From: a virus
Strand: one strand, 5' to 3'
IMG/VR virus record: IMGVR_UViG_3300047562_003028
Coordinates: 1-48,261 of that record
DNA length: 48,261 bases
The position numbers and the translations under genes are program-made. Below are positions 1-48,261 of the stretch, piece by piece; positions within the stretch are counted from its first letter, which is position 1, and every line of letters begins with the position of its first letter. The notes under the pieces were generated by a model. That model ran no database searches and was not told where the DNA came from. It saw nothing but the letters and a program-made list of their open reading frames with translations.

Positions 1-129
1 TTAATATTTTTCCCGTCAATTATACAACACAGCGTATCAAAAATACTAATGGATGAAAAATATGCGGGAAAGTATATGGGTAGAATATGTATTTCTCAAT
101 TTATGGGTCTTTGTCCAGAATTTATATGA
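1..129 (+). CDS. 2OG-Fe(II) oxygenase, C-terminal end only (partial)
   Basis: An open frame enters from the left edge and stops at 127-129. Its 42 visible residues contain FFPSIIQHSV and then GRICISQF. These match the C-terminal part of phage 2OG-Fe(II) oxygenases, where the His is the distal iron ligand and the Arg binds 2-oxoglutarate. The complete gene downstream at 304 has the equivalent FPSIIPHYV and RITMAFN. The stop overlaps the next start as ATGA at 126-129, which supports translation of both. Substrate unknown; the N-terminal half lies outside the window. Confidence 0.7.
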   Translation, partial: LIFFPSIIQHSVSKILMDEKYAGKYMGRICISQFMGLCPEFI

Positions 130-296
130 AAATTAATCTTTGGTACTGTGAAGGCATGAAGCAGTGGCGTTGGACACTGACTGATTCTTCACGCCCTATT
201 AGCAGACAAGAATCTGGTCAAAGACCTTTTCTTCGTGATGCTATGAACGATGTAGCAAATACCGTAGAATATATGTTAGAATGCAAGCAGTCTTAG
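126..296 (+). CDS. Small conserved cyanophage protein, unknown function (56 aa)
   Basis: I recognise this type of protein (start MKINLWYCEGMKQWRWTLT, then a DAMNDVANTVEYML segment) as a recurrent small protein of T4-like cyanophages, but I know of no function. A start at 126 is preferred over the upstream ATG at 87 because it makes a four-base ATGA overlap with the preceding stop. The protein is Trp-rich near the N-terminus and probably helical towards the C-terminus. No membrane segment or metal motif is visible. Confidence 0.7.
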   Translation: MKINLWYCEGMKQWRWTLTDSSRPISRQESGQRPFLRDAMNDVANTVEYMLECKQS

Positions 297-303
297 TAAT
301 TTG

Positions 304-870
304 ATGAACTCAAATATTGAATATATTCGTCCTTATTTAAAATGTACTCTTCCTGAAGAGATTTGGGAAGAGATAAAACTATGGACAAAAGAATGTAAAA
401 AAATAAAATCTCATCCTCTTGCAGAACTAAAGTCGCACGAGAATGTTGGATATCTTTCTATGGATGGAAAAAAACACAATTCATATCAGTGTTCTATTCC
501 AACAAACTTAATCGAAAATTCATTTTGGTTAGCATATACACTTAGAGTTTGTGCTTTATTCTGGGGAGGAAATCATCGCCAGTATAAAATTAGAAAGTGG
601 GATGGTCATTTTGATGGATATGATATCTGGGCAAATTTTGCTTATATGGGAAATGACAATCCAATTCATACTCATGCTGGTGCAGATATTTCTGGAGTAA
701 TATATGCTCAAAATTTTGGACATCCTACTATTTTTCCCGAACATAATACTCAATATGAAGGTCAAAATGGTACTATGATTTTATTTCCTAGTATTATTCC
801 CCACTATGTTAAACATCAAGAAGATATTATGGAAAGAATAACAATGGCATTTAATATTGTTAAATCCTAA
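304..870 (+). CDS. 2OG-Fe(II) oxygenase
   Basis: A predicted non-haem iron dioxygenase of 188 aa, which would use Fe(II), O2 and 2-oxoglutarate to hydroxylate an unknown substrate. The pattern is HTH at residues 122-124 (first iron ligand region) followed by SGVIYAQ, then FPSIIPHYV with the distal His at 167, and Arg178 in ERITMAFN as the likely 2OG-binding residue. The layout resembles the phage 2OG oxygenase group typified by TIGR02466. The ATG at 304 is preferred over TTG at 301. No clear Shine-Dalgarno sequence is visible. It follows the partial oxygenase closely, so the two may be a duplicated pair. Confidence 0.75.
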   Translation: MNSNIEYIRPYLKCTLPEEIWEEIKLWTKECKKIKSHPLAELKSHENVGYLSMDGKKHNSYQCSIPTNLIENSFWLAYTLRVCALFWGGNHRQYKIRKWDGHFDGYDIWANFAYMGNDNPIHTHAGADISGVIYAQNFGHPTIFPEHNTQYEGQNGTMILFPSIIPHYVKHQEDIMERITMAFNIVKS

Positions 871-893
871 CATAAGTGAGTAAAAATACTTAG

Positions 894-1494
894 ATGAAAT
901 CAGATTTTTATATAGATAGGGTAGGTAAAGAAGAAATAAAAGAACTTCTTTATACCTATCATTATCTTAAAGACGAATCTAAACTATGGGCTTTTCAGAT
1001 CCTCAGTTTCTGATATTCTTAGGGTTGGTGGGTGCTTGGGCACTTGTATCTTTACTGGGCTACCAGTCCCCGAAATAGCAGTAGGTGCGTTTGGTCTAGA
1101 GAGAAACCAGCAAGAAGGAATATACGAACTTTCAAGACTTTGTATACATCCTGATATTCAAAAAGAAGAATATAACATTACATCTTGGTTCGTCAGTCGT
1201 TGCATAAGGAGATTTAGAAAAGATGCCCGCGTTTCTGCTATTCTTAGTTACGCTGACAATAATAAGCACTCTGGAGTTATATACAGAGCTTGTAATTTTC
1301 AATACTATGGTTTGACTGATAAGAAATCAGACTTCTGGATTAAACAACCTGATGGTTCTTTCATAAAGCATTCAAGAGGTCCCATTAAAGGACTAGAAGG
1401 TGAGTGGAGAGAGCGTAGTCGTAAACATAGGTACTTAATGATATTTGATAAGGAACTTAAAAAACGCTTGACATGGGAAGAGCAGAAGTGGTAA
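894..1494 (+). pseudogene. Mom-like DNA modification acyltransferase, frameshifted
   Basis: Two frames together give one Mom-like protein. Mom is a GNAT-fold enzyme of phage Mu that modifies adenine in DNA and protects it from restriction. From the ATG at 894 the frame reads KEEIKELLYTYHYLKDESK and stops at 1011-1013 after 39 residues. The +1 frame continues the homology: NYGLFR near 982-999, then CIFTGLPVPE, ELSRLCIHP, WFVSRCIRR, ILSYAD, YYGLTD and RSRKHRYLMIFD to 1494. Relatives usually carry a few extra residues between ESK and NYGLF, so a small out-of-frame deletion near 976-984 is likely. A TTG at 1036 could start the C-terminal 152 residues separately. It could also be a sequencing error or programmed frameshift. 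Confidence 0.65.
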
Positions 1495-1535
1495 AATAAT
1501 ATGGTGTGAAGGAAGGCGCACTTAATGTACAGATA

Positions 1536-1564
1536 AGCATTCAGGAAACTGGATGCTTTTTTTC
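1536..1564 (+). terminator. Rho-independent terminator
   Basis: A 9-bp stem (AGCATTCAG with CTGGATGCT, one T-G pair) and a GAAA loop are followed by a run of T. It separates the Mom-like gene from the late region. Confidence 0.85.
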
Positions 1565-1568
1565 TTAT

Positions 1569-1576
1569 GATAAATA
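1569..1576 (+). promoter_or_regulatory. Late promoter, GATAAATA
   Basis: Resembles the T4 late promoter TATAAATA. It lies just after the terminator and 31 bases before the 2021-aa structural gene. Confidence 0.65.
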
Positions 1577-1598
1577 ACTTATAACGGAAACTATAAGT
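1577..1598 (+). other. 5'-leader hairpin after a late promoter
   Basis: ACTTATA and TATAAGT can pair over an ACGGAAAC loop, directly downstream of the late promoter. It would lie at or near the 5' end of the late mRNA. Confidence 0.4.
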
Positions 1599-1607
1599 GT
1601 TAATAAG

Positions 1608-4600
1608 ATGGGTCTTTCACGCCTCGAAAATTTTTTAAAGTCTGCACGAGGAACAATATTATATGTTGATCCGAGCAGTCTTGATTCTACTGATAGTATT
1701 GAGAACTCAGGAAATAGTTTAACCAGACCATTTAAAACCATCCAAAGAGCACTGGTTGAGGCAGCAAGGTTCTCATATCAGCGTGGACAAAGTAATGATA
1801 GATTTAACAAGACAACAATTCTTTTATATCCAGGCGATCACGTAGTAGATAATCGTCCTGGATATATTCCTACAGGTACAGGAACTTTTTCTGAAAGAAG
1901 TGGTCAAATAAATCTTACAAATCTCACTCAATGGGATTTGGATAGTAATTTTGATTTATCAACATCTGATAATGAACTTTATAAATTAAATTCAGTTTAT
2001 GGTGGTGTTATAATTCCTCGTGGAACATCAATTGTTGGAATGGATCTCCGTAAGACCAAGATTCGTCCAACGTATGTTCCCAATCCAGAAAATGATCAAA
2101 TTGAAAGATCTTGTATTTTCCGTACTACTGGTGCTTGTTATTTCTGGCAATTTACGATTTTAGATGCTGACCCAAACGCAAATTGCTTCAAAGACTATAC
2201 CAATAATTTATTTGTTCCAAACTTCTCCCACCATAAACTTTCTGGTTTTGAATATGCAGATGGCGTAAACGGCGTAAAAATTAATGATGATTTTCTAAAT
2301 GGTGTAAACGCTATTGATACAACCAGAACTGATCTGGATATGTATTATGAAAAGGTTGGTATTGTTTATGGTCCTTCTTCTGGAAGAGAAATTCAAAATG
2401 ATTATCCTTCCGCAGCTTTAGATATTCAACCAGTTATTGATGAATATAGAATTGTTGGTCCAAAGGGCACATCAGTTGGAATTACTAGTATTCGAGCAGG
2501 AGACGGAGTTACATCTTCTACTACTATTACAGTAGACCTAGTAGAAAACATAGAAGGTCTAAGTGTTGACAGTCCAATTCAAATTAGTGGAATAAGTGCA
2601 TCAGGTTATGACGGACAGCATGTAATATCTTCTGTACAGAATGACACCAGAATTACATACAGTGTTCAAAATATTCCAACAAACCCTCTTCCTGGCGTCG
2701 CTGGGGCGCAATTAGAACTCGTTGTTGATACTGTTACTTCAGCATCTCCATATATCTTTAACATCTCTTTACGTTCTGTTTACGGAATGTGTGGATTACT
2801 TGCTGACGGCGATAAGGCAACCGGATTTAAATCTATGGTTGTAGCACAATATACTGGCATTGGTCTTCAAAAAGATGACAATGCATTTGTAAGATATGAT
2901 AGTGTTTCTGGAGATTATAAAGATTCTACTGTCATTAGCAATCTCTATAAGAATTCCAGAGCAAGATTTAAACCAGAGTATGAGAACTTCCACATTAAAG
3001 CAACCAATGATTCATTCTTACAATTAGTTTCTGTTTTTGCAATTGGTTATGCTCAACACTTTGTAACTGAAAACGGTGGCGATATTGCACTTAACAACTC
3101 CAATTCTAACTTTGGAGCAAAGGCATTTGTATCATCTGGATTCAAGAGAACAGCGTTTTCTCAAGATGACCACGGATATATTACTCATATTGTTCCACCA
3201 AAAGAAATTGAACCGGAAGAAATTAGTGTTGAATTTTCTGCAATTGATACGGAAGTAACTGCACAACTTTCTTCACTATCACCAACATTTTCTCGTCTTT
3301 ATTTGTATAATGAAACAAATCAAGACAATCCACCAAATGTTGTAATTGATGGATACAATATTGGCGCAAAGATAAATGATCAACTGAGCATTCAATTTGC
3401 TCAGAGCGGAATTGTCTCTACATATTCATCTAAAATTGTAATGCCAGATGGGCCATACAGATCTACTGAGTCCTCATCTGAAAAATCTTTCTCTGTAGCA
3501 AGAAGTATTGTTGGAATTAATAGTATTTCCTCCAACATAATTACATTAACTGAACCACACTCTTTAGCGAATGGAGAATCAATTCGCATTATTGCAGATG
3601 ATGGCAATCTTCCGGATGGACTAGAACCAAATCAAGTTTACTACACCTCCTTAGTAGGAATTACTACAAGCAATGAAATTTATGTATCAAAGACACTAAG
3701 TGATGCTATAACAGGAACATTTATTTCACTCAACAATAAAGGAGGAAACCTAAGAGTTGTTAGTAGAGTTTCTGACAAAAATGCTGGAGACATTGGACAT
3801 CCAGTTCAATGGGATAATGCTGGATATTGGTTTATTGGCGTTTCTACAGTAAACAATGGAATTTATAATGCTATTTTAACTTTTGGTCCAGAAAATCTAG
3901 GAAATGCAACTTCAAGATCATATGTAATTCGTAGACCAGATTCCAGAAGTCTGAATGATACTCTTTACAGAGTTCGATATGTCATCCCTAAGGATGCTCC
4001 AACGACTGCAAGACCTCCAGTTGATGGATTTATCCTTCAAGAATCAAACAATGTCATAGGTTCTGGTGCAGACGAAATTGAAAAACTTTATAACAATGTA
4101 GGTCCTATTAGTTCAACTGACCTCAGAAATCCCAAGTTTATTGCAGACTTATCATGGTCTGCTGGTACAGCAACAGTTAGGTCAGAAATACCACATGAAC
4201 TCAAGGTCGGAGATGAAGTAGAAATTGTAAATGTAGTACCAAGTGCATACAATGGAATTTATATTGTAACTTCTGTACTGAATTCTAAGGAATTTAGATA
4301 TTCATTGCCATTGAATTCAACTCCAGGAAACTTTGGAAATGATACTTCTGCTAGAAATGAGAATCTTCCATATCTTAGAAGAAAGAGATATACTAACACA
4401 TTCCAAATCTATAGAACAGAAGAAATTGCATCTTATGTTCCAAATGTTCAGGATGGCGTCTATTACTTAACATTAATTAATTGTTCTAATCATCCTACGG
4501 TTTCTCCATTTAGAGAAGAAGGATTTGCTCAACCAATTGAAAATCTTTTCCCACAATTAAATAAAGACAATCCTAATTCTGACCCAGAATCTGCAGATTC

Positions 4601-7600
4601 TCATGCACTACCAGATTTAATCGGAAAGGTTGTAGTAAATGATCCCCAAAATAGTATTACCAAAGAAACACTTGAATCTTTTGTTGTAGGTTTTGGTATT
4701 ACTGATATTAAATCTACCAATGGAAATCTACATACAATCAACACTGAAATTGATCATGGTTTATCTGGAATTACTTCCGTAAGTATTGTAAGTTCTGGTA
4801 CTGCATATGGTTCAGGATTTGAAGGAACACTTTATAATGCACAATTGGTTGGATTTGCTGGTTCTGTAACAGGTTCAAATGCAACTGCCAAGATTACTCT
4901 TGGCGTTGGTGGAACTATTACTGGAGTAACTATTATCGACGGTGGTTCTGCTTATGGCATTGGAAATACTCTGAGAGTTGTTGGCGTTTCCACTACTACA
5001 GGTTTTGTCCAGGGTGTGGTTCAAGTAGAATCAGTTTCAAATAATATTGATGATACGTTAAAAATAACTGGTGTTTCTGGTTCTGCTAATTCTGGATATA
5101 ATACTCTCTATAGAGTTTCTGGAATTACGACTGGAGAACCTAGACAATTTAATGCAAATTCTGCAGAAACTCTTACAACATTCTCGACTTCGGGAATAGG
5201 TTCAAATTCTACTGCAAATGCAAAATATATTCCAACTGGAAAAGTCGTTGGAATTAGTACATTAGTTTATAATAGCGTAACTGGTCTTGCTACAGCATAT
5301 TTTTCATCTGCTCATGGATTTAGAGTTGATAATAAGGTCAGTATTCGTGGAGCAAATCAAAGTGTATTTAATGGAGATTTTGTAATTGAAAAATATGTCG
5401 ATATAACAGAGTTAGTTTTAAATATTGGTATTAAAACTACTTCAACATCAGCAACAGGTACTCTATTAGCTTATCGTCCAGTATTGACTTCTTATGGTGG
5501 TGATTTAGTTGAAGACACTGAAAGTGTATCTGGTCGTTTAACATATCAGTATGCAGGAATCACAACAACAATTGGGTCTTCTTATGCAATAACTGCGACA
5601 GGAGACTTGAATATTCCGAATGCAATTTCTCTAGGATTTAATCTTGGTGATTATGTACTTATTGACCACGAAATCTTCAGAATCAAAGAAGCAGTTACTT
5701 CAGACTCAGTAAGCGTATATAGAGCCGTTCTTGGATCACCAAGACAGTTCCATGAAAATGGGTCTATTGTTCGCAGAATCAAAGTAACTCCAGTCGAACT
5801 GCGCCGCAACTCAATCATCCGTGCATCTGGACACACTTTTGAATACCTTGGATATGGACCAGGCAATTACTCAACATCACTACCAGACAAACAGGATCGT
5901 CTGTTAAGTAATCCTGAGAAGTTTCTTGCTCAAGCAACGAAAACTGATGGTGGTATTGTAGTTTACACTGGTATGAACAGTGATGGTGACTTCTTTATTG
6001 GCAACAAAAAGAATAATTCTGCTACAGGAAAGGAGGAGACTTATGATAGTCCAATCCCAACAACCACTGCAGAAAAGAATTCAAATGTTGTAGTTAATAT
6101 TACAGACTCTCAAAAAATATTTGTTGAAGATTCTATAAAAGTTGAGGGTGGAAGAGATAAAAATATAGTATCTGAATTTGATGGACCTGTTCTCTTTAAC
6201 AACAAGGTCACTTCAAATGATGACATAGAAGCTAATTCTATGTTCCTTCAGGGTGATGGTGAAATTTCTAGACAAATTAGTGTTTCTAGCGAAAGACCAA
6301 CTGTAGTTGGAACTTATGGTGATGTTAAATTCAATTCTGTTCCAAAAAATGGTGGAAATGCTGGTTGGATTTATACAACAAATAACCAGTGGAAACCTTT
6401 TGGATGGATTAATGAACCATTATATGGTGTAGGAATTAATAGTGCCAAGAATCCTGTTGGATTCTCTACATTGATAGATTTCATTGGTATTGGAATGACC
6501 ATCAGAACAGAATTTGATGGCATAGGAATTTCTACAATCTATTTTGAAGGAGATCCAGTCAATACAATTGGTCTTTCTTCTGAGGGAACTTTTATTGGCG
6601 ATATTAATGATCTTAATTTAGTTGGCTCTAAAGATGGATTCAAATTCAATATTTCAATTGATTTTGATTCCACAGTTGGTCTCGCAACAGTTACTTTCGA
6701 TACCCCGATTGATATTATCGACTTCAAAGTTGCTGGAGTTGACAATGCTCTAGGATATGCATTACCATCTTTTGCAACTACAAGTATTGGAACAAGAGTC
6801 ATCTATGAAAATACAATTAATCCCACAAATACCAATTATGCGGTAGGTATTGGACCAGATGACTCATTGTGGTGGTCTGTTCCCCAAAATAATACATATT
6901 CATTTAGATGGTATGGTGGAGAGACTGAAGTTGCTCATCTTTTAAGTGATGGTGTATTTAAAGTCTTTGGCGAATCTACTATCACTGCAGGTCAGTTCAT
7001 TTCAACTGTTACAACAGGCACTTCTCCAATTAGTGTTGCGTCAAGTACATTAGTTACTAATTTTAATTCAAACTATCTTGATGGATTTGTATCTGCTGCA
7101 ACGACTACACCAAATACAATTGTCAGAAGAGATGCGTCGAATAATATTAATGGCAATGCATCTCACCTAAGACACAATGTAAGTGGACCACAAAGAGGAG
7201 AATGGTATGCAGATATTCCAGCAAGACTTGGATATTTCCCATTCAATAGAGCAGGAGATACTTGTAGCGGAGATGCAAACTTTAATGGATTAACTACTAT
7301 TAAGAAGGTTTCTGACATTTATATCAATAGAGCTCCTGTCGGAAATTTACTGACTTGTGATTTTAATGACGGTCCTATTACACGAACCACTGATACTAAT
7401 ATTGAAATCATCGACATTATAAATGTTCCAACAACAGATAGTAGAGCACTCAACTATACTGTAGTATTGAATGCAGCACAAACTGTTTCAAACCTTACAA
7501 ACCTTCAATTTAGAATTAATGGTGCGGATCTTCGCGCTGGTGGAAACACCATCCGTTGGCTAAATAACTTGCCACCAAGTGGAACTGCTGCTGGATATTA

Positions 7601-7673
7601 TTTCTTCGGGTTTAGTATCTTCAGAGTTGGTGCTGTTTGGGAAGTCATCTCAGTCTTTGCAACCTACGCATAA
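1608..7673 (+). CDS. Large virion structural protein with beta-helix N-terminus (2021 aa)
   Basis: I recognise the N-terminus (ILYVDPSSLDSTDSIEN, RPFKTIQRALVEAARFSY) from large structural or fibre-like proteins of T4-like cyanophages. Residues 1 to about 525 look like a right-handed parallel beta-helix of the pectate-lyase type. Further on come several beta modules with the pattern H-x-L-x-x-G-x-x-V-x-I, then x-Y-N-G, for example IPHELKVGDEVEI and SAHGFRVDNKVSI. An SGHTFEYLG module near residue 1405 recurs in the 620-aa protein at 26080. The C-terminal 200 residues include RDASNNINGNASHLRHN and end in a compact beta domain. Probably a tail or baseplate-attached protein; no enzymatic motif was noted. 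A late promoter lies upstream. Confidence 0.75.
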   Translation: MGLSRLENFLKSARGTILYVDPSSLDSTDSIENSGNSLTRPFKTIQRALVEAARFSYQRGQSNDRFNKTTILLYPGDHVVDNRPGYIPTGTGTFSERSGQINLTNLTQWDLDSNFDLSTSDNELYKLNSVYGGVIIPRGTSIVGMDLRKTKIRPTYVPNPENDQIERSCIFRTTGACYFWQFTILDADPNANCFKDYTNNLFVPNFSHHKLSGFEYADGVNGVKINDDFLNGVNAIDTTRTDLDMYYEKVGIVYGPSSGREIQNDYPSAALDIQPVIDEYRIVGPKGTSVGITSIRAGDGVTSSTTITVDLVENIEGLSVDSPIQISGISASGYDGQHVISSVQNDTRITYSVQNIPTNPLPGVAGAQLELVVDTVTSASPYIFNISLRSVYGMCGLLADGDKATGFKSMVVAQYTGIGLQKDDNAFVRYDSVSGDYKDSTVISNLYKNSRARFKPEYENFHIKATNDSFLQLVSVFAIGYAQHFVTENGGDIALNNSNSNFGAKAFVSSGFKRTAFSQDDHGYITHIVPPKEIEPEEISVEFSAIDTEVTAQLSSLSPTFSRLYLYNETNQDNPPNVVIDGYNIGAKINDQLSIQFAQSGIVSTYSSKIVMPDGPYRSTESSSEKSFSVARSIVGINSISSNIITLTEPHSLANGESIRIIADDGNLPDGLEPNQVYYTSLVGITTSNEIYVSKTLSDAITGTFISLNNKGGNLRVVSRVSDKNAGDIGHPVQWDNAGYWFIGVSTVNNGIYNAILTFGPENLGNATSRSYVIRRPDSRSLNDTLYRVRYVIPKDAPTTARPPVDGFILQESNNVIGSGADEIEKLYNNVGPISSTDLRNPKFIADLSWSAGTATVRSEIPHELKVGDEVEIVNVVPSAYNGIYIVTSVLNSKEFRYSLPLNSTPGNFGNDTSARNENLPYLRRKRYTNTFQIYRTEEIASYVPNVQDGVYYLTLINCSNHPTVSPFREEGFAQPIENLFPQLNKDNPNSDPESADSHALPDLIGKVVVNDPQNSITKETLESFVVGFGITDIKSTNGNLHTINTEIDHGLSGITSVSIVSSGTAYGSGFEGTLYNAQLVGFAGSVTGSNATAKITLGVGGTITGVTIIDGGSAYGIGNTLRVVGVSTTTGFVQGVVQVESVSNNIDDTLKITGVSGSANSGYNTLYRVSGITTGEPRQFNANSAETLTTFSTSGIGSNSTANAKYIPTGKVVGISTLVYNSVTGLATAYFSSAHGFRVDNKVSIRGANQSVFNGDFVIEKYVDITELVLNIGIKTTSTSATGTLLAYRPVLTSYGGDLVEDTESVSGRLTYQYAGITTTIGSSYAITATGDLNIPNAISLGFNLGDYVLIDHEIFRIKEAVTSDSVSVYRAVLGSPRQFHENGSIVRRIKVTPVELRRNSIIRASGHTFEYLGYGPGNYSTSLPDKQDRLLSNPEKFLAQATKTDGGIVVYTGMNSDGDFFIGNKKNNSATGKEETYDSPIPTTTAEKNSNVVVNITDSQKIFVEDSIKVEGGRDKNIVSEFDGPVLFNNKVTSNDDIEANSMFLQGDGEISRQISVSSERPTVVGTYGDVKFNSVPKNGGNAGWIYTTNNQWKPFGWINEPLYGVGINSAKNPVGFSTLIDFIGIGMTIRTEFDGIGISTIYFEGDPVNTIGLSSEGTFIGDINDLNLVGSKDGFKFNISIDFDSTVGLATVTFDTPIDIIDFKVAGVDNALGYALPSFATTSIGTRVIYENTINPTNTNYAVGIGPDDSLWWSVPQNNTYSFRWYGGETEVAHLLSDGVFKVFGESTITAGQFISTVTTGTSPISVASSTLVTNFNSNYLDGFVSAATTTPNTIVRRDASNNINGNASHLRHNVSGPQRGEWYADIPARLGYFPFNRAGDTCSGDANFNGLTTIKKVSDIYINRAPVGNLLTCDFNDGPITRTTDTNIEIIDIINVPTTDSRALNYTVVLNAAQTVSNLTNLQFRINGADLRAGGNTIRWLNNLPPSGTAAGYYFFGFSIFRVGAVWEVISVFATYA

Positions 7674-7679
7674 AATTCT

Positions 7680-9263
7680 ATGGCACTTCACGGATCAGCA
7701 GTTGCTAATTTATCTCCCATTTTATTCAAGGGAAATAATAGAGCACTAGGAGTCAATGTACTCATTCAACAAGATGAAAGTGGATCTATGGGTGATGTGA
7801 TTCAATTTTATAGTAATGGAACTTTTATAGGTGCTCTCCAAGATGCATTAATTGCAGAAAAAATAGGAGATGATTTGGTTAGATATCCAAACATTTATGC
7901 ATACTTTGGAGTTTATAGTAGAAATCCATCAACCTCATTTACTATTTCAAATCCAAATGGAAGGTTGACAGTTTCTCAAGCATTTATGCGAGGTGAGGCA
8001 ACTGGAGCATCTACTATTCAAAAATGGACTGGAGGTAATTATTTTTCAAACTCAACAACACATGTTGTCGATATTTGTACGGATGTAATTGGTAATACTA
8101 CAGGCGGAAGATTATCTGGTTTTGGAAATGAAATTGGGGGAGGATCTCCAAAATCTGAAGATGTTCATGGAAGTCTTTGGTCAATTTGGACATCTCCAAA
8201 TGCCATTTCTACAGGAACCCCCGGAAGATTTGGAAGTGTAATTGGTTCTAATATAAGAAAAGGTTCTACAACTATTATTATTACCAATTCGGATGAACAA
8301 GATACTGCTCCAGGAAATATGATAAACCAGTTAGTAAATGCTACTGGAGAACCTACTTTATTTGAAAATTTTCCAGGACTTACTGCAAGAAGATATTCTG
8401 GATATTTTGGACAATCTGGAATTAATAATCCTGATTTAGATAATGTAAATTATACTGATAATCTTATCCCCGCAGAAGGTCCCATTTATCCAACAGAGTT
8501 TAATGGATTCTTCCGAGGTTCTGGGGGAGTATTTAATGATGCGACTTGGTTAATAGAAGGGCAGTTTTTGGCACCAACAACAGGAACTTACACATTCTTT
8601 TTAAATACTGATGATGCAGGTTACTTATGGATTGGCGATAATGCTTTGCAAGGATATACCAGACAAAATTCATTTATAAACAATGGTGGTCTTCATGGAC
8701 CTATAGAAAAGAGTGCAACGATTAACCTTGTACAAGGAACTTCTTATCCTATTCGCATTATATTTGGAAATCAGAATCAGGGAGGAGGAAACCCAACTGA
8801 ACTTACATTCTCATTTAGTGGCCCAGGAATTGCAAAAAGGACAAACGGAACGGGATATTTTTTCAGTAGAAACGTAATATCAGCACCACCAGTAGAAAGA
8901 GCAATTAATGGACAAAATGGTGAAATGATATTTAGAAGATATAGAGTTATAGCATTAAGTTCTTATGTTTCTAATGATGGATTTGATGGTGTTCTTTTTT
9001 ATGGACCAAGTTCAGCACAACCTTTTGGATATGTTGCTTTTACTGGACCAGACACATATACAATTACAAGATCCGCAAATGCACCAAATTGGACTCGTTC
9101 TCAAGGTCAATTTGGTGCGTTTCAAATACATGACACTTTAACCCTAGCATCAGAAACAAGAGGTGGTATATTTAAACTCAGAAATGTCTTTACCAATTCT
9201 GGTTCTGACAGAAGAGTTGCGTTTTCAAGATGTCTTGCTGCTTTCATTGCCGACACAGTATAA
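7680..9263 (+). CDS. vWA-PA14 adhesin-like virion protein (527 aa)
   Basis: Two adhesion-type domains appear in one chain. Residues 24-240 look like a von Willebrand factor A domain: VNVLIQQDESGSM gives the metal-binding DxSxS at 32-36, and TTIIITNSDEQD near 195 resembles the following strand and Asp loop. Residues about 275-400 are PA14/GLEYA-like: GTYTFFLNTDDAGYLWIG, then SATINL, SYPIRI and ELTFSFSGPG. The paired Asp recalls the calcium and sugar site of fungal flocculins. The C-terminal 120 residues are unassigned. It begins six bases after the 2021-aa gene, so the two are probably co-transcribed. Likely role: a surface adhesin binding metal and glycan. Confidence 0.7.
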   Translation: MALHGSAVANLSPILFKGNNRALGVNVLIQQDESGSMGDVIQFYSNGTFIGALQDALIAEKIGDDLVRYPNIYAYFGVYSRNPSTSFTISNPNGRLTVSQAFMRGEATGASTIQKWTGGNYFSNSTTHVVDICTDVIGNTTGGRLSGFGNEIGGGSPKSEDVHGSLWSIWTSPNAISTGTPGRFGSVIGSNIRKGSTTIIITNSDEQDTAPGNMINQLVNATGEPTLFENFPGLTARRYSGYFGQSGINNPDLDNVNYTDNLIPAEGPIYPTEFNGFFRGSGGVFNDATWLIEGQFLAPTTGTYTFFLNTDDAGYLWIGDNALQGYTRQNSFINNGGLHGPIEKSATINLVQGTSYPIRIIFGNQNQGGGNPTELTFSFSGPGIAKRTNGTGYFFSRNVISAPPVERAINGQNGEMIFRRYRVIALSSYVSNDGFDGVLFYGPSSAQPFGYVAFTGPDTYTITRSANAPNWTRSQGQFGAFQIHDTLTLASETRGGIFKLRNVFTNSGSDRRVAFSRCLAAFIADTV

Positions 9264-9265
9264 CT

Positions 9266-9273
9266 TATAAATA
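9266..9273 (+). promoter_or_regulatory. Late promoter, TATAAATA
   Basis: Exact T4-type late promoter sequence, three bases after the preceding stop and 33 bases before the ATG at 9307. Confidence 0.8.
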
Positions 9274-9286
9274 GTATTATAAAAAA

Positions 9287-9306
9287 TCGGTGGAGAGTGA
9301 AACCGA
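9287..9306 (+). promoter_or_regulatory. Hairpin presenting the ribosome binding site
   Basis: TCGGT (9287-9291) pairs with ACCGA (9302-9306), leaving GGAGAG exposed in the loop directly before the ATG at 9307. This may help or control translation of the 287-aa fibre protein. Confidence 0.4.
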
Positions 9307-10170
9307 ATGGCTGTAAATAAAAATTTTGTTATAAAAAATGGTATAGAAGTAGATGGATTTTTAATTTACGGTGATGCAAATACTAATCAAGTTGGTATTA
9401 ATACAGATATACCAGACTATACTTTAGATGTAATTGGTGGTATAGGAGCATCTACCCTAACAATAAGAGATGATTTTGTATTGGGTGGAACATTAAGTGT
9501 TGGATCTTCTACAGGAAAAGAGGGTCAATATTTAATTTCTACAGGTACTGGTGTTACTTGGTCACAGTCACCAAGTTTAAGAGAGTCCGAATCATTTGTT
9601 GCTACAATAGGGCAATCCACCTTTAATTTCTCATATAATCCATCAGTTGGTGTTGATGTCTTTATTAATGGTGTTAGGTTGTCTCCATCAGAGTATAGTG
9701 CCTTAGATGGATTAACTATTGTTTTAAATGACGCTTGTTTTGGTGGGGAATCTGTAGACCTAATTGCATATTCTGTATTTTCCTTAGGAACTGGAGTAAC
9801 CGGGATTACGGGGTTAACGGTTCTAGACGAAGGAACCATAATTGGAAATGTGGGAAATATTGTTTCTCTGGATTTTGTTGGGTCTGCAGTGACTTCGGTT
9901 TCTAGTGGATTTGGTGCAACAATAACTGTTAATGAATCTTGGACAAGAAATTCAACAGGAATTAGTACATTATCAAATGTTAGTATTGGAACAGATAATG
10001 CAACCTCAACATTAACTGTAGATGGCAATGCTACTTTTTCTGGTATTGTAACGGCAACAAACGGGTTTATCAGTGTTGGCAATACAACTCCAATTCAAAT
10101 TTCATTGAGTGGCAATCTTTTGACATTTACTGCACCTGGTATCGGTAGTACCACATTTACTTTATTCTAA
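9307..10170 (+). CDS. Tail-fibre-like protein (287 aa)
   Basis: The N-terminus MAVNKNFVIKNGIEVDG is a recurrent cyanophage fibre start. It is followed by VGINTDIPDYTLDVIGG, a form of the VGIGTxxPxxxLDVxG motif common in phage fibres. Next come a GQYLISTGTGVTW module and a DVFINGVRLSPSEYS module; relatives of the latter occur twice in the 1513-aa and twice in the 370-aa fibre. The C-terminus is a glycine- and threonine-rich beta region without an S74 domain. It has its own late promoter and a GGAG site in a hairpin loop. Likely an accessory fibre or fibre segment. Confidence 0.65.
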   Translation: MAVNKNFVIKNGIEVDGFLIYGDANTNQVGINTDIPDYTLDVIGGIGASTLTIRDDFVLGGTLSVGSSTGKEGQYLISTGTGVTWSQSPSLRESESFVATIGQSTFNFSYNPSVGVDVFINGVRLSPSEYSALDGLTIVLNDACFGGESVDLIAYSVFSLGTGVTGITGLTVLDEGTIIGNVGNIVSLDFVGSAVTSVSSGFGATITVNESWTRNSTGISTLSNVSIGTDNATSTLTVDGNATFSGIVTATNGFISVGNTTPIQISLSGNLLTFTAPGIGSTTFTLF

Positions 10171-10173
10171 ATA
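10166..10173 (+). promoter_or_regulatory. Late promoter, TCTAAATA
   Basis: Overlaps the TAA stop of the preceding gene and is followed by TTATAAGGAG, which supplies the ribosome binding site of the next gene. Confidence 0.6.
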
Positions 10174-10192
10174 AAGTTATAAGGAGAAAAAA

Positions 10193-11740
10193 ATGACCAT
10201 AAGGAATAGAGAACTATCACAATTTGGATCATTTATTTACATTGACGATCCATCTCGTGATGTTGCCATTACAACAGAGTCAACTCCTTATATTGGCATT
10301 GGAACAACAAATCCACAATATAAGCTTGATGTCAATGGAAGTACCAGTATTTCTGGCATTCTAACTGTTTCTGGGTCAGTGAATGCAAATCAATTTTTAT
10401 TAAATGGTGATTTGCTGACAAGTGCATCTGTAGATAGATGGCAGTCGGGTTCTGGAAATGATATCTATAGATTGAATGGAAATATAGGTATTGGAGTTTC
10501 GACGATTCCAGAAAAACTTACTGTGTCTGGAAATGTTCAGGCATCAAGATTTATATCAACAGTAACAACAGGAACTGCTCCTTTTACAGTATCTTCCCAA
10601 ACAGAAGTAACAAACTTAAATGCTAGTTTTGTAAGAGGAAAAACTCCACCAAGTGGTGACATAGTAGGAACTTCTGACAGTCAAACATTAACTAACAAGA
10701 CACTAACTTCACCCATTATCAGTAGTGGTGGAATGGTCTTGAGTGGCGCAATTTCTGGATCGACGACCTTGAGACCATCTACAGTTGCAAGTGGAACTCT
10801 AAGTCTTCCAGTGAATGGTGGGACACTAGTATCTACCAATGATACTAGTGTTGTTTCATCTAATATGATTGTAAATGGCACAATTGCCAATATTGACATC
10901 TCCAATACTGCAGCAATTGCATATAGTAAACTGAGTTTATCTAATTCGATTACAAATTCAGATATTTCTGCTTCAGCGTCAATTGCTATATCTAAACTAG
11001 CTGCATCAACAATTTCTGGGGTTTCTTTAGGAAACACTTTAAATAACCTAACTGCAGGGTCTTTTATTAATTTTGATTCTGGGTCAGTCTATAATGGATC
11101 GAGTGCAAGAATTGTATCAGTTGCGGCAACAACAGCAAATACAGCAAATACTGTTGTATCCCGCGATTCTTCTGGAAACTTCAGTGCTGGTGATATATCT
11201 TGCTCGAATTTAAATACGACATTTAACGTATCAGCAAATGCAGTATCTGCAACTACAATATCCGCAAGTTCATTTGTCGGAAATGGAAGTCAATTAACTA
11301 ATGTTCCCGCAAATGTTCCCATTTCCGATGATTCAACAACAAATCAATCATTTTATCCTGTTTTTACTGACACACTAAGTGGAAATTTAACTTCTCTAAC
11401 TGCATCATCATCAAAACTTTCTTTTAATCCATCAACAGGAACTCTTACTGTCATTGATTTAAATTCTACATCAGACTATAACTTAAAAACCAATATTAAA
11501 ACTGTTGAAGATTCTCTTGATAAAATAAATCAAATAAGAGGTGTGTCATTTAATTGGAAGGATACAAATAAACCATCTTATGGTGTAATCGCACAGGAAA
11601 TAGAAAAAGTTTTACCAGAACTAGTTACTGAAGAAAATCATAAGACAGTAAATTATAATGGTTTAATTGGAGTACTCATTGAAGCAGTTAAAGATTTGTC
11701 AAGAGAAGTTGAGGAATTAAAAGATCAACTAAATAAGTAA
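10193..11740 (+). CDS. Tail fibre with C-terminal S74 intramolecular chaperone (515 aa)
   Basis: Residues 1-60 carry IGIGTTNPQYKLDVNGS, the usual start module of S74-linked fibres. The middle is a long beta-rich shaft. Near residue 380 an ISDDSTTNQSFYPVF segment begins, similar to one in the 370-aa fibre. The last 95 residues are a peptidase S74 domain: LNSTSDYNLKTNI, then YGVIAQEIEKVLPELV and NYNGLIGVLIEAVK, ending in a coiled coil. In this family the domain drives trimer folding and then cleaves itself off next to the conserved Ser-Asp. It starts after a good AAGGAG site. Confidence 0.85.
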   Translation: MTIRNRELSQFGSFIYIDDPSRDVAITTESTPYIGIGTTNPQYKLDVNGSTSISGILTVSGSVNANQFLLNGDLLTSASVDRWQSGSGNDIYRLNGNIGIGVSTIPEKLTVSGNVQASRFISTVTTGTAPFTVSSQTEVTNLNASFVRGKTPPSGDIVGTSDSQTLTNKTLTSPIISSGGMVLSGAISGSTTLRPSTVASGTLSLPVNGGTLVSTNDTSVVSSNMIVNGTIANIDISNTAAIAYSKLSLSNSITNSDISASASIAISKLAASTISGVSLGNTLNNLTAGSFINFDSGSVYNGSSARIVSVAATTANTANTVVSRDSSGNFSAGDISCSNLNTTFNVSANAVSATTISASSFVGNGSQLTNVPANVPISDDSTTNQSFYPVFTDTLSGNLTSLTASSSKLSFNPSTGTLTVIDLNSTSDYNLKTNIKTVEDSLDKINQIRGVSFNWKDTNKPSYGVIAQEIEKVLPELVTEENHKTVNYNGLIGVLIEAVKDLSREVEELKDQLNK

Positions 11741-11759
11741 AAGCCGAGTATAAACGAAG

Positions 11760-12647
11760 ATGGCAATTAAAATCAGTAATACTACTGTTATTGATAACAG
11801 TAGAAATTTTATTCCAGTAACAATTACCGCTGGTGGAGTAACAGGAACATCTGGTCAGGTACTCAAATCAACAGGAACTGGAATTATTTGGGGAGAGGCT
11901 GAAGGAGGAGGCGGAGGTTCTGGAGCGTTTGATGTTGGGATTTCAACATCAATTTACATATCCGTAAGTTCTGGAATTGCAACTGGAGTAACAAACACTA
12001 ATAATATTTTTGTTGCTCCTGGTATTGGATACACATTTCCATCAACTGCAGGAATTCAGTACGTTATCGAATCAATTCAGGTTTCTAATAAATTCTCAAA
12101 CGAACTTTACTTATCTACAAGACATGATTATAATGGTGGAGTGAATACGCCCATCACTCAAAGAGTTGTCATACCCTATCAAGGTGCAGTAGAACTTCTC
12201 AATCAACCTGTAGTAGCAAATCCATCTGATGTCTTAAGATTCCAATCTTTAGATTCTCCTCTACCAAATGCAAATGGTATTGATGGTGGATTAGATATCT
12301 TTATGACATTATCGGCAAAACAAGACTCCAATTATGTTGGACTTGGTACTACAGTTACATCGCTCTCAGTAAATGGAGATCAGATATTTTATACTTCTAC
12401 TGGTACACCTACAGTAATTCAATCTATTAGATTGACAAACTATAATTTATTTACAGATATTGATGCTAGGGTTTCAATTTATAGAGGAGAAACTAGACTT
12501 GGTTATTTGGTATATGATCTAACTATTCCAAAAAATAGTGTGATTGAAATCTTGGAAAGACCAAAATATCTTGCAGCAGGAGATTCTATTCGAGTATCTG
12601 AAAGCGCTGATGGTATTTCTATTAATATTTCTGGGAAGAAAATTTAA
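11760..12647 (+). CDS. Tail-fibre-like structural protein (295 aa)
   Basis: The start MAIKISNTTVIDNSRNF is followed by a GQVLKSTGTGIIWGE module that recurs in other fibre proteins here, and by a glycine-rich linker near residue 55. The rest contains two similar beta domains: one around SIQVSNKFSNELYLSTRHDY, the second around SIRLTNYNLFTDIDARVSIY. Each continues with a VIPYQGAVELL or TIPKNSVIEIL segment. This looks like an internal duplication of an immunoglobulin-like fold. No enzyme motif is seen. It lies between the S74 fibre and a glycosyltransferase and shares the late direction. Confidence 0.6.
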   Translation: MAIKISNTTVIDNSRNFIPVTITAGGVTGTSGQVLKSTGTGIIWGEAEGGGGGSGAFDVGISTSIYISVSSGIATGVTNTNNIFVAPGIGYTFPSTAGIQYVIESIQVSNKFSNELYLSTRHDYNGGVNTPITQRVVIPYQGAVELLNQPVVANPSDVLRFQSLDSPLPNANGIDGGLDIFMTLSAKQDSNYVGLGTTVTSLSVNGDQIFYTSTGTPTVIQSIRLTNYNLFTDIDARVSIYRGETRLGYLVYDLTIPKNSVIEILERPKYLAAGDSIRVSESADGISINISGKKI

Positions 12648-12669
12648 ATTTTAAAATAGGAGTTATAGT

Positions 12670-13329
12670 ATGTCGTTATTAATCGCAATGCCTTGTTATG
12701 GTGGTTTAGTCAGTGATAAAACTGCAAAAGGTCTTTTCAATTTAGGAAAAGACCTTAGAAGTTCTCAAATTGATCATGGACTTGTTACAATAGCAAATGA
12801 AAGTCTTGTGACAAAAGCAAGATCTAGAATTGCAAACTTCTTTATGAATAATACAGAATATGACTATATTTTGTTTATTGATGCTGATGTAGGTTTTACT
12901 TCAGAAGATGTGTTTAAGTTATTAAATTCGAACAAGGATATGGTCTGCGGAGCATATCCCATGAAAGGAATCCCAATAAGATATAATTATAATATTTCAA
13001 ATCCAGAAGTAAAAGAAGGTGATTTAATTAAGATTGAAAACATTGGATTTGGATTTGCACTTATTCATAGAAAAGTATTTACTTCGATCATCGAAAAGTA
13101 TGGAGAAGAATTGAAGTATTATCCAGCAACAAATAATAGTTCTTTTCCACCAACAGAAAAAGAATATCACAATTCGTATCATTATTTCTTGGAACTTAAA
13201 AAAGATATGGTATATTTGCCCGAAGATTTTTCATTTTTTGAACGGGCAAAGAGCGTTGGATATGAAACTTGGTTAAATAGTAGTATTAGATTATCTCACG
13301 TTGGTTCACACGTTTATCAAGAAGAGTAA
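12670..13329 (+). CDS. Glycosyltransferase, GT-A fold (219 aa)
   Basis: A predicted nucleotide-sugar-dependent glycosyltransferase. It starts with a short strand (SLLIAMPCYGG), has ARSRIANFFMNNTEYDYILF, and then the DAD at about 72-74, the DxD-type metal and nucleotide-sugar site. GAYPMK and GFGFALIHRKVF are typical of the Anp1/GT2-like family seen in cyanophages. An acidic EDFSFFERAKSVGYE segment near the end fits the acceptor-side loop. A good AGGAG site precedes the ATG. It sits four bases upstream of the first YGYFxGG-repeat gene. A role in decorating a virion surface protein is inferred from position only. Confidence 0.8.
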   Translation: MSLLIAMPCYGGLVSDKTAKGLFNLGKDLRSSQIDHGLVTIANESLVTKARSRIANFFMNNTEYDYILFIDADVGFTSEDVFKLLNSNKDMVCGAYPMKGIPIRYNYNISNPEVKEGDLIKIENIGFGFALIHRKVFTSIIEKYGEELKYYPATNNSSFPPTEKEYHNSYHYFLELKKDMVYLPEDFSFFERAKSVGYETWLNSSIRLSHVGSHVYQEE

Positions 13330-13333
13330 GTAA

Positions 13334-14347
13334 ATGGCAATCGGTGTTTTCGGTCTTAAACAATTTTACAGAAAACAATATGGCAATATAATAGAAAGAA
13401 ATCTTTCTCATTGGCCAGAGGGTGCTACTACTGGGTGGTTTGCTGGAGGGATTGACGGAGCTAGTGGAGGTACTACTACTCGCATTGTTCGTCTTAACCA
13501 TTCTAATGATACAGCAAGTCTTCCCGGCAAAAATCTGGTGAATGCAAAACATCGACATCATTCCTTGCAAAGTGCTCTTTACGGATATTTTTGTTCTGGA
13601 GTTTTTACTCCTCCTTTCTTTTTTAGAGGAGAAAATGATCGTATTGATTTTTCAAATGAAACTATAAGCACTCCAGGCAAAACTATGGAAGGGAGAGAAA
13701 ATGGGGCATCAATGTCATCTCGGCATTATGGATTTATGGTTGGTGGAAATGTTCCTAGGCCCGCCCCCCAAGGAGGTCCATTTCCTACCAATGCAGCAAC
13801 TCGTCTTGATTTTTTCAATGAGACTATGGAAAATACGGGTAGGAATATGACATATGCTGCATATGGTATGTTTGGTCTTACTGATAATTTTAATTATGGT
13901 TATGTATTTGGTGGTGCTATTAACTCAAATGTAAGTCGTATTGATTATGCTAGTGAATTATACACTTTACGCAGTGCCAAATTACCAACAAACTTAGTTT
14001 CCGCTACAACAGTTTCAAGCGCAGGTTATGGTTACATTGCTAGTGGAAATACAAATAATGGGCCCGATGATGTAAGCACTATTACTCGTATCGAATTCTC
14101 TACCGAAACTATAAGTAATCCCGGTAATAACTTACCGGGTTCAACTCAGCACGTTGAAGCAGGGAGTAGTCAAACTACATCTTATGGTTATTTTGTCGCC
14201 GGAGATGATCCAGCAGTTGCTTCGAAATCTTATGTTACTCGTCTTGATTTCTCAAATGAAACAATCAGTTCTCCTGGAAAAAACATCCCTGCTAATGGTT
14301 ATGCCCTTAGAGGAGTTTCTGGTGGAGCATCAGTATTACCTTCATAA
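13334..14347 (+). CDS. Six-repeat kelch-like beta-propeller protein (337 aa)
   Basis: After a short N-terminal segment of about 35 residues, six repeats of about 45-55 residues follow. Each has an aromatic-glycine strand (TGWFAGG, YGYFCSG, YGFMVGG, YGYVFGG, YGYIASG, YGYFVAG) and then a TRLDFSNETISxPGKNLP-type segment. This resembles kelch-type blades, and six repeats fit one six-bladed propeller. The protein ends with SGGASVLPS, and the GGAS motif also marks the middle of the two larger relatives at 14408 and 18050. Likely a virion surface adhesin or host-recognition domain. No catalytic residues are recognised. Confidence 0.7.
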   Translation: MAIGVFGLKQFYRKQYGNIIERNLSHWPEGATTGWFAGGIDGASGGTTTRIVRLNHSNDTASLPGKNLVNAKHRHHSLQSALYGYFCSGVFTPPFFFRGENDRIDFSNETISTPGKTMEGRENGASMSSRHYGFMVGGNVPRPAPQGGPFPTNAATRLDFFNETMENTGRNMTYAAYGMFGLTDNFNYGYVFGGAINSNVSRIDYASELYTLRSAKLPTNLVSATTVSSAGYGYIASGNTNNGPDDVSTITRIEFSTETISNPGNNLPGSTQHVEAGSSQTTSYGYFVAGDDPAVASKSYVTRLDFSNETISSPGKNIPANGYALRGVSGGASVLPS

Positions 14348-14348
14348 T

Positions 14349-14356
14349 TATAAATA
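14349..14356 (+). promoter_or_regulatory. Late promoter, TATAAATA
   Basis: Exact T4-type late promoter sequence just after the preceding stop, 51 bases before the ATG at 14408. Confidence 0.8.
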
Positions 14357-14407
14357 TAACTAACAAGAGTTTAAAGACTCAAAACCATTCTATCTTCGAG
14401 ACTATAA

Positions 14408-16225
14408 ATGTTAATATTTTCACTTCAAGATACTAAGATAGAGCAAATAAAAAATATAACATATAGAAATTTTTCTTATTATCCAGAAGTTTCCTTATAT
14501 GGTTACTTTGCTGGTGGCGAAATACCGGGTAGTACCACATTCTGCCAAATAACACGTCTCGATTTTTCCAACGAAACTGTAAGTGCTCCGGGTAATAATT
14601 TACCAGAAGCAAGACGTATTCAATCAACCCTCCAAACCGACAATTATGGTTATTTTTGTGCAGGAATTCCTCAAAATGGACGAGTTAGTCGCATAGACTT
14701 CTCAAACGAAACTATAAGTAATCCTGGAAGAAATACTACAGGCAGATATGGAAAGGCCGCAGTATCTAGTCAAGGACTGTATGGTTATCTTTTTAGTGGA
14801 CTTCCTCTAACTGGAGAAATTTTTCGTTTCGATTTTTCAAGTGAGGAAGATTTTGTAACTGGTAGAAATCTACCATATGGTGCAGAAGGCGCAACTGGAG
14901 TTGAAAGTAGATATTATGGATACTTTGGTGGAGGTTCAACACCAGGTCTTACAGCTACAGTCAGTCGTTTAGATTTTGTTACTGAAAATATTAATCTTCC
15001 TGGGAAAAACCTTCCCAGTGTAAGGTTGTATGCATATAGTGTATCATCTCCCTCATATGGATATTTTGCTGGTAGTCATACCCCATATTTGTCAAATATA
15101 GACCGTCTCGACTTTGCTAATGATTCGATAAGTTCTCCCGGCAATAATTTACCAAATACTAGAGGCTTTGGAGCATCTACACATAATTCATTATTTGGAT
15201 ATTTTGCTGGCGGAAGAACTAGTCCAGATGGGCCCGCAATTATAAACACAATTACTCGTTTGGATTTTACTACCGAAATCGTTAGTGACCCAGGTAAAAA
15301 CTTACCATTTTCACTTTGGCAGAATATTGGAACTTTTGGTGGTGCATCGGTCGCTAAGAGAAATAATACTATTGGTTATTTTATTGGCGGTTCCACACCA
15401 GGAAGAATAAGCACAGTATCACGTCTTGATTTCTCTAATGAAACTAATTCAAATACTAGTAATAATTTACCCACTGCAAGAAGTGGATTAAATGCAGTCT
15501 CCAATAATAACGATAGAGGATATATTGCGGGCGGAACAGAATCGCCCACAGTTTTCTTGGGAACTATAACTCGTTTAGATTATCTAAATGATGTTTCAGT
15601 TGATATTGATGCCAATTTACCTAGTGAAAGATCTGACTTATCATCTATATGGGATCGCAATTATGGTTATTTTGGTGGTGGTGGAGCACCTGGACAAATA
15701 AGTAATATAACTCGTATTGATTTTGCAACAGAACTTACAAATAATCCTGGAACTAATTTACCATTAAACATATCAGGACTGACTGGAACTAAAAGTTTGA
15801 AATATGGTTATTTTGTTGGCGGTTCCACACCAGGACTAATAAGTACGATCACTCGCTTTGATTTCTCTAATGAAATGATAAGCAATCCTGGTAAGAACTT
15901 GCCGGGAGTAAGAGCATTTTTTGCGGCAGTATCTAATCCATCTTATGGATACTTTGGTGGTGGACAAACTCCAACACTTATAAACACAATCACTCGTCTT
16001 GATTTTTCAAATGATACTGTCAGCGACCCTGGAAAGAATTTGCCAATTGGAAGAAGTAACCTAACAGGAACTTCAAACTTATTATATGGTTATTTTGCTG
16101 GTGGAGAAACGCCAGCAATCGTAAGCACAATCAATCGTATTGATTTCTCAACTGAAAATGTCACTGCACCACCAAATTTAACTATCGCAAGAAGCAATTT
16201 TGCAGCAGTATCAAATTCAATCTAA
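14408..16225 (+). CDS. Twelve-repeat double beta-propeller protein (605 aa)
   Basis: A larger relative of the 337-aa protein at 13334. After about 35 residues it has six repeats (YGYFAGGEIPG to FGYFAGGRTSP), then a GGASVAK linker near nucleotide 15340, then six more (IGYFIGGSTPG to YGYFAGGETP). This suggests two six-bladed propellers in tandem. Each repeat carries TRLDFSNETxSxPGxNLP. DNA similarity between repeats is strong in places: the 29 bases at 15989-16017 recur exactly at 19163-19191 in the third propeller gene. Likely a virion adhesin. A GT4-type glycosyltransferase gene follows 24 bases later. Confidence 0.7.
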   Translation: MLIFSLQDTKIEQIKNITYRNFSYYPEVSLYGYFAGGEIPGSTTFCQITRLDFSNETVSAPGNNLPEARRIQSTLQTDNYGYFCAGIPQNGRVSRIDFSNETISNPGRNTTGRYGKAAVSSQGLYGYLFSGLPLTGEIFRFDFSSEEDFVTGRNLPYGAEGATGVESRYYGYFGGGSTPGLTATVSRLDFVTENINLPGKNLPSVRLYAYSVSSPSYGYFAGSHTPYLSNIDRLDFANDSISSPGNNLPNTRGFGASTHNSLFGYFAGGRTSPDGPAIINTITRLDFTTEIVSDPGKNLPFSLWQNIGTFGGASVAKRNNTIGYFIGGSTPGRISTVSRLDFSNETNSNTSNNLPTARSGLNAVSNNNDRGYIAGGTESPTVFLGTITRLDYLNDVSVDIDANLPSERSDLSSIWDRNYGYFGGGGAPGQISNITRIDFATELTNNPGTNLPLNISGLTGTKSLKYGYFVGGSTPGLISTITRFDFSNEMISNPGKNLPGVRAFFAAVSNPSYGYFGGGQTPTLINTITRLDFSNDTVSDPGKNLPIGRSNLTGTSNLLYGYFAGGETPAIVSTINRIDFSTENVTAPPNLTIARSNFAAVSNSI

Positions 16226-16228
16226 ATA
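16221..16228 (+). promoter_or_regulatory. Late promoter, TCTAAATA
   Basis: Overlaps the TAA stop at 16223-16225 and lies 21 bases before the glycosyltransferase ATG at 16250. Confidence 0.6.
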
Positions 16229-16249
16229 AAACACCTATATCATTAACAT

Positions 16250-17191
16250 ATGAAATCTGGAGCAACTGAAAGTTCTTTTTATTATCTTTCACAACATTAC
16301 AATATTCCAAATAATGTTGAAATATCAAGAAACGCTGAAGAACTTGTAAAATCACAAAAACCCATCAAGATACTTTGGGCTCACGATAATTGTGATCAAC
16401 CTATCCATTATCGTCTTCCCGAATTGTCAAAACAAATTGACGCAATTGTTTGCTTATCTTATTGGGAAAGAGAGCAATTTATCAAATACAATCGAGCACC
16501 AGAAGATAAATTGACTGTTGTATATTATGGTTTGGATCCCATGTTTGTTCCCCCAACAAAACCCAAATCAAAGACTGCTATTTTCTTCTCAGCACCACAT
16601 AAGGGTATTACACCACTTCCAAAAATTTGGAAGCAGGTTATTAAAAATCATCCTGATGCAACATTGAAAGTATTTTCTTCAATGTCTCTCTATGAAAATG
16701 CAGGAACTTATGAAAAAGAAACAGGAGAATTTGTTGAGGCAATTAAAGAATTAAGATCTCTTCCAAATGTTCTTTACTCGCCATGCATCCATCGGGAAGA
16801 ATTGCTTTCGCATATAAAGGATGCAGCATTTTTTGTTCATCCAAATGTATGGGAAGAAACTTTTTGCCTCTCTCTTGCAGAAGCAATGGCATGTGGTTGC
16901 TATCCAATCGTAAGTGATATTGGTGCTCTCGGAGAAGTTTCTTTTGGTAGAGGAAAGTACATTCCAATGCTTGGAGAAAACACTCCTGCAGGATGGAAAC
17001 CTTCTCCAAAATTTATCAATGAGTTCGCTCAGGAAGTTTCTAGATGCTTTGATTTCTTTGAAAAAGAACCAGATACATTTTATCAAGCAACTAATGACTT
17101 ATCAAAAATTACCAGAGAATCTTACAATTGGAAAACCTCTGCAGAACTCTGGAATCAAATTGTAGAATATATACTAAATAATAAGAAATGA
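16250..17191 (+). CDS. Glycosyltransferase family 4-like, GT-B fold (313 aa)
   Basis: A predicted retaining glycosyltransferase. The N-terminal half has ILWAHDNCDQP and CLSYWEREQFIK. The C-terminal half has TVVYYGLD, FFSAPHKGI, FVHPNVWEETFCLSLAEAMACG and IVSDIGALGE. The acidic residues in the EETFCLSLAE region correspond to the E-x7-E motif of GT4 enzymes. It is shorter than most GT4 proteins; the missing part appears to be N-terminal. Its stop overlaps the next start as ATGA at 17188-17191, so the two are translationally coupled. It lies between two propeller genes, which suggests those proteins or a shared receptor-like glycan as its target (inference). Confidence 0.8.
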   Translation: MKSGATESSFYYLSQHYNIPNNVEISRNAEELVKSQKPIKILWAHDNCDQPIHYRLPELSKQIDAIVCLSYWEREQFIKYNRAPEDKLTVVYYGLDPMFVPPTKPKSKTAIFFSAPHKGITPLPKIWKQVIKNHPDATLKVFSSMSLYENAGTYEKETGEFVEAIKELRSLPNVLYSPCIHREELLSHIKDAAFFVHPNVWEETFCLSLAEAMACGCYPIVSDIGALGEVSFGRGKYIPMLGENTPAGWKPSPKFINEFAQEVSRCFDFFEKEPDTFYQATNDLSKITRESYNWKTSAELWNQIVEYILNNKK

Positions 17192-18048
17192 ACATGAAAA
17201 ACACTATGCCAAACAATTATGAATCGATTGCTCTTGCAACATCTAAAGAAGTTTTAGATGATGATAATGAGTTTATGTTCAAAGTCCTAAACGAAGCAAA
17301 TCGTTGGACTGAGAGTGAAACCGAACTTGCCCAAGGAAGATCTGATTTTCAGATTGAAAAGTTTATCATTCACGACAACTTCACCATTCCTTCAGCATTT
17401 AAAGCTGCTATTATTAATAGGAGAAGTGTTGCCGAGGGTCTTCTTCAGCAAATCATCGAAGCAAAAAGAGTTGCAAGAGAATTTCATTATAAGTGGGAGG
17501 GAAAAGATAAAACTCAACCAATTTGGTGGAAAACTAGAGAAGGTGGAGAAGAATTGTCTTGGTATGATATTGACGAATTTCACTTCCATAGAATGCTAGA
17601 AAATCTTAATCGTGGATTTAAATCTTCCGTAGAAGAACTTGAGTGTTTTGACAAACTCATTAATCGTTTGGTTGAACTGAATGGAAACAAACTAGTTTCT
17701 AGAGATCAATATAATGAAGACCAACCAAACTATTGGGAAAGAAGACTTGCCAACCAATCACTCGATGATTTACTTGCAGCAAAAACTGGAGTAAATGCTG
17801 GTAATATTCGTTCCATGAGACGCGCAAGTGCTCCAACTGTTCTTACTGATGATGTAAATAGAACAAAGGGAACTTTTGGCGATCCAAACAATCCTCTGGA
17901 TTTCCTATCAAAACTTCAAGAAAATGTTGCTGCTGGTATTGCAGAAATTACTGGATTGGATCATCAACTTCTCTCTGGCGTTGAGCAGAAAGAAGAAAAG
18001 AAACTTACAGGTTCGTTATTTAATCAAGACCTTAAAATAGCAGAGTAA
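17188..18048 (+). CDS. Conserved cyanophage protein, unknown function (286 aa)
   Basis: I do not recognise a characterised family, although proteins of this kind occur in cyanophage structural regions. The sequence looks mostly helical and charged. It has DFQIEKFIIHDNFTIPSAF, then EGLLQQIIEAKRVAREF, a Trp-rich PIWWKTREGGEELSWYDID, and a helical segment with ELECFDKLINRLVELNG. The C-terminus is more flexible. No membrane segment is visible. It is translationally coupled to the upstream glycosyltransferase and ends one base before the third propeller gene, so it may act in assembly or attachment of those proteins. Confidence 0.55.
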   Translation: MNMKNTMPNNYESIALATSKEVLDDDNEFMFKVLNEANRWTESETELAQGRSDFQIEKFIIHDNFTIPSAFKAAIINRRSVAEGLLQQIIEAKRVAREFHYKWEGKDKTQPIWWKTREGGEELSWYDIDEFHFHRMLENLNRGFKSSVEELECFDKLINRLVELNGNKLVSRDQYNEDQPNYWERRLANQSLDDLLAAKTGVNAGNIRSMRRASAPTVLTDDVNRTKGTFGDPNNPLDFLSKLQENVAAGIAEITGLDHQLLSGVEQKEEKKLTGSLFNQDLKIAE

Positions 18049-18049
18049 C

Positions 18050-19990
18050 ATGTCACAATATCTCACTAATCTAACTGGAGATGTATTTGGACTTAATTTT
18101 GTCTATGATAGACTAGTAGACAATATAGAAAATAGAAATACTTTCTATTGGAGAGAGCAACCAATTTATTCTTATTTTAGTGGTGGCCAGACTCCTGGAG
18201 AGATAAGTACTGTCAATCGTCTTGATTTTTCTAATGAAACTGTCACCAATCCAGATAAAAATATAGGATATAATGTACGTCTTCATGCAGGCCTGTCAGC
18301 ATTCAATTATGGATATTTTGTTGGTGGGGTAAGTAGAAATACCGTTTCTCGTTTGGATTATACAAATGAATCAATAAGTCTACCAAACATTAACTTACCT
18401 GCGAATAGGTGGGGTCAAGCACATCTAACTTCAGCAAATTATGGGTGGACTGCTTCTGGTGAAGATGGTGGTCCATGGGGATTCTCCAACCCAGGCCAGA
18501 ACTTCCTAGAACCAGGACCATATAGAAGTAATGTTTTTCGTTTAGATTTTTCTAACGAAACTTTTAATGTACCTGGACAACTTACATTTGAACGAGCTGT
18601 GCAGAATTCGTCAGTTAGTAGTGCAAATTATGGATATATGGCAGGTGGTTATTTGTTTAGACCCACTACACCTCTTAGAGGTGGAGCGGACCAAGCAGAA
18701 AATGATATTTTCCGTTTAGACTTCTTTACAGAAACTGTTTTAAATTTACCCAGTAAATTATCAAATAGTAGGTATTTAATTGCAGGAACCTTTGGTTTAT
18801 TACACGGATACTTTGCGGGTGGTGCTTCTCCGGGACCACAAGGTGGAATTAGATGCACAATTGATAGACTTGATTTCTCCAACGAAACGGTAAGTACCAC
18901 TACTAACTTACCATCAGCTCGATATGGTGCCACAGGAACTCAGAATTCAAATTATGGTTATTTTGGAGGCGGAATCGCAGGAAGTTACTTAAGTACTATA
19001 ACACGTATTGATTTTAATAATGACACTGTAAGTGATCCAGGCGCTGCATTCCCATTGGGTGTGGCAGTCAGTGCTTCAGTTGCTGGTGGAGCATCAGCAC
19101 TTAAAGTTAATAAGAACTATGGTTATTTTGCAGGTGGATTTGCTCCACCACAAATAAGCACTATCACTCGTCTTGATTTTTCAAATGATACGGTAAGCGA
19201 TCCTGGTAAGAACTTAACAACGACAAGAAGTGAATTGGCAGCAGTTGCAAGTAATTATCATGGATATTTTGGTGGTGGTTTTTCTCCCCCACAAATATGC
19301 AATATCACCAGAATTGATTTTGTAAATGAAACTATAAATCAATCATTAGGAAATCTTCCATCTAACAGAAGACTTCTTTCTGCAACAGAAAGTGCATCTT
19401 ATGGTTATTTTGCTGGAGGTTTTAATGCACCTCCAGACAATTATTTGAGTACCATAACACGTTTTGATTTTGGTACAGAAATTGCAACTGACACGCCAAC
19501 AAGATTACCTTTTGGTAGAAGAGAGTTTTGCGCCACTTCAACTAACATCTATGCTTTCTTTGGTGGTGGATTTAATACAACGACTTTCTATAACACGATT
19601 ACTCGTTTAGATTTTTCAAACGAAACAATTAGCAATCCAGGCAAAAATCTACCTTCTTCTAGAAGAAATCTTGCAGTAATGGCAAGTACTGTTTATGGAT
19701 TTTTTGGAGGTGGGGAATCTCCCGCGCCTACACCTTTCTCAATTAATACCATTACAAGACTTGATTTTGCTAGTGAAACTATTAGCACACCAGGAGGTGC
19801 ATTTACAACATCTAGAAGAAGTTTGGCAGCAACTGCAAGTAGAACTTATGGTTATTGGGCTGGTGGATTTAGTCCACCATATATCAGTACAGTCACACGT
19901 CTCGATTTCTCTAACGAAGTTGTTAGTGAACCAGGAAAGACTCTACCATCTGCAAGAGGAAGTTTCACTGCACTAGCAAATTCAAACTAA
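18050..19990 (+). CDS. Twelve-repeat double beta-propeller protein (646 aa)
   Basis: The third member of the YGYFxGG-repeat group. About 45 N-terminal residues are followed by six repeats (YSYFSGGQTPG to YGYFGGGIAG), a GGASALK linker near 19084-19098, and six more repeats (YGYFAGGFAPP to YGYWAGGFSPP). Many repeats contain TRLDFSNETVSxPGKNLP. The second block is more uniform than the first, with GGF(A/S)PP loops, suggesting recent spread of repeats inside the gene. It probably forms two six-bladed propellers on the virion surface. Repeat 3 (YGWTASGEDGG) and its long loop are the most divergent. Confidence 0.7.
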   Translation: MSQYLTNLTGDVFGLNFVYDRLVDNIENRNTFYWREQPIYSYFSGGQTPGEISTVNRLDFSNETVTNPDKNIGYNVRLHAGLSAFNYGYFVGGVSRNTVSRLDYTNESISLPNINLPANRWGQAHLTSANYGWTASGEDGGPWGFSNPGQNFLEPGPYRSNVFRLDFSNETFNVPGQLTFERAVQNSSVSSANYGYMAGGYLFRPTTPLRGGADQAENDIFRLDFFTETVLNLPSKLSNSRYLIAGTFGLLHGYFAGGASPGPQGGIRCTIDRLDFSNETVSTTTNLPSARYGATGTQNSNYGYFGGGIAGSYLSTITRIDFNNDTVSDPGAAFPLGVAVSASVAGGASALKVNKNYGYFAGGFAPPQISTITRLDFSNDTVSDPGKNLTTTRSELAAVASNYHGYFGGGFSPPQICNITRIDFVNETINQSLGNLPSNRRLLSATESASYGYFAGGFNAPPDNYLSTITRFDFGTEIATDTPTRLPFGRREFCATSTNIYAFFGGGFNTTTFYNTITRLDFSNETISNPGKNLPSSRRNLAVMASTVYGFFGGGESPAPTPFSINTITRLDFASETISTPGGAFTTSRRSLAATASRTYGYWAGGFSPPYISTVTRLDFSNEVVSEPGKTLPSARGSFTALANSN

Positions 19991-19993
19991 ATA
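19986..19993 (+). promoter_or_regulatory. Late promoter, ACTAAATA
   Basis: Overlaps the TAA stop at 19988-19990 and is followed by CAGTATAATAA, also seen after the late promoter at 23081. Confidence 0.65.
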
Positions 19994-20019
19994 CAGTATA
20001 ATAATTAAAAAATGTTGAT

Positions 20020-20697
20020 ATGAATGACATTCTTTCAAATGTATTAATACAACCCAAAGTATTAACACCCGATGCGATTGATTTTTTAATTGATCATGCG
20101 AAAAAATCAAATAAAGAGCAAATGGGAGTCTTTGATGGTGAAAAGGCAAATTCTAGCCTTGATAATCCAGACATCGAAGACCACCCTGCAAGAATTGATT
20201 TAGAATCAAGAAATGCTAAGTGTGCAGATATTGAAACAATTATTCCTGAGATTAAAGATCTTTATAGCAATATTGTCAAAAATATAATTAATCCATTTTA
20301 TGGATTCCAAATTAAAGATAGTGAAATGCCACAACTATTAGTTTATGAACCAGGAGGTCACTATAAACCTCATTTTGATGCTGTGGCAAAATGGAAAAAT
20401 CCAGATGGAACTATGATTTGGAAAAAATCTATAGATAGAGATTTATCCACTGTTCTTTTTCTTAATGATGACTTTGAGGGGGGTGATTTTGTATTTCCAG
20501 ATTTGAGAGTAAGAATTCGTCCAGAACCAGGTCTATTAGTTTGTTTCCCTTCATCTCAATTTTACTTGCATAAAGTTGAACCAGTAATTTCTGGAACTAG
20601 ATTTAGTATGGTCAACTGGATGACGGTCGTTGGATTTAAAACAAAGGAAGAACAGGATAAAGAAATTTCAGATAAATATGGTATAAAAGTAGTATAA
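20020..20697 (+). CDS. Prolyl-4-hydroxylase-like 2OG-Fe(II) oxygenase (225 aa)
   Basis: Predicted dioxygenase of the P4Hc group. The iron ligands are His118 and Asp120 (YKPHFDAV) and His184 (YLHKVEP). Arg194 in GTRFSMVNW is the likely 2-oxoglutarate ligand. DLSTVLFLNDDFEGGDFVFP is the typical core after the HxD. The N-terminal third (LTPDAIDFLIDHAKKS) matches the helical cap of this family. It follows the third propeller gene and precedes a fibre-assembly-like gene. Protein hydroxylation of a virion component is possible, but the collagen-like repeats here contain almost no proline, so the target is not obvious. Confidence 0.8.
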   Translation: MNDILSNVLIQPKVLTPDAIDFLIDHAKKSNKEQMGVFDGEKANSSLDNPDIEDHPARIDLESRNAKCADIETIIPEIKDLYSNIVKNIINPFYGFQIKDSEMPQLLVYEPGGHYKPHFDAVAKWKNPDGTMIWKKSIDRDLSTVLFLNDDFEGGDFVFPDLRVRIRPEPGLLVCFPSSQFYLHKVEPVISGTRFSMVNWMTVVGFKTKEEQDKEISDKYGIKVV

Positions 20698-20701
20698 AAA
20701 A

Positions 20702-21364
20702 ATGGCACAACTCCTCAAGCACTATTTTTTCAACAGAGACACCAAAACTTATTCCGTAGACAATAAGTTTGGTCTAATGGTTCCCGATATAAAGGGATTG
20801 GAAATCATTCATAATATTACGGATGAAAATGATATTCCATGTTGCTTGTCAACATGCCCGGAATATTTTGAATATAGCAGCACAGTATCTGCAGAGAGAC
20901 TTCAAGAATTAGAGAGCGATCCAAATATTACTATCATATCGTCAGATGTCTCTGCAGAAGATGAAACTTCTTATGATGTTGTTTATCAGGAAGCATATAA
21001 TCTAGAAGAAACAGAAGGTCTCTCGATTATTGCCCAACAAGAATGGGATACTATTGTAGATGCATATGATGCAAGACAACTTCAAAAAAGACTTGAAGTT
21101 CTCAGAAGTGTGCGTGACGAAATCCTTTCATCTAGTGATTGGGTAGTAGTTAAATCACTTGAAAAAGGAAGTGTTTTGTCTACTAGTTTTAAAGATTGGA
21201 GACAATCTTTAAGAGACCTTCCAAGTGAGGAAATTTTCCCTTCAGAATTACCACCAGTTCATTCAGAAGTTGGGGGTGATGCTAAGGTACTAAGTGCTTA
21301 TGTTCGTTGGAATGAAGTAACTTCTATTCCAATGATTAACGATCCTATTACTACAGCAGAATAA
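20702..21364 (+). CDS. Tail assembly chaperone-like protein (220 aa)
   Basis: The C-terminal half contains RSVRDEILSSSDWVVVKSLEKG and FKDWRQSLRDLPSE. This spacing of R-x2-R-D-x2-L, D-W and W-R-Q-x-L-R-D-L-P is typical of phage tail-fibre assembly chaperones (Caudo_TAP/Tfa-type proteins). The N-terminal half has a YFFNRDTKTYSVDN beta start and an acidic middle. Proteins of this kind help fold or attach the receptor-binding tip of fibres. It starts four bases after the oxygenase stop. The client could be one of the fibre or propeller proteins nearby. Moderate confidence; motif-based. Confidence 0.6.
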   Translation: MAQLLKHYFFNRDTKTYSVDNKFGLMVPDIKGLEIIHNITDENDIPCCLSTCPEYFEYSSTVSAERLQELESDPNITIISSDVSAEDETSYDVVYQEAYNLEETEGLSIIAQQEWDTIVDAYDARQLQKRLEVLRSVRDEILSSSDWVVVKSLEKGSVLSTSFKDWRQSLRDLPSEEIFPSELPPVHSEVGGDAKVLSAYVRWNEVTSIPMINDPITTAE

Positions 21365-21366
21365 AT

Positions 21367-21807
21367 CTATTCTTTAGAAGCTTTAATTCCTGATACTTCA
21401 CTAAGAAAGTCTTTTGGCCCAAAATTATACCATCCACGATTTACCTGAACACGAATAGGAATATCAGTAATGTAATGATGCAGAAAGATCCAATTTAGGA
21501 CTTCTGCATCTATTTTTTTACCCATTTCTAAAACTTCAAGATATTTTTTATTATCCCCATAATCTCTTGATGTTATGATGACTCCAGAAAGATTTGGTTT
21601 CATCCATTCTGGAATATCATAATTGTTCAACCATTCACAAGAGTAATTTTTGCATGGTTGTTCTGGGCGATTTTCATAGATTGCACATCCAGTCTCACAC
21701 TTAAAGTGGCAAGGTCTTCCTGGTTGGAAATATTGCCCATGTGATTGGCCGTGCATCCATCCTTCACAACATGCAGTACATCCGCCACATTCTCTTTTAT
21801 AAGTCAT
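21367..21807 (-). CDS. YkgJ-type CxxCxxCC cysteine-cluster protein (146 aa)
   Basis: The N-terminus reads MTYKRECGGCTACCEG, the CxxCxxCC signature of YkgJ-family proteins, which are thought to bind zinc or an iron-sulphur cluster. Further Cys lie in RPCHFKCETGCAIYENRPEQ and PCKNYSCEW, also typical of the family. The start at 21807 is chosen over 21828 because its ATG overlaps the upstream stop as ATGA, coupling it to the oxygenase gene at 21804-22382. In bacteria such proteins often sit beside oxygenase or modification enzymes, but the function is unclear. It lies on the opposite strand to all other genes here except its partner. Confidence 0.75.
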   Translation of the reverse strand: MTYKRECGGCTACCEGWMHGQSHGQYFQPGRPCHFKCETGCAIYENRPEQPCKNYSCEWLNNYDIPEWMKPNLSGVIITSRDYGDNKKYLEVLEMGKKIDAEVLNWIFLHHYITDIPIRVQVNRGWYNFGPKDFLSEVSGIKASKE

Positions 21808-22382
21808 CTTGTCAACAGTGAATAACATTTTTCATTTCTATCATATGCATAGTCGGCATACTGCCCATTTTTTCTAACAAAGTGTAGAAATAATTGCATA
21901 AAGCGATCATTTTTATGAGTTCTTAATGGACTTCTCCAGTGGGGTACAATTGTTCCAAGATAAGCAACTCCATGACCAACGGGAGTTACTACCTCTCTTT
22001 TCTTACCAGTTAAGTCTTTGAGTTTGATAGGCCAAGCAGCATCTCCACAAATATTCAGGGTGACAGATACTTCGCATGATGGACGATCTGTATGACAACT
22101 CATCCAACCACGATCATGGTAAGTTGTAGAGAACCAATAAGTTGGAATAAGTTCTTCACCAAGCAATTCTTCTAAAACTGGTTGAATTCTTTTCATTACA
22201 AATGTAGAAGATGGTGGAGCATAGCAAAACAACACTCTACCCCGTTGGTCATCCCATGTACCCTTAAGAGAACCTAGGTCGCTCATAGCACCACAAAGAT
22301 TTTGATATTTGATTCTTATTGCTTCTTCCTTACTAATGATTTCTGGTAAGTAGTACCAACCTTTATCTGCAAATTCACTCAT
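21804..22382 (-). CDS. 2OG-Fe(II) oxygenase, minus strand (192 aa)
   Basis: A predicted iron and 2-oxoglutarate dioxygenase. HTDRPSCEVSVTLN contains the HxD iron ligands and the following strand. VPHWRSPLRTH gives the distal His, and the later DRFMQLFLHFV strand carries a possible 2OG-binding Arg. The N-terminal half (GWYYLPEIISKEEAIRIK) is the usual helical start of this fold. It is the first gene of a two-gene minus-strand island with the CxxCxxCC protein. The substrate is unknown; pairing with a metal-cluster protein is unusual among phage oxygenases and suggests a joint function (inference). Confidence 0.75.
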   Translation of the reverse strand: MSEFADKGWYYLPEIISKEEAIRIKYQNLCGAMSDLGSLKGTWDDQRGRVLFCYAPPSSTFVMKRIQPVLEELLGEELIPTYWFSTTYHDRGWMSCHTDRPSCEVSVTLNICGDAAWPIKLKDLTGKKREVVTPVGHGVAYLGTIVPHWRSPLRTHKNDRFMQLFLHFVRKNGQYADYAYDRNEKCYSLLTR

Positions 22383-22424
22383 ATTTTAAAGAATCGCTAT
22401 ACACTACTCTAATATGTATTCTAT

Positions 22425-22432
22425 CATAAATA
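22425..22432 (+). promoter_or_regulatory. Late promoter, CATAAATA
   Basis: Lies in the 70-base divergent gap between the minus-strand oxygenase and the plus-strand structural gene at 22453, oriented towards the latter. Confidence 0.6.
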
Positions 22433-22452
22433 CTTAAAAGTTTCCATAACCA

Positions 22453-22788
22453 ATGGCAGCAGTAAGCGAAGTAAATTTAGTTATTCAAAAAGGGACTTAC
22501 TTTGAGGAAACATTTTCCTTAAGTGCAGAAGATGGTGGTGGATTAAATTTAACAAATCAAATTGCAAACGCAAAATTAAAAAAATATCCAACTGCAGGTA
22601 TTGCATATACTTTTTCAACTACCGTGACAGTTGGAGATAGTACAGTGAAAATTGTAATGCCCAGTAACGTAACTGCATCTCTTCCCAGTGGTCGTTGTTA
22701 TTATGATGTCACATTAACATCTTCTGGTGGAATGATTTCTAAGGTAGTAAAAGGAACCGTCCTAGTTCAGGAGTCAGTATCACTATGA
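22453..22788 (+). CDS. Small virion structural protein, beta-sandwich (111 aa)
   Basis: A start of the type VNLVIQKGTYFEETFSL, then LTNQIANAKLKKYP, and a GRCYYDVTLTSSGG segment before GTVLVQESVSL are familiar from T4-like cyanophage structural proteins located just before fibre genes. The pattern of alternating strands fits an immunoglobulin-like or BppU-type N-terminal sandwich, which in other phages joins fibres to the baseplate. Its stop overlaps the next ATG (22785-22788), so it is coupled to the 97-aa gene. Role inferred as a fibre connector. Confidence 0.6.
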   Translation: MAAVSEVNLVIQKGTYFEETFSLSAEDGGGLNLTNQIANAKLKKYPTAGIAYTFSTTVTVGDSTVKIVMPSNVTASLPSGRCYYDVTLTSSGGMISKVVKGTVLVQESVSL

Positions 22789-23078
22789 CTTATCAGGTTA
22801 GAGTATCATCAAAATCCAAAATTAAAGCAACAGTCGCATCAGGAGTAATCATGGCTAGAACTCTAGATGAACTATTAGATGTAGATGTTTCTGGAGTGAA
22901 CGATAAATATGTAATTATGTATGATGCAGTAACACAAAAATACACTGCGGTGAATCCAGATGAAGTGTTCTCTGCAGCAACTACAGAACCAATATCGCCA
23001 GGACTTCCATCCGACTATATGGATCAAATGGATAAGGATTTGGATAATAGAATTGACCTTGATGCGGGAACATTTTAA
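22785..23078 (+). CDS. Small fibre-associated structural protein (97 aa)
   Basis: It starts MTYQVRVSSKSKIKATV, has a DELLDVDVSGVNDKYVIMYD module that in other phages introduces fibre or capsid-decorating domains, and ends in RIDLDAGTF. The neighbouring 889-aa fibre ends in the same DAGTF pentapeptide, so this may be a shared C-terminal tag or a fold ending. It overlaps the preceding gene by four bases (ATGA). No enzymatic motif. Likely part of the same fibre complex as its neighbours. Confidence 0.6.
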   Translation: MTYQVRVSSKSKIKATVASGVIMARTLDELLDVDVSGVNDKYVIMYDAVTQKYTAVNPDEVFSAATTEPISPGLPSDYMDQMDKDLDNRIDLDAGTF

Positions 23079-23080
23079 TA

Positions 23081-23088
23081 ACTAAATA
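23081..23088 (+). promoter_or_regulatory. Late promoter, ACTAAATA
   Basis: Three bases after the preceding stop and followed by ACAGTATAATAA, as at 19986. Drives the 889-aa fibre gene. Confidence 0.7.
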
Positions 23089-23113
23089 ACAGTATAATAA
23101 AGAAAAAAAGAAG

Positions 23114-25783
23114 ATGGCAGCACCTGTTATACAGTTTAAAAGGGGCCTTCTTGCAAATCTTCCTGGTCTTCAGGCAGGTGAACCAGCCTTTACTACAGAT
23201 AGTTACGATCTATTTGTTGGTCTTACCTCTGAAACTAACACTAATAAGTTCTTTGGTTCCCATAGATACTGGACTAAAGAAACTACTTCCACGGGCAGTG
23301 GAATCAACCTTGTAGAAGGGACTTCTAGTGGTTCTGATTATATTACCCTAAAATCACCAGATTCTCTTGCAGGTATTGTAACTTATTTTCTTCCCGGAGT
23401 TCAGGGTGCAGAAAGTTCTGTTCTTACCAATGACGGAAGTGGAAATTTAACTTGGTCTAGTGGTTCTTTAAACGCAGTATTCAGTGGTATTACTACTATT
23501 GGTGGTGAATTTTTCGATGTAAATGTTGATAGTGATTTTGCGGGCATTACAACATTTAGCAATACAACAGATAATACTTTAGGTGATCCAAATACTGGTG
23601 CCGTTCAGATTGACGGTGGTTTGGGCGTTGATAAAAATGTAACAATTGGAGCAGGACTTTCTGTTTCCGGAGAATCATACTTTATTGGCACCGCAACATT
23701 CTACGGTGGTACTTTAAATCTTGGTGATAGTGATACAGATAATATTAATGTTGCTGGTGAATTTGTTTCAAATCTCATTCCCAACACTGATGATACTTAT
23801 GATATTGGCGATAATGGCACTCCTAAGAGATGGAGAAACGCAGCATTCTCTGGTGTAGGCACATTTGCATCTGGTGCAGTCCTCGATTCTGTTCAAGTTG
23901 GAATTAACACTGCAGTAATTGAGACAACCTCAGGAAAATTAACTCTTACTTCTGCAACAGGAGTTGTTGAAGTTACAGACAGACTTGATGTTATTGGTGA
24001 TTTAGACGTATCTGGAAACGTTTTCATTGGTGGAACAACAATTACTCTTCGTGGTGAAGATGTCTTCATTGAAAACAAAGATATTGTTCTTGGATATACA
24101 ACTTCAGTAACTCCTAATGACACAACTGCAAATCATGCAGGTGTTGCTATTGCATCAACAGAAGGCACTCCATTAGTACCTTTTGCCGCATCTGGAATTA
24201 ACACTCTTCCAGACACATATAAGCAATTAATGTGGTTCCGTAGTGGAACTCTTGGATTTGCGACTGATGCGTTTGCCTTTAACTATGGCGTAGCAATTGG
24301 AACTACAACAATGGCGGATGGAGTTCGCCTTGCTGTAACCAATACTGAAATTACTGATACAACTATTAATACTCCGCAGGTTAATGTTTCTGGTGCATCG
24401 ACAATTGGTGGTTTGTTAGATGCTGCCGGTGGGTTAAAGGTAACTGGCCAAACAGTTCTCAATAATGACTTAGCAGTAACTGGTGTTTCTACATTCACTG
24501 GAGCTGTAGATACTAATGGTGGATTAGACGTTAATGGACACACTGAACTTGACAACTTACATGTTTCTGGCATTTCTACATTCACTGGACCCGTAGATTC
24601 TAACGGCGGTTTAAGTATAAGCGGTGGACTAGATGTTACTGGACAGACAGTTCTCAATAATGACCTATCAGTAACTGGTGTCTCTACCCTAACTGGATTT
24701 GTAGATGCTAATGGTGGACTAGACGTAACTGGCCAAACAGTTCTCAATAATGACTTAGCAGTAACTGGCGTTTCTACACTAACTGGATTCGTAGATGCTA
24801 ATGGTGGACTAGATGTAACTGGTCAAGTGGCATTTAACAATGATTTAATTGTTACTGGAGTATCGACATTTACTGGAGCAATTGATGCAAACGGTGGCCT
24901 TGATGTTTCTGGTGGAGAAACAATACTTTCTTCCGCAACAGTAAGCGATCTGACTGAAGGCAGAGTTGTTCTTGCAGGAGCATCTGGTTCTCTTGTAGAT
25001 AGTACAAATCTTACTTTTGGATCCGGCGGACTAACAGTTGGTACAGGTGGAATTAATGTTACTGGAGTTTCAACTTTCTCATCAAATCTAATTGTTGGCG
25101 GTGACGTAAGAATTAATGGAAACGATATTCAAGCAAGTGATGGTAATGCAAATATCACACTGACTTCCAATACATTAACAACATTCGCAGGCGATATTAA
25201 GGTCACTGGCAATGACATTCAATCCTCAACTGGAACTGCACTTACTTTATCTGGTTCTGATGTAACTGTTATTGGCGATCTAACCGTTGGTGGTAGTGAT
25301 ATTAAAGCAGCAGACGGAACTACTGCATTAACTCTTGCAAATTCTACAGGCGCTGTCACGGCCGCAAATGACTTAACTGTTAATGGAAATCTATATGTCG
25401 CAGGCAACACAACTCAAGTTAATACTGCTGCTTTAACTGTAGAGGATAGAACAATTGATTTAGGTGTTGTAAATGGAGCACTACCTTCATCTGCAACCAC
25501 TTGGGATTTGGGTGTTCTGTTTAATTATCATACAGGTGGTTTTGCAAGAAAATCTGCAGTTATTTGGGAGCACGGACACTCAAGATTTAAGTTTGCAAGT
25601 GTTCTTGGTGCAGATGCTGATGGTATTAATAATGATGGACCACAACTTACTGTTACAACTTTTGCTCCGATTGAAATTGGTTCATTGTGGGTTACTGACT
25701 GTGCAGGAACTTCACAAGTTATTTCTTGTACTGGCACCGAAAGATTCCTTGAGAACATCACTATTGACGCTGGAACTTTCTGA
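23114..25783 (+). CDS. Long tail fibre-like protein with repeated shaft (889 aa)
   Basis: The N-terminus (VIQFKRGLLANLPGLQAGEP, then AFTTDSYDLFVG) matches a known fibre start module in many phages, including the N-terminal part of tropism-determinant proteins. The shaft has tandem units such as VTGQTVLNNDLAVTGVSTF with GGLDVTGQ spacers (24430-24960). A module around IENKDIVLGY, then NHAGVAIASTEGTPLV recurs in the 1513-aa fibre at 29935-30060. A second recurrence of the VxVxDRTIDLGVV theme starts the C-terminal domain, which ends in ITIDAGTF. There is no S74 domain. A late promoter precedes it and a terminator follows. Confidence 0.75.
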   Translation: MAAPVIQFKRGLLANLPGLQAGEPAFTTDSYDLFVGLTSETNTNKFFGSHRYWTKETTSTGSGINLVEGTSSGSDYITLKSPDSLAGIVTYFLPGVQGAESSVLTNDGSGNLTWSSGSLNAVFSGITTIGGEFFDVNVDSDFAGITTFSNTTDNTLGDPNTGAVQIDGGLGVDKNVTIGAGLSVSGESYFIGTATFYGGTLNLGDSDTDNINVAGEFVSNLIPNTDDTYDIGDNGTPKRWRNAAFSGVGTFASGAVLDSVQVGINTAVIETTSGKLTLTSATGVVEVTDRLDVIGDLDVSGNVFIGGTTITLRGEDVFIENKDIVLGYTTSVTPNDTTANHAGVAIASTEGTPLVPFAASGINTLPDTYKQLMWFRSGTLGFATDAFAFNYGVAIGTTTMADGVRLAVTNTEITDTTINTPQVNVSGASTIGGLLDAAGGLKVTGQTVLNNDLAVTGVSTFTGAVDTNGGLDVNGHTELDNLHVSGISTFTGPVDSNGGLSISGGLDVTGQTVLNNDLSVTGVSTLTGFVDANGGLDVTGQTVLNNDLAVTGVSTLTGFVDANGGLDVTGQVAFNNDLIVTGVSTFTGAIDANGGLDVSGGETILSSATVSDLTEGRVVLAGASGSLVDSTNLTFGSGGLTVGTGGINVTGVSTFSSNLIVGGDVRINGNDIQASDGNANITLTSNTLTTFAGDIKVTGNDIQSSTGTALTLSGSDVTVIGDLTVGGSDIKAADGTTALTLANSTGAVTAANDLTVNGNLYVAGNTTQVNTAALTVEDRTIDLGVVNGALPSSATTWDLGVLFNYHTGGFARKSAVIWEHGHSRFKFASVLGADADGINNDGPQLTVTTFAPIEIGSLWVTDCAGTSQVISCTGTERFLENITIDAGTF
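24440..24768 (+). repeat. In-frame tandem repeats in the 889-aa fibre gene
   Basis: The 44 bases at 24440-24483 recur exactly at 24725-24768, with a diverged copy starting near 24635. They encode VTGQTVLNNDLAVTG. Such near-identical units are likely recombination points that change shaft length. Confidence 0.75.
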
Positions 25784-25799
25784 TAATACCTAGTTAAGA

Positions 25800-25807
25800 C
25801 CTAAATA
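25800..25807 (+). promoter_or_regulatory. Late promoter, CCTAAATA, nested in a terminator
   Basis: The sequence overlaps the 5' arm of the terminator hairpin at 25803-25830. Transcripts starting six or seven bases downstream would lack most of that arm. Confidence 0.55.
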
Positions 25808-25834
25808 CACCCAGAAAACTGGGTGTATTTTTTT
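25803..25834 (+). terminator. Rho-independent terminator after the 889-aa fibre gene
   Basis: A perfect 12-bp stem (25803-25814 with 25819-25830), AAAA loop and a run of seven T (25828-25834). The next start codon follows immediately at 25835. Confidence 0.9.
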
Positions 25835-26023
25835 ATGTCTGAAGAAGATTTGAAGTTAGTTCTTGCAAAATATCAACAGAAATGTTTTGAATTATACAAT
25901 CAAAATATCGTACTAGAAACTCAAGTAGAAAAACTGAGTGCGACTGCGCAATCACTAGGTAATGAACTCGAAAAGTTAAAAAAACCAAAAAGAGGGACAA
26001 AAGCAGAAGAAGAATTCTCATAA
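25835..26023 (+). CDS. Small coiled-coil protein, unknown function (62 aa)
   Basis: A short, highly charged helical protein (SEEDLKLVLAKYQQKCFELY, then ETQVEKLSATAQSLGNELEK) with heptad-like spacing, ending in a basic KKPKRGTKAEEEFS tail. The ATG at 25835 is preferred to a GTG at 25823, which lies inside the terminator stem. No clear Shine-Dalgarno site is visible, only the T-run of the terminator. Expression probably depends on the nested late promoter at 25800 or on read-through. A fibre-linked coiled-coil partner is possible but not shown. Confidence 0.55.
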   Translation: MSEEDLKLVLAKYQQKCFELYNQNIVLETQVEKLSATAQSLGNELEKLKKPKRGTKAEEEFS

Positions 26024-26026
26024 ATA
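26019..26026 (+). promoter_or_regulatory. Late promoter, CATAAATA
   Basis: Overlaps the TAA stop at 26021-26023 and precedes the 620-aa gene, with a hairpin at the expected transcript start. Confidence 0.65.
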
Positions 26027-26030
26027 ATAA

Positions 26031-26050
26031 AAACTCTTAGATAAGAGTTT
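26031..26050 (+). other. Perfect 9-bp hairpin at the expected 5' end of a late mRNA
   Basis: AAACTCTTA and TAAGAGTTT pair perfectly around GA. No T-run follows, so it is more likely a 5' stabilising stem than a terminator. Confidence 0.5.
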
Positions 26051-26079
26051 CTACGGTCTCTACCAAAATGAGAGGTTGA

Positions 26080-27942
26080 ATGGCGGATCCAAATATAAGA
26101 ATTAAACGGTCATCGGTTCCCGGGAAAGTACCAACAGCAGGACAACTTCCTTTAGGAGAACTAGCTCTCAATACTTATGATGCAGAGCTATTTGCTCGTA
26201 GAGAACGTGCAGGAATTGGCACCGACATTGTAAGACTTGGTGCAGGCGCAACAGTTACTAATATTTTATATGTCACACAAGACGGAGACGACTCCAACAC
26301 AGGAAAAAAACTTGGAGACGCAAAAAGAACAATCGGAGCAGCACTCTCAGCAGCAACAACAGGAACAGTTGTTAAAGTTAGTGCTGGATCTTATCTAGAA
26401 AATAATCCACTTATAATCCCAAACCAAGTTTCGGTTGTTGGAGATAGTTTAAGAGAAGTATCAGTATCTCCGCAAAATGCTGACCAAGACTTATTCTATG
26501 TCTCAAATGGCAACTATGTTGCTGAAATGGCATACACGGGAACTTTGAATTCGGGAAAAGCAATATTTGCATTTAACCCACACGAAATAGGATATTTTGA
26601 TCAATCGCCATATATTCAAAACTGCACAAACTTTATTCCAAATAGTATTGGATTAAAAATTGATGGTCATAATGCGATTGGTCCATTAAAATCAATGGTT
26701 GTTGATAGTTACACCCAATACAATCAAGGTGGTATTGGTGTTTCTATTACCAACGAAGGTTATGCTCAATTAGTTTCTATCTTTACTATCTGTAATGATA
26801 CTGCAATCTATTGTGGTAGTGGTGCTGCTTGTGACCTTACAAACTCCAACTCATCATTTGGCAGATATGGATTGGTTGCTGATGGTATTGGACCACCAAA
26901 ATATACTGGAATAGTCACAACATCTGCAGAAGAAAATCAATTTAGGTTTGTATTGGACTTAAATGTTCCAACACTGAACGTAACAAATGCACTTTATGAT
27001 AATGTCACCGGTTTAACAACAATTACTGTAGATGCAAATCATGATTTTACTATTGGAATGGGAGTTTCAATTGTGGGTCTTGGATTTACATGCCCATCTG
27101 GTCCAGGAATCGTAACATATCCATCAGGAAATAGTGGATATGTTTTTGAGGTTGCTGGTATGCCATCACCAACTTCCTTTGAAGTTTATGTTGGAGTTTC
27201 TACACTACAACATACTTATGATTCTGGAGGAACTGTAAAGATTAATGCAGTTCGTCCTTTTGATGGACAAGTTGTTTATTTTGATACTTTATATTATACG
27301 GTTGAAGGAGTAATTGTAAGTTCTGGAGGAACTGGTTATACTCAAAATGTTGATATTACTTTTGAAGACCCAAGTGAACCTTGGGGAATTCCTGCAACTG
27401 CTGTTGGTGAAGTTAGAGATGGAGTTGTGACGAATGTTGAAATGGTTTCGAATGGTAGAGGTTATTCGACAATACCATCAGTAACCTTTGCTGCTCCACA
27501 AATTGGTTCTAATACTGCAACAGGAGTAGCTCATATGATTCCAACATATTATGTAATTGAAAGTTCAACTCCAGTTTCTGCAGGTATTTGTACCATAACT
27601 ATTACAGACAACGTTCCTTATGCTATTGGAGCTGGAACATCAGTTCCATTCTTTAAACAAAGTCGTGTATTGGCCTCTGGTCATTCATTTGAATACATTG
27701 GGTCTGGAACGGATATTTTAGGTGCTCTTCCACAAAATGGAGGTGTTCCAATTCAAGATAATGAAACTCATTCTCGTAATGGCGGATTGGTTGTATTTAC
27801 ATCAACAGACCAAGCAGGCAACTTCCGAATTGGTGATGGTGTTGTGATTAATCAACAAACAGGAACAATCAGTGGAACATTCTACTCCAAGAGTTTGTTC
27901 TCCAGTCTAACACCATTCATTCTAGCACTAGGAGGAGATTAA
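26080..27942 (+). CDS. Beta-helix virion structural protein (620 aa)
   Basis: The N-terminal module (IRIKRSSVPGKVPTAGQLPL, then GELALNTYDAELF) is a fibre start. ILYVTQDGDDSNTGKKLGDA, then KRTIGAALSAA, begins a right-handed beta-helix similar to the start of the 2021-aa protein (residues about 60-290, with KSMVVDSYTQYN and LTNSNSSFGRYG). A V-x-I-x-G module near DANHDFTIGMGVSIVG and an SGHSFEYIGSG module near residue 532 also match the larger protein, so the two are paralogues of different length. It ends in a SLTPFILALGG segment. Likely a baseplate or fibre component. No active-site residues are recognised. Confidence 0.75.
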   Translation: MADPNIRIKRSSVPGKVPTAGQLPLGELALNTYDAELFARRERAGIGTDIVRLGAGATVTNILYVTQDGDDSNTGKKLGDAKRTIGAALSAATTGTVVKVSAGSYLENNPLIIPNQVSVVGDSLREVSVSPQNADQDLFYVSNGNYVAEMAYTGTLNSGKAIFAFNPHEIGYFDQSPYIQNCTNFIPNSIGLKIDGHNAIGPLKSMVVDSYTQYNQGGIGVSITNEGYAQLVSIFTICNDTAIYCGSGAACDLTNSNSSFGRYGLVADGIGPPKYTGIVTTSAEENQFRFVLDLNVPTLNVTNALYDNVTGLTTITVDANHDFTIGMGVSIVGLGFTCPSGPGIVTYPSGNSGYVFEVAGMPSPTSFEVYVGVSTLQHTYDSGGTVKINAVRPFDGQVVYFDTLYYTVEGVIVSSGGTGYTQNVDITFEDPSEPWGIPATAVGEVRDGVVTNVEMVSNGRGYSTIPSVTFAAPQIGSNTATGVAHMIPTYYVIESSTPVSAGICTITITDNVPYAIGAGTSVPFFKQSRVLASGHSFEYIGSGTDILGALPQNGGVPIQDNETHSRNGGLVVFTSTDQAGNFRIGDGVVINQQTGTISGTFYSKSLFSSLTPFILALGGD

Positions 27943-27945
27943 AGA

Positions 27946-28275
27946 ATGGCACTCGCACTTAATATATTCCAAACAGTTACAACAGTTGTCGATACATCCC
28001 CAACTGTAATTTACACAGCACCAGTTGGATACACAGGCGTAGTTCTTTTGGCCCAAGTGGCAAATGTTGGAGAAAATTCACAAGATGTAACATTTATACA
28101 TCGTAGAAGTTCTACTGATACTGAACTATTGCACCAATTTCCAATTTCTGCAAGCGATACTGCAAATCTTCTTGCAGGAAAATTAGTATTAGAAAGTGGT
28201 GATAGGTTAGTTTTATCTGGTAGTAACAGTACCGATCTTAAGTTTATCGCAAGTATTCTAGAAACACTCAACTAA
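27946..28275 (+). CDS. Small beta-rich virion protein (109 aa)
   Basis: A short predicted beta-sandwich: TPTV-like IYTAPVGYTGVVLLAQVANV, then DVTFIHRRSS, LLHQFPISASDTANLL, GKLVLESGDRLVLSGS. The layout resembles small phage decoration proteins. The 119-aa protein at 32851 has a similar pattern (VGIYTNPASTKSYIKAFVLH), and the two flank the 1513-aa collagen-like fibre, so they may be distant relatives that connect or cap it. No motif beyond this. It starts four bases after the 620-aa gene. Confidence 0.6.
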   Translation: MALALNIFQTVTTVVDTSPTVIYTAPVGYTGVVLLAQVANVGENSQDVTFIHRRSSTDTELLHQFPISASDTANLLAGKLVLESGDRLVLSGSNSTDLKFIASILETLN

Positions 28276-28286
28276 TATAAAAATCA

Positions 28287-31200
28287 ATGACTAAGTATAC
28301 CAGTAACCGTCAAAATCATCTTAAGATTGGTATAAGTTCTTATACTGAGAGCAGTACAGTACTACAAGTTACTGGTAAGGTTGGTATTGGTACATATGAT
28401 GCTTCTGCTGATTTGGATATTGGTGGTGATGTTAGAATTCGTGGAGCACTTTATGATAAAAATAATGAATCTGGTTCTGTTGGACAATTATTAGTCTCTA
28501 CTGCTTCCGGTGTTGATTGGCAAGATATTGATAGTGTTGAGACTATCTCGACTATTATAAGCACAACTCTTACTGGTATTAATGTAAAAGATGAAGGTGT
28601 TGGAATCGGAACCACCTTTACGGCGATTAATTTTATTGGTCTTGGAGTAACTGCATCTGCGGATGGAACCACAGCAGATATAACTTTCGAACAACAAGTA
28701 GGCCCCCAAGGTATTCAAGGTACTACAGGTTCTCAAGGCGCTTCGGGCACTCAAGGAACAACAGGTACTCAAGGAACAACAGGTACTCAAGGTACTCAAG
28801 GTATTCAAGGAACAACTGGAAGTCAAGGTGTTCAGGGAATTATAGGTACTCAAGGAACAACGGGAACACAGGGCACTACAGGTTCTCAAGGAACAACTGG
28901 AACTCAAGGTGCAACTGGAGAGCAAGGTATTCAGGGCATCCAAGGCATAACAGGAGAACAGGGCAACACAGGTAGTCAAGGTATTAGTGGTGTCCAGGGT
29001 ATTCAAGGTCTCCAAGGAATTACTGGTTCTCAGGGTATTACGGGCACACAAGGAACTGATGGTACACAAGGAACTGATGGTACACAGGGTGCTCAAGGTA
29101 CTACAGGTTCTCAGGGAACAACCGGAACACAGGGCACTACAGGTACTCAAGGAACAACTGGAACTCAAGGCACCCAAGGTATTCAGGGAACTACAGGATC
29201 TCAAGGTACAACTGGAGAACAGGGTGCTCAGGGAACTCAAGGTATTCAAGGTATTCAAGGAATAACTGGTACACAAGGAACTGAGGGTACACAAGGAACT
29301 GATGGCGCACAAGGAACTGAAGGTACACAAGGAACTACTGGTTCTCAAGGTACTACTGGCACACAAGGAACTGAGGGTGCTCAAGGAACTGAGGGTGCTC
29401 AAGGAACAACAGGAGCACAGGGAACAACAGGCACTCAAGGTATTCAAGGTATTCAAGGAATACAGGGAACAACTGGATCACAAGGCACTATAGGTTTTCA
29501 AGGTACTACTGGTTCTCAAGGTACAACTGGCGCACAAGGTACTCAAGGTATTCAAGGTATTCAAGGAATACAGGGTATAGATGGTAGTCAGGGTATAGTA
29601 GGAGAAATCGGAAATACTGGAACACAAGGTATTCAAGGCACTACGGGAACTCAAGGTGTTCAGGGTATTCAAGGACAAACAGGAACCCAAGGAATTCAGG
29701 GAATTCAAGGAATTCAAGGAATTCAGGGTATTCAAGGAATTCAAGGTATTGAAGGTCCAGTAGCAGGTTCTGCATATCAAGTCGTATATAAAGATGCATC
29801 TAATAATCCTACTGGCTCTGCAAACTTAACTTTTGATGGGACCGAATTAACTGTTTATGACCTTAATATTACCAATAACTTAAGTATTGGTGGAACTACA
29901 ACTGTTATTACTGCACAAGACTTACAAGTACTTGATGCTGATATTATTCTTGGTGTAACAACTGGACCAGGAGGAGAAGATGCTTCATCTGATGATACAG
30001 CAAATCACGGCGGTATTGCAGTTGCATCAACAGAAGGAACACCACTGGTTGATTTGTTTATTGCAGGAATTGAAACTGCACCATCCACATATAAGAAAAT
30101 TATGTGGTTTAAGTCTGGAGCATTCTCTGGACTTGGAACTGATGCTTGGTTGAGTAATTATGCGATTGGTATTGGAAGCACTCAAGTACCTAATGGAGTA
30201 AGACTTGCTGCAGGTGGAATGCAAGTTACTGATTTTACAGTAAGCACTCCACAATTAAATGTATCTGGAGTTTCTACTTTTGCTGGAGTTATTGAACTTG
30301 ATAATGGTTTAAGAGATATTTACGGAAACATTGGTATTGGTGGTTCTGTTCTTATTTCCACTGGCACTGGAGTTTCTTGGACTTCACCATTTGCGGCAGG
30401 ACTACAAGGACTACAAGGTATTCAAGGTATTCAAGGCGAAACTGGGCCACAAGGAACCCAAGGTATTCAGGGAATAACTGGAGAACAAGGTACTCAAGGT
30501 ACAACTGGAGCACAAGGTACTACAGGTGCTCAAGGTATACAAGGTGAAACTGGAGCCCAAGGAACCCAAGGTATTCAGGGAATAACTGGAGAACAAGGTA
30601 CTCAAGGTACAACTGGAGCACAAGGAACAACAGGTTCTCAGGGTATTCAGGGAATAACAGGAGAGCAAGGTACTCAAGGTACTACAGGTACTCAAGGTAC
30701 AACTGGAGCACAAGGAACTACAGGTGCTCAGGGAACTCAGGGAATAATTGGAACACAAGGAACTGAGGGAACTCAAGGTACTACAGGTTCCCAAGGAACA
30801 ACAGGAACTCAAGGTACTACAGGCTCTCAGGGAACAACTGGAACTCAAGGTACTACAGGTTCTCAGGGAACAACTGGAACTCAAGGTACTACAGGTTCCC
30901 AAGGAATTCAAGGAATAACTGGGACACAAGGTACTCAAGGAACAACTGGTACTCAAGGAACTGATGGTGCTCAAGGAACTACAGGTTCTCAGGGAACAAC
31001 TGGAACTCAAGGTACTACAGGTTCTCAGGGAACAACTGGAACTCAAGGTACTACAGGTTCTCAGGGAACAACTGGAACTCAAGGCACTACAGGAACTCAA
31101 GGCACTACGGGTTCCCAAGGAACAACAGGTACTCAGGGAATTCAAGGAATAACTGGAACACAAGGTATTCAAGGAACAACTGGCTCTCAAGGTACTACAG

Positions 31201-32828
31201 GGTCTCAGGGAACAACAGGTACTCAAGGAACTACTGGAGCACAAGGTACTATTGGCTCTCAAGGTACTACTGGAGAGCAAGGTACTCAAGGCACTCAGGG
31301 AATTCAAGGTCGCCAAGGCACCACAGGTACTCAAGGTACTATTGGAACCCAAGGAACTGAAGGTTCTCAAGGAACAACTGGTACTCAAGGTAATACTGGT
31401 TCTACTGGAGCTCAGGGAATTCAAGGTCGCCAAGGTACTACAGGTTCATCTGGTTCTCAAGGAACTGTTGGAGCTCAGGGAACTCAAGGTATTCAAGGTC
31501 TTCGTGGAATTAATGAGTGGAGTAGAAAAACTACAACATATACCGCATCAAATGCAGATAGAATTATTGCCGATACTTCTGGTGGATCTTGGACATTAAC
31601 ATTACCATTTGGACCATCTACTGGTCATTCTGTTACTATTGCAGATGGTGCAGATTGGAGTGTAACTAATCTAATAGTTTCTAGAAATAATTCAACAATA
31701 GAAGGAACTACAAATGATTTTATTCTTGATATTCGAGGAATTATTGTAGATTTTATCTATGATGGTACTACATGGGAAGTTTATGCAAATGTTGGTCCTA
31801 AAGGATTGCAAGGAGCAACAGGTGAAGGTGCTCAAGGTACTGTAGGTATTCCAGGTCCTCAGGGACTTACCGGAATTCAAGGGCCACTAGGTCCTCAAGG
31901 TACAATTGGACCCCAAGGTGTTCAAGGTATTCAAGGACAAACAGGAACCCAAGGTATTCAGGGTATTCAAGGAATTCAAGGCAGACAAGGAATTCAGGGA
32001 ATTCAAGGACTCTTAGGTCCTCAAGGTGTAAGTTTTAATAAAAATATTAATTCATTCACTGCAACACAAGGACAAACTACTTTTACAGTAAATTATGTCA
32101 TTGATTATGTAGATGTATACTTAAATGGTATTCGCCTATCAGAGTCAGAATTCACTGCAACCAATGGCACTTCTATAGTTCTTGCATCTGGTGCAAGTGT
32201 AGGTGATATAATTGATGTAGTTAGTTTTACATCTGCTGGCCCACAAGGTATTCAGGGAATATCGGGAACAAATGGCGCCCAAGGATCTCAAGGATTAAAT
32301 GGAGCATTTGTAGCACAGGGTATTCAAGGTACTGCTGGCGTAAGTTTTAACAAGACACTACTCACATATACTGCAACGCAAGGACAAACTACTTTCTCAG
32401 CAACTTATACTGCAGGATTTGTTGATGTTTATCTAAACGGTGTTCGTTTGTCTGGTGGAGAATTCACGGCAACAAACGGCACTTCTGTAGTTCTTTCAAC
32501 TGGGGCAAGTGTTGGTGATATAATTGATATTATTGGTTACAGTGGTGGTGCATTATCTTCTCAAGGTCTTCAGGGTATTCAAGGCCCTTCTGTTCAAGGT
32601 ATTCAAGGCAGACAAGGAATATCAGGAACAAATGGAACAAATGGAACTCAGGGTATTCAGGGTATTGAAGGAACTAGCCCCACTCTCACATTAAGAAGCA
32701 ATGGAGTTGTTTCTGGAACAAATATTGACAATATCAATTTCCTAGGTGCAACAGTAACTTCTGTTGGTTCTGCATCAACCATCACTGTTGCTGGAGAACT
32801 TGACATTACATCATCGCTGTTCGTCTAA
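28287..32828 (+). CDS. Collagen-like tail fibre, Thr/Gln-rich (1513 aa)
   Basis: A very long modular fibre. The N-terminus has a VGIGTYDASADLDIGGD start and a GQLLVSTASGVDWQD module. Three large Gly-X-Y blocks (residues about 139-491, 705-1074, 1170-1247) and two short ones are built from GTQGTTG, GIQGIQG and similar triplets, so they are rich in Thr, Gln, Ser and Ile and poor in Pro. A module near residues 535-650 (DIILGVTTG, NHGGIAVASTEGTPLVD) recurs in the 889-aa fibre. Two VYLNGIRLSESEFTATNG-type modules (about 1265-1315 and 1365-1415) match those in the 370-aa fibre. Thr-rich collagen-like fibres in other systems are often O-glycosylated, a possible link to the nearby glycosyltransferases. 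No S74 domain. Confidence 0.8.
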   Translation: MTKYTSNRQNHLKIGISSYTESSTVLQVTGKVGIGTYDASADLDIGGDVRIRGALYDKNNESGSVGQLLVSTASGVDWQDIDSVETISTIISTTLTGINVKDEGVGIGTTFTAINFIGLGVTASADGTTADITFEQQVGPQGIQGTTGSQGASGTQGTTGTQGTTGTQGTQGIQGTTGSQGVQGIIGTQGTTGTQGTTGSQGTTGTQGATGEQGIQGIQGITGEQGNTGSQGISGVQGIQGLQGITGSQGITGTQGTDGTQGTDGTQGAQGTTGSQGTTGTQGTTGTQGTTGTQGTQGIQGTTGSQGTTGEQGAQGTQGIQGIQGITGTQGTEGTQGTDGAQGTEGTQGTTGSQGTTGTQGTEGAQGTEGAQGTTGAQGTTGTQGIQGIQGIQGTTGSQGTIGFQGTTGSQGTTGAQGTQGIQGIQGIQGIDGSQGIVGEIGNTGTQGIQGTTGTQGVQGIQGQTGTQGIQGIQGIQGIQGIQGIQGIEGPVAGSAYQVVYKDASNNPTGSANLTFDGTELTVYDLNITNNLSIGGTTTVITAQDLQVLDADIILGVTTGPGGEDASSDDTANHGGIAVASTEGTPLVDLFIAGIETAPSTYKKIMWFKSGAFSGLGTDAWLSNYAIGIGSTQVPNGVRLAAGGMQVTDFTVSTPQLNVSGVSTFAGVIELDNGLRDIYGNIGIGGSVLISTGTGVSWTSPFAAGLQGLQGIQGIQGETGPQGTQGIQGITGEQGTQGTTGAQGTTGAQGIQGETGAQGTQGIQGITGEQGTQGTTGAQGTTGSQGIQGITGEQGTQGTTGTQGTTGAQGTTGAQGTQGIIGTQGTEGTQGTTGSQGTTGTQGTTGSQGTTGTQGTTGSQGTTGTQGTTGSQGIQGITGTQGTQGTTGTQGTDGAQGTTGSQGTTGTQGTTGSQGTTGTQGTTGSQGTTGTQGTTGTQGTTGSQGTTGTQGIQGITGTQGIQGTTGSQGTTGSQGTTGTQGTTGAQGTIGSQGTTGEQGTQGTQGIQGRQGTTGTQGTIGTQGTEGSQGTTGTQGNTGSTGAQGIQGRQGTTGSSGSQGTVGAQGTQGIQGLRGINEWSRKTTTYTASNADRIIADTSGGSWTLTLPFGPSTGHSVTIADGADWSVTNLIVSRNNSTIEGTTNDFILDIRGIIVDFIYDGTTWEVYANVGPKGLQGATGEGAQGTVGIPGPQGLTGIQGPLGPQGTIGPQGVQGIQGQTGTQGIQGIQGIQGRQGIQGIQGLLGPQGVSFNKNINSFTATQGQTTFTVNYVIDYVDVYLNGIRLSESEFTATNGTSIVLASGASVGDIIDVVSFTSAGPQGIQGISGTNGAQGSQGLNGAFVAQGIQGTAGVSFNKTLLTYTATQGQTTFSATYTAGFVDVYLNGVRLSGGEFTATNGTSVVLSTGASVGDIIDIIGYSGGALSSQGLQGIQGPSVQGIQGRQGISGTNGTNGTQGIQGIEGTSPTLTLRSNGVVSGTNIDNINFLGATVTSVGSASTITVAGELDITSSLFV
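28701..29760 (+). repeat. Collagen-like Gly-X-Y repeat block 1
   Basis: About 350 residues of in-frame G-x-y triplets, mainly GTQGTTG and GIQGIQG, encoded by 9- and 18-base units. Long antisense open frames across it are composition artefacts. Confidence 0.9.
30399..31508 (+). repeat. Collagen-like Gly-X-Y repeat block 2
   Basis: About 370 residues of G-x-y triplets with highly regular GTQGTTGSQGTTG units near 30770-31130, the most uniform stretch in the gene. Confidence 0.9.
31794..32027 (+). repeat. Collagen-like Gly-X-Y repeat block 3
   Basis: About 78 residues, with a few GPQG and GPLG triplets, joining the folded domain at 31510-31790 to the first VYLNG module. Confidence 0.85.
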
Positions 32829-32831
32829 ATA
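32824..32831 (+). promoter_or_regulatory. Late promoter, TCTAAATA
   Basis: Overlaps the TAA stop of the 1513-aa gene and lies 19 bases before the ATG at 32851. Confidence 0.6.
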
Positions 32832-32850
32832 GTCCTAAAAAAAGAAATAA

Positions 32851-33210
32851 ATGGCACTCGCAAAGACATCAATATCCCCAATAAGATCAGTAACTGGAGT
32901 TACAACGGTCGGAATTTATACTAATCCAGCAAGTACGAAGAGTTATATTAAGGCATTTGTTTTACATAATGCAGGAATTTCTAGTGCATTTTGTAGATTA
33001 TATCAGGTTCCAAATTCTGGAGGATCTGTAGGTTCTGCAAGTTCTAATAATCAATTCTTCTCACAATTTATAAATCCAGGAGAAACAACATTTTTAGAAT
33101 ATCCATATCCACTTACACTCGCTGCTACAAATGATAGTATTAGATTTTATAATGCAACATCTGGTCAGGTAATTAATATTCAAATTCTTGGTGATGCAGA
33201 TTATCCTTAA
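32851..33210 (+). CDS. Small beta-rich virion protein (119 aa)
   Basis: A predicted beta-sandwich protein with VGIYTNPASTKSYIKAFVLH, FCRLYQVPNSGG, PGETTFLEYPYPLTLAAT and SGQVINIQILGD. It looks like the small protein at 27946 in size, order of strands and position beside the collagen-like fibre, although identity is low. No signal peptide or metal site. It is followed five bases later by the LamG-like gene. Likely a virion decoration or connector protein. Confidence 0.55.
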   Translation: MALAKTSISPIRSVTGVTTVGIYTNPASTKSYIKAFVLHNAGISSAFCRLYQVPNSGGSVGSASSNNQFFSQFINPGETTFLEYPYPLTLAATNDSIRFYNATSGQVINIQILGDADYP

Positions 33211-33215
33211 AAATT

Positions 33216-34358
33216 ATGGGAATTCGTAGTTATATTCAGCAACCAATAGATTCTACAGTTTGGTATGGTTCTAATGTAAATAAAAATAGAGATTTTATTG
33301 ATATAGTAAGAAGTGGATTAACTCTATACTTAGATGCAGCAAATGAATCATCTTATTTTGGTTATTGGTCTCCAACTCTCTCCAATGGAAACAATGCTTT
33401 TGATGGTAGTTTATCTACTGCTGCTGGTGGTTTGGGGGGATCTTTTGGCCCATATACTTACACTTTTGCTAAACCACAATCAACTTCAAGTGCTAGAATG
33501 TATGTAGCATTTGGAGCTAGTAGTGGTCAAGTCGGTTCAAGAACTAATGTTTTTCTTGTAAATGGAATTGATGTAACACAAAAAGCGAAAAATGCCAACG
33601 TCTTCACTGATGGTGTAGGCCCTGCTTGGATTGATGTTACAACCGAGGCCGCAGGTAGTTGGACAACTTTCCAATTCACTGGAACAAGTGGATCTACAAA
33701 TCCAGGAATTTATGCTATTGAAGTGAATGGGCAAATAATAATTGGAAATTATGGTGGCACCACTTGGATTGATTTGAGTGGTAATGGGAGTAATGCAACT
33801 CTATACAACTCACCAACTTGGTCTAGTACTAATGGGGGAACTTTTACTTTCAATGGTTCAAATCAATATGCAGCACCGGCAGCAGGTTTTGCAAATTTCA
33901 CTTCCGGTATTACAGTTTTCTCTATTGTTAACTTTGGTTCCGCATCTACCTGGGAAAGAATAGTTGATTTTGGTGTGGGACAAGCAAACAATAATTTTAT
34001 ATTTGCCAGGAACTCAACAACTAATAATTTAACATGGGTCACTTTTAATGGCACTACAGAAAGACCTTATGTTACTTACACATCTGGTATTCAGAATAAC
34101 ACTATTGCATGTTATGCCGCAACTCATAGCAATACCAATGTAAACATTTATAGAAATGGAATTTTGGGTCTTGGCCCAGTTTCTTATCCATACACCCTCG
34201 ATAACGTTACAAGAAATAATTGCTATATTGGTAGGAGTAATTGGGCAGATGCTTATTTTGAAACTACTATGAATGTGATTATGATTTATAATAGAGCATT
34301 GAGTGCTGCTGAAATCCAACAAAACTTCAACGTATTTAGAGGTCGTTACGGATTATAA
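33216..34358 (+). CDS. LamG/concanavalin-like lectin protein with inserted domain (380 aa)
   Basis: The lectin-like fold is recognisable from GLTLYLDAANESSY at the start, DLSGNGSNATLYN, FTFNGSNQYA, NVNIYRNGILG and IMIYNRALSAAEIQQNF at the end. In the usual form the first two parts are almost adjacent, as in the partial gene at 48072 (LVLCLDAGNTKSYPGSG, then a DLVG). Here about 130 residues (roughly 48-180) lie between them, with NAFDGSLSTAA and AIEVNGQIIIG, resembling an F5/8-type galactose-binding domain. The N-terminal MGIRSY also begins the next gene (MGIKSY). Likely a glycan-binding adhesin. Confidence 0.7.
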   Translation: MGIRSYIQQPIDSTVWYGSNVNKNRDFIDIVRSGLTLYLDAANESSYFGYWSPTLSNGNNAFDGSLSTAAGGLGGSFGPYTYTFAKPQSTSSARMYVAFGASSGQVGSRTNVFLVNGIDVTQKAKNANVFTDGVGPAWIDVTTEAAGSWTTFQFTGTSGSTNPGIYAIEVNGQIIIGNYGGTTWIDLSGNGSNATLYNSPTWSSTNGGTFTFNGSNQYAAPAAGFANFTSGITVFSIVNFGSASTWERIVDFGVGQANNNFIFARNSTTNNLTWVTFNGTTERPYVTYTSGIQNNTIACYAATHSNTNVNIYRNGILGLGPVSYPYTLDNVTRNNCYIGRSNWADAYFETTMNVIMIYNRALSAAEIQQNFNVFRGRYGL

Positions 34359-34360
34359 AA

Positions 34361-35263
34361 ATGGGCATAAAATCTTACACAAACTCAACTAACGGAAGTC
34401 GTAATGTAGTCGAACCCACTTATGATAATATTACAAGAAGAACATTATTTATTGATGGTTCAATTGATGCTCCGGCAGAAAGTGCGGCACAACTTGTAGA
34501 ACTTGGATATACTACAGATGGTGTATATTATATTAATTTACCCACAGTTGGTGTAACTCCAGTATATTGCATTTTAAACCCCGCATATGATGGTGGTGGT
34601 TGGATGATGGCAATGAAAGCAACCACAGGAACTACATTTAACTATAGTGCAAATTATTGGACTACTATAAACACATTAAATCCTACAGATAATACTCGAA
34701 ATAATGCTGATGCAAAATTTAATAGTATGAATTATTTTGCAGCAAAAGATATGATGGCAGTATGGCCAGATATTTCAAACTCGGGTACTGAAAGTGGTAG
34801 TATTGATAATCTTTCTAATTGGACTTGGTTGGAAAATAATTTTAATAATGGAACAAGACAAACTCTAGTAAGTTTTTTTAATGGTCCTTCAAATAGAACT
34901 TATACTTCACCAACTTTTGGAGGTTCTGGATATTTTATTAGAGATGCAAAAACATTTAATGGATGGGCATCTGGTAAATTTTCAAGTCAAGTTGATATTC
35001 GTTTTTATGGATTTAATTATATAAGTTACCAAGGAAATCAATATGCACATAATGCAAAAGTGAGATGGGGATTTGGGTGGAATGAAAATGGTGAAGGATT
35101 ATTTCCGTCTTCATCTAATTCCTTTAACGGAAGTAATGATGTTTCTGGTGGTATTGGTATGGATAGTAGTTATGGTAGTTTTTCGGCAGGTGATAAAATC
35201 AATTGTTGTGCAGACACTACTGGTATAAATCGTTCAGCAAGAGTAGAAATTTACGTTAGGTAA
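34361..35263 (+). CDS. Fibrinogen-like domain protein (300 aa)
   Basis: After a short N-terminus (MGIKSYTNSTNGSRNV), residues about 40-300 look like a fibrinogen C-terminal-type domain: DGVYYINLPTVGVTPVYCIL, then GGGWMMAMKATTGT, NYWTT, DAKFNSMNYFAAKDMMAVWP and a Cys pair near the end (INCCADTTG). Such domains bind sugars or acetyl groups in animal lectins and occur in phage adhesins. It sits three bases after the LamG-like gene and shares its MGI(R/K)SY start, suggesting a common anchoring segment. Carbohydrate binding is inferred. Confidence 0.6.
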   Translation: MGIKSYTNSTNGSRNVVEPTYDNITRRTLFIDGSIDAPAESAAQLVELGYTTDGVYYINLPTVGVTPVYCILNPAYDGGGWMMAMKATTGTTFNYSANYWTTINTLNPTDNTRNNADAKFNSMNYFAAKDMMAVWPDISNSGTESGSIDNLSNWTWLENNFNNGTRQTLVSFFNGPSNRTYTSPTFGGSGYFIRDAKTFNGWASGKFSSQVDIRFYGFNYISYQGNQYAHNAKVRWGFGWNENGEGLFPSSSNSFNGSNDVSGGIGMDSSYGSFSAGDKINCCADTTGINRSARVEIYVR

Positions 35264-35267
35264 TCTT

Positions 35268-35483
35268 ATGGAAAAAAATCCCTACTATTTTTGGGCAGAA
35301 AAAGAAATAGGAAATGAAAATCCTATTATAGATTTGTATGCAAAATTAATAACTCAAGAGTATGATAAATTCTTTAGTGGAGAAATAACATTAGAAGAAT
35401 TTGAAATCAATACTCCAAAAATTGATGAAGAATCCTCACTAAATTATATTAGGGACAGAATTATAGAGTCGTATTCAAACTAA
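35268..35483 (+). CDS. Small acidic protein, unknown function (71 aa)
   Basis: I do not recognise a family. The protein is helical and acidic (NPYYFWAEKEIGNENPIIDL, then YAKLITQEYDKFFSGEITLE, EEFEINTPKIDEE). It lies four bases after the fibrinogen-like gene and one base before the PA14 gene. No Cys, signal peptide or membrane segment. The tight spacing suggests co-expression with the flanking adhesins, perhaps as an assembly helper. Confidence 0.5.
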   Translation: MEKNPYYFWAEKEIGNENPIIDLYAKLITQEYDKFFSGEITLEEFEINTPKIDEESSLNYIRDRIIESYSN

Positions 35484-35484
35484 A

Positions 35485-36153
35485 ATGCTTAGACACTTCC
35501 AACTATATTCAACAGCAGAAAATATTACTCGTAAGTTTTTGAGCAATAATAACAAAATAACAAGCGATGCATTACCATTAATCAATGGACTTGCCGGAAA
35601 GTTTTTTAATGGTGATTGGAGGTCTACAATATCGACAGGAAATATAGGAACCTTACCACTTACCACTACAAATAATAGTAGTAATGTTACTGGGACCAGC
35701 GGAATGCCATCAGCTGATCATAGATATGGCGTCAATCTATGGCCATATATCACATACACTACTCTTGGAGATAATTATGGTTTTATTGCAATTGGATATT
35801 TCCAACCACCAACAACAGGAACCTACACAATATATACTTCATCTGATGATGGCAGTGGTGTTTGGATTGGTGATTTGGCATTGCCAGGTCAAACAAGAAC
35901 AAGTGCAAATGCTACATTAAATAATGGTTTAGGTATAGGTCAAGGAAACACTAAAAGGTCTTCAACAATTTCATTAACTGCAAATGTACTTTACCCAATA
36001 AGAATTGTTCACGAAGAAGTTGGTGGAGGTGATAATTTAACTTTCAGTTGGGCAGGTCCCGGTATTTCAGAAACTACATCATTAAGTACTTACTTCTTCA
36101 CTCCCGTCGTTCTAGGAACATCAGTACTAACTGGAAATTATCTTGGATATTAA
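35485..36153 (+). CDS. PA14-domain adhesin-like protein (222 aa)
   Basis: The core is a PA14/GLEYA-type domain: GYFQPPTTGTYTIYTSSDDG, then GVWIGDLALPGQTR, RSSTISLTANVLYPIRIVHE, NLTFSWAGPGI. The paired Asp before the WIG resembles the calcium and sugar site of flocculin PA14 domains. The vWA-PA14 protein at 7680 has the same domain (TGTYTFFLNTDDAGYLWIG, SYPIRI, FSGPG), so the two are related. The N-terminus (MLRHFQLYSTAENITRKFLS) is a short helical anchor-like segment. Likely glycan-binding adhesin of the virion. Confidence 0.7.
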   Translation: MLRHFQLYSTAENITRKFLSNNNKITSDALPLINGLAGKFFNGDWRSTISTGNIGTLPLTTTNNSSNVTGTSGMPSADHRYGVNLWPYITYTTLGDNYGFIAIGYFQPPTTGTYTIYTSSDDGSGVWIGDLALPGQTRTSANATLNNGLGIGQGNTKRSSTISLTANVLYPIRIVHEEVGGGDNLTFSWAGPGISETTSLSTYFFTPVVLGTSVLTGNYLGY

Positions 36154-36178
36154 ATCTTAAACGAATAGTCTACCTCAC

Positions 36179-36186
36179 AATAAATA
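36179..36186 (+). promoter_or_regulatory. Candidate late promoter, AATAAATA
   Basis: Lies in the 102-base gap before the 370-aa fibre gene and is followed by TTATAAG. Confidence 0.45.
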
Positions 36187-36227
36187 TTATAAGCAAGCAT
36201 CACTTTATAATGAGAATGATTTTGGAA

Positions 36228-36235
36228 AATAAATA
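36228..36235 (+). promoter_or_regulatory. Late promoter, AATAAATA
   Basis: Followed by GAATTATAAAAATA and 20 bases before the ATG at 36256, the same layout as at 40652. Confidence 0.6.
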
Positions 36236-36255
36236 GAATTATAAAAATAAAAGAA

Positions 36256-37368
36256 ATGTCTACACTCCTTTCAACATTTTTAGAATCATCATTTTCAGGT
36301 AGTCAGGGGGTCCTTGGTGGTCAAGGTACTCAAGGTAGACAAGGACTTATTGGTCTTCAGGGTACTCAAGGTATTCAGGGAATTAGTTTCAATAAAACTA
36401 GCAATACTTTTACTGCAACACAAGGTCAAACTACTTTTAATGTAACGTATGTTGTTGGATATGCTGATGTATATTTAAATGGTGCTCGTTTAAGTTCTAG
36501 TGATTATGTTGCAACAAATGGAACTTCTATTGTTCTAAGTAGTGGCGCAGATGCTGGTGATATTATAGATGTAATCAGTTTTACTGCCGCAGGACCTCAA
36601 GGTATTCAGGGCATTCCCGGACCTGCAGGAACTCAGGGTTTAAATGGAGCATTTGCTGGCCAAGGTATTCAGGGTACTGCTGGTGTAAGTTTCAATAAAT
36701 CAGCAACAACATATACCGCAACACAAGGGCAAACTACTTTCTCAGCAACTTATACGGTAGGGTTTGTTGAAATTTATTTGAATGGTGTTCGCTTATCCGA
36801 TACTGAATATACTGCATCAAATGGCACTTCTATAGTTCTTTCATCTGGCGCAAGTGTAGGTGATATTATCGATATTATTGCATTTACGGGTGGTGTACTA
36901 GGAACTCAAGGCATACAGGGAACATCTGGTTCATCATCAGTGACAGTTTCTAACGACACTTCAACTAATGCAACAAGATACATTCTTTTTGATGACATTA
37001 CATCAGGAACTGTTTCTACAGTAAATGTTTCATCATCAAAATTAACTTTTAATCCTTCAACTGGCCAACTCACATCAGTTGATTTCAATTCAACATCAGA
37101 TCAAAATCTGAAAGAAAATATTGTAAGTCTATCAGATTCTATTGATATTTTGAATAAAATTAATCCAGTTAAATTTAATTGGAAAGATAATGGGAAAGTA
37201 AGTTATGGCGTCATTGCACAAGAACTGGAAAAGATTTTGCCAGAACTGGTAAGTGATGTAGGGGAATACAAATCCGTTTCATATGTTCAACTAATCGCTT
37301 TCTTAATAGATGTGGTAAAAAAACACGAGGAAGAAATCAATTTACTTAAGAATTCAATAAATAGTTGA
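36256..37368 (+). CDS. Collagen-like tail fibre with S74 chaperone (370 aa)
   Basis: A compact relative of the long fibre. A short collagen-like stretch (GTQGRQGLIGLQGTQGIQG) leads into two VYLNGARLSSSDYVATNG-type modules joined by another short Gly-X-Y stretch. Then come a DTSTNATRYILFDD segment similar to that in the 515-aa fibre, and a C-terminal S74 domain (FNSTSDQNLKENI, YGVIAQELEKILPELV) followed by a coiled coil. In this family the domain folds the trimer and then cleaves itself at the Ser-Asp site. It combines parts of the 1513-aa and 515-aa fibres in one short gene. Confidence 0.8.
   Translation: MSTLLSTFLESSFSGSQGVLGGQGTQGRQGLIGLQGTQGIQGISFNKTSNTFTATQGQTTFNVTYVVGYADVYLNGARLSSSDYVATNGTSIVLSSGADAGDIIDVISFTAAGPQGIQGIPGPAGTQGLNGAFAGQGIQGTAGVSFNKSATTYTATQGQTTFSATYTVGFVEIYLNGVRLSDTEYTASNGTSIVLSSGASVGDIIDIIAFTGGVLGTQGIQGTSGSSSVTVSNDTSTNATRYILFDDITSGTVSTVNVSSSKLTFNPSTGQLTSVDFNSTSDQNLKENIVSLSDSIDILNKINPVKFNWKDNGKVSYGVIAQELEKILPELVSDVGEYKSVSYVQLIAFLIDVVKKHEEEINLLKNSINS
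37356..37363 (+). promoter_or_regulatory. Late promoter, AATAAATA
   Basis: Inside the last codons of the 370-aa gene, followed by an ACTATAAAAA stretch before the ATG at 37383. Confidence 0.5.
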
Positions 37369-37382
37369 AAACACTATAAAAA

Positions 37383-37820
37383 ATGGGAAAAACAAGAGAG
37401 TCTGCAAACCTAACTTCAAGAACCAATATCTATAGTGATATATCCAATCTTAGAGTTGGAATAGCGATTGCAAATCCATCAGAAACATTACATGTTTCTG
37501 GAAATATTCTTTCAACTGGTGATATAAATTCAAACTCTGATATTAAACTGAAAACAAATATTAAGACAATTCCTGATGCATTGGAAAAGGTTTTATCAAT
37601 GAGAGGTGTAGAGTTTGATCGTATAGACCTTGAAGGAAAGCATCAGATTGGTGTAATTGCACAAGAAATTGAGGAAGTACTTCCAGACCTTGTTACGGAA
37701 AATGATGGCATCAAATCCGTTTCTTATGGAAACATTACCGCAGTTCTAATAGAAGCAATTAAGGTCCAACAAGAGCAAATAAATAGTCTCAAGGAAGAAA
37801 TTCAATCTCTCAAAAAATAA
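37383..37820 (+). CDS. Minimal S74 chaperone fibre protein (145 aa)
   Basis: The shortest fibre-type protein here. Residues 1-55 form a mini-head with a VGIAIANPSETLHVSGN motif, and almost all the rest is an S74 domain: INSNSDIKLKTNI, IGVIAQEIEEVLPDLV, SYGNITAVLIEAIK and a coiled-coil end. It is far shorter than typical S74 fibres and has nearly no shaft, so it may act as a small adaptor, or be a relic or donor of the chaperone end for recombination. The Ser-Asp cleavage site and the Lys after it are kept. Confidence 0.8.
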   Translation: MGKTRESANLTSRTNIYSDISNLRVGIAIANPSETLHVSGNILSTGDINSNSDIKLKTNIKTIPDALEKVLSMRGVEFDRIDLEGKHQIGVIAQEIEEVLPDLVTENDGIKSVSYGNITAVLIEAIKVQQEQINSLKEEIQSLKK

Positions 37821-37838
37821 ATTATTCGTATTTTTATT

Positions 37839-38813
37839 ATGAATTTTGTAAAACTTGCATTAGACAATCAAGGTGTCATTAAACCTTTGCTCATTAGACC
37901 AGAAGACTTAACGGGACCATCAATTACAAATCCCTCAGTCTTCATTTACCAAGATAAGATATTAGTTAATCTTCGGAATGTAAATTATACATTGTATCAC
38001 TCAGAGCTCAATCGGTTTGAGCATATGTGGGGTCCTTTGTCATACATTCACCCTGAGAATGATATGCACCTGCGAACGACAAATTATATCGCAGAGATGA
38101 ATGAGGACCTGGATATTGTTCATTACTCAAAAATAGATACATCAAAGTTTGATACATACCAACCACAATGGGACTTTGTGGGACTGGAAGATGTACGTTT
38201 GGTAGAATGGAATAATAAACTTTACGGTATTGGTGTTCGTAGAGACTTGGACACCAAAGGAACTGGAAGAATGGAAATCAGCGAACTTGAGATTAATAAC
38301 AATCAAGTTACAGAAGTATTTCGCTATAGAATTCCAGGTCCGACACCAGATATCGAGTACTGCATGAAGAATTGCACTCCAATCTTAGATAAACCATTTC
38401 ATCTTCTAAAGTGGACCAATCCAACTTGTTTGATGAAGTTTGATATTACTGGAAAAGAAACAGAATCATTTGAGACTACATCAAAAATCTCAATGAATAA
38501 TGATCTGAGAGGTGGTTCTCAGGTGATTCCTTATAAAGGTGGTTACTTGTCTATATTGCACGAGACAGATCTTTATAATAGCGAACAAGGAAGAAAAGAC
38601 GCAACTTATAGACATCGTTTTGTTGTTTGGAATAAAGATTTTCAAATCGAGAAAGTATCCAAACTCTTCTCATTTATGAATATGAAGATTGAGTTTTGTT
38701 GTGGTATGGCAGAATATAAGAATGATTACTTAATCACATATGGAGCTCAAGATAATGCTGGTTATATTTTAAAAATTTCTAAGAATGTTGTGGAGGATTT
38801 TATCAATGAATGA
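37839..38813 (+). CDS. GH130-like five-bladed propeller glycan-active protein (324 aa)
   Basis: The sequence resembles GH130/GH43-type five-bladed propeller enzymes, which act on mannosides and other beta-glycans. Features include ITNPSVFIYQDKILVNLRNV, GLEDVRLVEWNNKLYGIGVR (an E-D-x-R active-site-type segment), GSQVIPYKGGYLSILHETD and MAEYKNDYLITYGAQDNAGY at the end. Related cyanophage proteins are often just called glycosidase-like. Whether it hydrolyses or phosphorolyses glycans, and which, cannot be told from sequence. Its last eight bases overlap the downstream methyltransferase-oxygenase fusion, so both are coupled. Confidence 0.6.
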   Translation: MNFVKLALDNQGVIKPLLIRPEDLTGPSITNPSVFIYQDKILVNLRNVNYTLYHSELNRFEHMWGPLSYIHPENDMHLRTTNYIAEMNEDLDIVHYSKIDTSKFDTYQPQWDFVGLEDVRLVEWNNKLYGIGVRRDLDTKGTGRMEISELEINNNQVTEVFRYRIPGPTPDIEYCMKNCTPILDKPFHLLKWTNPTCLMKFDITGKETESFETTSKISMNNDLRGGSQVIPYKGGYLSILHETDLYNSEQGRKDATYRHRFVVWNKDFQIEKVSKLFSFMNMKIEFCCGMAEYKNDYLITYGAQDNAGYILKISKNVVEDFINE

Positions 38814-40656
38814 ACTAATTGAATTTTCATTAGATACAGAAAATGCAGAGAAGAATTATAATCTCGCCAAATGGTATGAGAATCGACAACAATATGCTCC
38901 TGCTCATACTTATTACTTAAGAGCAGCAGAAAGGTCTGAAGATGACTTACTTGCTTACGAATCTCTCATTCGATCTTCCTTTTGCTATAAGTCACAAGGT
39001 TCAAGGGATGGTACTGAAAAGATTGCTCTTGAGAATGCATTAAATCTTCTTCCACAAAGACCAGAAGCATATTATTTTCTTTCAGTACTTTATGAGAGAA
39101 AAGAAGAATGGCAAAATTGTTACAGTTATGCAAATCTTGGACTTCAGTTCTCAGATGTTGATAGTATCGTCCCAGAATATCATGGAAAGTATCTACTCAT
39201 CTTTCAAAAAGCAGTTGCTGCTTGGTGGTGGGGAAAGGGTATGGAATCCCGTAACTTATTCCGCACTTTGGTTGATGATTACTGGAATGTGATGGGAGAA
39301 AGTCATAAAAATTCTGTAGAAGATAATATTACCCGTCTTGGTTCAGGTCCAGAGTCTCAAGCATTTGTACCTTATAAAAAAGAAGATCACGAAAATTTAA
39401 GATATAAGTTTCCTGGTTCATCAGAAATAGTGAGAAATCACTCTCAAGTCTACCAAGATATGTTTATTCTTTCTATGACAAATGGAAAGAGAAATGGAAC
39501 TTTTCTTGAGATTGGTGGAGCAGAACCATATAAAGGAAACAACACAGCACTCTTAGAAAAATCTTTTGATTGGAAAGGTGTTTCTATTGAATATGATCAG
39601 AAGTTTGTTGACAATTACAGAAGAAATCGTAGTACAAAACTAATACACGAAGACGCACTCTTAATTGACTATAAAAAACTTCTTCAAGAAAACTTTGATG
39701 GCAATACAGTTGATTATCTTCAGTTGGATATTGAGCCAGCACGACATACTTATGAGTGTATGTTAAAAATACCCTTCGATGAGTATAAGTTTGCTGTAAT
39801 TACTTACGAACATGATTATTATGTGGATGTAACAAAGTCATACCGCGAGAAGTCGAGGGAGTTTCTTTCAAGTAAAGGATATGTATTAGTTGTCAATGAT
39901 ATTTCGCCTGATGGAATAAGCAACTTTGAGGATTGGTGGGTTCACCCAGATTTGGTAGATGTTGATATTTTGAAAAGGATGAGTTCAGTAACTAATGAAA
40001 CTCAACATTGTAAGGATTATATCTTATCTGGAGACATAAAAACTGAAGAAATCCAAATTAACGCATTCAATGTAAATCAAAAATCACAAGCAACTTCTTG
40101 GATTGTAGACAACTTCTATGAATCTCCTGGAGAAGTTCGTAGATTTGCTCTAGAGCAAGAATATGTTGAGGGTGGATTTGGTCGTGGATTTATTGGTAGA
40201 AGAACTGAAAAGCAGTTTCTATTCCCAGGTCTCAAAGAAAGATTTGAGAGTATTATGGGAAGAAAGATTACTGAGTGGGAAAGCCATGGGATGAATGGTA
40301 GATTTCAGGTTGCTTGGTCTGGAGAACCATTAGTCTATCACTGTGACAGTCAAAAGTGGGGTGGAATGTTATACCTTACACCAGATGCTCCATATCAGTG
40401 TGGAACTACATTGTATGCTCATAAGAAAACAAGAGCAAGAACTTATTATGATAGGGGATGGGATGCTGCTTGGACAAATATTCCAGGAGACCCACATTTA
40501 GATGGAACATCATTTGAACCTGTGGATGTTCTTGGTAATGTTTATAATCGTCTTGTAATCTTTGATGCAAGTGCTATTCATTCGGCATCAGAATATTTTG
40601 GAACTGTGATGGAAAATGCAAGACTGTGGCAGATGTTCTTTTTTGACACCGAATAA
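38806..40656 (+). CDS. TPR - FkbM-like methyltransferase - 2OG oxygenase fusion (616 aa)
   Basis: Three parts in one chain. Residues 10-150 look like TPR helices (YLRAAERSEDDLLAYESLIR, PEAYYFLSVLYERKEEWQNC). Residues 210-375 resemble FkbM-type SAM-dependent methyltransferases (SQVYQDMFILSM, GTFLEIGGAEPYKGNNTALL, VDYLQLDIEP). Residues 430-616 resemble a DUF6445-type 2OG-Fe(II) oxygenase: His512 and Asp514 (YHCDSQ), His592 (AIHSASEYFG) and Arg606 as likely ligands. The start at 38806 is chosen for its GGAGG site ten bases upstream; 38785 is rejected. Overlaps the GH130-like gene by eight bases. Possibly methylates and hydroxylates a glycan or virion protein. Confidence 0.7.
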   Translation: MNELIEFSLDTENAEKNYNLAKWYENRQQYAPAHTYYLRAAERSEDDLLAYESLIRSSFCYKSQGSRDGTEKIALENALNLLPQRPEAYYFLSVLYERKEEWQNCYSYANLGLQFSDVDSIVPEYHGKYLLIFQKAVAAWWWGKGMESRNLFRTLVDDYWNVMGESHKNSVEDNITRLGSGPESQAFVPYKKEDHENLRYKFPGSSEIVRNHSQVYQDMFILSMTNGKRNGTFLEIGGAEPYKGNNTALLEKSFDWKGVSIEYDQKFVDNYRRNRSTKLIHEDALLIDYKKLLQENFDGNTVDYLQLDIEPARHTYECMLKIPFDEYKFAVITYEHDYYVDVTKSYREKSREFLSSKGYVLVVNDISPDGISNFEDWWVHPDLVDVDILKRMSSVTNETQHCKDYILSGDIKTEEIQINAFNVNQKSQATSWIVDNFYESPGEVRRFALEQEYVEGGFGRGFIGRRTEKQFLFPGLKERFESIMGRKITEWESHGMNGRFQVAWSGEPLVYHCDSQKWGGMLYLTPDAPYQCGTTLYAHKKTRARTYYDRGWDAAWTNIPGDPHLDGTSFEPVDVLGNVYNRLVIFDASAIHSASEYFGTVMENARLWQMFFFDTE

Positions 40657-40659
40657 ATA
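40652..40659 (+). promoter_or_regulatory. Late promoter, AATAAATA
   Basis: Overlaps the TAA stop of the fusion gene and is followed by ACTATAAAAAT before the ATG at 40677. Confidence 0.6.
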
Positions 40660-40676
40660 ACTATAAAAATACTCTA

Positions 40677-41447
40677 ATGACTAGAGCTAGGAATTTAGGA
40701 TCAGTTGGGGGTATATCATACCTTTCTGCTATTGGTAATAAGATTGGTGTTGGAATTACAATCCCAACCTCAACTTTTCATGTTCAAGGAGATGTTTCGA
40801 TTGCTTCCACTGTTGGAATTGGAACTAAGATAGATATTGTCCCATATGATAGTTTAAGTAACGGAACTTTGTCGTTTGAAGGTTCCGCTGGTCAGTTATT
40901 CTCTATTACAAATAATCTTACAAGTGGATCTATTTTTTCAGTTAATGATGTCTCGGGCATTCCAAGTATTGATGTAGATGCAAATGGAACTGTAGAAATT
41001 GCACCTTTTGGTGGAAATTTGGGAGTAGGAACAACAAATCCAACATCAAAAATTCATATAATAGGCGATGCTCTTTTAACTGGTATTATTACATGCACAG
41101 GCGCAACGGTAAATGGTAATGTTACTTGTGTCGATTTAAATTCAACTAGTGACATAAACCTTAAGGAAAATATTCAAACAATTGATAATGCATTAACTCT
41201 TGTTCAAGATATTCGTGGAGTTAAATTTGAATGGAAAGAAAACCATAAACCATCTATTGGTGTCATTGCACAAGAAGTTGAGAAAATTCTCCCAGAACTA
41301 GTTACTACTGCCGAAACAAAAACTGTAAACTATAATGGACTAATTGGACTTCTCATAGAATCAGTAAAAGAACTAAAAAATGAGAATGATCTATTAAAGG
41401 CAGAAATTTCAGAAATTAAACATAGTTTATCCCAAATGGGTTCTTAG
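40677..41447 (+). CDS. Short tail fibre with S74 chaperone (256 aa)
   Basis: Two head-type motifs (VGVGITIPTSTFHVQGD and LGVGTTNPTSKIHIIGD) frame a short beta region, then LNSTSDINLKENI starts an S74 domain with IGVIAQEVEKILPELV, NYNGLIGLLIESVK and a C-terminal coiled coil. In this family the domain assists trimer folding and is released by self-cleavage at the Ser-Asp site. It is the last late gene before the small-gene cluster. Duplicated heads suggest fusion of two fibre starts. Confidence 0.8.
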   Translation: MTRARNLGSVGGISYLSAIGNKIGVGITIPTSTFHVQGDVSIASTVGIGTKIDIVPYDSLSNGTLSFEGSAGQLFSITNNLTSGSIFSVNDVSGIPSIDVDANGTVEIAPFGGNLGVGTTNPTSKIHIIGDALLTGIITCTGATVNGNVTCVDLNSTSDINLKENIQTIDNALTLVQDIRGVKFEWKENHKPSIGVIAQEVEKILPELVTTAETKTVNYNGLIGLLIESVKELKNENDLLKAEISEIKHSLSQMGS

Positions 41448-41504
41448 GACACTTTTTAAACTGGCACACCCTACCCCTGAATGACCTTCGGGGGGTCTTA
41501 TAGT
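41448..41504 (+). promoter_or_regulatory. Promoter with upstream element, class A
   Basis: GACACTT (41448-41454), ACTGGCAC (41460-41467), 31 bases, then TATAGT (41499-41504). The same order and spacing recur at 42581, 45044 (second element only) and 46014. Confidence 0.6.
41474..41494 (+). other. Hairpin inside the 41448 promoter
   Basis: CCCCTGAA pairs with TTCGGGGG over a TGACC loop, between the upstream element and the -10 box. Only a weak T-run follows, so termination is uncertain. Confidence 0.5.
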
Positions 41505-41576
41505 AGCCACAGTTCACCAGATACTGATGAGGTACTCCAACCTAGACCGACTGATTTTTGTTGGTAGTTTTATATG

Positions 41577-41595
41577 GGTTGCACACTGGGCAACC
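41577..41595 (+). other. Hairpin in the 183-base gap before the peptidase-like gene
   Basis: GGTTGC and GCAACC pair over seven bases. No T-run. I see no gene or tRNA in the gap at 41448-41630. Confidence 0.4.
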
Positions 41596-41630
41596 AAAGT
41601 ATCTGAAGTCGTCCTTAAGTCTTTGTTCTG

Positions 41631-42059
41631 ATGTATTCCCTTGATATTACGGGATATAATGCCCGTAAGAGACGTGTAGAAGACACTGTGGCTTGGTTCC
41701 TTAGCAAATACTTACCACGTCACCATATTCACGTTGAAGTGCTGCATAGAGGTCTTCGTAGGGAAGAATCTTATGGGTATTGTTCTGTCTCTGGAGACAT
41801 TTACAGACCCCGTGAGTTTCTGATTGAAATTGACCCTAAACTTAACCTTGAGCTTTATACAAAGACAATCATACACGAATTAATTCATCTTCGTCAATGG
41901 GTTCAAGGAACTCTGAAAGAACGTAGAGGAAAGATGTATTACAAGGACATTAACTGTGATGACTTGGATTACTGGGAACAACCTCATGAAGTAGAAGCAC
42001 ACTCACTTGAACAGATGTATTACGAAGACTACTTGACAGACACCCATAAGGATGTGTAG
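41631..42059 (+). CDS. Zinc-metallopeptidase-like protein, HExxH (142 aa)
   Basis: A small SprT- or minimal gluzincin-like protein. HELIH at residues 82-86 gives the two His ligands and catalytic Glu of a zinc metallopeptidase, within TKTIIHELIHLRQWVQG. PHEVEAHSLEQMYYEDYL further on may supply the third ligand. The N-terminal part (VEDTVAWFLSKYLPRHHIHV) is the usual helix-strand lead. Possible roles are a small protease or a non-catalytic metal-binding host-takeover protein. It follows the class A promoter at 41448, and its last bases contain the next promoter. Confidence 0.6.
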   Translation: MYSLDITGYNARKRRVEDTVAWFLSKYLPRHHIHVEVLHRGLRREESYGYCSVSGDIYRPREFLIEIDPKLNLELYTKTIIHELIHLRQWVQGTLKERRGKMYYKDINCDDLDYWEQPHEVEAHSLEQMYYEDYLTDTHKDV

Positions 42060-42062
42060 AAT
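42033..42062 (+). promoter_or_regulatory. Sigma70-like promoter
   Basis: TTGACA (42033-42038), 18 bases, TAGAAT (42057-42062). It lies in the end of the peptidase-like gene and would drive the gene at 42104. Confidence 0.7.
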
Positions 42063-42103
42063 ACCTTTGTCGAGGTTGATAAAAATATAGGCTCATAAAG
42101 CTC

Positions 42104-42604
42104 ATGAAAACAGTAGAGAGACACAGATACGATAAAACCAAGAAGAATACTATCATAGAGACAAGAAGATTAACTTTTAATCCCTATGAATATACTGAAA
42201 AGAATATGTGTCTTGTTGTGGGGTTGGTTCGTAAGAATTTAACCCCAGATTTATTAGGTAGAAAGAAGTTAATGTACCCTGAGGATTTAAAGACCAATCC
42301 TTGTTACGGTCATTGCTATCATTCCAGTCAAGCATTATTTTATCTTATGAATACCGACCAGTTAGTTCCAATGAGTGCAGAAGATTACAGAGGAGAAAAG
42401 CACTGGTGGTTGCAGAATGGAGAAAAGATTTATGATGTTACTGCAGAGCAATATTATACCGTAGGGAAACTACCTCCTTATGCTTCTGGTAAGAAAACTG
42501 CATGGTATGGATGGAAAGGAAGACCACAACAGATTTCATTAGATTTGATGGTTAGGGTGCTTGGTGAGCGATTGGTTGAGGACACTTTAATTACTGTCCA
42601 CTAA
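42104..42604 (+). CDS. Conserved cyanophage protein with possible Cys-His site (166 aa)
   Basis: I recognise the type (KNPC-like TNPCYGHCYHSSQALFYLM, then EKHWWLQNGEKIYDVTAEQY) from T4-like cyanophages but not its function. The order Cys in GHCYHSS, His in EKHWW and Asp in YDVTAEQ recalls the catalytic order of papain-like or NlpC-type enzymes, but the spacing is unusual and this is only a possibility. Its last bases overlap the upstream element of the next promoter, and a sigma70-like promoter precedes it. About 70 residues before the Cys are unassigned. Confidence 0.55.
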   Translation: MKTVERHRYDKTKKNTIIETRRLTFNPYEYTEKNMCLVVGLVRKNLTPDLLGRKKLMYPEDLKTNPCYGHCYHSSQALFYLMNTDQLVPMSAEDYRGEKHWWLQNGEKIYDVTAEQYYTVGKLPPYASGKKTAWYGWKGRPQQISLDLMVRVLGERLVEDTLITVH

Positions 42605-42636
42605 GTCCCCAAAACCACTTGACTTTATCCTATAAT
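42581..42636 (+). promoter_or_regulatory. Promoter with upstream element, class A
   Basis: GACACTT (42581-42587), ACTGTCCA (42593-42600), 30 bases, TATAAT (42631-42636). No usual -35 box lies 17 bases upstream; a TTGACT sits only six bases from the -10. Confidence 0.6.
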
Positions 42637-42657
42637 ACTTTCAGTTCTTAAAACATC

Positions 42658-42864
42658 ATGCCTACTAAGGTCAAAAAACAACTCATCAACGTTGCACCCA
42701 AGAGCAGCAAAGCTAAGAATCGCTTTGCAAATCTGATGGATAGACTTCATGCAATGGAAGTAGAGCAAGAGAATGAAACACAACTCTTTGTAGTTTCTAT
42801 CAATCGTCGCTACTGCTTTTGGTTGAATAAGGAAGATGACCCGCATTGGAACATTATTAAATAG
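42658..42864 (+). CDS. Small basic conserved protein (68 aa)
   Basis: A recurrent small cyanophage protein: basic start PTKVKKQLINVAPKSSKAKN, then RFANLMDRLHAMEV, then a strand-rich SINRRYCFWLNKEDDPHW. Unknown function; possibly nucleic-acid-binding because of the basic N-terminus (inference). A class A promoter precedes it. The following gene starts 17 bases later after a clear Shine-Dalgarno site. Confidence 0.65.
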   Translation: MPTKVKKQLINVAPKSSKAKNRFANLMDRLHAMEVEQENETQLFVVSINRRYCFWLNKEDDPHWNIIK

Positions 42865-42881
42865 TTATTAGTTGGAGAGTT

Positions 42882-43067
42882 ATGGTTGTCTTACTTGCAA
42901 CAACTGTAATCAGTTGCTCTGATGCCTTTAGGATTGTAAATCGTATTGGAAATGTAATCGGTCTTTCTTATCAACAAAAGATAGAATTGATTCAAGTCGT
43001 CAGTCAGCACATTCCATCCTGTCCTCTGAAAATTATTTCTGATGAAAGACCAAAATCCAGTAATTGA
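42882..43067 (+). CDS. Small conserved protein with hydrophobic N-terminus (61 aa)
   Basis: A good GGAGAG site precedes the ATG. The N-terminus (MVVLLATTVISCSDAF) is hydrophobic with a lipobox-like VISC, but there is no positive N-terminus, so secretion is unlikely. The rest (RIVNRIGNVIGLSYQQKIEL) is helical. It overlaps the next gene by 26 bases. Function unknown. Confidence 0.55.
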   Translation: MVVLLATTVISCSDAFRIVNRIGNVIGLSYQQKIELIQVVSQHIPSCPLKIISDERPKSSN

Positions 43068-43236
43068 TGAAGAATCCAAAGACATTAAATGGAATCGTGG
43101 GTTAGATTTGTTTATTGAATCAGTGCATAAACCTGATAGTGAGTTGCGGCAATGTGCTCACAATCAAAAATGCTACAATGAGTTAATGGAAGTGCGTGCT
43201 ACTGTGCTAGAATATCTAAAAACAATAAGAAGATGA
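43042..43236 (+). CDS. Small conserved protein, unknown function (64 aa)
   Basis: A helical, charged protein (DIKWNRGLDLFIESVHKPDS, then KCYNELMEVRATVLEYLKTI). No domain recognised. It overlaps the upstream gene by 26 bases and the downstream gene by four (ATGA at 43233-43236), typical of this small-gene cluster. Confidence 0.55.
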   Translation: MKDQNPVIDEESKDIKWNRGLDLFIESVHKPDSELRQCAHNQKCYNELMEVRATVLEYLKTIRR

Positions 43237-43472
43237 CAGCGCAATACATTTATCTGGTTATATTCTTCTGTATTGGATATTTAATTGTCACAGATCAAAG
43301 TATTGCAAAAGCAGTTGTATTTGTAACTCAATTTGTAAAAATTCAAATTGAAAAGTTTATCTGGATAATCAAAAATTCTCCAGATAATCCAATTGTTCGT
43401 TATTTAATCTGGAGACGCTCATACAAACTTGCAAAAGAACTTAGAAAAGAGTTAGAATCAAAAAATAAATAA
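43233..43472 (+). CDS. Small single-pass membrane protein (79 aa)
   Basis: Residues about 5-30 (YIYLVIFFCIGYLIV and onward) form a likely transmembrane helix. The rest is amphipathic and basic, ending KLAKELRKELESKNK. The topology suggests an inner-membrane protein of the infected cell with a cytoplasmic tail. Function unknown. The end of the gene contains a candidate promoter for the next gene. Confidence 0.65.
   Translation: MTAQYIYLVIFFCIGYLIVTDQSIAKAVVFVTQFVKIQIEKFIWIIKNSPDNPIVRYLIWRRSYKLAKELRKELESKNK
43429..43458 (+). promoter_or_regulatory. Candidate sigma70-like promoter
   Basis: TTGCAA (43429-43434), 18 bases, TAGAAT (43453-43458), inside the end of the membrane-protein gene and upstream of 43492. 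Confidence 0.45.
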
Positions 43473-43491
43473 AACATATCTCTTTAGGTTT

Positions 43492-43815
43492 ATGCTATCT
43501 ACACAATATCGGTTAAAATTGGAAGGTATTTGTAATAAGATTGTCAAAGGGGAACCTGTCGAGTTGTCAGAAATGATCTGGGCAGAAAAATTAGCAAAAG
43601 CAAACCGAAGTGCTTCAACGATGCTTCGTCAAGCAAGAAGGAAAGCAGAAAACCCAGATATGAAAGAGGGTGATTTGGATGACTTCATGAATCAATTAGA
43701 TTTGGGTGGATTGGGCCACGAAAGATTTGGTTTACGTGGATTTGATTCACCAGAAGATTTGCACGATTGGTTTAAAAGAGATGAAGACGAAACCGATTGG
43801 AGACAAAGAGACTGA
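43492..43815 (+). CDS. Conserved acidic cyanophage protein (107 aa)
   Basis: Helical N-terminal half (LEGICNKIVKGEPVELSEMI, then WAEKLAKANRSASTMLRQAR), then a glycine-rich, acidic tail (MNQLDLGGLGHERFGLRGFD) ending DETDWRQRD. I know the family as recurrent in T4-like cyanophages but not its function. A DNA-mimic or helicase-loader-like role cannot be told from sequence. It shares one base of stop and start with the next gene. Confidence 0.6.
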   Translation: MLSTQYRLKLEGICNKIVKGEPVELSEMIWAEKLAKANRSASTMLRQARRKAENPDMKEGDLDDFMNQLDLGGLGHERFGLRGFDSPEDLHDWFKRDEDETDWRQRD

Positions 43816-44021
43816 TGACATACGAAGAGTTTTTGGATATGCCAACAACTTTTATGGATGACATGCTCAAGGTGGTTAATATTAAGAACAAATATCGTTT
43901 AAAGTTTACAGAAGAAGAAACAGAAATTAACCATCACCTTTTAACTTATTGGGAAGAAATGAAGTTAAATGAGTTGAGACATAAATTTGAAAAATGCTGG
44001 GAACTTGACGAAAACTCATAG
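43815..44021 (+). CDS. Small acidic helical protein (68 aa)
   Basis: The start at 43815 (TGATG, sharing a base with the previous stop) is preferred to one 18 bases upstream. The sequence MTYEEFLDMPTTFMDDMLKV and HHLLTYWEEMKLNELRHKFE is helical and acidic. No domain recognised. The end of the gene contains the -35 box of a strong promoter. Confidence 0.55.
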   Translation: MTYEEFLDMPTTFMDDMLKVVNIKNKYRLKFTEEETEINHHLLTYWEEMKLNELRHKFEKCWELDENS

Positions 44022-44033
44022 ATACTTTATAAT
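44005..44033 (+). promoter_or_regulatory. Strong sigma70-like promoter
   Basis: TTGACG, 17 bases, TATAAT. Its spacer starts AAAACTCATAGATA, which is shared with the promoter at 44762. Confidence 0.8.
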
Positions 44034-44056
44034 ACCCACTATAACATACTCTTACA

Positions 44057-44263
44057 ATGACTGACTATAAACCATATTCTGCAGAGTGGAGCAGAAAGCG
44101 ATATTTAGAAGAGGCATTACAAACTTATTTTAATGATAGTGTTTGTGTGGATGTGATTCTGGATGACATCGTTGATATTCTTAGTCAGAATGTGGAAGAG
44201 CACCGTAATCGTGCTGAAAAATTTCAAGAAGTATTGAATGGTCTTAAATCACTTCCGTACTGA
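44057..44263 (+). CDS. Small conserved protein, unknown function (68 aa)
   Basis: Recurrent cyanophage type: MTDYKPYSAEWSRKRYLEEA, then helical LDDIVDILSQNVEEHRNRAE. Unknown role. It is transcribed from the strong promoter at 44005. The HNH endonuclease gene follows five bases later. Confidence 0.6.
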   Translation: MTDYKPYSAEWSRKRYLEEALQTYFNDSVCVDVILDDIVDILSQNVEEHRNRAEKFQEVLNGLKSLPY

Positions 44264-44268
44264 TAAGT

Positions 44269-44745
44269 ATGACTGGACTTACAATCAAGCCCAATACAAC
44301 TGTTTTAGTCCTGAACAGTTCTTATGAACCAATAAATCTTGCTTCTGGCAGGAGAGCTATTGTACTTCTTTTAAAACAAAAAGCACAACAACTTTCTGCT
44401 CATGTTATACGTCTGTTAAATTATGTAAAAATTCCTTTTTCTAAGATGGCTTCTCATAAACCATCTAAAAATGCAATATATCGTAGAGATGGTCATAGAT
44501 GTCAATATTGTGGGGAAACAAAACATCTTACCATTGACCATGTTATTCCAAAGTCTAAAGGTGGTGGCGATACTTGGTTAAATTTAGTTGCATGTTGTTC
44601 TTCATGTAATACCAAAAAGGGAAATAAGTATCTTGAGCAAACAGGTATGAAACTGCTTAAGCAACCTAAAGCACCTACCAATAAGATCCAATTCTCTCTT
44701 TGGGAAACTAAAAATGTAGAGTGGCAGCAATATGCTTATGGATAA
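44269..44745 (+). CDS. HNH endonuclease (158 aa)
   Basis: A predicted DNA-cleaving HNH protein. The N-terminus (TTVLVLNSSYEPINLASGRR) is that of a common cyanobacterial and phage HNH family. The zinc finger and active site are CQYCGETKHLTIDHVIPKSK (first CxxC and the D-H), then NLVACCSSCNTKKG (second CxxC and the Asn). Such enzymes can be packaging-linked nickases, homing-type endonucleases or host-DNA degraders. There is no intron or split gene next to it, so a free-standing nuclease is likely. All expected residues are present. Confidence 0.85.
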   Translation: MTGLTIKPNTTVLVLNSSYEPINLASGRRAIVLLLKQKAQQLSAHVIRLLNYVKIPFSKMASHKPSKNAIYRRDGHRCQYCGETKHLTIDHVIPKSKGGGDTWLNLVACCSSCNTKKGNKYLEQTGMKLLKQPKAPTNKIQFSLWETKNVEWQQYAYG

Positions 44746-44761
44746 GTTATGTTAAGAAACA

Positions 44762-44790
44762 CTGACAAAACTCATAGATAGTGGTAGAAT
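44762..44790 (+). promoter_or_regulatory. Sigma70-like promoter
   Basis: CTGACA, 17 bases, TAGAAT. Its spacer shares AAAACTCATAGATA with the promoter at 44005. Confidence 0.7.
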
Positions 44791-44858
44791 ATGGGAGTGA
44801 GAGCAAAATGAAAGAAAACCAATCTTCGTTATGATATTCTTCGTGCATGGAGGTTATT

Positions 44859-45032
44859 ATGCACAACGTAATTTCTTACAATCAACTTGCATCCTGGAAA
44901 CATTTAGATAAGACACTTAATGATTATATCGAACAAAATGAACTGATTAACGATTATTATCAGTGTTTAATTGAATGCAGTGATAATCAGCAAGAATGTA
45001 AACGTATCTGTAGGAGCATATTAGCAGCATAA
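44859..45032 (+). CDS. Small protein with cysteine pairs (57 aa)
   Basis: The start at 44859 is chosen because GGAGG lies at 44849-44853, the right distance upstream; the ATG at 44847 overlaps that site. The sequence SYNQLASWKHLDKTLNDYIE, then YQCLIECSDNQQECKRICRS, has four Cys in a helical end that could bind metal or form disulphides. Unknown function. The promoter at 44762 would drive it. Confidence 0.55.
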   Translation: MHNVISYNQLASWKHLDKTLNDYIEQNELINDYYQCLIECSDNQQECKRICRSILAA

Positions 45033-45043
45033 CCAGTTTAGAA

Positions 45044-45087
45044 ACTGTCCATTCACCCTTGACTTTCGCGGTCAGGGGTTTTATAGT
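45044..45087 (+). promoter_or_regulatory. Promoter with upstream element, class A, plus -35
   Basis: ACTGTCCA (45044-45051), 30 bases, TATAGT (45082-45087). A TTGACT (45059-45064) sits 17 bases from the -10, so this copy also has a standard -35. Confidence 0.75.
45056..45078 (+). other. Hairpin overlapping the -35 box
   Basis: CCCTTGAC can pair with GTCAGGG (one bulge) over a short loop, ahead of GGTTTTATAG. It may act as a weak terminator for upstream transcripts while the promoter restarts. Confidence 0.45.
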
Positions 45088-45110
45088 ATCTGTATTGAAA
45101 CACCTTCATT

Positions 45111-45524
45111 ATGACTTACAACGCTGAAGTTCAATTCAAGTTTGATGCAACCTGGACCCCTAGTTATAGTTCTTCTTTCTCTGATGATGACTTTATCCCT
45201 GAAGAACACTATTTGATTACTGCTCCTGCTGGCGACTTGAATGCAAAGCAGTATTTCAAACTGTTTGAGAAGTTCCTGTTGTGTGTAGGTATGAACCCTG
45301 CAAGTATTCGTAGTGGTGCAATGTCTCTGGTGTTTAATGAGTGGGTAAATGAAGAGGAACAACGTAAGGTTTGTAGTGAGTATGAACTGACGATGAATGA
45401 AGACCTTGAAGATAAGTTCAAGGAATATAAAATCCGTGAGGAAGAGATTGCACGACTGGTAAAAGGTCCAATGGGAACTGTACTGTCTGAAGAAGAACTC
45501 ACCAACTTGGAGGAAGGTAAGTGA
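45111..45524 (+). CDS. Conserved cyanophage protein, unknown function (137 aa)
   Basis: An alpha-beta protein: TYNAEVQFKFDATWTPSYSS, then AGDLNAKQYFKLFEKFLLCV, GMNPASIRSGAMSLVFNEWV, and an acidic helical tail. Known as a recurrent cyanophage protein, function not known. It has its own class A promoter with a full -35 and overlaps the next start by four bases (GTGA). Not a shadow: length, coupling and promoter agree. Confidence 0.6.
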   Translation: MTYNAEVQFKFDATWTPSYSSSFSDDDFIPEEHYLITAPAGDLNAKQYFKLFEKFLLCVGMNPASIRSGAMSLVFNEWVNEEEQRKVCSEYELTMNEDLEDKFKEYKIREEEIARLVKGPMGTVLSEEELTNLEEGK

Positions 45525-45718
45525 GTGATAGGTCGCAAGAGTTTATGAGTTTCGTGTGGGACCAACGAAACAATCAAGGTGCTGATACTGAAGAAAAACT
45601 GGTCGCAGCTATTCTTTCACTTGCTGCGGAATATGTGGTCTCATACAACGCACAAGATGGAAGAGTTGTATTGGATAAAAATGACTTATTGCAACTTGCT
45701 GAGGAACTAAAGCAATGA
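45521..45718 (+). CDS. Small helical protein, GTG start (65 aa)
   Basis: The GTG at 45521 overlaps the previous stop (GTGA) and has a GGAGGAAGG site just upstream. The sequence SDRSQEFMSFVWDQRNNQGA, then VAAILSLAAEYVVSYNAQDG, looks alpha-helical. No domain recognised. It overlaps the next ATG by four bases. Confidence 0.6.
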   Translation: MSDRSQEFMSFVWDQRNNQGADTEEKLVAAILSLAAEYVVSYNAQDGRVVLDKNDLLQLAEELKQ

Positions 45719-46011
45719 ACATTAAAAAATTATTTCGTGTTAATTATAGATATGATTTTGGGCACGACATTTATTTTCAAATATTAAATTTTAATAGATG
45801 GAGTTTAATTCAAGCATCATTTTCATATAATGATTTTCCTGGATGGCCCTATCTTCAACTTACAATAGGTTCTAATGGACTATTTGGGTTTTTATTATGG
45901 GTTTGGAAGTTTGGATTTGATATTGCTGTTTTCTCCAGGACCTGGAACTTTGAGTATTTTAAAGACCTTGATGAAGAAGATACTGATTATCTTAGAATGG
46001 ATGAGTGTTGA
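45715..46011 (+). CDS. Conserved hydrophobic protein, unknown function (98 aa)
   Basis: Aromatic-rich sequence (FRVNYRYDFGHDIYFQILNF, then WPYLQLTIGSNGLFGFLLWV) with one or two short hydrophobic segments, possibly peripheral to a membrane. It ends with an acidic DLDEEDTDYLRMDEC tail. Unknown function. Coupled by ATGA at its start. A promoter with a terminator hairpin follows the gene. Confidence 0.55.
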   Translation: MNIKKLFRVNYRYDFGHDIYFQILNFNRWSLIQASFSYNDFPGWPYLQLTIGSNGLFGFLLWVWKFGFDIAVFSRTWNFEYFKDLDEEDTDYLRMDEC

Positions 46012-46013
46012 GT

Positions 46014-46069
46014 GACACTTGACTAACTGGCACAGGGCATCTCCACAGGTGCCCTTTTTGGTCTATAAT
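46014..46069 (+). promoter_or_regulatory. Promoter with upstream element, class A
   Basis: GACACTT (46014-46020), ACTGGCAC (46026-46033), 30 bases, TATAAT (46064-46069). The only TTGACT near it lies 39 bases from the -10. Confidence 0.65.
46034..46059 (+). terminator. Terminator hairpin inside a promoter
   Basis: AGGGCATC pairs with GGTGCCCT (8 bp) over TCCACA and is followed by five T. It lies between the upstream element and the -10 box of the same promoter. Confidence 0.8.
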
Positions 46070-46090
46070 GACTTCATACACAACAAACCG

Positions 46091-46276
46091 ATGACTGAAC
46101 GCAACTTTACAAAAGAACTCCTATACTCATATTATGCTGATATGGAGAATGGAGATGATGTTGAGAGCATTGATTATCGTTCTTTGATTCACATTATCAC
46201 TGAATTATGTGATAGAATAGAACAACTTGAAAAGGACAATGAACTACGGAAATCTTATGATTGGAGAGAGGTATGA
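46091..46276 (+). CDS. Small acidic helical protein (61 aa)
   Basis: The ATG at 46091 follows the -10 box at 46064-46069; a TTG at 46019 would lie upstream of the promoter and is rejected. The sequence ERNFTKELLYSYYADMENGD, then SLIHIITELCDRIEQLEKDN, is helical with a coiled-coil end. Unknown function. It overlaps the next ATG by four bases. Confidence 0.6.
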   Translation: MTERNFTKELLYSYYADMENGDDVESIDYRSLIHIITELCDRIEQLEKDNELRKSYDWREV

Positions 46277-46395
46277 CTGAGGAAAATAAACTAACCAAAC
46301 GACAAAAACTTCAATATCTTTATGAAGATGTGCGGTGGGCAGTATTTTCTTTTTTTGTGAGAATTCTTGAACGACTATTTGGTGTGGTAAAATGA
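46273..46395 (+). CDS. Tiny protein (40 aa), overlapping start
   Basis: A 40-residue frame MTEENKLTKRQKLQYLYEDV, then RWAVFSFFVRILERLFGVVK, begins with an ATGA overlap and ends three bases before the next ATG. It has a basic start and an aromatic, hydrophobic end, so it may touch a membrane. Its placement in a chain of coupled genes supports translation. No family recognised. Confidence 0.5.
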   Translation: MTEENKLTKRQKLQYLYEDVRWAVFSFFVRILERLFGVVK

Positions 46396-46398
46396 CGT

Positions 46399-46665
46399 AT
46401 GAACCTTGAAGACATCATACAAGAATACGGAGAAGAAGTATTAGATACTTACTATGAACTCTTCCCTGATAAGGACCTAGCAAAGTTTCCTGACCGTTTC
46501 TGTGGTCCTGTTGGTGATTATGCTGATTTTGTGTTAGAATGTTATCATTCAACTGGTAGTGACGAGTTAGAAAGTATTGAAGACTTTGAGAATGGAGTTT
46601 TCCAAGAGTATTACTATTACTGCCACAATACCAACACTGGATTTGTATTTTATAATGAACAATGA
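46399..46665 (+). CDS. ArdA-like antirestriction protein, tentative (88 aa)
   Basis: The sequence resembles the C-terminal part of ArdA-type antirestriction proteins: DIIQEYGEEVLDTYYELFPD, then KFPDRFCGPVGDYADFVLEC, and acidic stretches (DELESIEDFENGVFQEYYYY). ArdA proteins mimic B-form DNA and block type I restriction enzymes. The protein is strongly acidic, as expected, but is about half the usual length, so it may be a minimal version. It overlaps the next gene by four bases. Confidence 0.5.
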   Translation: MNLEDIIQEYGEEVLDTYYELFPDKDLAKFPDRFCGPVGDYADFVLECYHSTGSDELESIEDFENGVFQEYYYYCHNTNTGFVFYNEQ

Positions 46666-46979
46666 TTAAACTACTCAACAAAATACTTGCTAAATTTCAA
46701 CTTGAACTCGTATCCACAAAAGTAGATACGAGTTTGGTAGAAGATGCTGTCAATTTTTTGAATACCATTCCTAAAAGTGACTTAACGGAGGATAGATTTC
46801 TTTTTCCTTATGTTGGAGACATTAACTATGTGAAAGAACGAGTGGAAGGTGAGTTTCCACAAGTATCTGGAACAACTTATTTTCAATCTCAAGTCCCTAC
46901 AGAGAAAAAACCTTTCTTCAACTTTGATGGTGAAAAACTTTCTGAATACCAACTCAATAAGAGACTAAAAAATGACTGA
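46662..46979 (+). CDS. Conserved small protein, unknown function (105 aa)
   Basis: Basic helical N-terminus (IKLLNKILAKFQLEL), then VEDAVNFLNTIPKSDLTEDR, FLFPYVGDINYVKERVEGEF and a polar tail. Overlaps both neighbours (four bases upstream, eight downstream). I do not recognise a domain. Confidence 0.55.
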   Translation: MIKLLNKILAKFQLELVSTKVDTSLVEDAVNFLNTIPKSDLTEDRFLFPYVGDINYVKERVEGEFPQVSGTTYFQSQVPTEKKPFFNFDGEKLSEYQLNKRLKND

Positions 46980-47211
46980 AGAAGATAAGTATGCTCTCAA
47001 AGAGTTGCTCCGTGGTGCTGGTGTATTTGCTGGTGCCTCTGCTGTCTTCATTCTTATTCTAATTGTTCTTGCTTATTTTGCCTCAGGTGGTGAGCCCTTG
47101 AAACCATCCTTTGAAGTGGTTGATGAATACAAAGGATGTGAGGTAGTAAAGTATGCACCACATCAAGTTGCAGAATACAAGTATTTCCTGTATTGTGAGA
47201 AGAACAAATGA
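46972..47211 (+). CDS. Small membrane protein (79 aa)
   Basis: Residues about 15-38 (GVFAGASAVFILILIVLAYF) form one clear transmembrane helix. The N-terminal side is short and charged (MTEEDKYALKELLRG); the C-terminal side is about 40 residues with two Cys (KGCEVVKYAP, FLYCEKNK), which fits a periplasmic or lumenal domain with a disulphide. It overlaps the next start by four bases (ATGA). Function unknown. Confidence 0.65.
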   Translation: MTEEDKYALKELLRGAGVFAGASAVFILILIVLAYFASGGEPLKPSFEVVDEYKGCEVVKYAPHQVAEYKYFLYCEKNK

Positions 47212-47627
47212 ACGATGATATGCCCTGGGTGGATCTCACACAAGAGGAAGTAGAAGAACTCCGCAACAAAAAACACGAACTTACTGAATACGGCAAACAG
47301 AAGTTGAAAGAAATGCTTACACACGAAGAGATGTTAGAAGAAGCAGAACGCAGGGAAAGAAGTAATACTGTTCTTCGACGATATAATCACTTCTATAATG
47401 AGGAATGTTCTGGTCTCCCTCACGGAACACCAATCACACCAGAACATATGCAGGCTCTCACACTTGAATGTATGGTGGATGCCCTCCGTTGTGAGAATAT
47501 GAATGTAGAGTACAATGCTATTGCTATTGATGATATTAAGGATTTGATTGCACGACTATATGAACAGAGTAATGAGTTTCTAAAGAGAGTACAACAGTTC
47601 AAAGATAGTGCTGATGGAGTAGCATAA
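47208..47627 (+). CDS. Conserved cyanophage protein, unknown function (139 aa)
   Basis: Largely helical. MPWVDLTQEEVEELRNKKHE, then EMLTHEEMLEEAERRERSNT, are charged helices; the second half (SGLPHGTPITPEHMQALTLE) has a proline-rich link and further helices. Possible coiled-coil partner; no enzymatic motif. Its TAA stop shares one base with the next start (TAATG). Confidence 0.55.
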   Translation: MNDDMPWVDLTQEEVEELRNKKHELTEYGKQKLKEMLTHEEMLEEAERRERSNTVLRRYNHFYNEECSGLPHGTPITPEHMQALTLECMVDALRCENMNVEYNAIAIDDIKDLIARLYEQSNEFLKRVQQFKDSADGVA

Positions 47628-47782
47628 TGAACCTTACATTTAGACAACACGTTTTATTATTAACAGCAATCACATTGTTTTATGATGAGGTCTCAAAGAC
47701 ATCAACACCTGAAATGAAACACGAAATTATGGAACTTGCTGATATTATCCAAGAATCTGCTGAGAAGATGAAAAATGAATGA
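47627..47782 (+). CDS. Small conserved protein (51 aa), coupled
   Basis: MNLTFRQHVLLLTAITLFYD, then TPEMKHEIMELADIIQESAE, gives two helices; the first is hydrophobic. The start overlaps the previous stop (TAATG), and its last eight bases overlap the next gene at 47775. Recurrent type in cyanophages, function unknown. Confidence 0.55.
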   Translation: MNLTFRQHVLLLTAITLFYDEVSKTSTPEMKHEIMELADIIQESAEKMKNE

Positions 47783-48044
47783 AATAGATATATCAAAAGT
47801 TCTTATAGAAGGTGATACTGCAACCATTATGGGTGTAGAATACAAAAGAGTGGAAGACAAAATGAGTAGGTTCATTAAAAATCCTGATGAGTTTGTATTT
47901 GAGGATGTGAAGATGATTCACTGGGAGAATATGGATGAATCTGCATATTGGTGTGGAATTATTTTGAATGATGGAAGATATTTTCACTTAAACATTCACG
48001 GAGACAATCTGCGTGTATATTTGTCTGATGAGACCTCAGAATAA
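47775..48044 (+). CDS. Small acidic alpha-beta protein, unknown function (89 aa)
   Basis: ISKVLIEGDTATIMGVEYKR, then a middle loop (SRFIKNPDEFVFEDVKMIHW) and YWCGIILNDGRYFHLNIHGD, suggests a mixed alpha-beta fold. No family recognised. It is the last of the coupled small genes; a late promoter overlaps its end at 48040. Confidence 0.5.
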   Translation: MNEIDISKVLIEGDTATIMGVEYKRVEDKMSRFIKNPDEFVFEDVKMIHWENMDESAYWCGIILNDGRYFHLNIHGDNLRVYLSDETSE

Positions 48045-48047
48045 ATA
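48040..48047 (+). promoter_or_regulatory. Late promoter, AATAAATA
   Basis: Overlaps the TAA stop of the previous gene and lies 24 bases before a LamG-like start, marking a return to late gene expression. Confidence 0.6.
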
Positions 48048-48071
48048 CTCTTAAGATTAAGAAAAGATATA

Positions 48072-48261
48072 ATGGCTCTTGCTCACAGTCCACGAATAGT
48101 TACTGACGGATTAGTATTGTGCCTTGATGCTGGGAATACTAAGAGTTATCCTGGAAGTGGAAGTGTGGTAAATGATTTAGTGGGAACAAATAATTTTACA
48201 CTCACAAATCCATCTTTTTATTCTTATGATAGTTCATCAGGTTCTATAGATTTTAATAGAA
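48072..48261 (+). CDS. LamG-like lectin/adhesin, N-terminal part (partial)
   Basis: The frame from ATG at 48072 is open to the right edge. SPRIVTDGLVLCLDAGNTKS, then YPGSGSVVNDLVGTNNFTLT, is the start of a LamG/concanavalin-like fold common in cyanophage adhesins. It is related to the 380-aa protein at 33216 but without its inserted domain. A late promoter precedes it. The rest of the gene lies outside the window. Confidence 0.7.
   Translation, partial: MALAHSPRIVTDGLVLCLDAGNTKSYPGSGSVVNDLVGTNNFTLTNPSFYSYDSSSGSIDFNR

Follow-up and report, generated by a model that had tools for sequence, protein, structure and literature searches.

Three proteins encoded between the tail-fibre genes of the window (the whole 48-kb virus record that was analysed, 48,261 nucleotides) consist of an N-terminal tag followed by one or two blocks of six kelch repeats, and comparison with related phages shows that whole propellers appear to be replaced as units, at the tag, at the seam between propellers and at the gene end. 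We read proteins A (337 aa), B (605 aa) and C (646 aa; Table 1) as a tail-associated, adhesin-like trio with exchangeable recognition modules, and we put the probability of this reading at about 60%. The window carries tail-fibre genes and has cyanophage-like relatives; the source virus is marine, probably with a cyanobacterial host.

Table 1. Features of the propeller genes and their neighbours in the window
Feature	Position	Strand	Evidence
Probable glycosyltransferase (weak family evidence), upstream of A	12670..13329	+	phrog_34859 E=5e-6; phrog_1574 E=4e-30; Pfam below cut-off; 95% identical in L009
Propeller protein A, 337 aa: tag helix and one six-bladed kelch propeller	13334..14347	+	6 repeats; AF2; Foldseek; phrog_19111
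Class A tag (GVFGL..FYRKQ...WPE), helix 8-20	13334..13429	+	sequence, AF2 model
GGASV at A C-terminus, on and after closing strand 326-330	14321..14335	+	sequence, AF2 model
Late-promoter-like NATAAATA before gene B	14349..14356	+	consensus match only
Propeller protein B, 605 aa: tag and two six-bladed kelch propellers	14408..16225	+	12 repeats; AF2; Foldseek
Class B tag (IFSL...EQIKN...), helix 6-19	14408..14497	+	sequence, AF2 model
B propeller 1 (repeats 1-6)	14498..15349	+	repeat count, AF2 model
GGASV seam of B	15338..15370	+	end of closing strand 307-311, then low-confidence linker 313-319 (AF2)
B propeller 2 (repeats 7-12)	15371..16222	+	repeat count, AF2 model
Glycosyltransferase (Glycos_transf_1) between B and C	16250..17191	+	PF00534 45 bits, cut-off 26.4; phrog_2170
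phrog_1409 protein between B and C	17188..18048	+	95% identical in L009 and L028
Propeller protein C, 646 aa: tag and two six-bladed kelch propellers	18050..19990	+	12 repeats; Pfam
Class C tag (GDVFGL..VYD...)	18050..18166	+	sequence
C propeller 1, apparently exchanged	18167..19099	+	44% identical to L009, 52% to L028; tag and propeller 2 79-82%
GGASA seam of C	19085..19117	+	sequence; L009 DNA comparison
C propeller 2, conserved	19118..19987	+	80-82% identical to L009 and L028
2OG-Fe(II) oxygenase downstream of C	20020..20697	+	PF13640 59.7 bits
Tail-fibre assembly protein (Phage_tail_APC, phrog_4912)	20702..21364	+	family matches

Each block of six repeats is predicted to form a kelch propeller

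The repeats follow the consensus R..LAAVS....YGYFxGG...(variable)...TI.RLDFSNETVS.PG.NLP, which is a kelch repeat. In protein C, the Pfam profiles PF24681 (59.8 bits, cut-off 50) and Kelch_3 PF13415 (48.4 bits, cut-off 22) both pass. In protein B, PF13418 passes (29.0 bits, cut-off 21.6) and PF24681 falls below its cut-off of 50 at 43.1 bits, and in protein A we found no kelch match by Pfam profile. We used AlphaFold models of B (pLDDT 85.4, with a pTM of 0.52 that leaves the placement of its two domains relative to each other uncertain) and of A (pLDDT 84.6, pTM 0.85); the kelch assignment of C comes from Pfam and the repeat count. Both models are read as closed rings of six four-stranded blades, with blade counts derived from strand order and fold matches, and the double glycine after strand 2 is present in the YGYFxGG of the repeats, at positions of low entropy. 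By Foldseek, the B model matches six-bladed kelch domains of the KLHL12 and KEAP1 type with a target-normalised TM-score (TMt) of up to 0.93, and the A model matches six-bladed kelch domains at TMt 0.83-0.89. A sequence search of the PDB with B returned nothing useful, and fold comparison alone gave matches. The models start with a helix, followed by a strand equivalent to kelch strand 2 of blade 1; by analogy with the closure of known kelch domains, the far end of each block would supply the missing strand 1 of blade 1. Sequence, Pfam, AlphaFold and Foldseek all agree with the sequence-only reading of this DNA, which had proposed a six-bladed propeller as the unit.

Two places in the repeat vary most: the 2-3 loop, which has a length of 1-28 and reaches 3.8 bits, and two residues of the 4-1 loop (3.7 bits). 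They correspond to the BC and DA loops of KLHL20, which give the substrate surface its shape (PMC6720452); thus, variation peaks in the loops of the kelch ligand face.

All three proteins match PHROG 19111, a family without assigned function, over most of their length (E=2e-53 for A, 4e-142 for B and 4e-122 for C), and hypothetical proteins of Synechococcus phage S-SKS1 are homologous, with the same tags and repeats. The earlier description of the family as an undescribed class is therefore right insofar as the homologous family lacks an assigned function, but the fold itself is already known. In S-SKS1 (L051, NC_020851.1 188000-208007), two of the three propeller genes are split, into 3+9 and 9+3 repeats, by frame changes near short homopolymers that reflect either sequencing error or decay. 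We found no relative among GTDB genome contigs in one scan with the family alignment and no match among viral contigs scanned with protein A alone, and the records that matched the propellers in tblastn do not include S-SCSM2R, which is related at another gene of the window.

Repeat numbers are mostly multiples of six, and GGAS marks a subset of seams

When we counted repeats with a profile trained on the propeller family itself, on which the counts depend, the repeat number was divisible by six in 107 of 118 complete non-redundant IMG/VR relatives (6 to 36 repeats), as compared to about one sixth expected. Twelve repeats are present in 86 relatives, 18 in nine and 24 in nine, there is one relative each with 6, 30 and 36, and 11 are misfits. 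The spacing at every sixth repeat has a mean of 62 residues (5th percentile 54), as compared to 48.5 elsewhere. The six-repeat periodicity is far above chance. Among the exceptions, a frameshift splits L103, both L061 (6+4) and L040 (7 repeats, contig of 2.1 kb) have the look of collapsed repeats, and L019 has 5+6 repeats. L049 is very divergent, with irregular repeat spacing and 17-23 repeats detected, and either the six-block rule or the profile may fail here. One propeller protein (L041 14045-16654) has about 240 extra C-terminal residues past its two propellers.

The sequence-only reading had described A as six YGYFxGG repeats ending in GGASV, and B and C as six repeats, a GGAS[VA] linker and six more; repeat counts and coordinates confirm both descriptions. 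GGAS follows repeat 6 in B (from 15338, residues 311-314) and in C (from 19085, residue 346). In A, it begins at residue 330, eight residues from the C-terminus, and GGASV spans residues 330-334. The C-terminal ends of B and C do not carry GGAS, and an extra GGAS at 18818, within repeat 5 of C, belongs to a YFAGG motif and has nothing to do with the seam. Because of the strand and the low-confidence linker in the B model (Table 1), we take GGAS to end the closing strand and to start a flexible linker.

GGAS was also considered as a universal seam marker and rejected. Of the 86 two-propeller seams, 40 carry it, or 66 when GGxS is counted too. It is missing from all 54 seams in longer proteins (three propellers or more) and from all 107 C-termini counted, and turns up in 3 of the 1235 remaining spacings. 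Thus, relatives have the non-random repeat numbers expected of a six-repeat unit, but the GGAS boundary expected with them is found at fewer than half of the two-propeller seams. By sequence comparison, GGAS appears to be the seam mark of one clade, not of the whole family.

Propellers appear to be replaced as units

In close relatives, the tag, the flanks and one propeller are common (80-100% identical), whereas the other propeller is 35-50% identical. L009 has the gene order of the window at 80-85% DNA identity; four of the flanking proteins are 91-95% identical and two others 62-80%. The 85% DNA synteny ends at 13429, at the end of the A tag, and in L009 the A slot is taken by a protein with two propellers, the first of them 40% identical. 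At gene C, the tag and second propeller are 79-80% identical to those of L009 and the first propeller 44%; DNA identity with L009 returns at 18990, shortly before the seam. In L013/L084, the first propeller is ~99% and the second ~44% identical, and L013/L075 and L009/L066 are further swap pairs; DNA flanking these three is mostly 93-97% identical, with 84-93% in L009/L066. In the swap pairs other than window/L009, one propeller is ~97-99% and the other ~42-51% identical, and flanking DNA is mostly ~88-97% identical. Nor are propellers tied to one tag or position: they reappear under others at 94%, 89% and 86% identity.

In an alignment scan without an imposed block register, we found that 37 of 3828 pairs are clear mosaics. 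Internal breakpoints lie 15 or fewer residues from the seam in 17 of 26 cases, in 10 unconnected groups, and away from it in nine, in metagenome contigs where repeats can be mis-assembled. The clustering at seams has a binomial p of ~8e-16, which is too small because pairs were treated as independent.

With data that are largely metagenome contigs, and with a few off-six counts (L061 and L040) that resemble repeat collapse, the apparent swaps might mostly be assembly chimeras, or else ordinary fast divergence of one propeller. However, identity falls from ~99% to ~40% at the seam and recovers after the swapped propeller, and the unconnected groups of mosaics also speak against an artefact, which we regard as very improbable. 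The same swap arrangement is seen in several assemblies (L075/L076/L077). Because partners are several per cent apart in their flanks, each comparison is of two strains.

Three classes of N-terminal tag accompany the propellers

The N-termini sort into three classes, A (GVFGL..VY.KQ), B (IFSL.EV..EQ) and C (DVFGL..VYD.Q). Across eight non-redundant clusters with ample flanks on both sides (six three-gene and two two-gene) and many partial loci, three was the largest number of propeller genes found at a locus, and a trio usually has one of each tag class. A search with the tag profile matched no non-propeller protein. In 54 of 193 cases (shuffled mean 2.2), a block has its nearest counterpart in another protein of the same contig; for tags this holds in 1 of 85 cases, indicating that tags are inherited separately from propellers.

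A tag-like segment, WPES..GY, reappears at inner seams of L030 and L033, which supports the idea that multi-propeller genes were built by tandem addition of units. The sequence-only reading had seen the larger proteins as an ancestral fusion of two single-propeller genes. The tandem-built look of multi-propeller genes agrees with part of this proposal, but gene A would be better read as a two-propeller gene that has lost one propeller than as an ancestral single-propeller gene, because protein A ends in seam sequence and the syntenic slot of L009 holds two propellers. This terminal seam sequence is found at none of 107 other C-termini, and we saw no remnant of a second propeller downstream of gene A. 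In a tree of propeller blocks, which has many long branches and weak forks, first and second propellers are not separated; thus, a single ancestral fusion is not readable from the tree.

Genes and motifs around the propellers

Family matches of the neighbouring genes (Table 1) confirm the earlier observation that propeller genes are interleaved with glycosyltransferases. In relatives (L010 9170-9997; L019 6298-7815; neighbour scan), sulfotransferase, FkbM methyltransferase and one carbamoyltransferase gene lie beside propeller genes, and these neighbours suggest a surface-modification set. The late-promoter-like NATAAATA is found 14 times on the + strand and once on the - strand (e.g. 1569, 9266, 14349, 22425, 26019, 36179), with several copies just upstream of tail genes. 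Three tail-fibre-like proteins of the window (10193-11740, 36256-37368, 40677-41447) match the same tail/baseplate PHROGs and have common C-terminal segments, which suggests another repeated module.

Discussion

We infer the tail adhesin role from the gene neighbourhood, the loop variability and the domain exchange; the virion location, the host binding and the label 'phage surface', which had been attached to these propellers earlier, are likewise presumptive. The propeller genes adjoin a tail-fibre assembly gene and lie between tail-fibre genes. In the mechanism that we propose, each protein would be docked by its tag at a separate site of the virion, on the tail, and the ligand face that the 2-3 and 4-1 loops form on the kelch propeller would bind a host cell-surface structure. 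Homologous recombination at the conserved seams would exchange complete propellers, so that recognition would change while the fold is kept intact. Still more tentatively, and at slightly under even odds, the genes may form combinatorial adhesin cassettes, in which three tagged docking sites carry one to six six-bladed kelch propellers in a row, all interchangeable and shuffled at seams between sites and between phages.

The neighbouring modifying enzymes allow a role other than that of an adhesin. The propellers might be a glycan-bearing or particle-binding decoration of the virion that is hydroxylated and glycosylated by the neighbouring enzymes and varies for shielding or loose adhesion, not for receptor choice. 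In many relatives, genes for a glycosyltransferase, 2OG oxygenase, sulfotransferase or FkbM methyltransferase separate the propeller genes, which such a role would account for, and kelch domains need no enzymatic site to serve in this way; however, 2OG oxygenases are common elsewhere in cyanophages too and may have other targets, and variability concentrated in ligand-face loops fits recognition better, so we consider decoration unlikely. Poxvirus kelch proteins act within the host cell, and their presence among the BFVD structural matches raises the idea that the phage proteins act off the virion, inside or outside the infected cell, for example by blocking host factors or competing phages. 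The position of the genes among tail-fibre and tail-assembly genes argues against such a role, as do three constant tags with swapped domains, which fit docking on a particle, and we find it quite improbable. Some Pfam kelch models are named 'Galactose oxidase, central domain', and the propellers could on that ground be enzymes akin to galactose oxidase or sialidase, which would cleave or oxidise sugars of the host surface. Yet galactose oxidase is a seven-bladed kelch protein with a copper site, and judged on blade count the phage proteins, with six blades per unit, fall outside that group; non-enzymatic kelch domains with six blades give the best fold matches, and the conserved positions (YGYF.GG, RLDFSNET) look structural. 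We give an enzymatic role hardly any weight.

Taken together, these data favour the adhesin-like trio. To our knowledge, host-range change by domain exchange is known in phage fibres, but not with a complete propeller as the unit, and we found no earlier description of phage kelch adhesins in the open-licence papers searched. Propeller swapping suggests a modular way of changing the attachment target of a virus. The modulus of six and the breakpoints at seams provide a rule for reading recognition modules directly from marine viral metagenomes. Through the cultured phage S-SKS1, the way in which cyanophages keep track of their hosts also becomes open to experiment.

The phage propellers resemble known kelch domains (KLHL12, KEAP1, KLHL20 and the designed SAKe6) in their six blades, the GG after strand 2 and closure by a strand from the far end. 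In contrast to cellular kelch proteins, they lack a BTB or BACK domain, have a short tag, reach up to six tandem propellers and are 12-20% identical in sequence. Kelch-like proteins of the jumbo phages PhiPA3, PS119XW and Noxifer, some of them annotated as virion structural proteins, have similar predicted folds at low sequence identity. In T-even gp38 tip adhesins (T2, PP01, S16), hypervariable recognition segments lie between constant glycine-rich motifs (PMC12892980). The propeller proteins also alternate variable recognition parts with constant glycine-containing joints; however, their fold is a kelch propeller and not a polyglycine sandwich, and where gp38 varies loops on that sandwich, the phage propellers appear to exchange whole six-bladed units.
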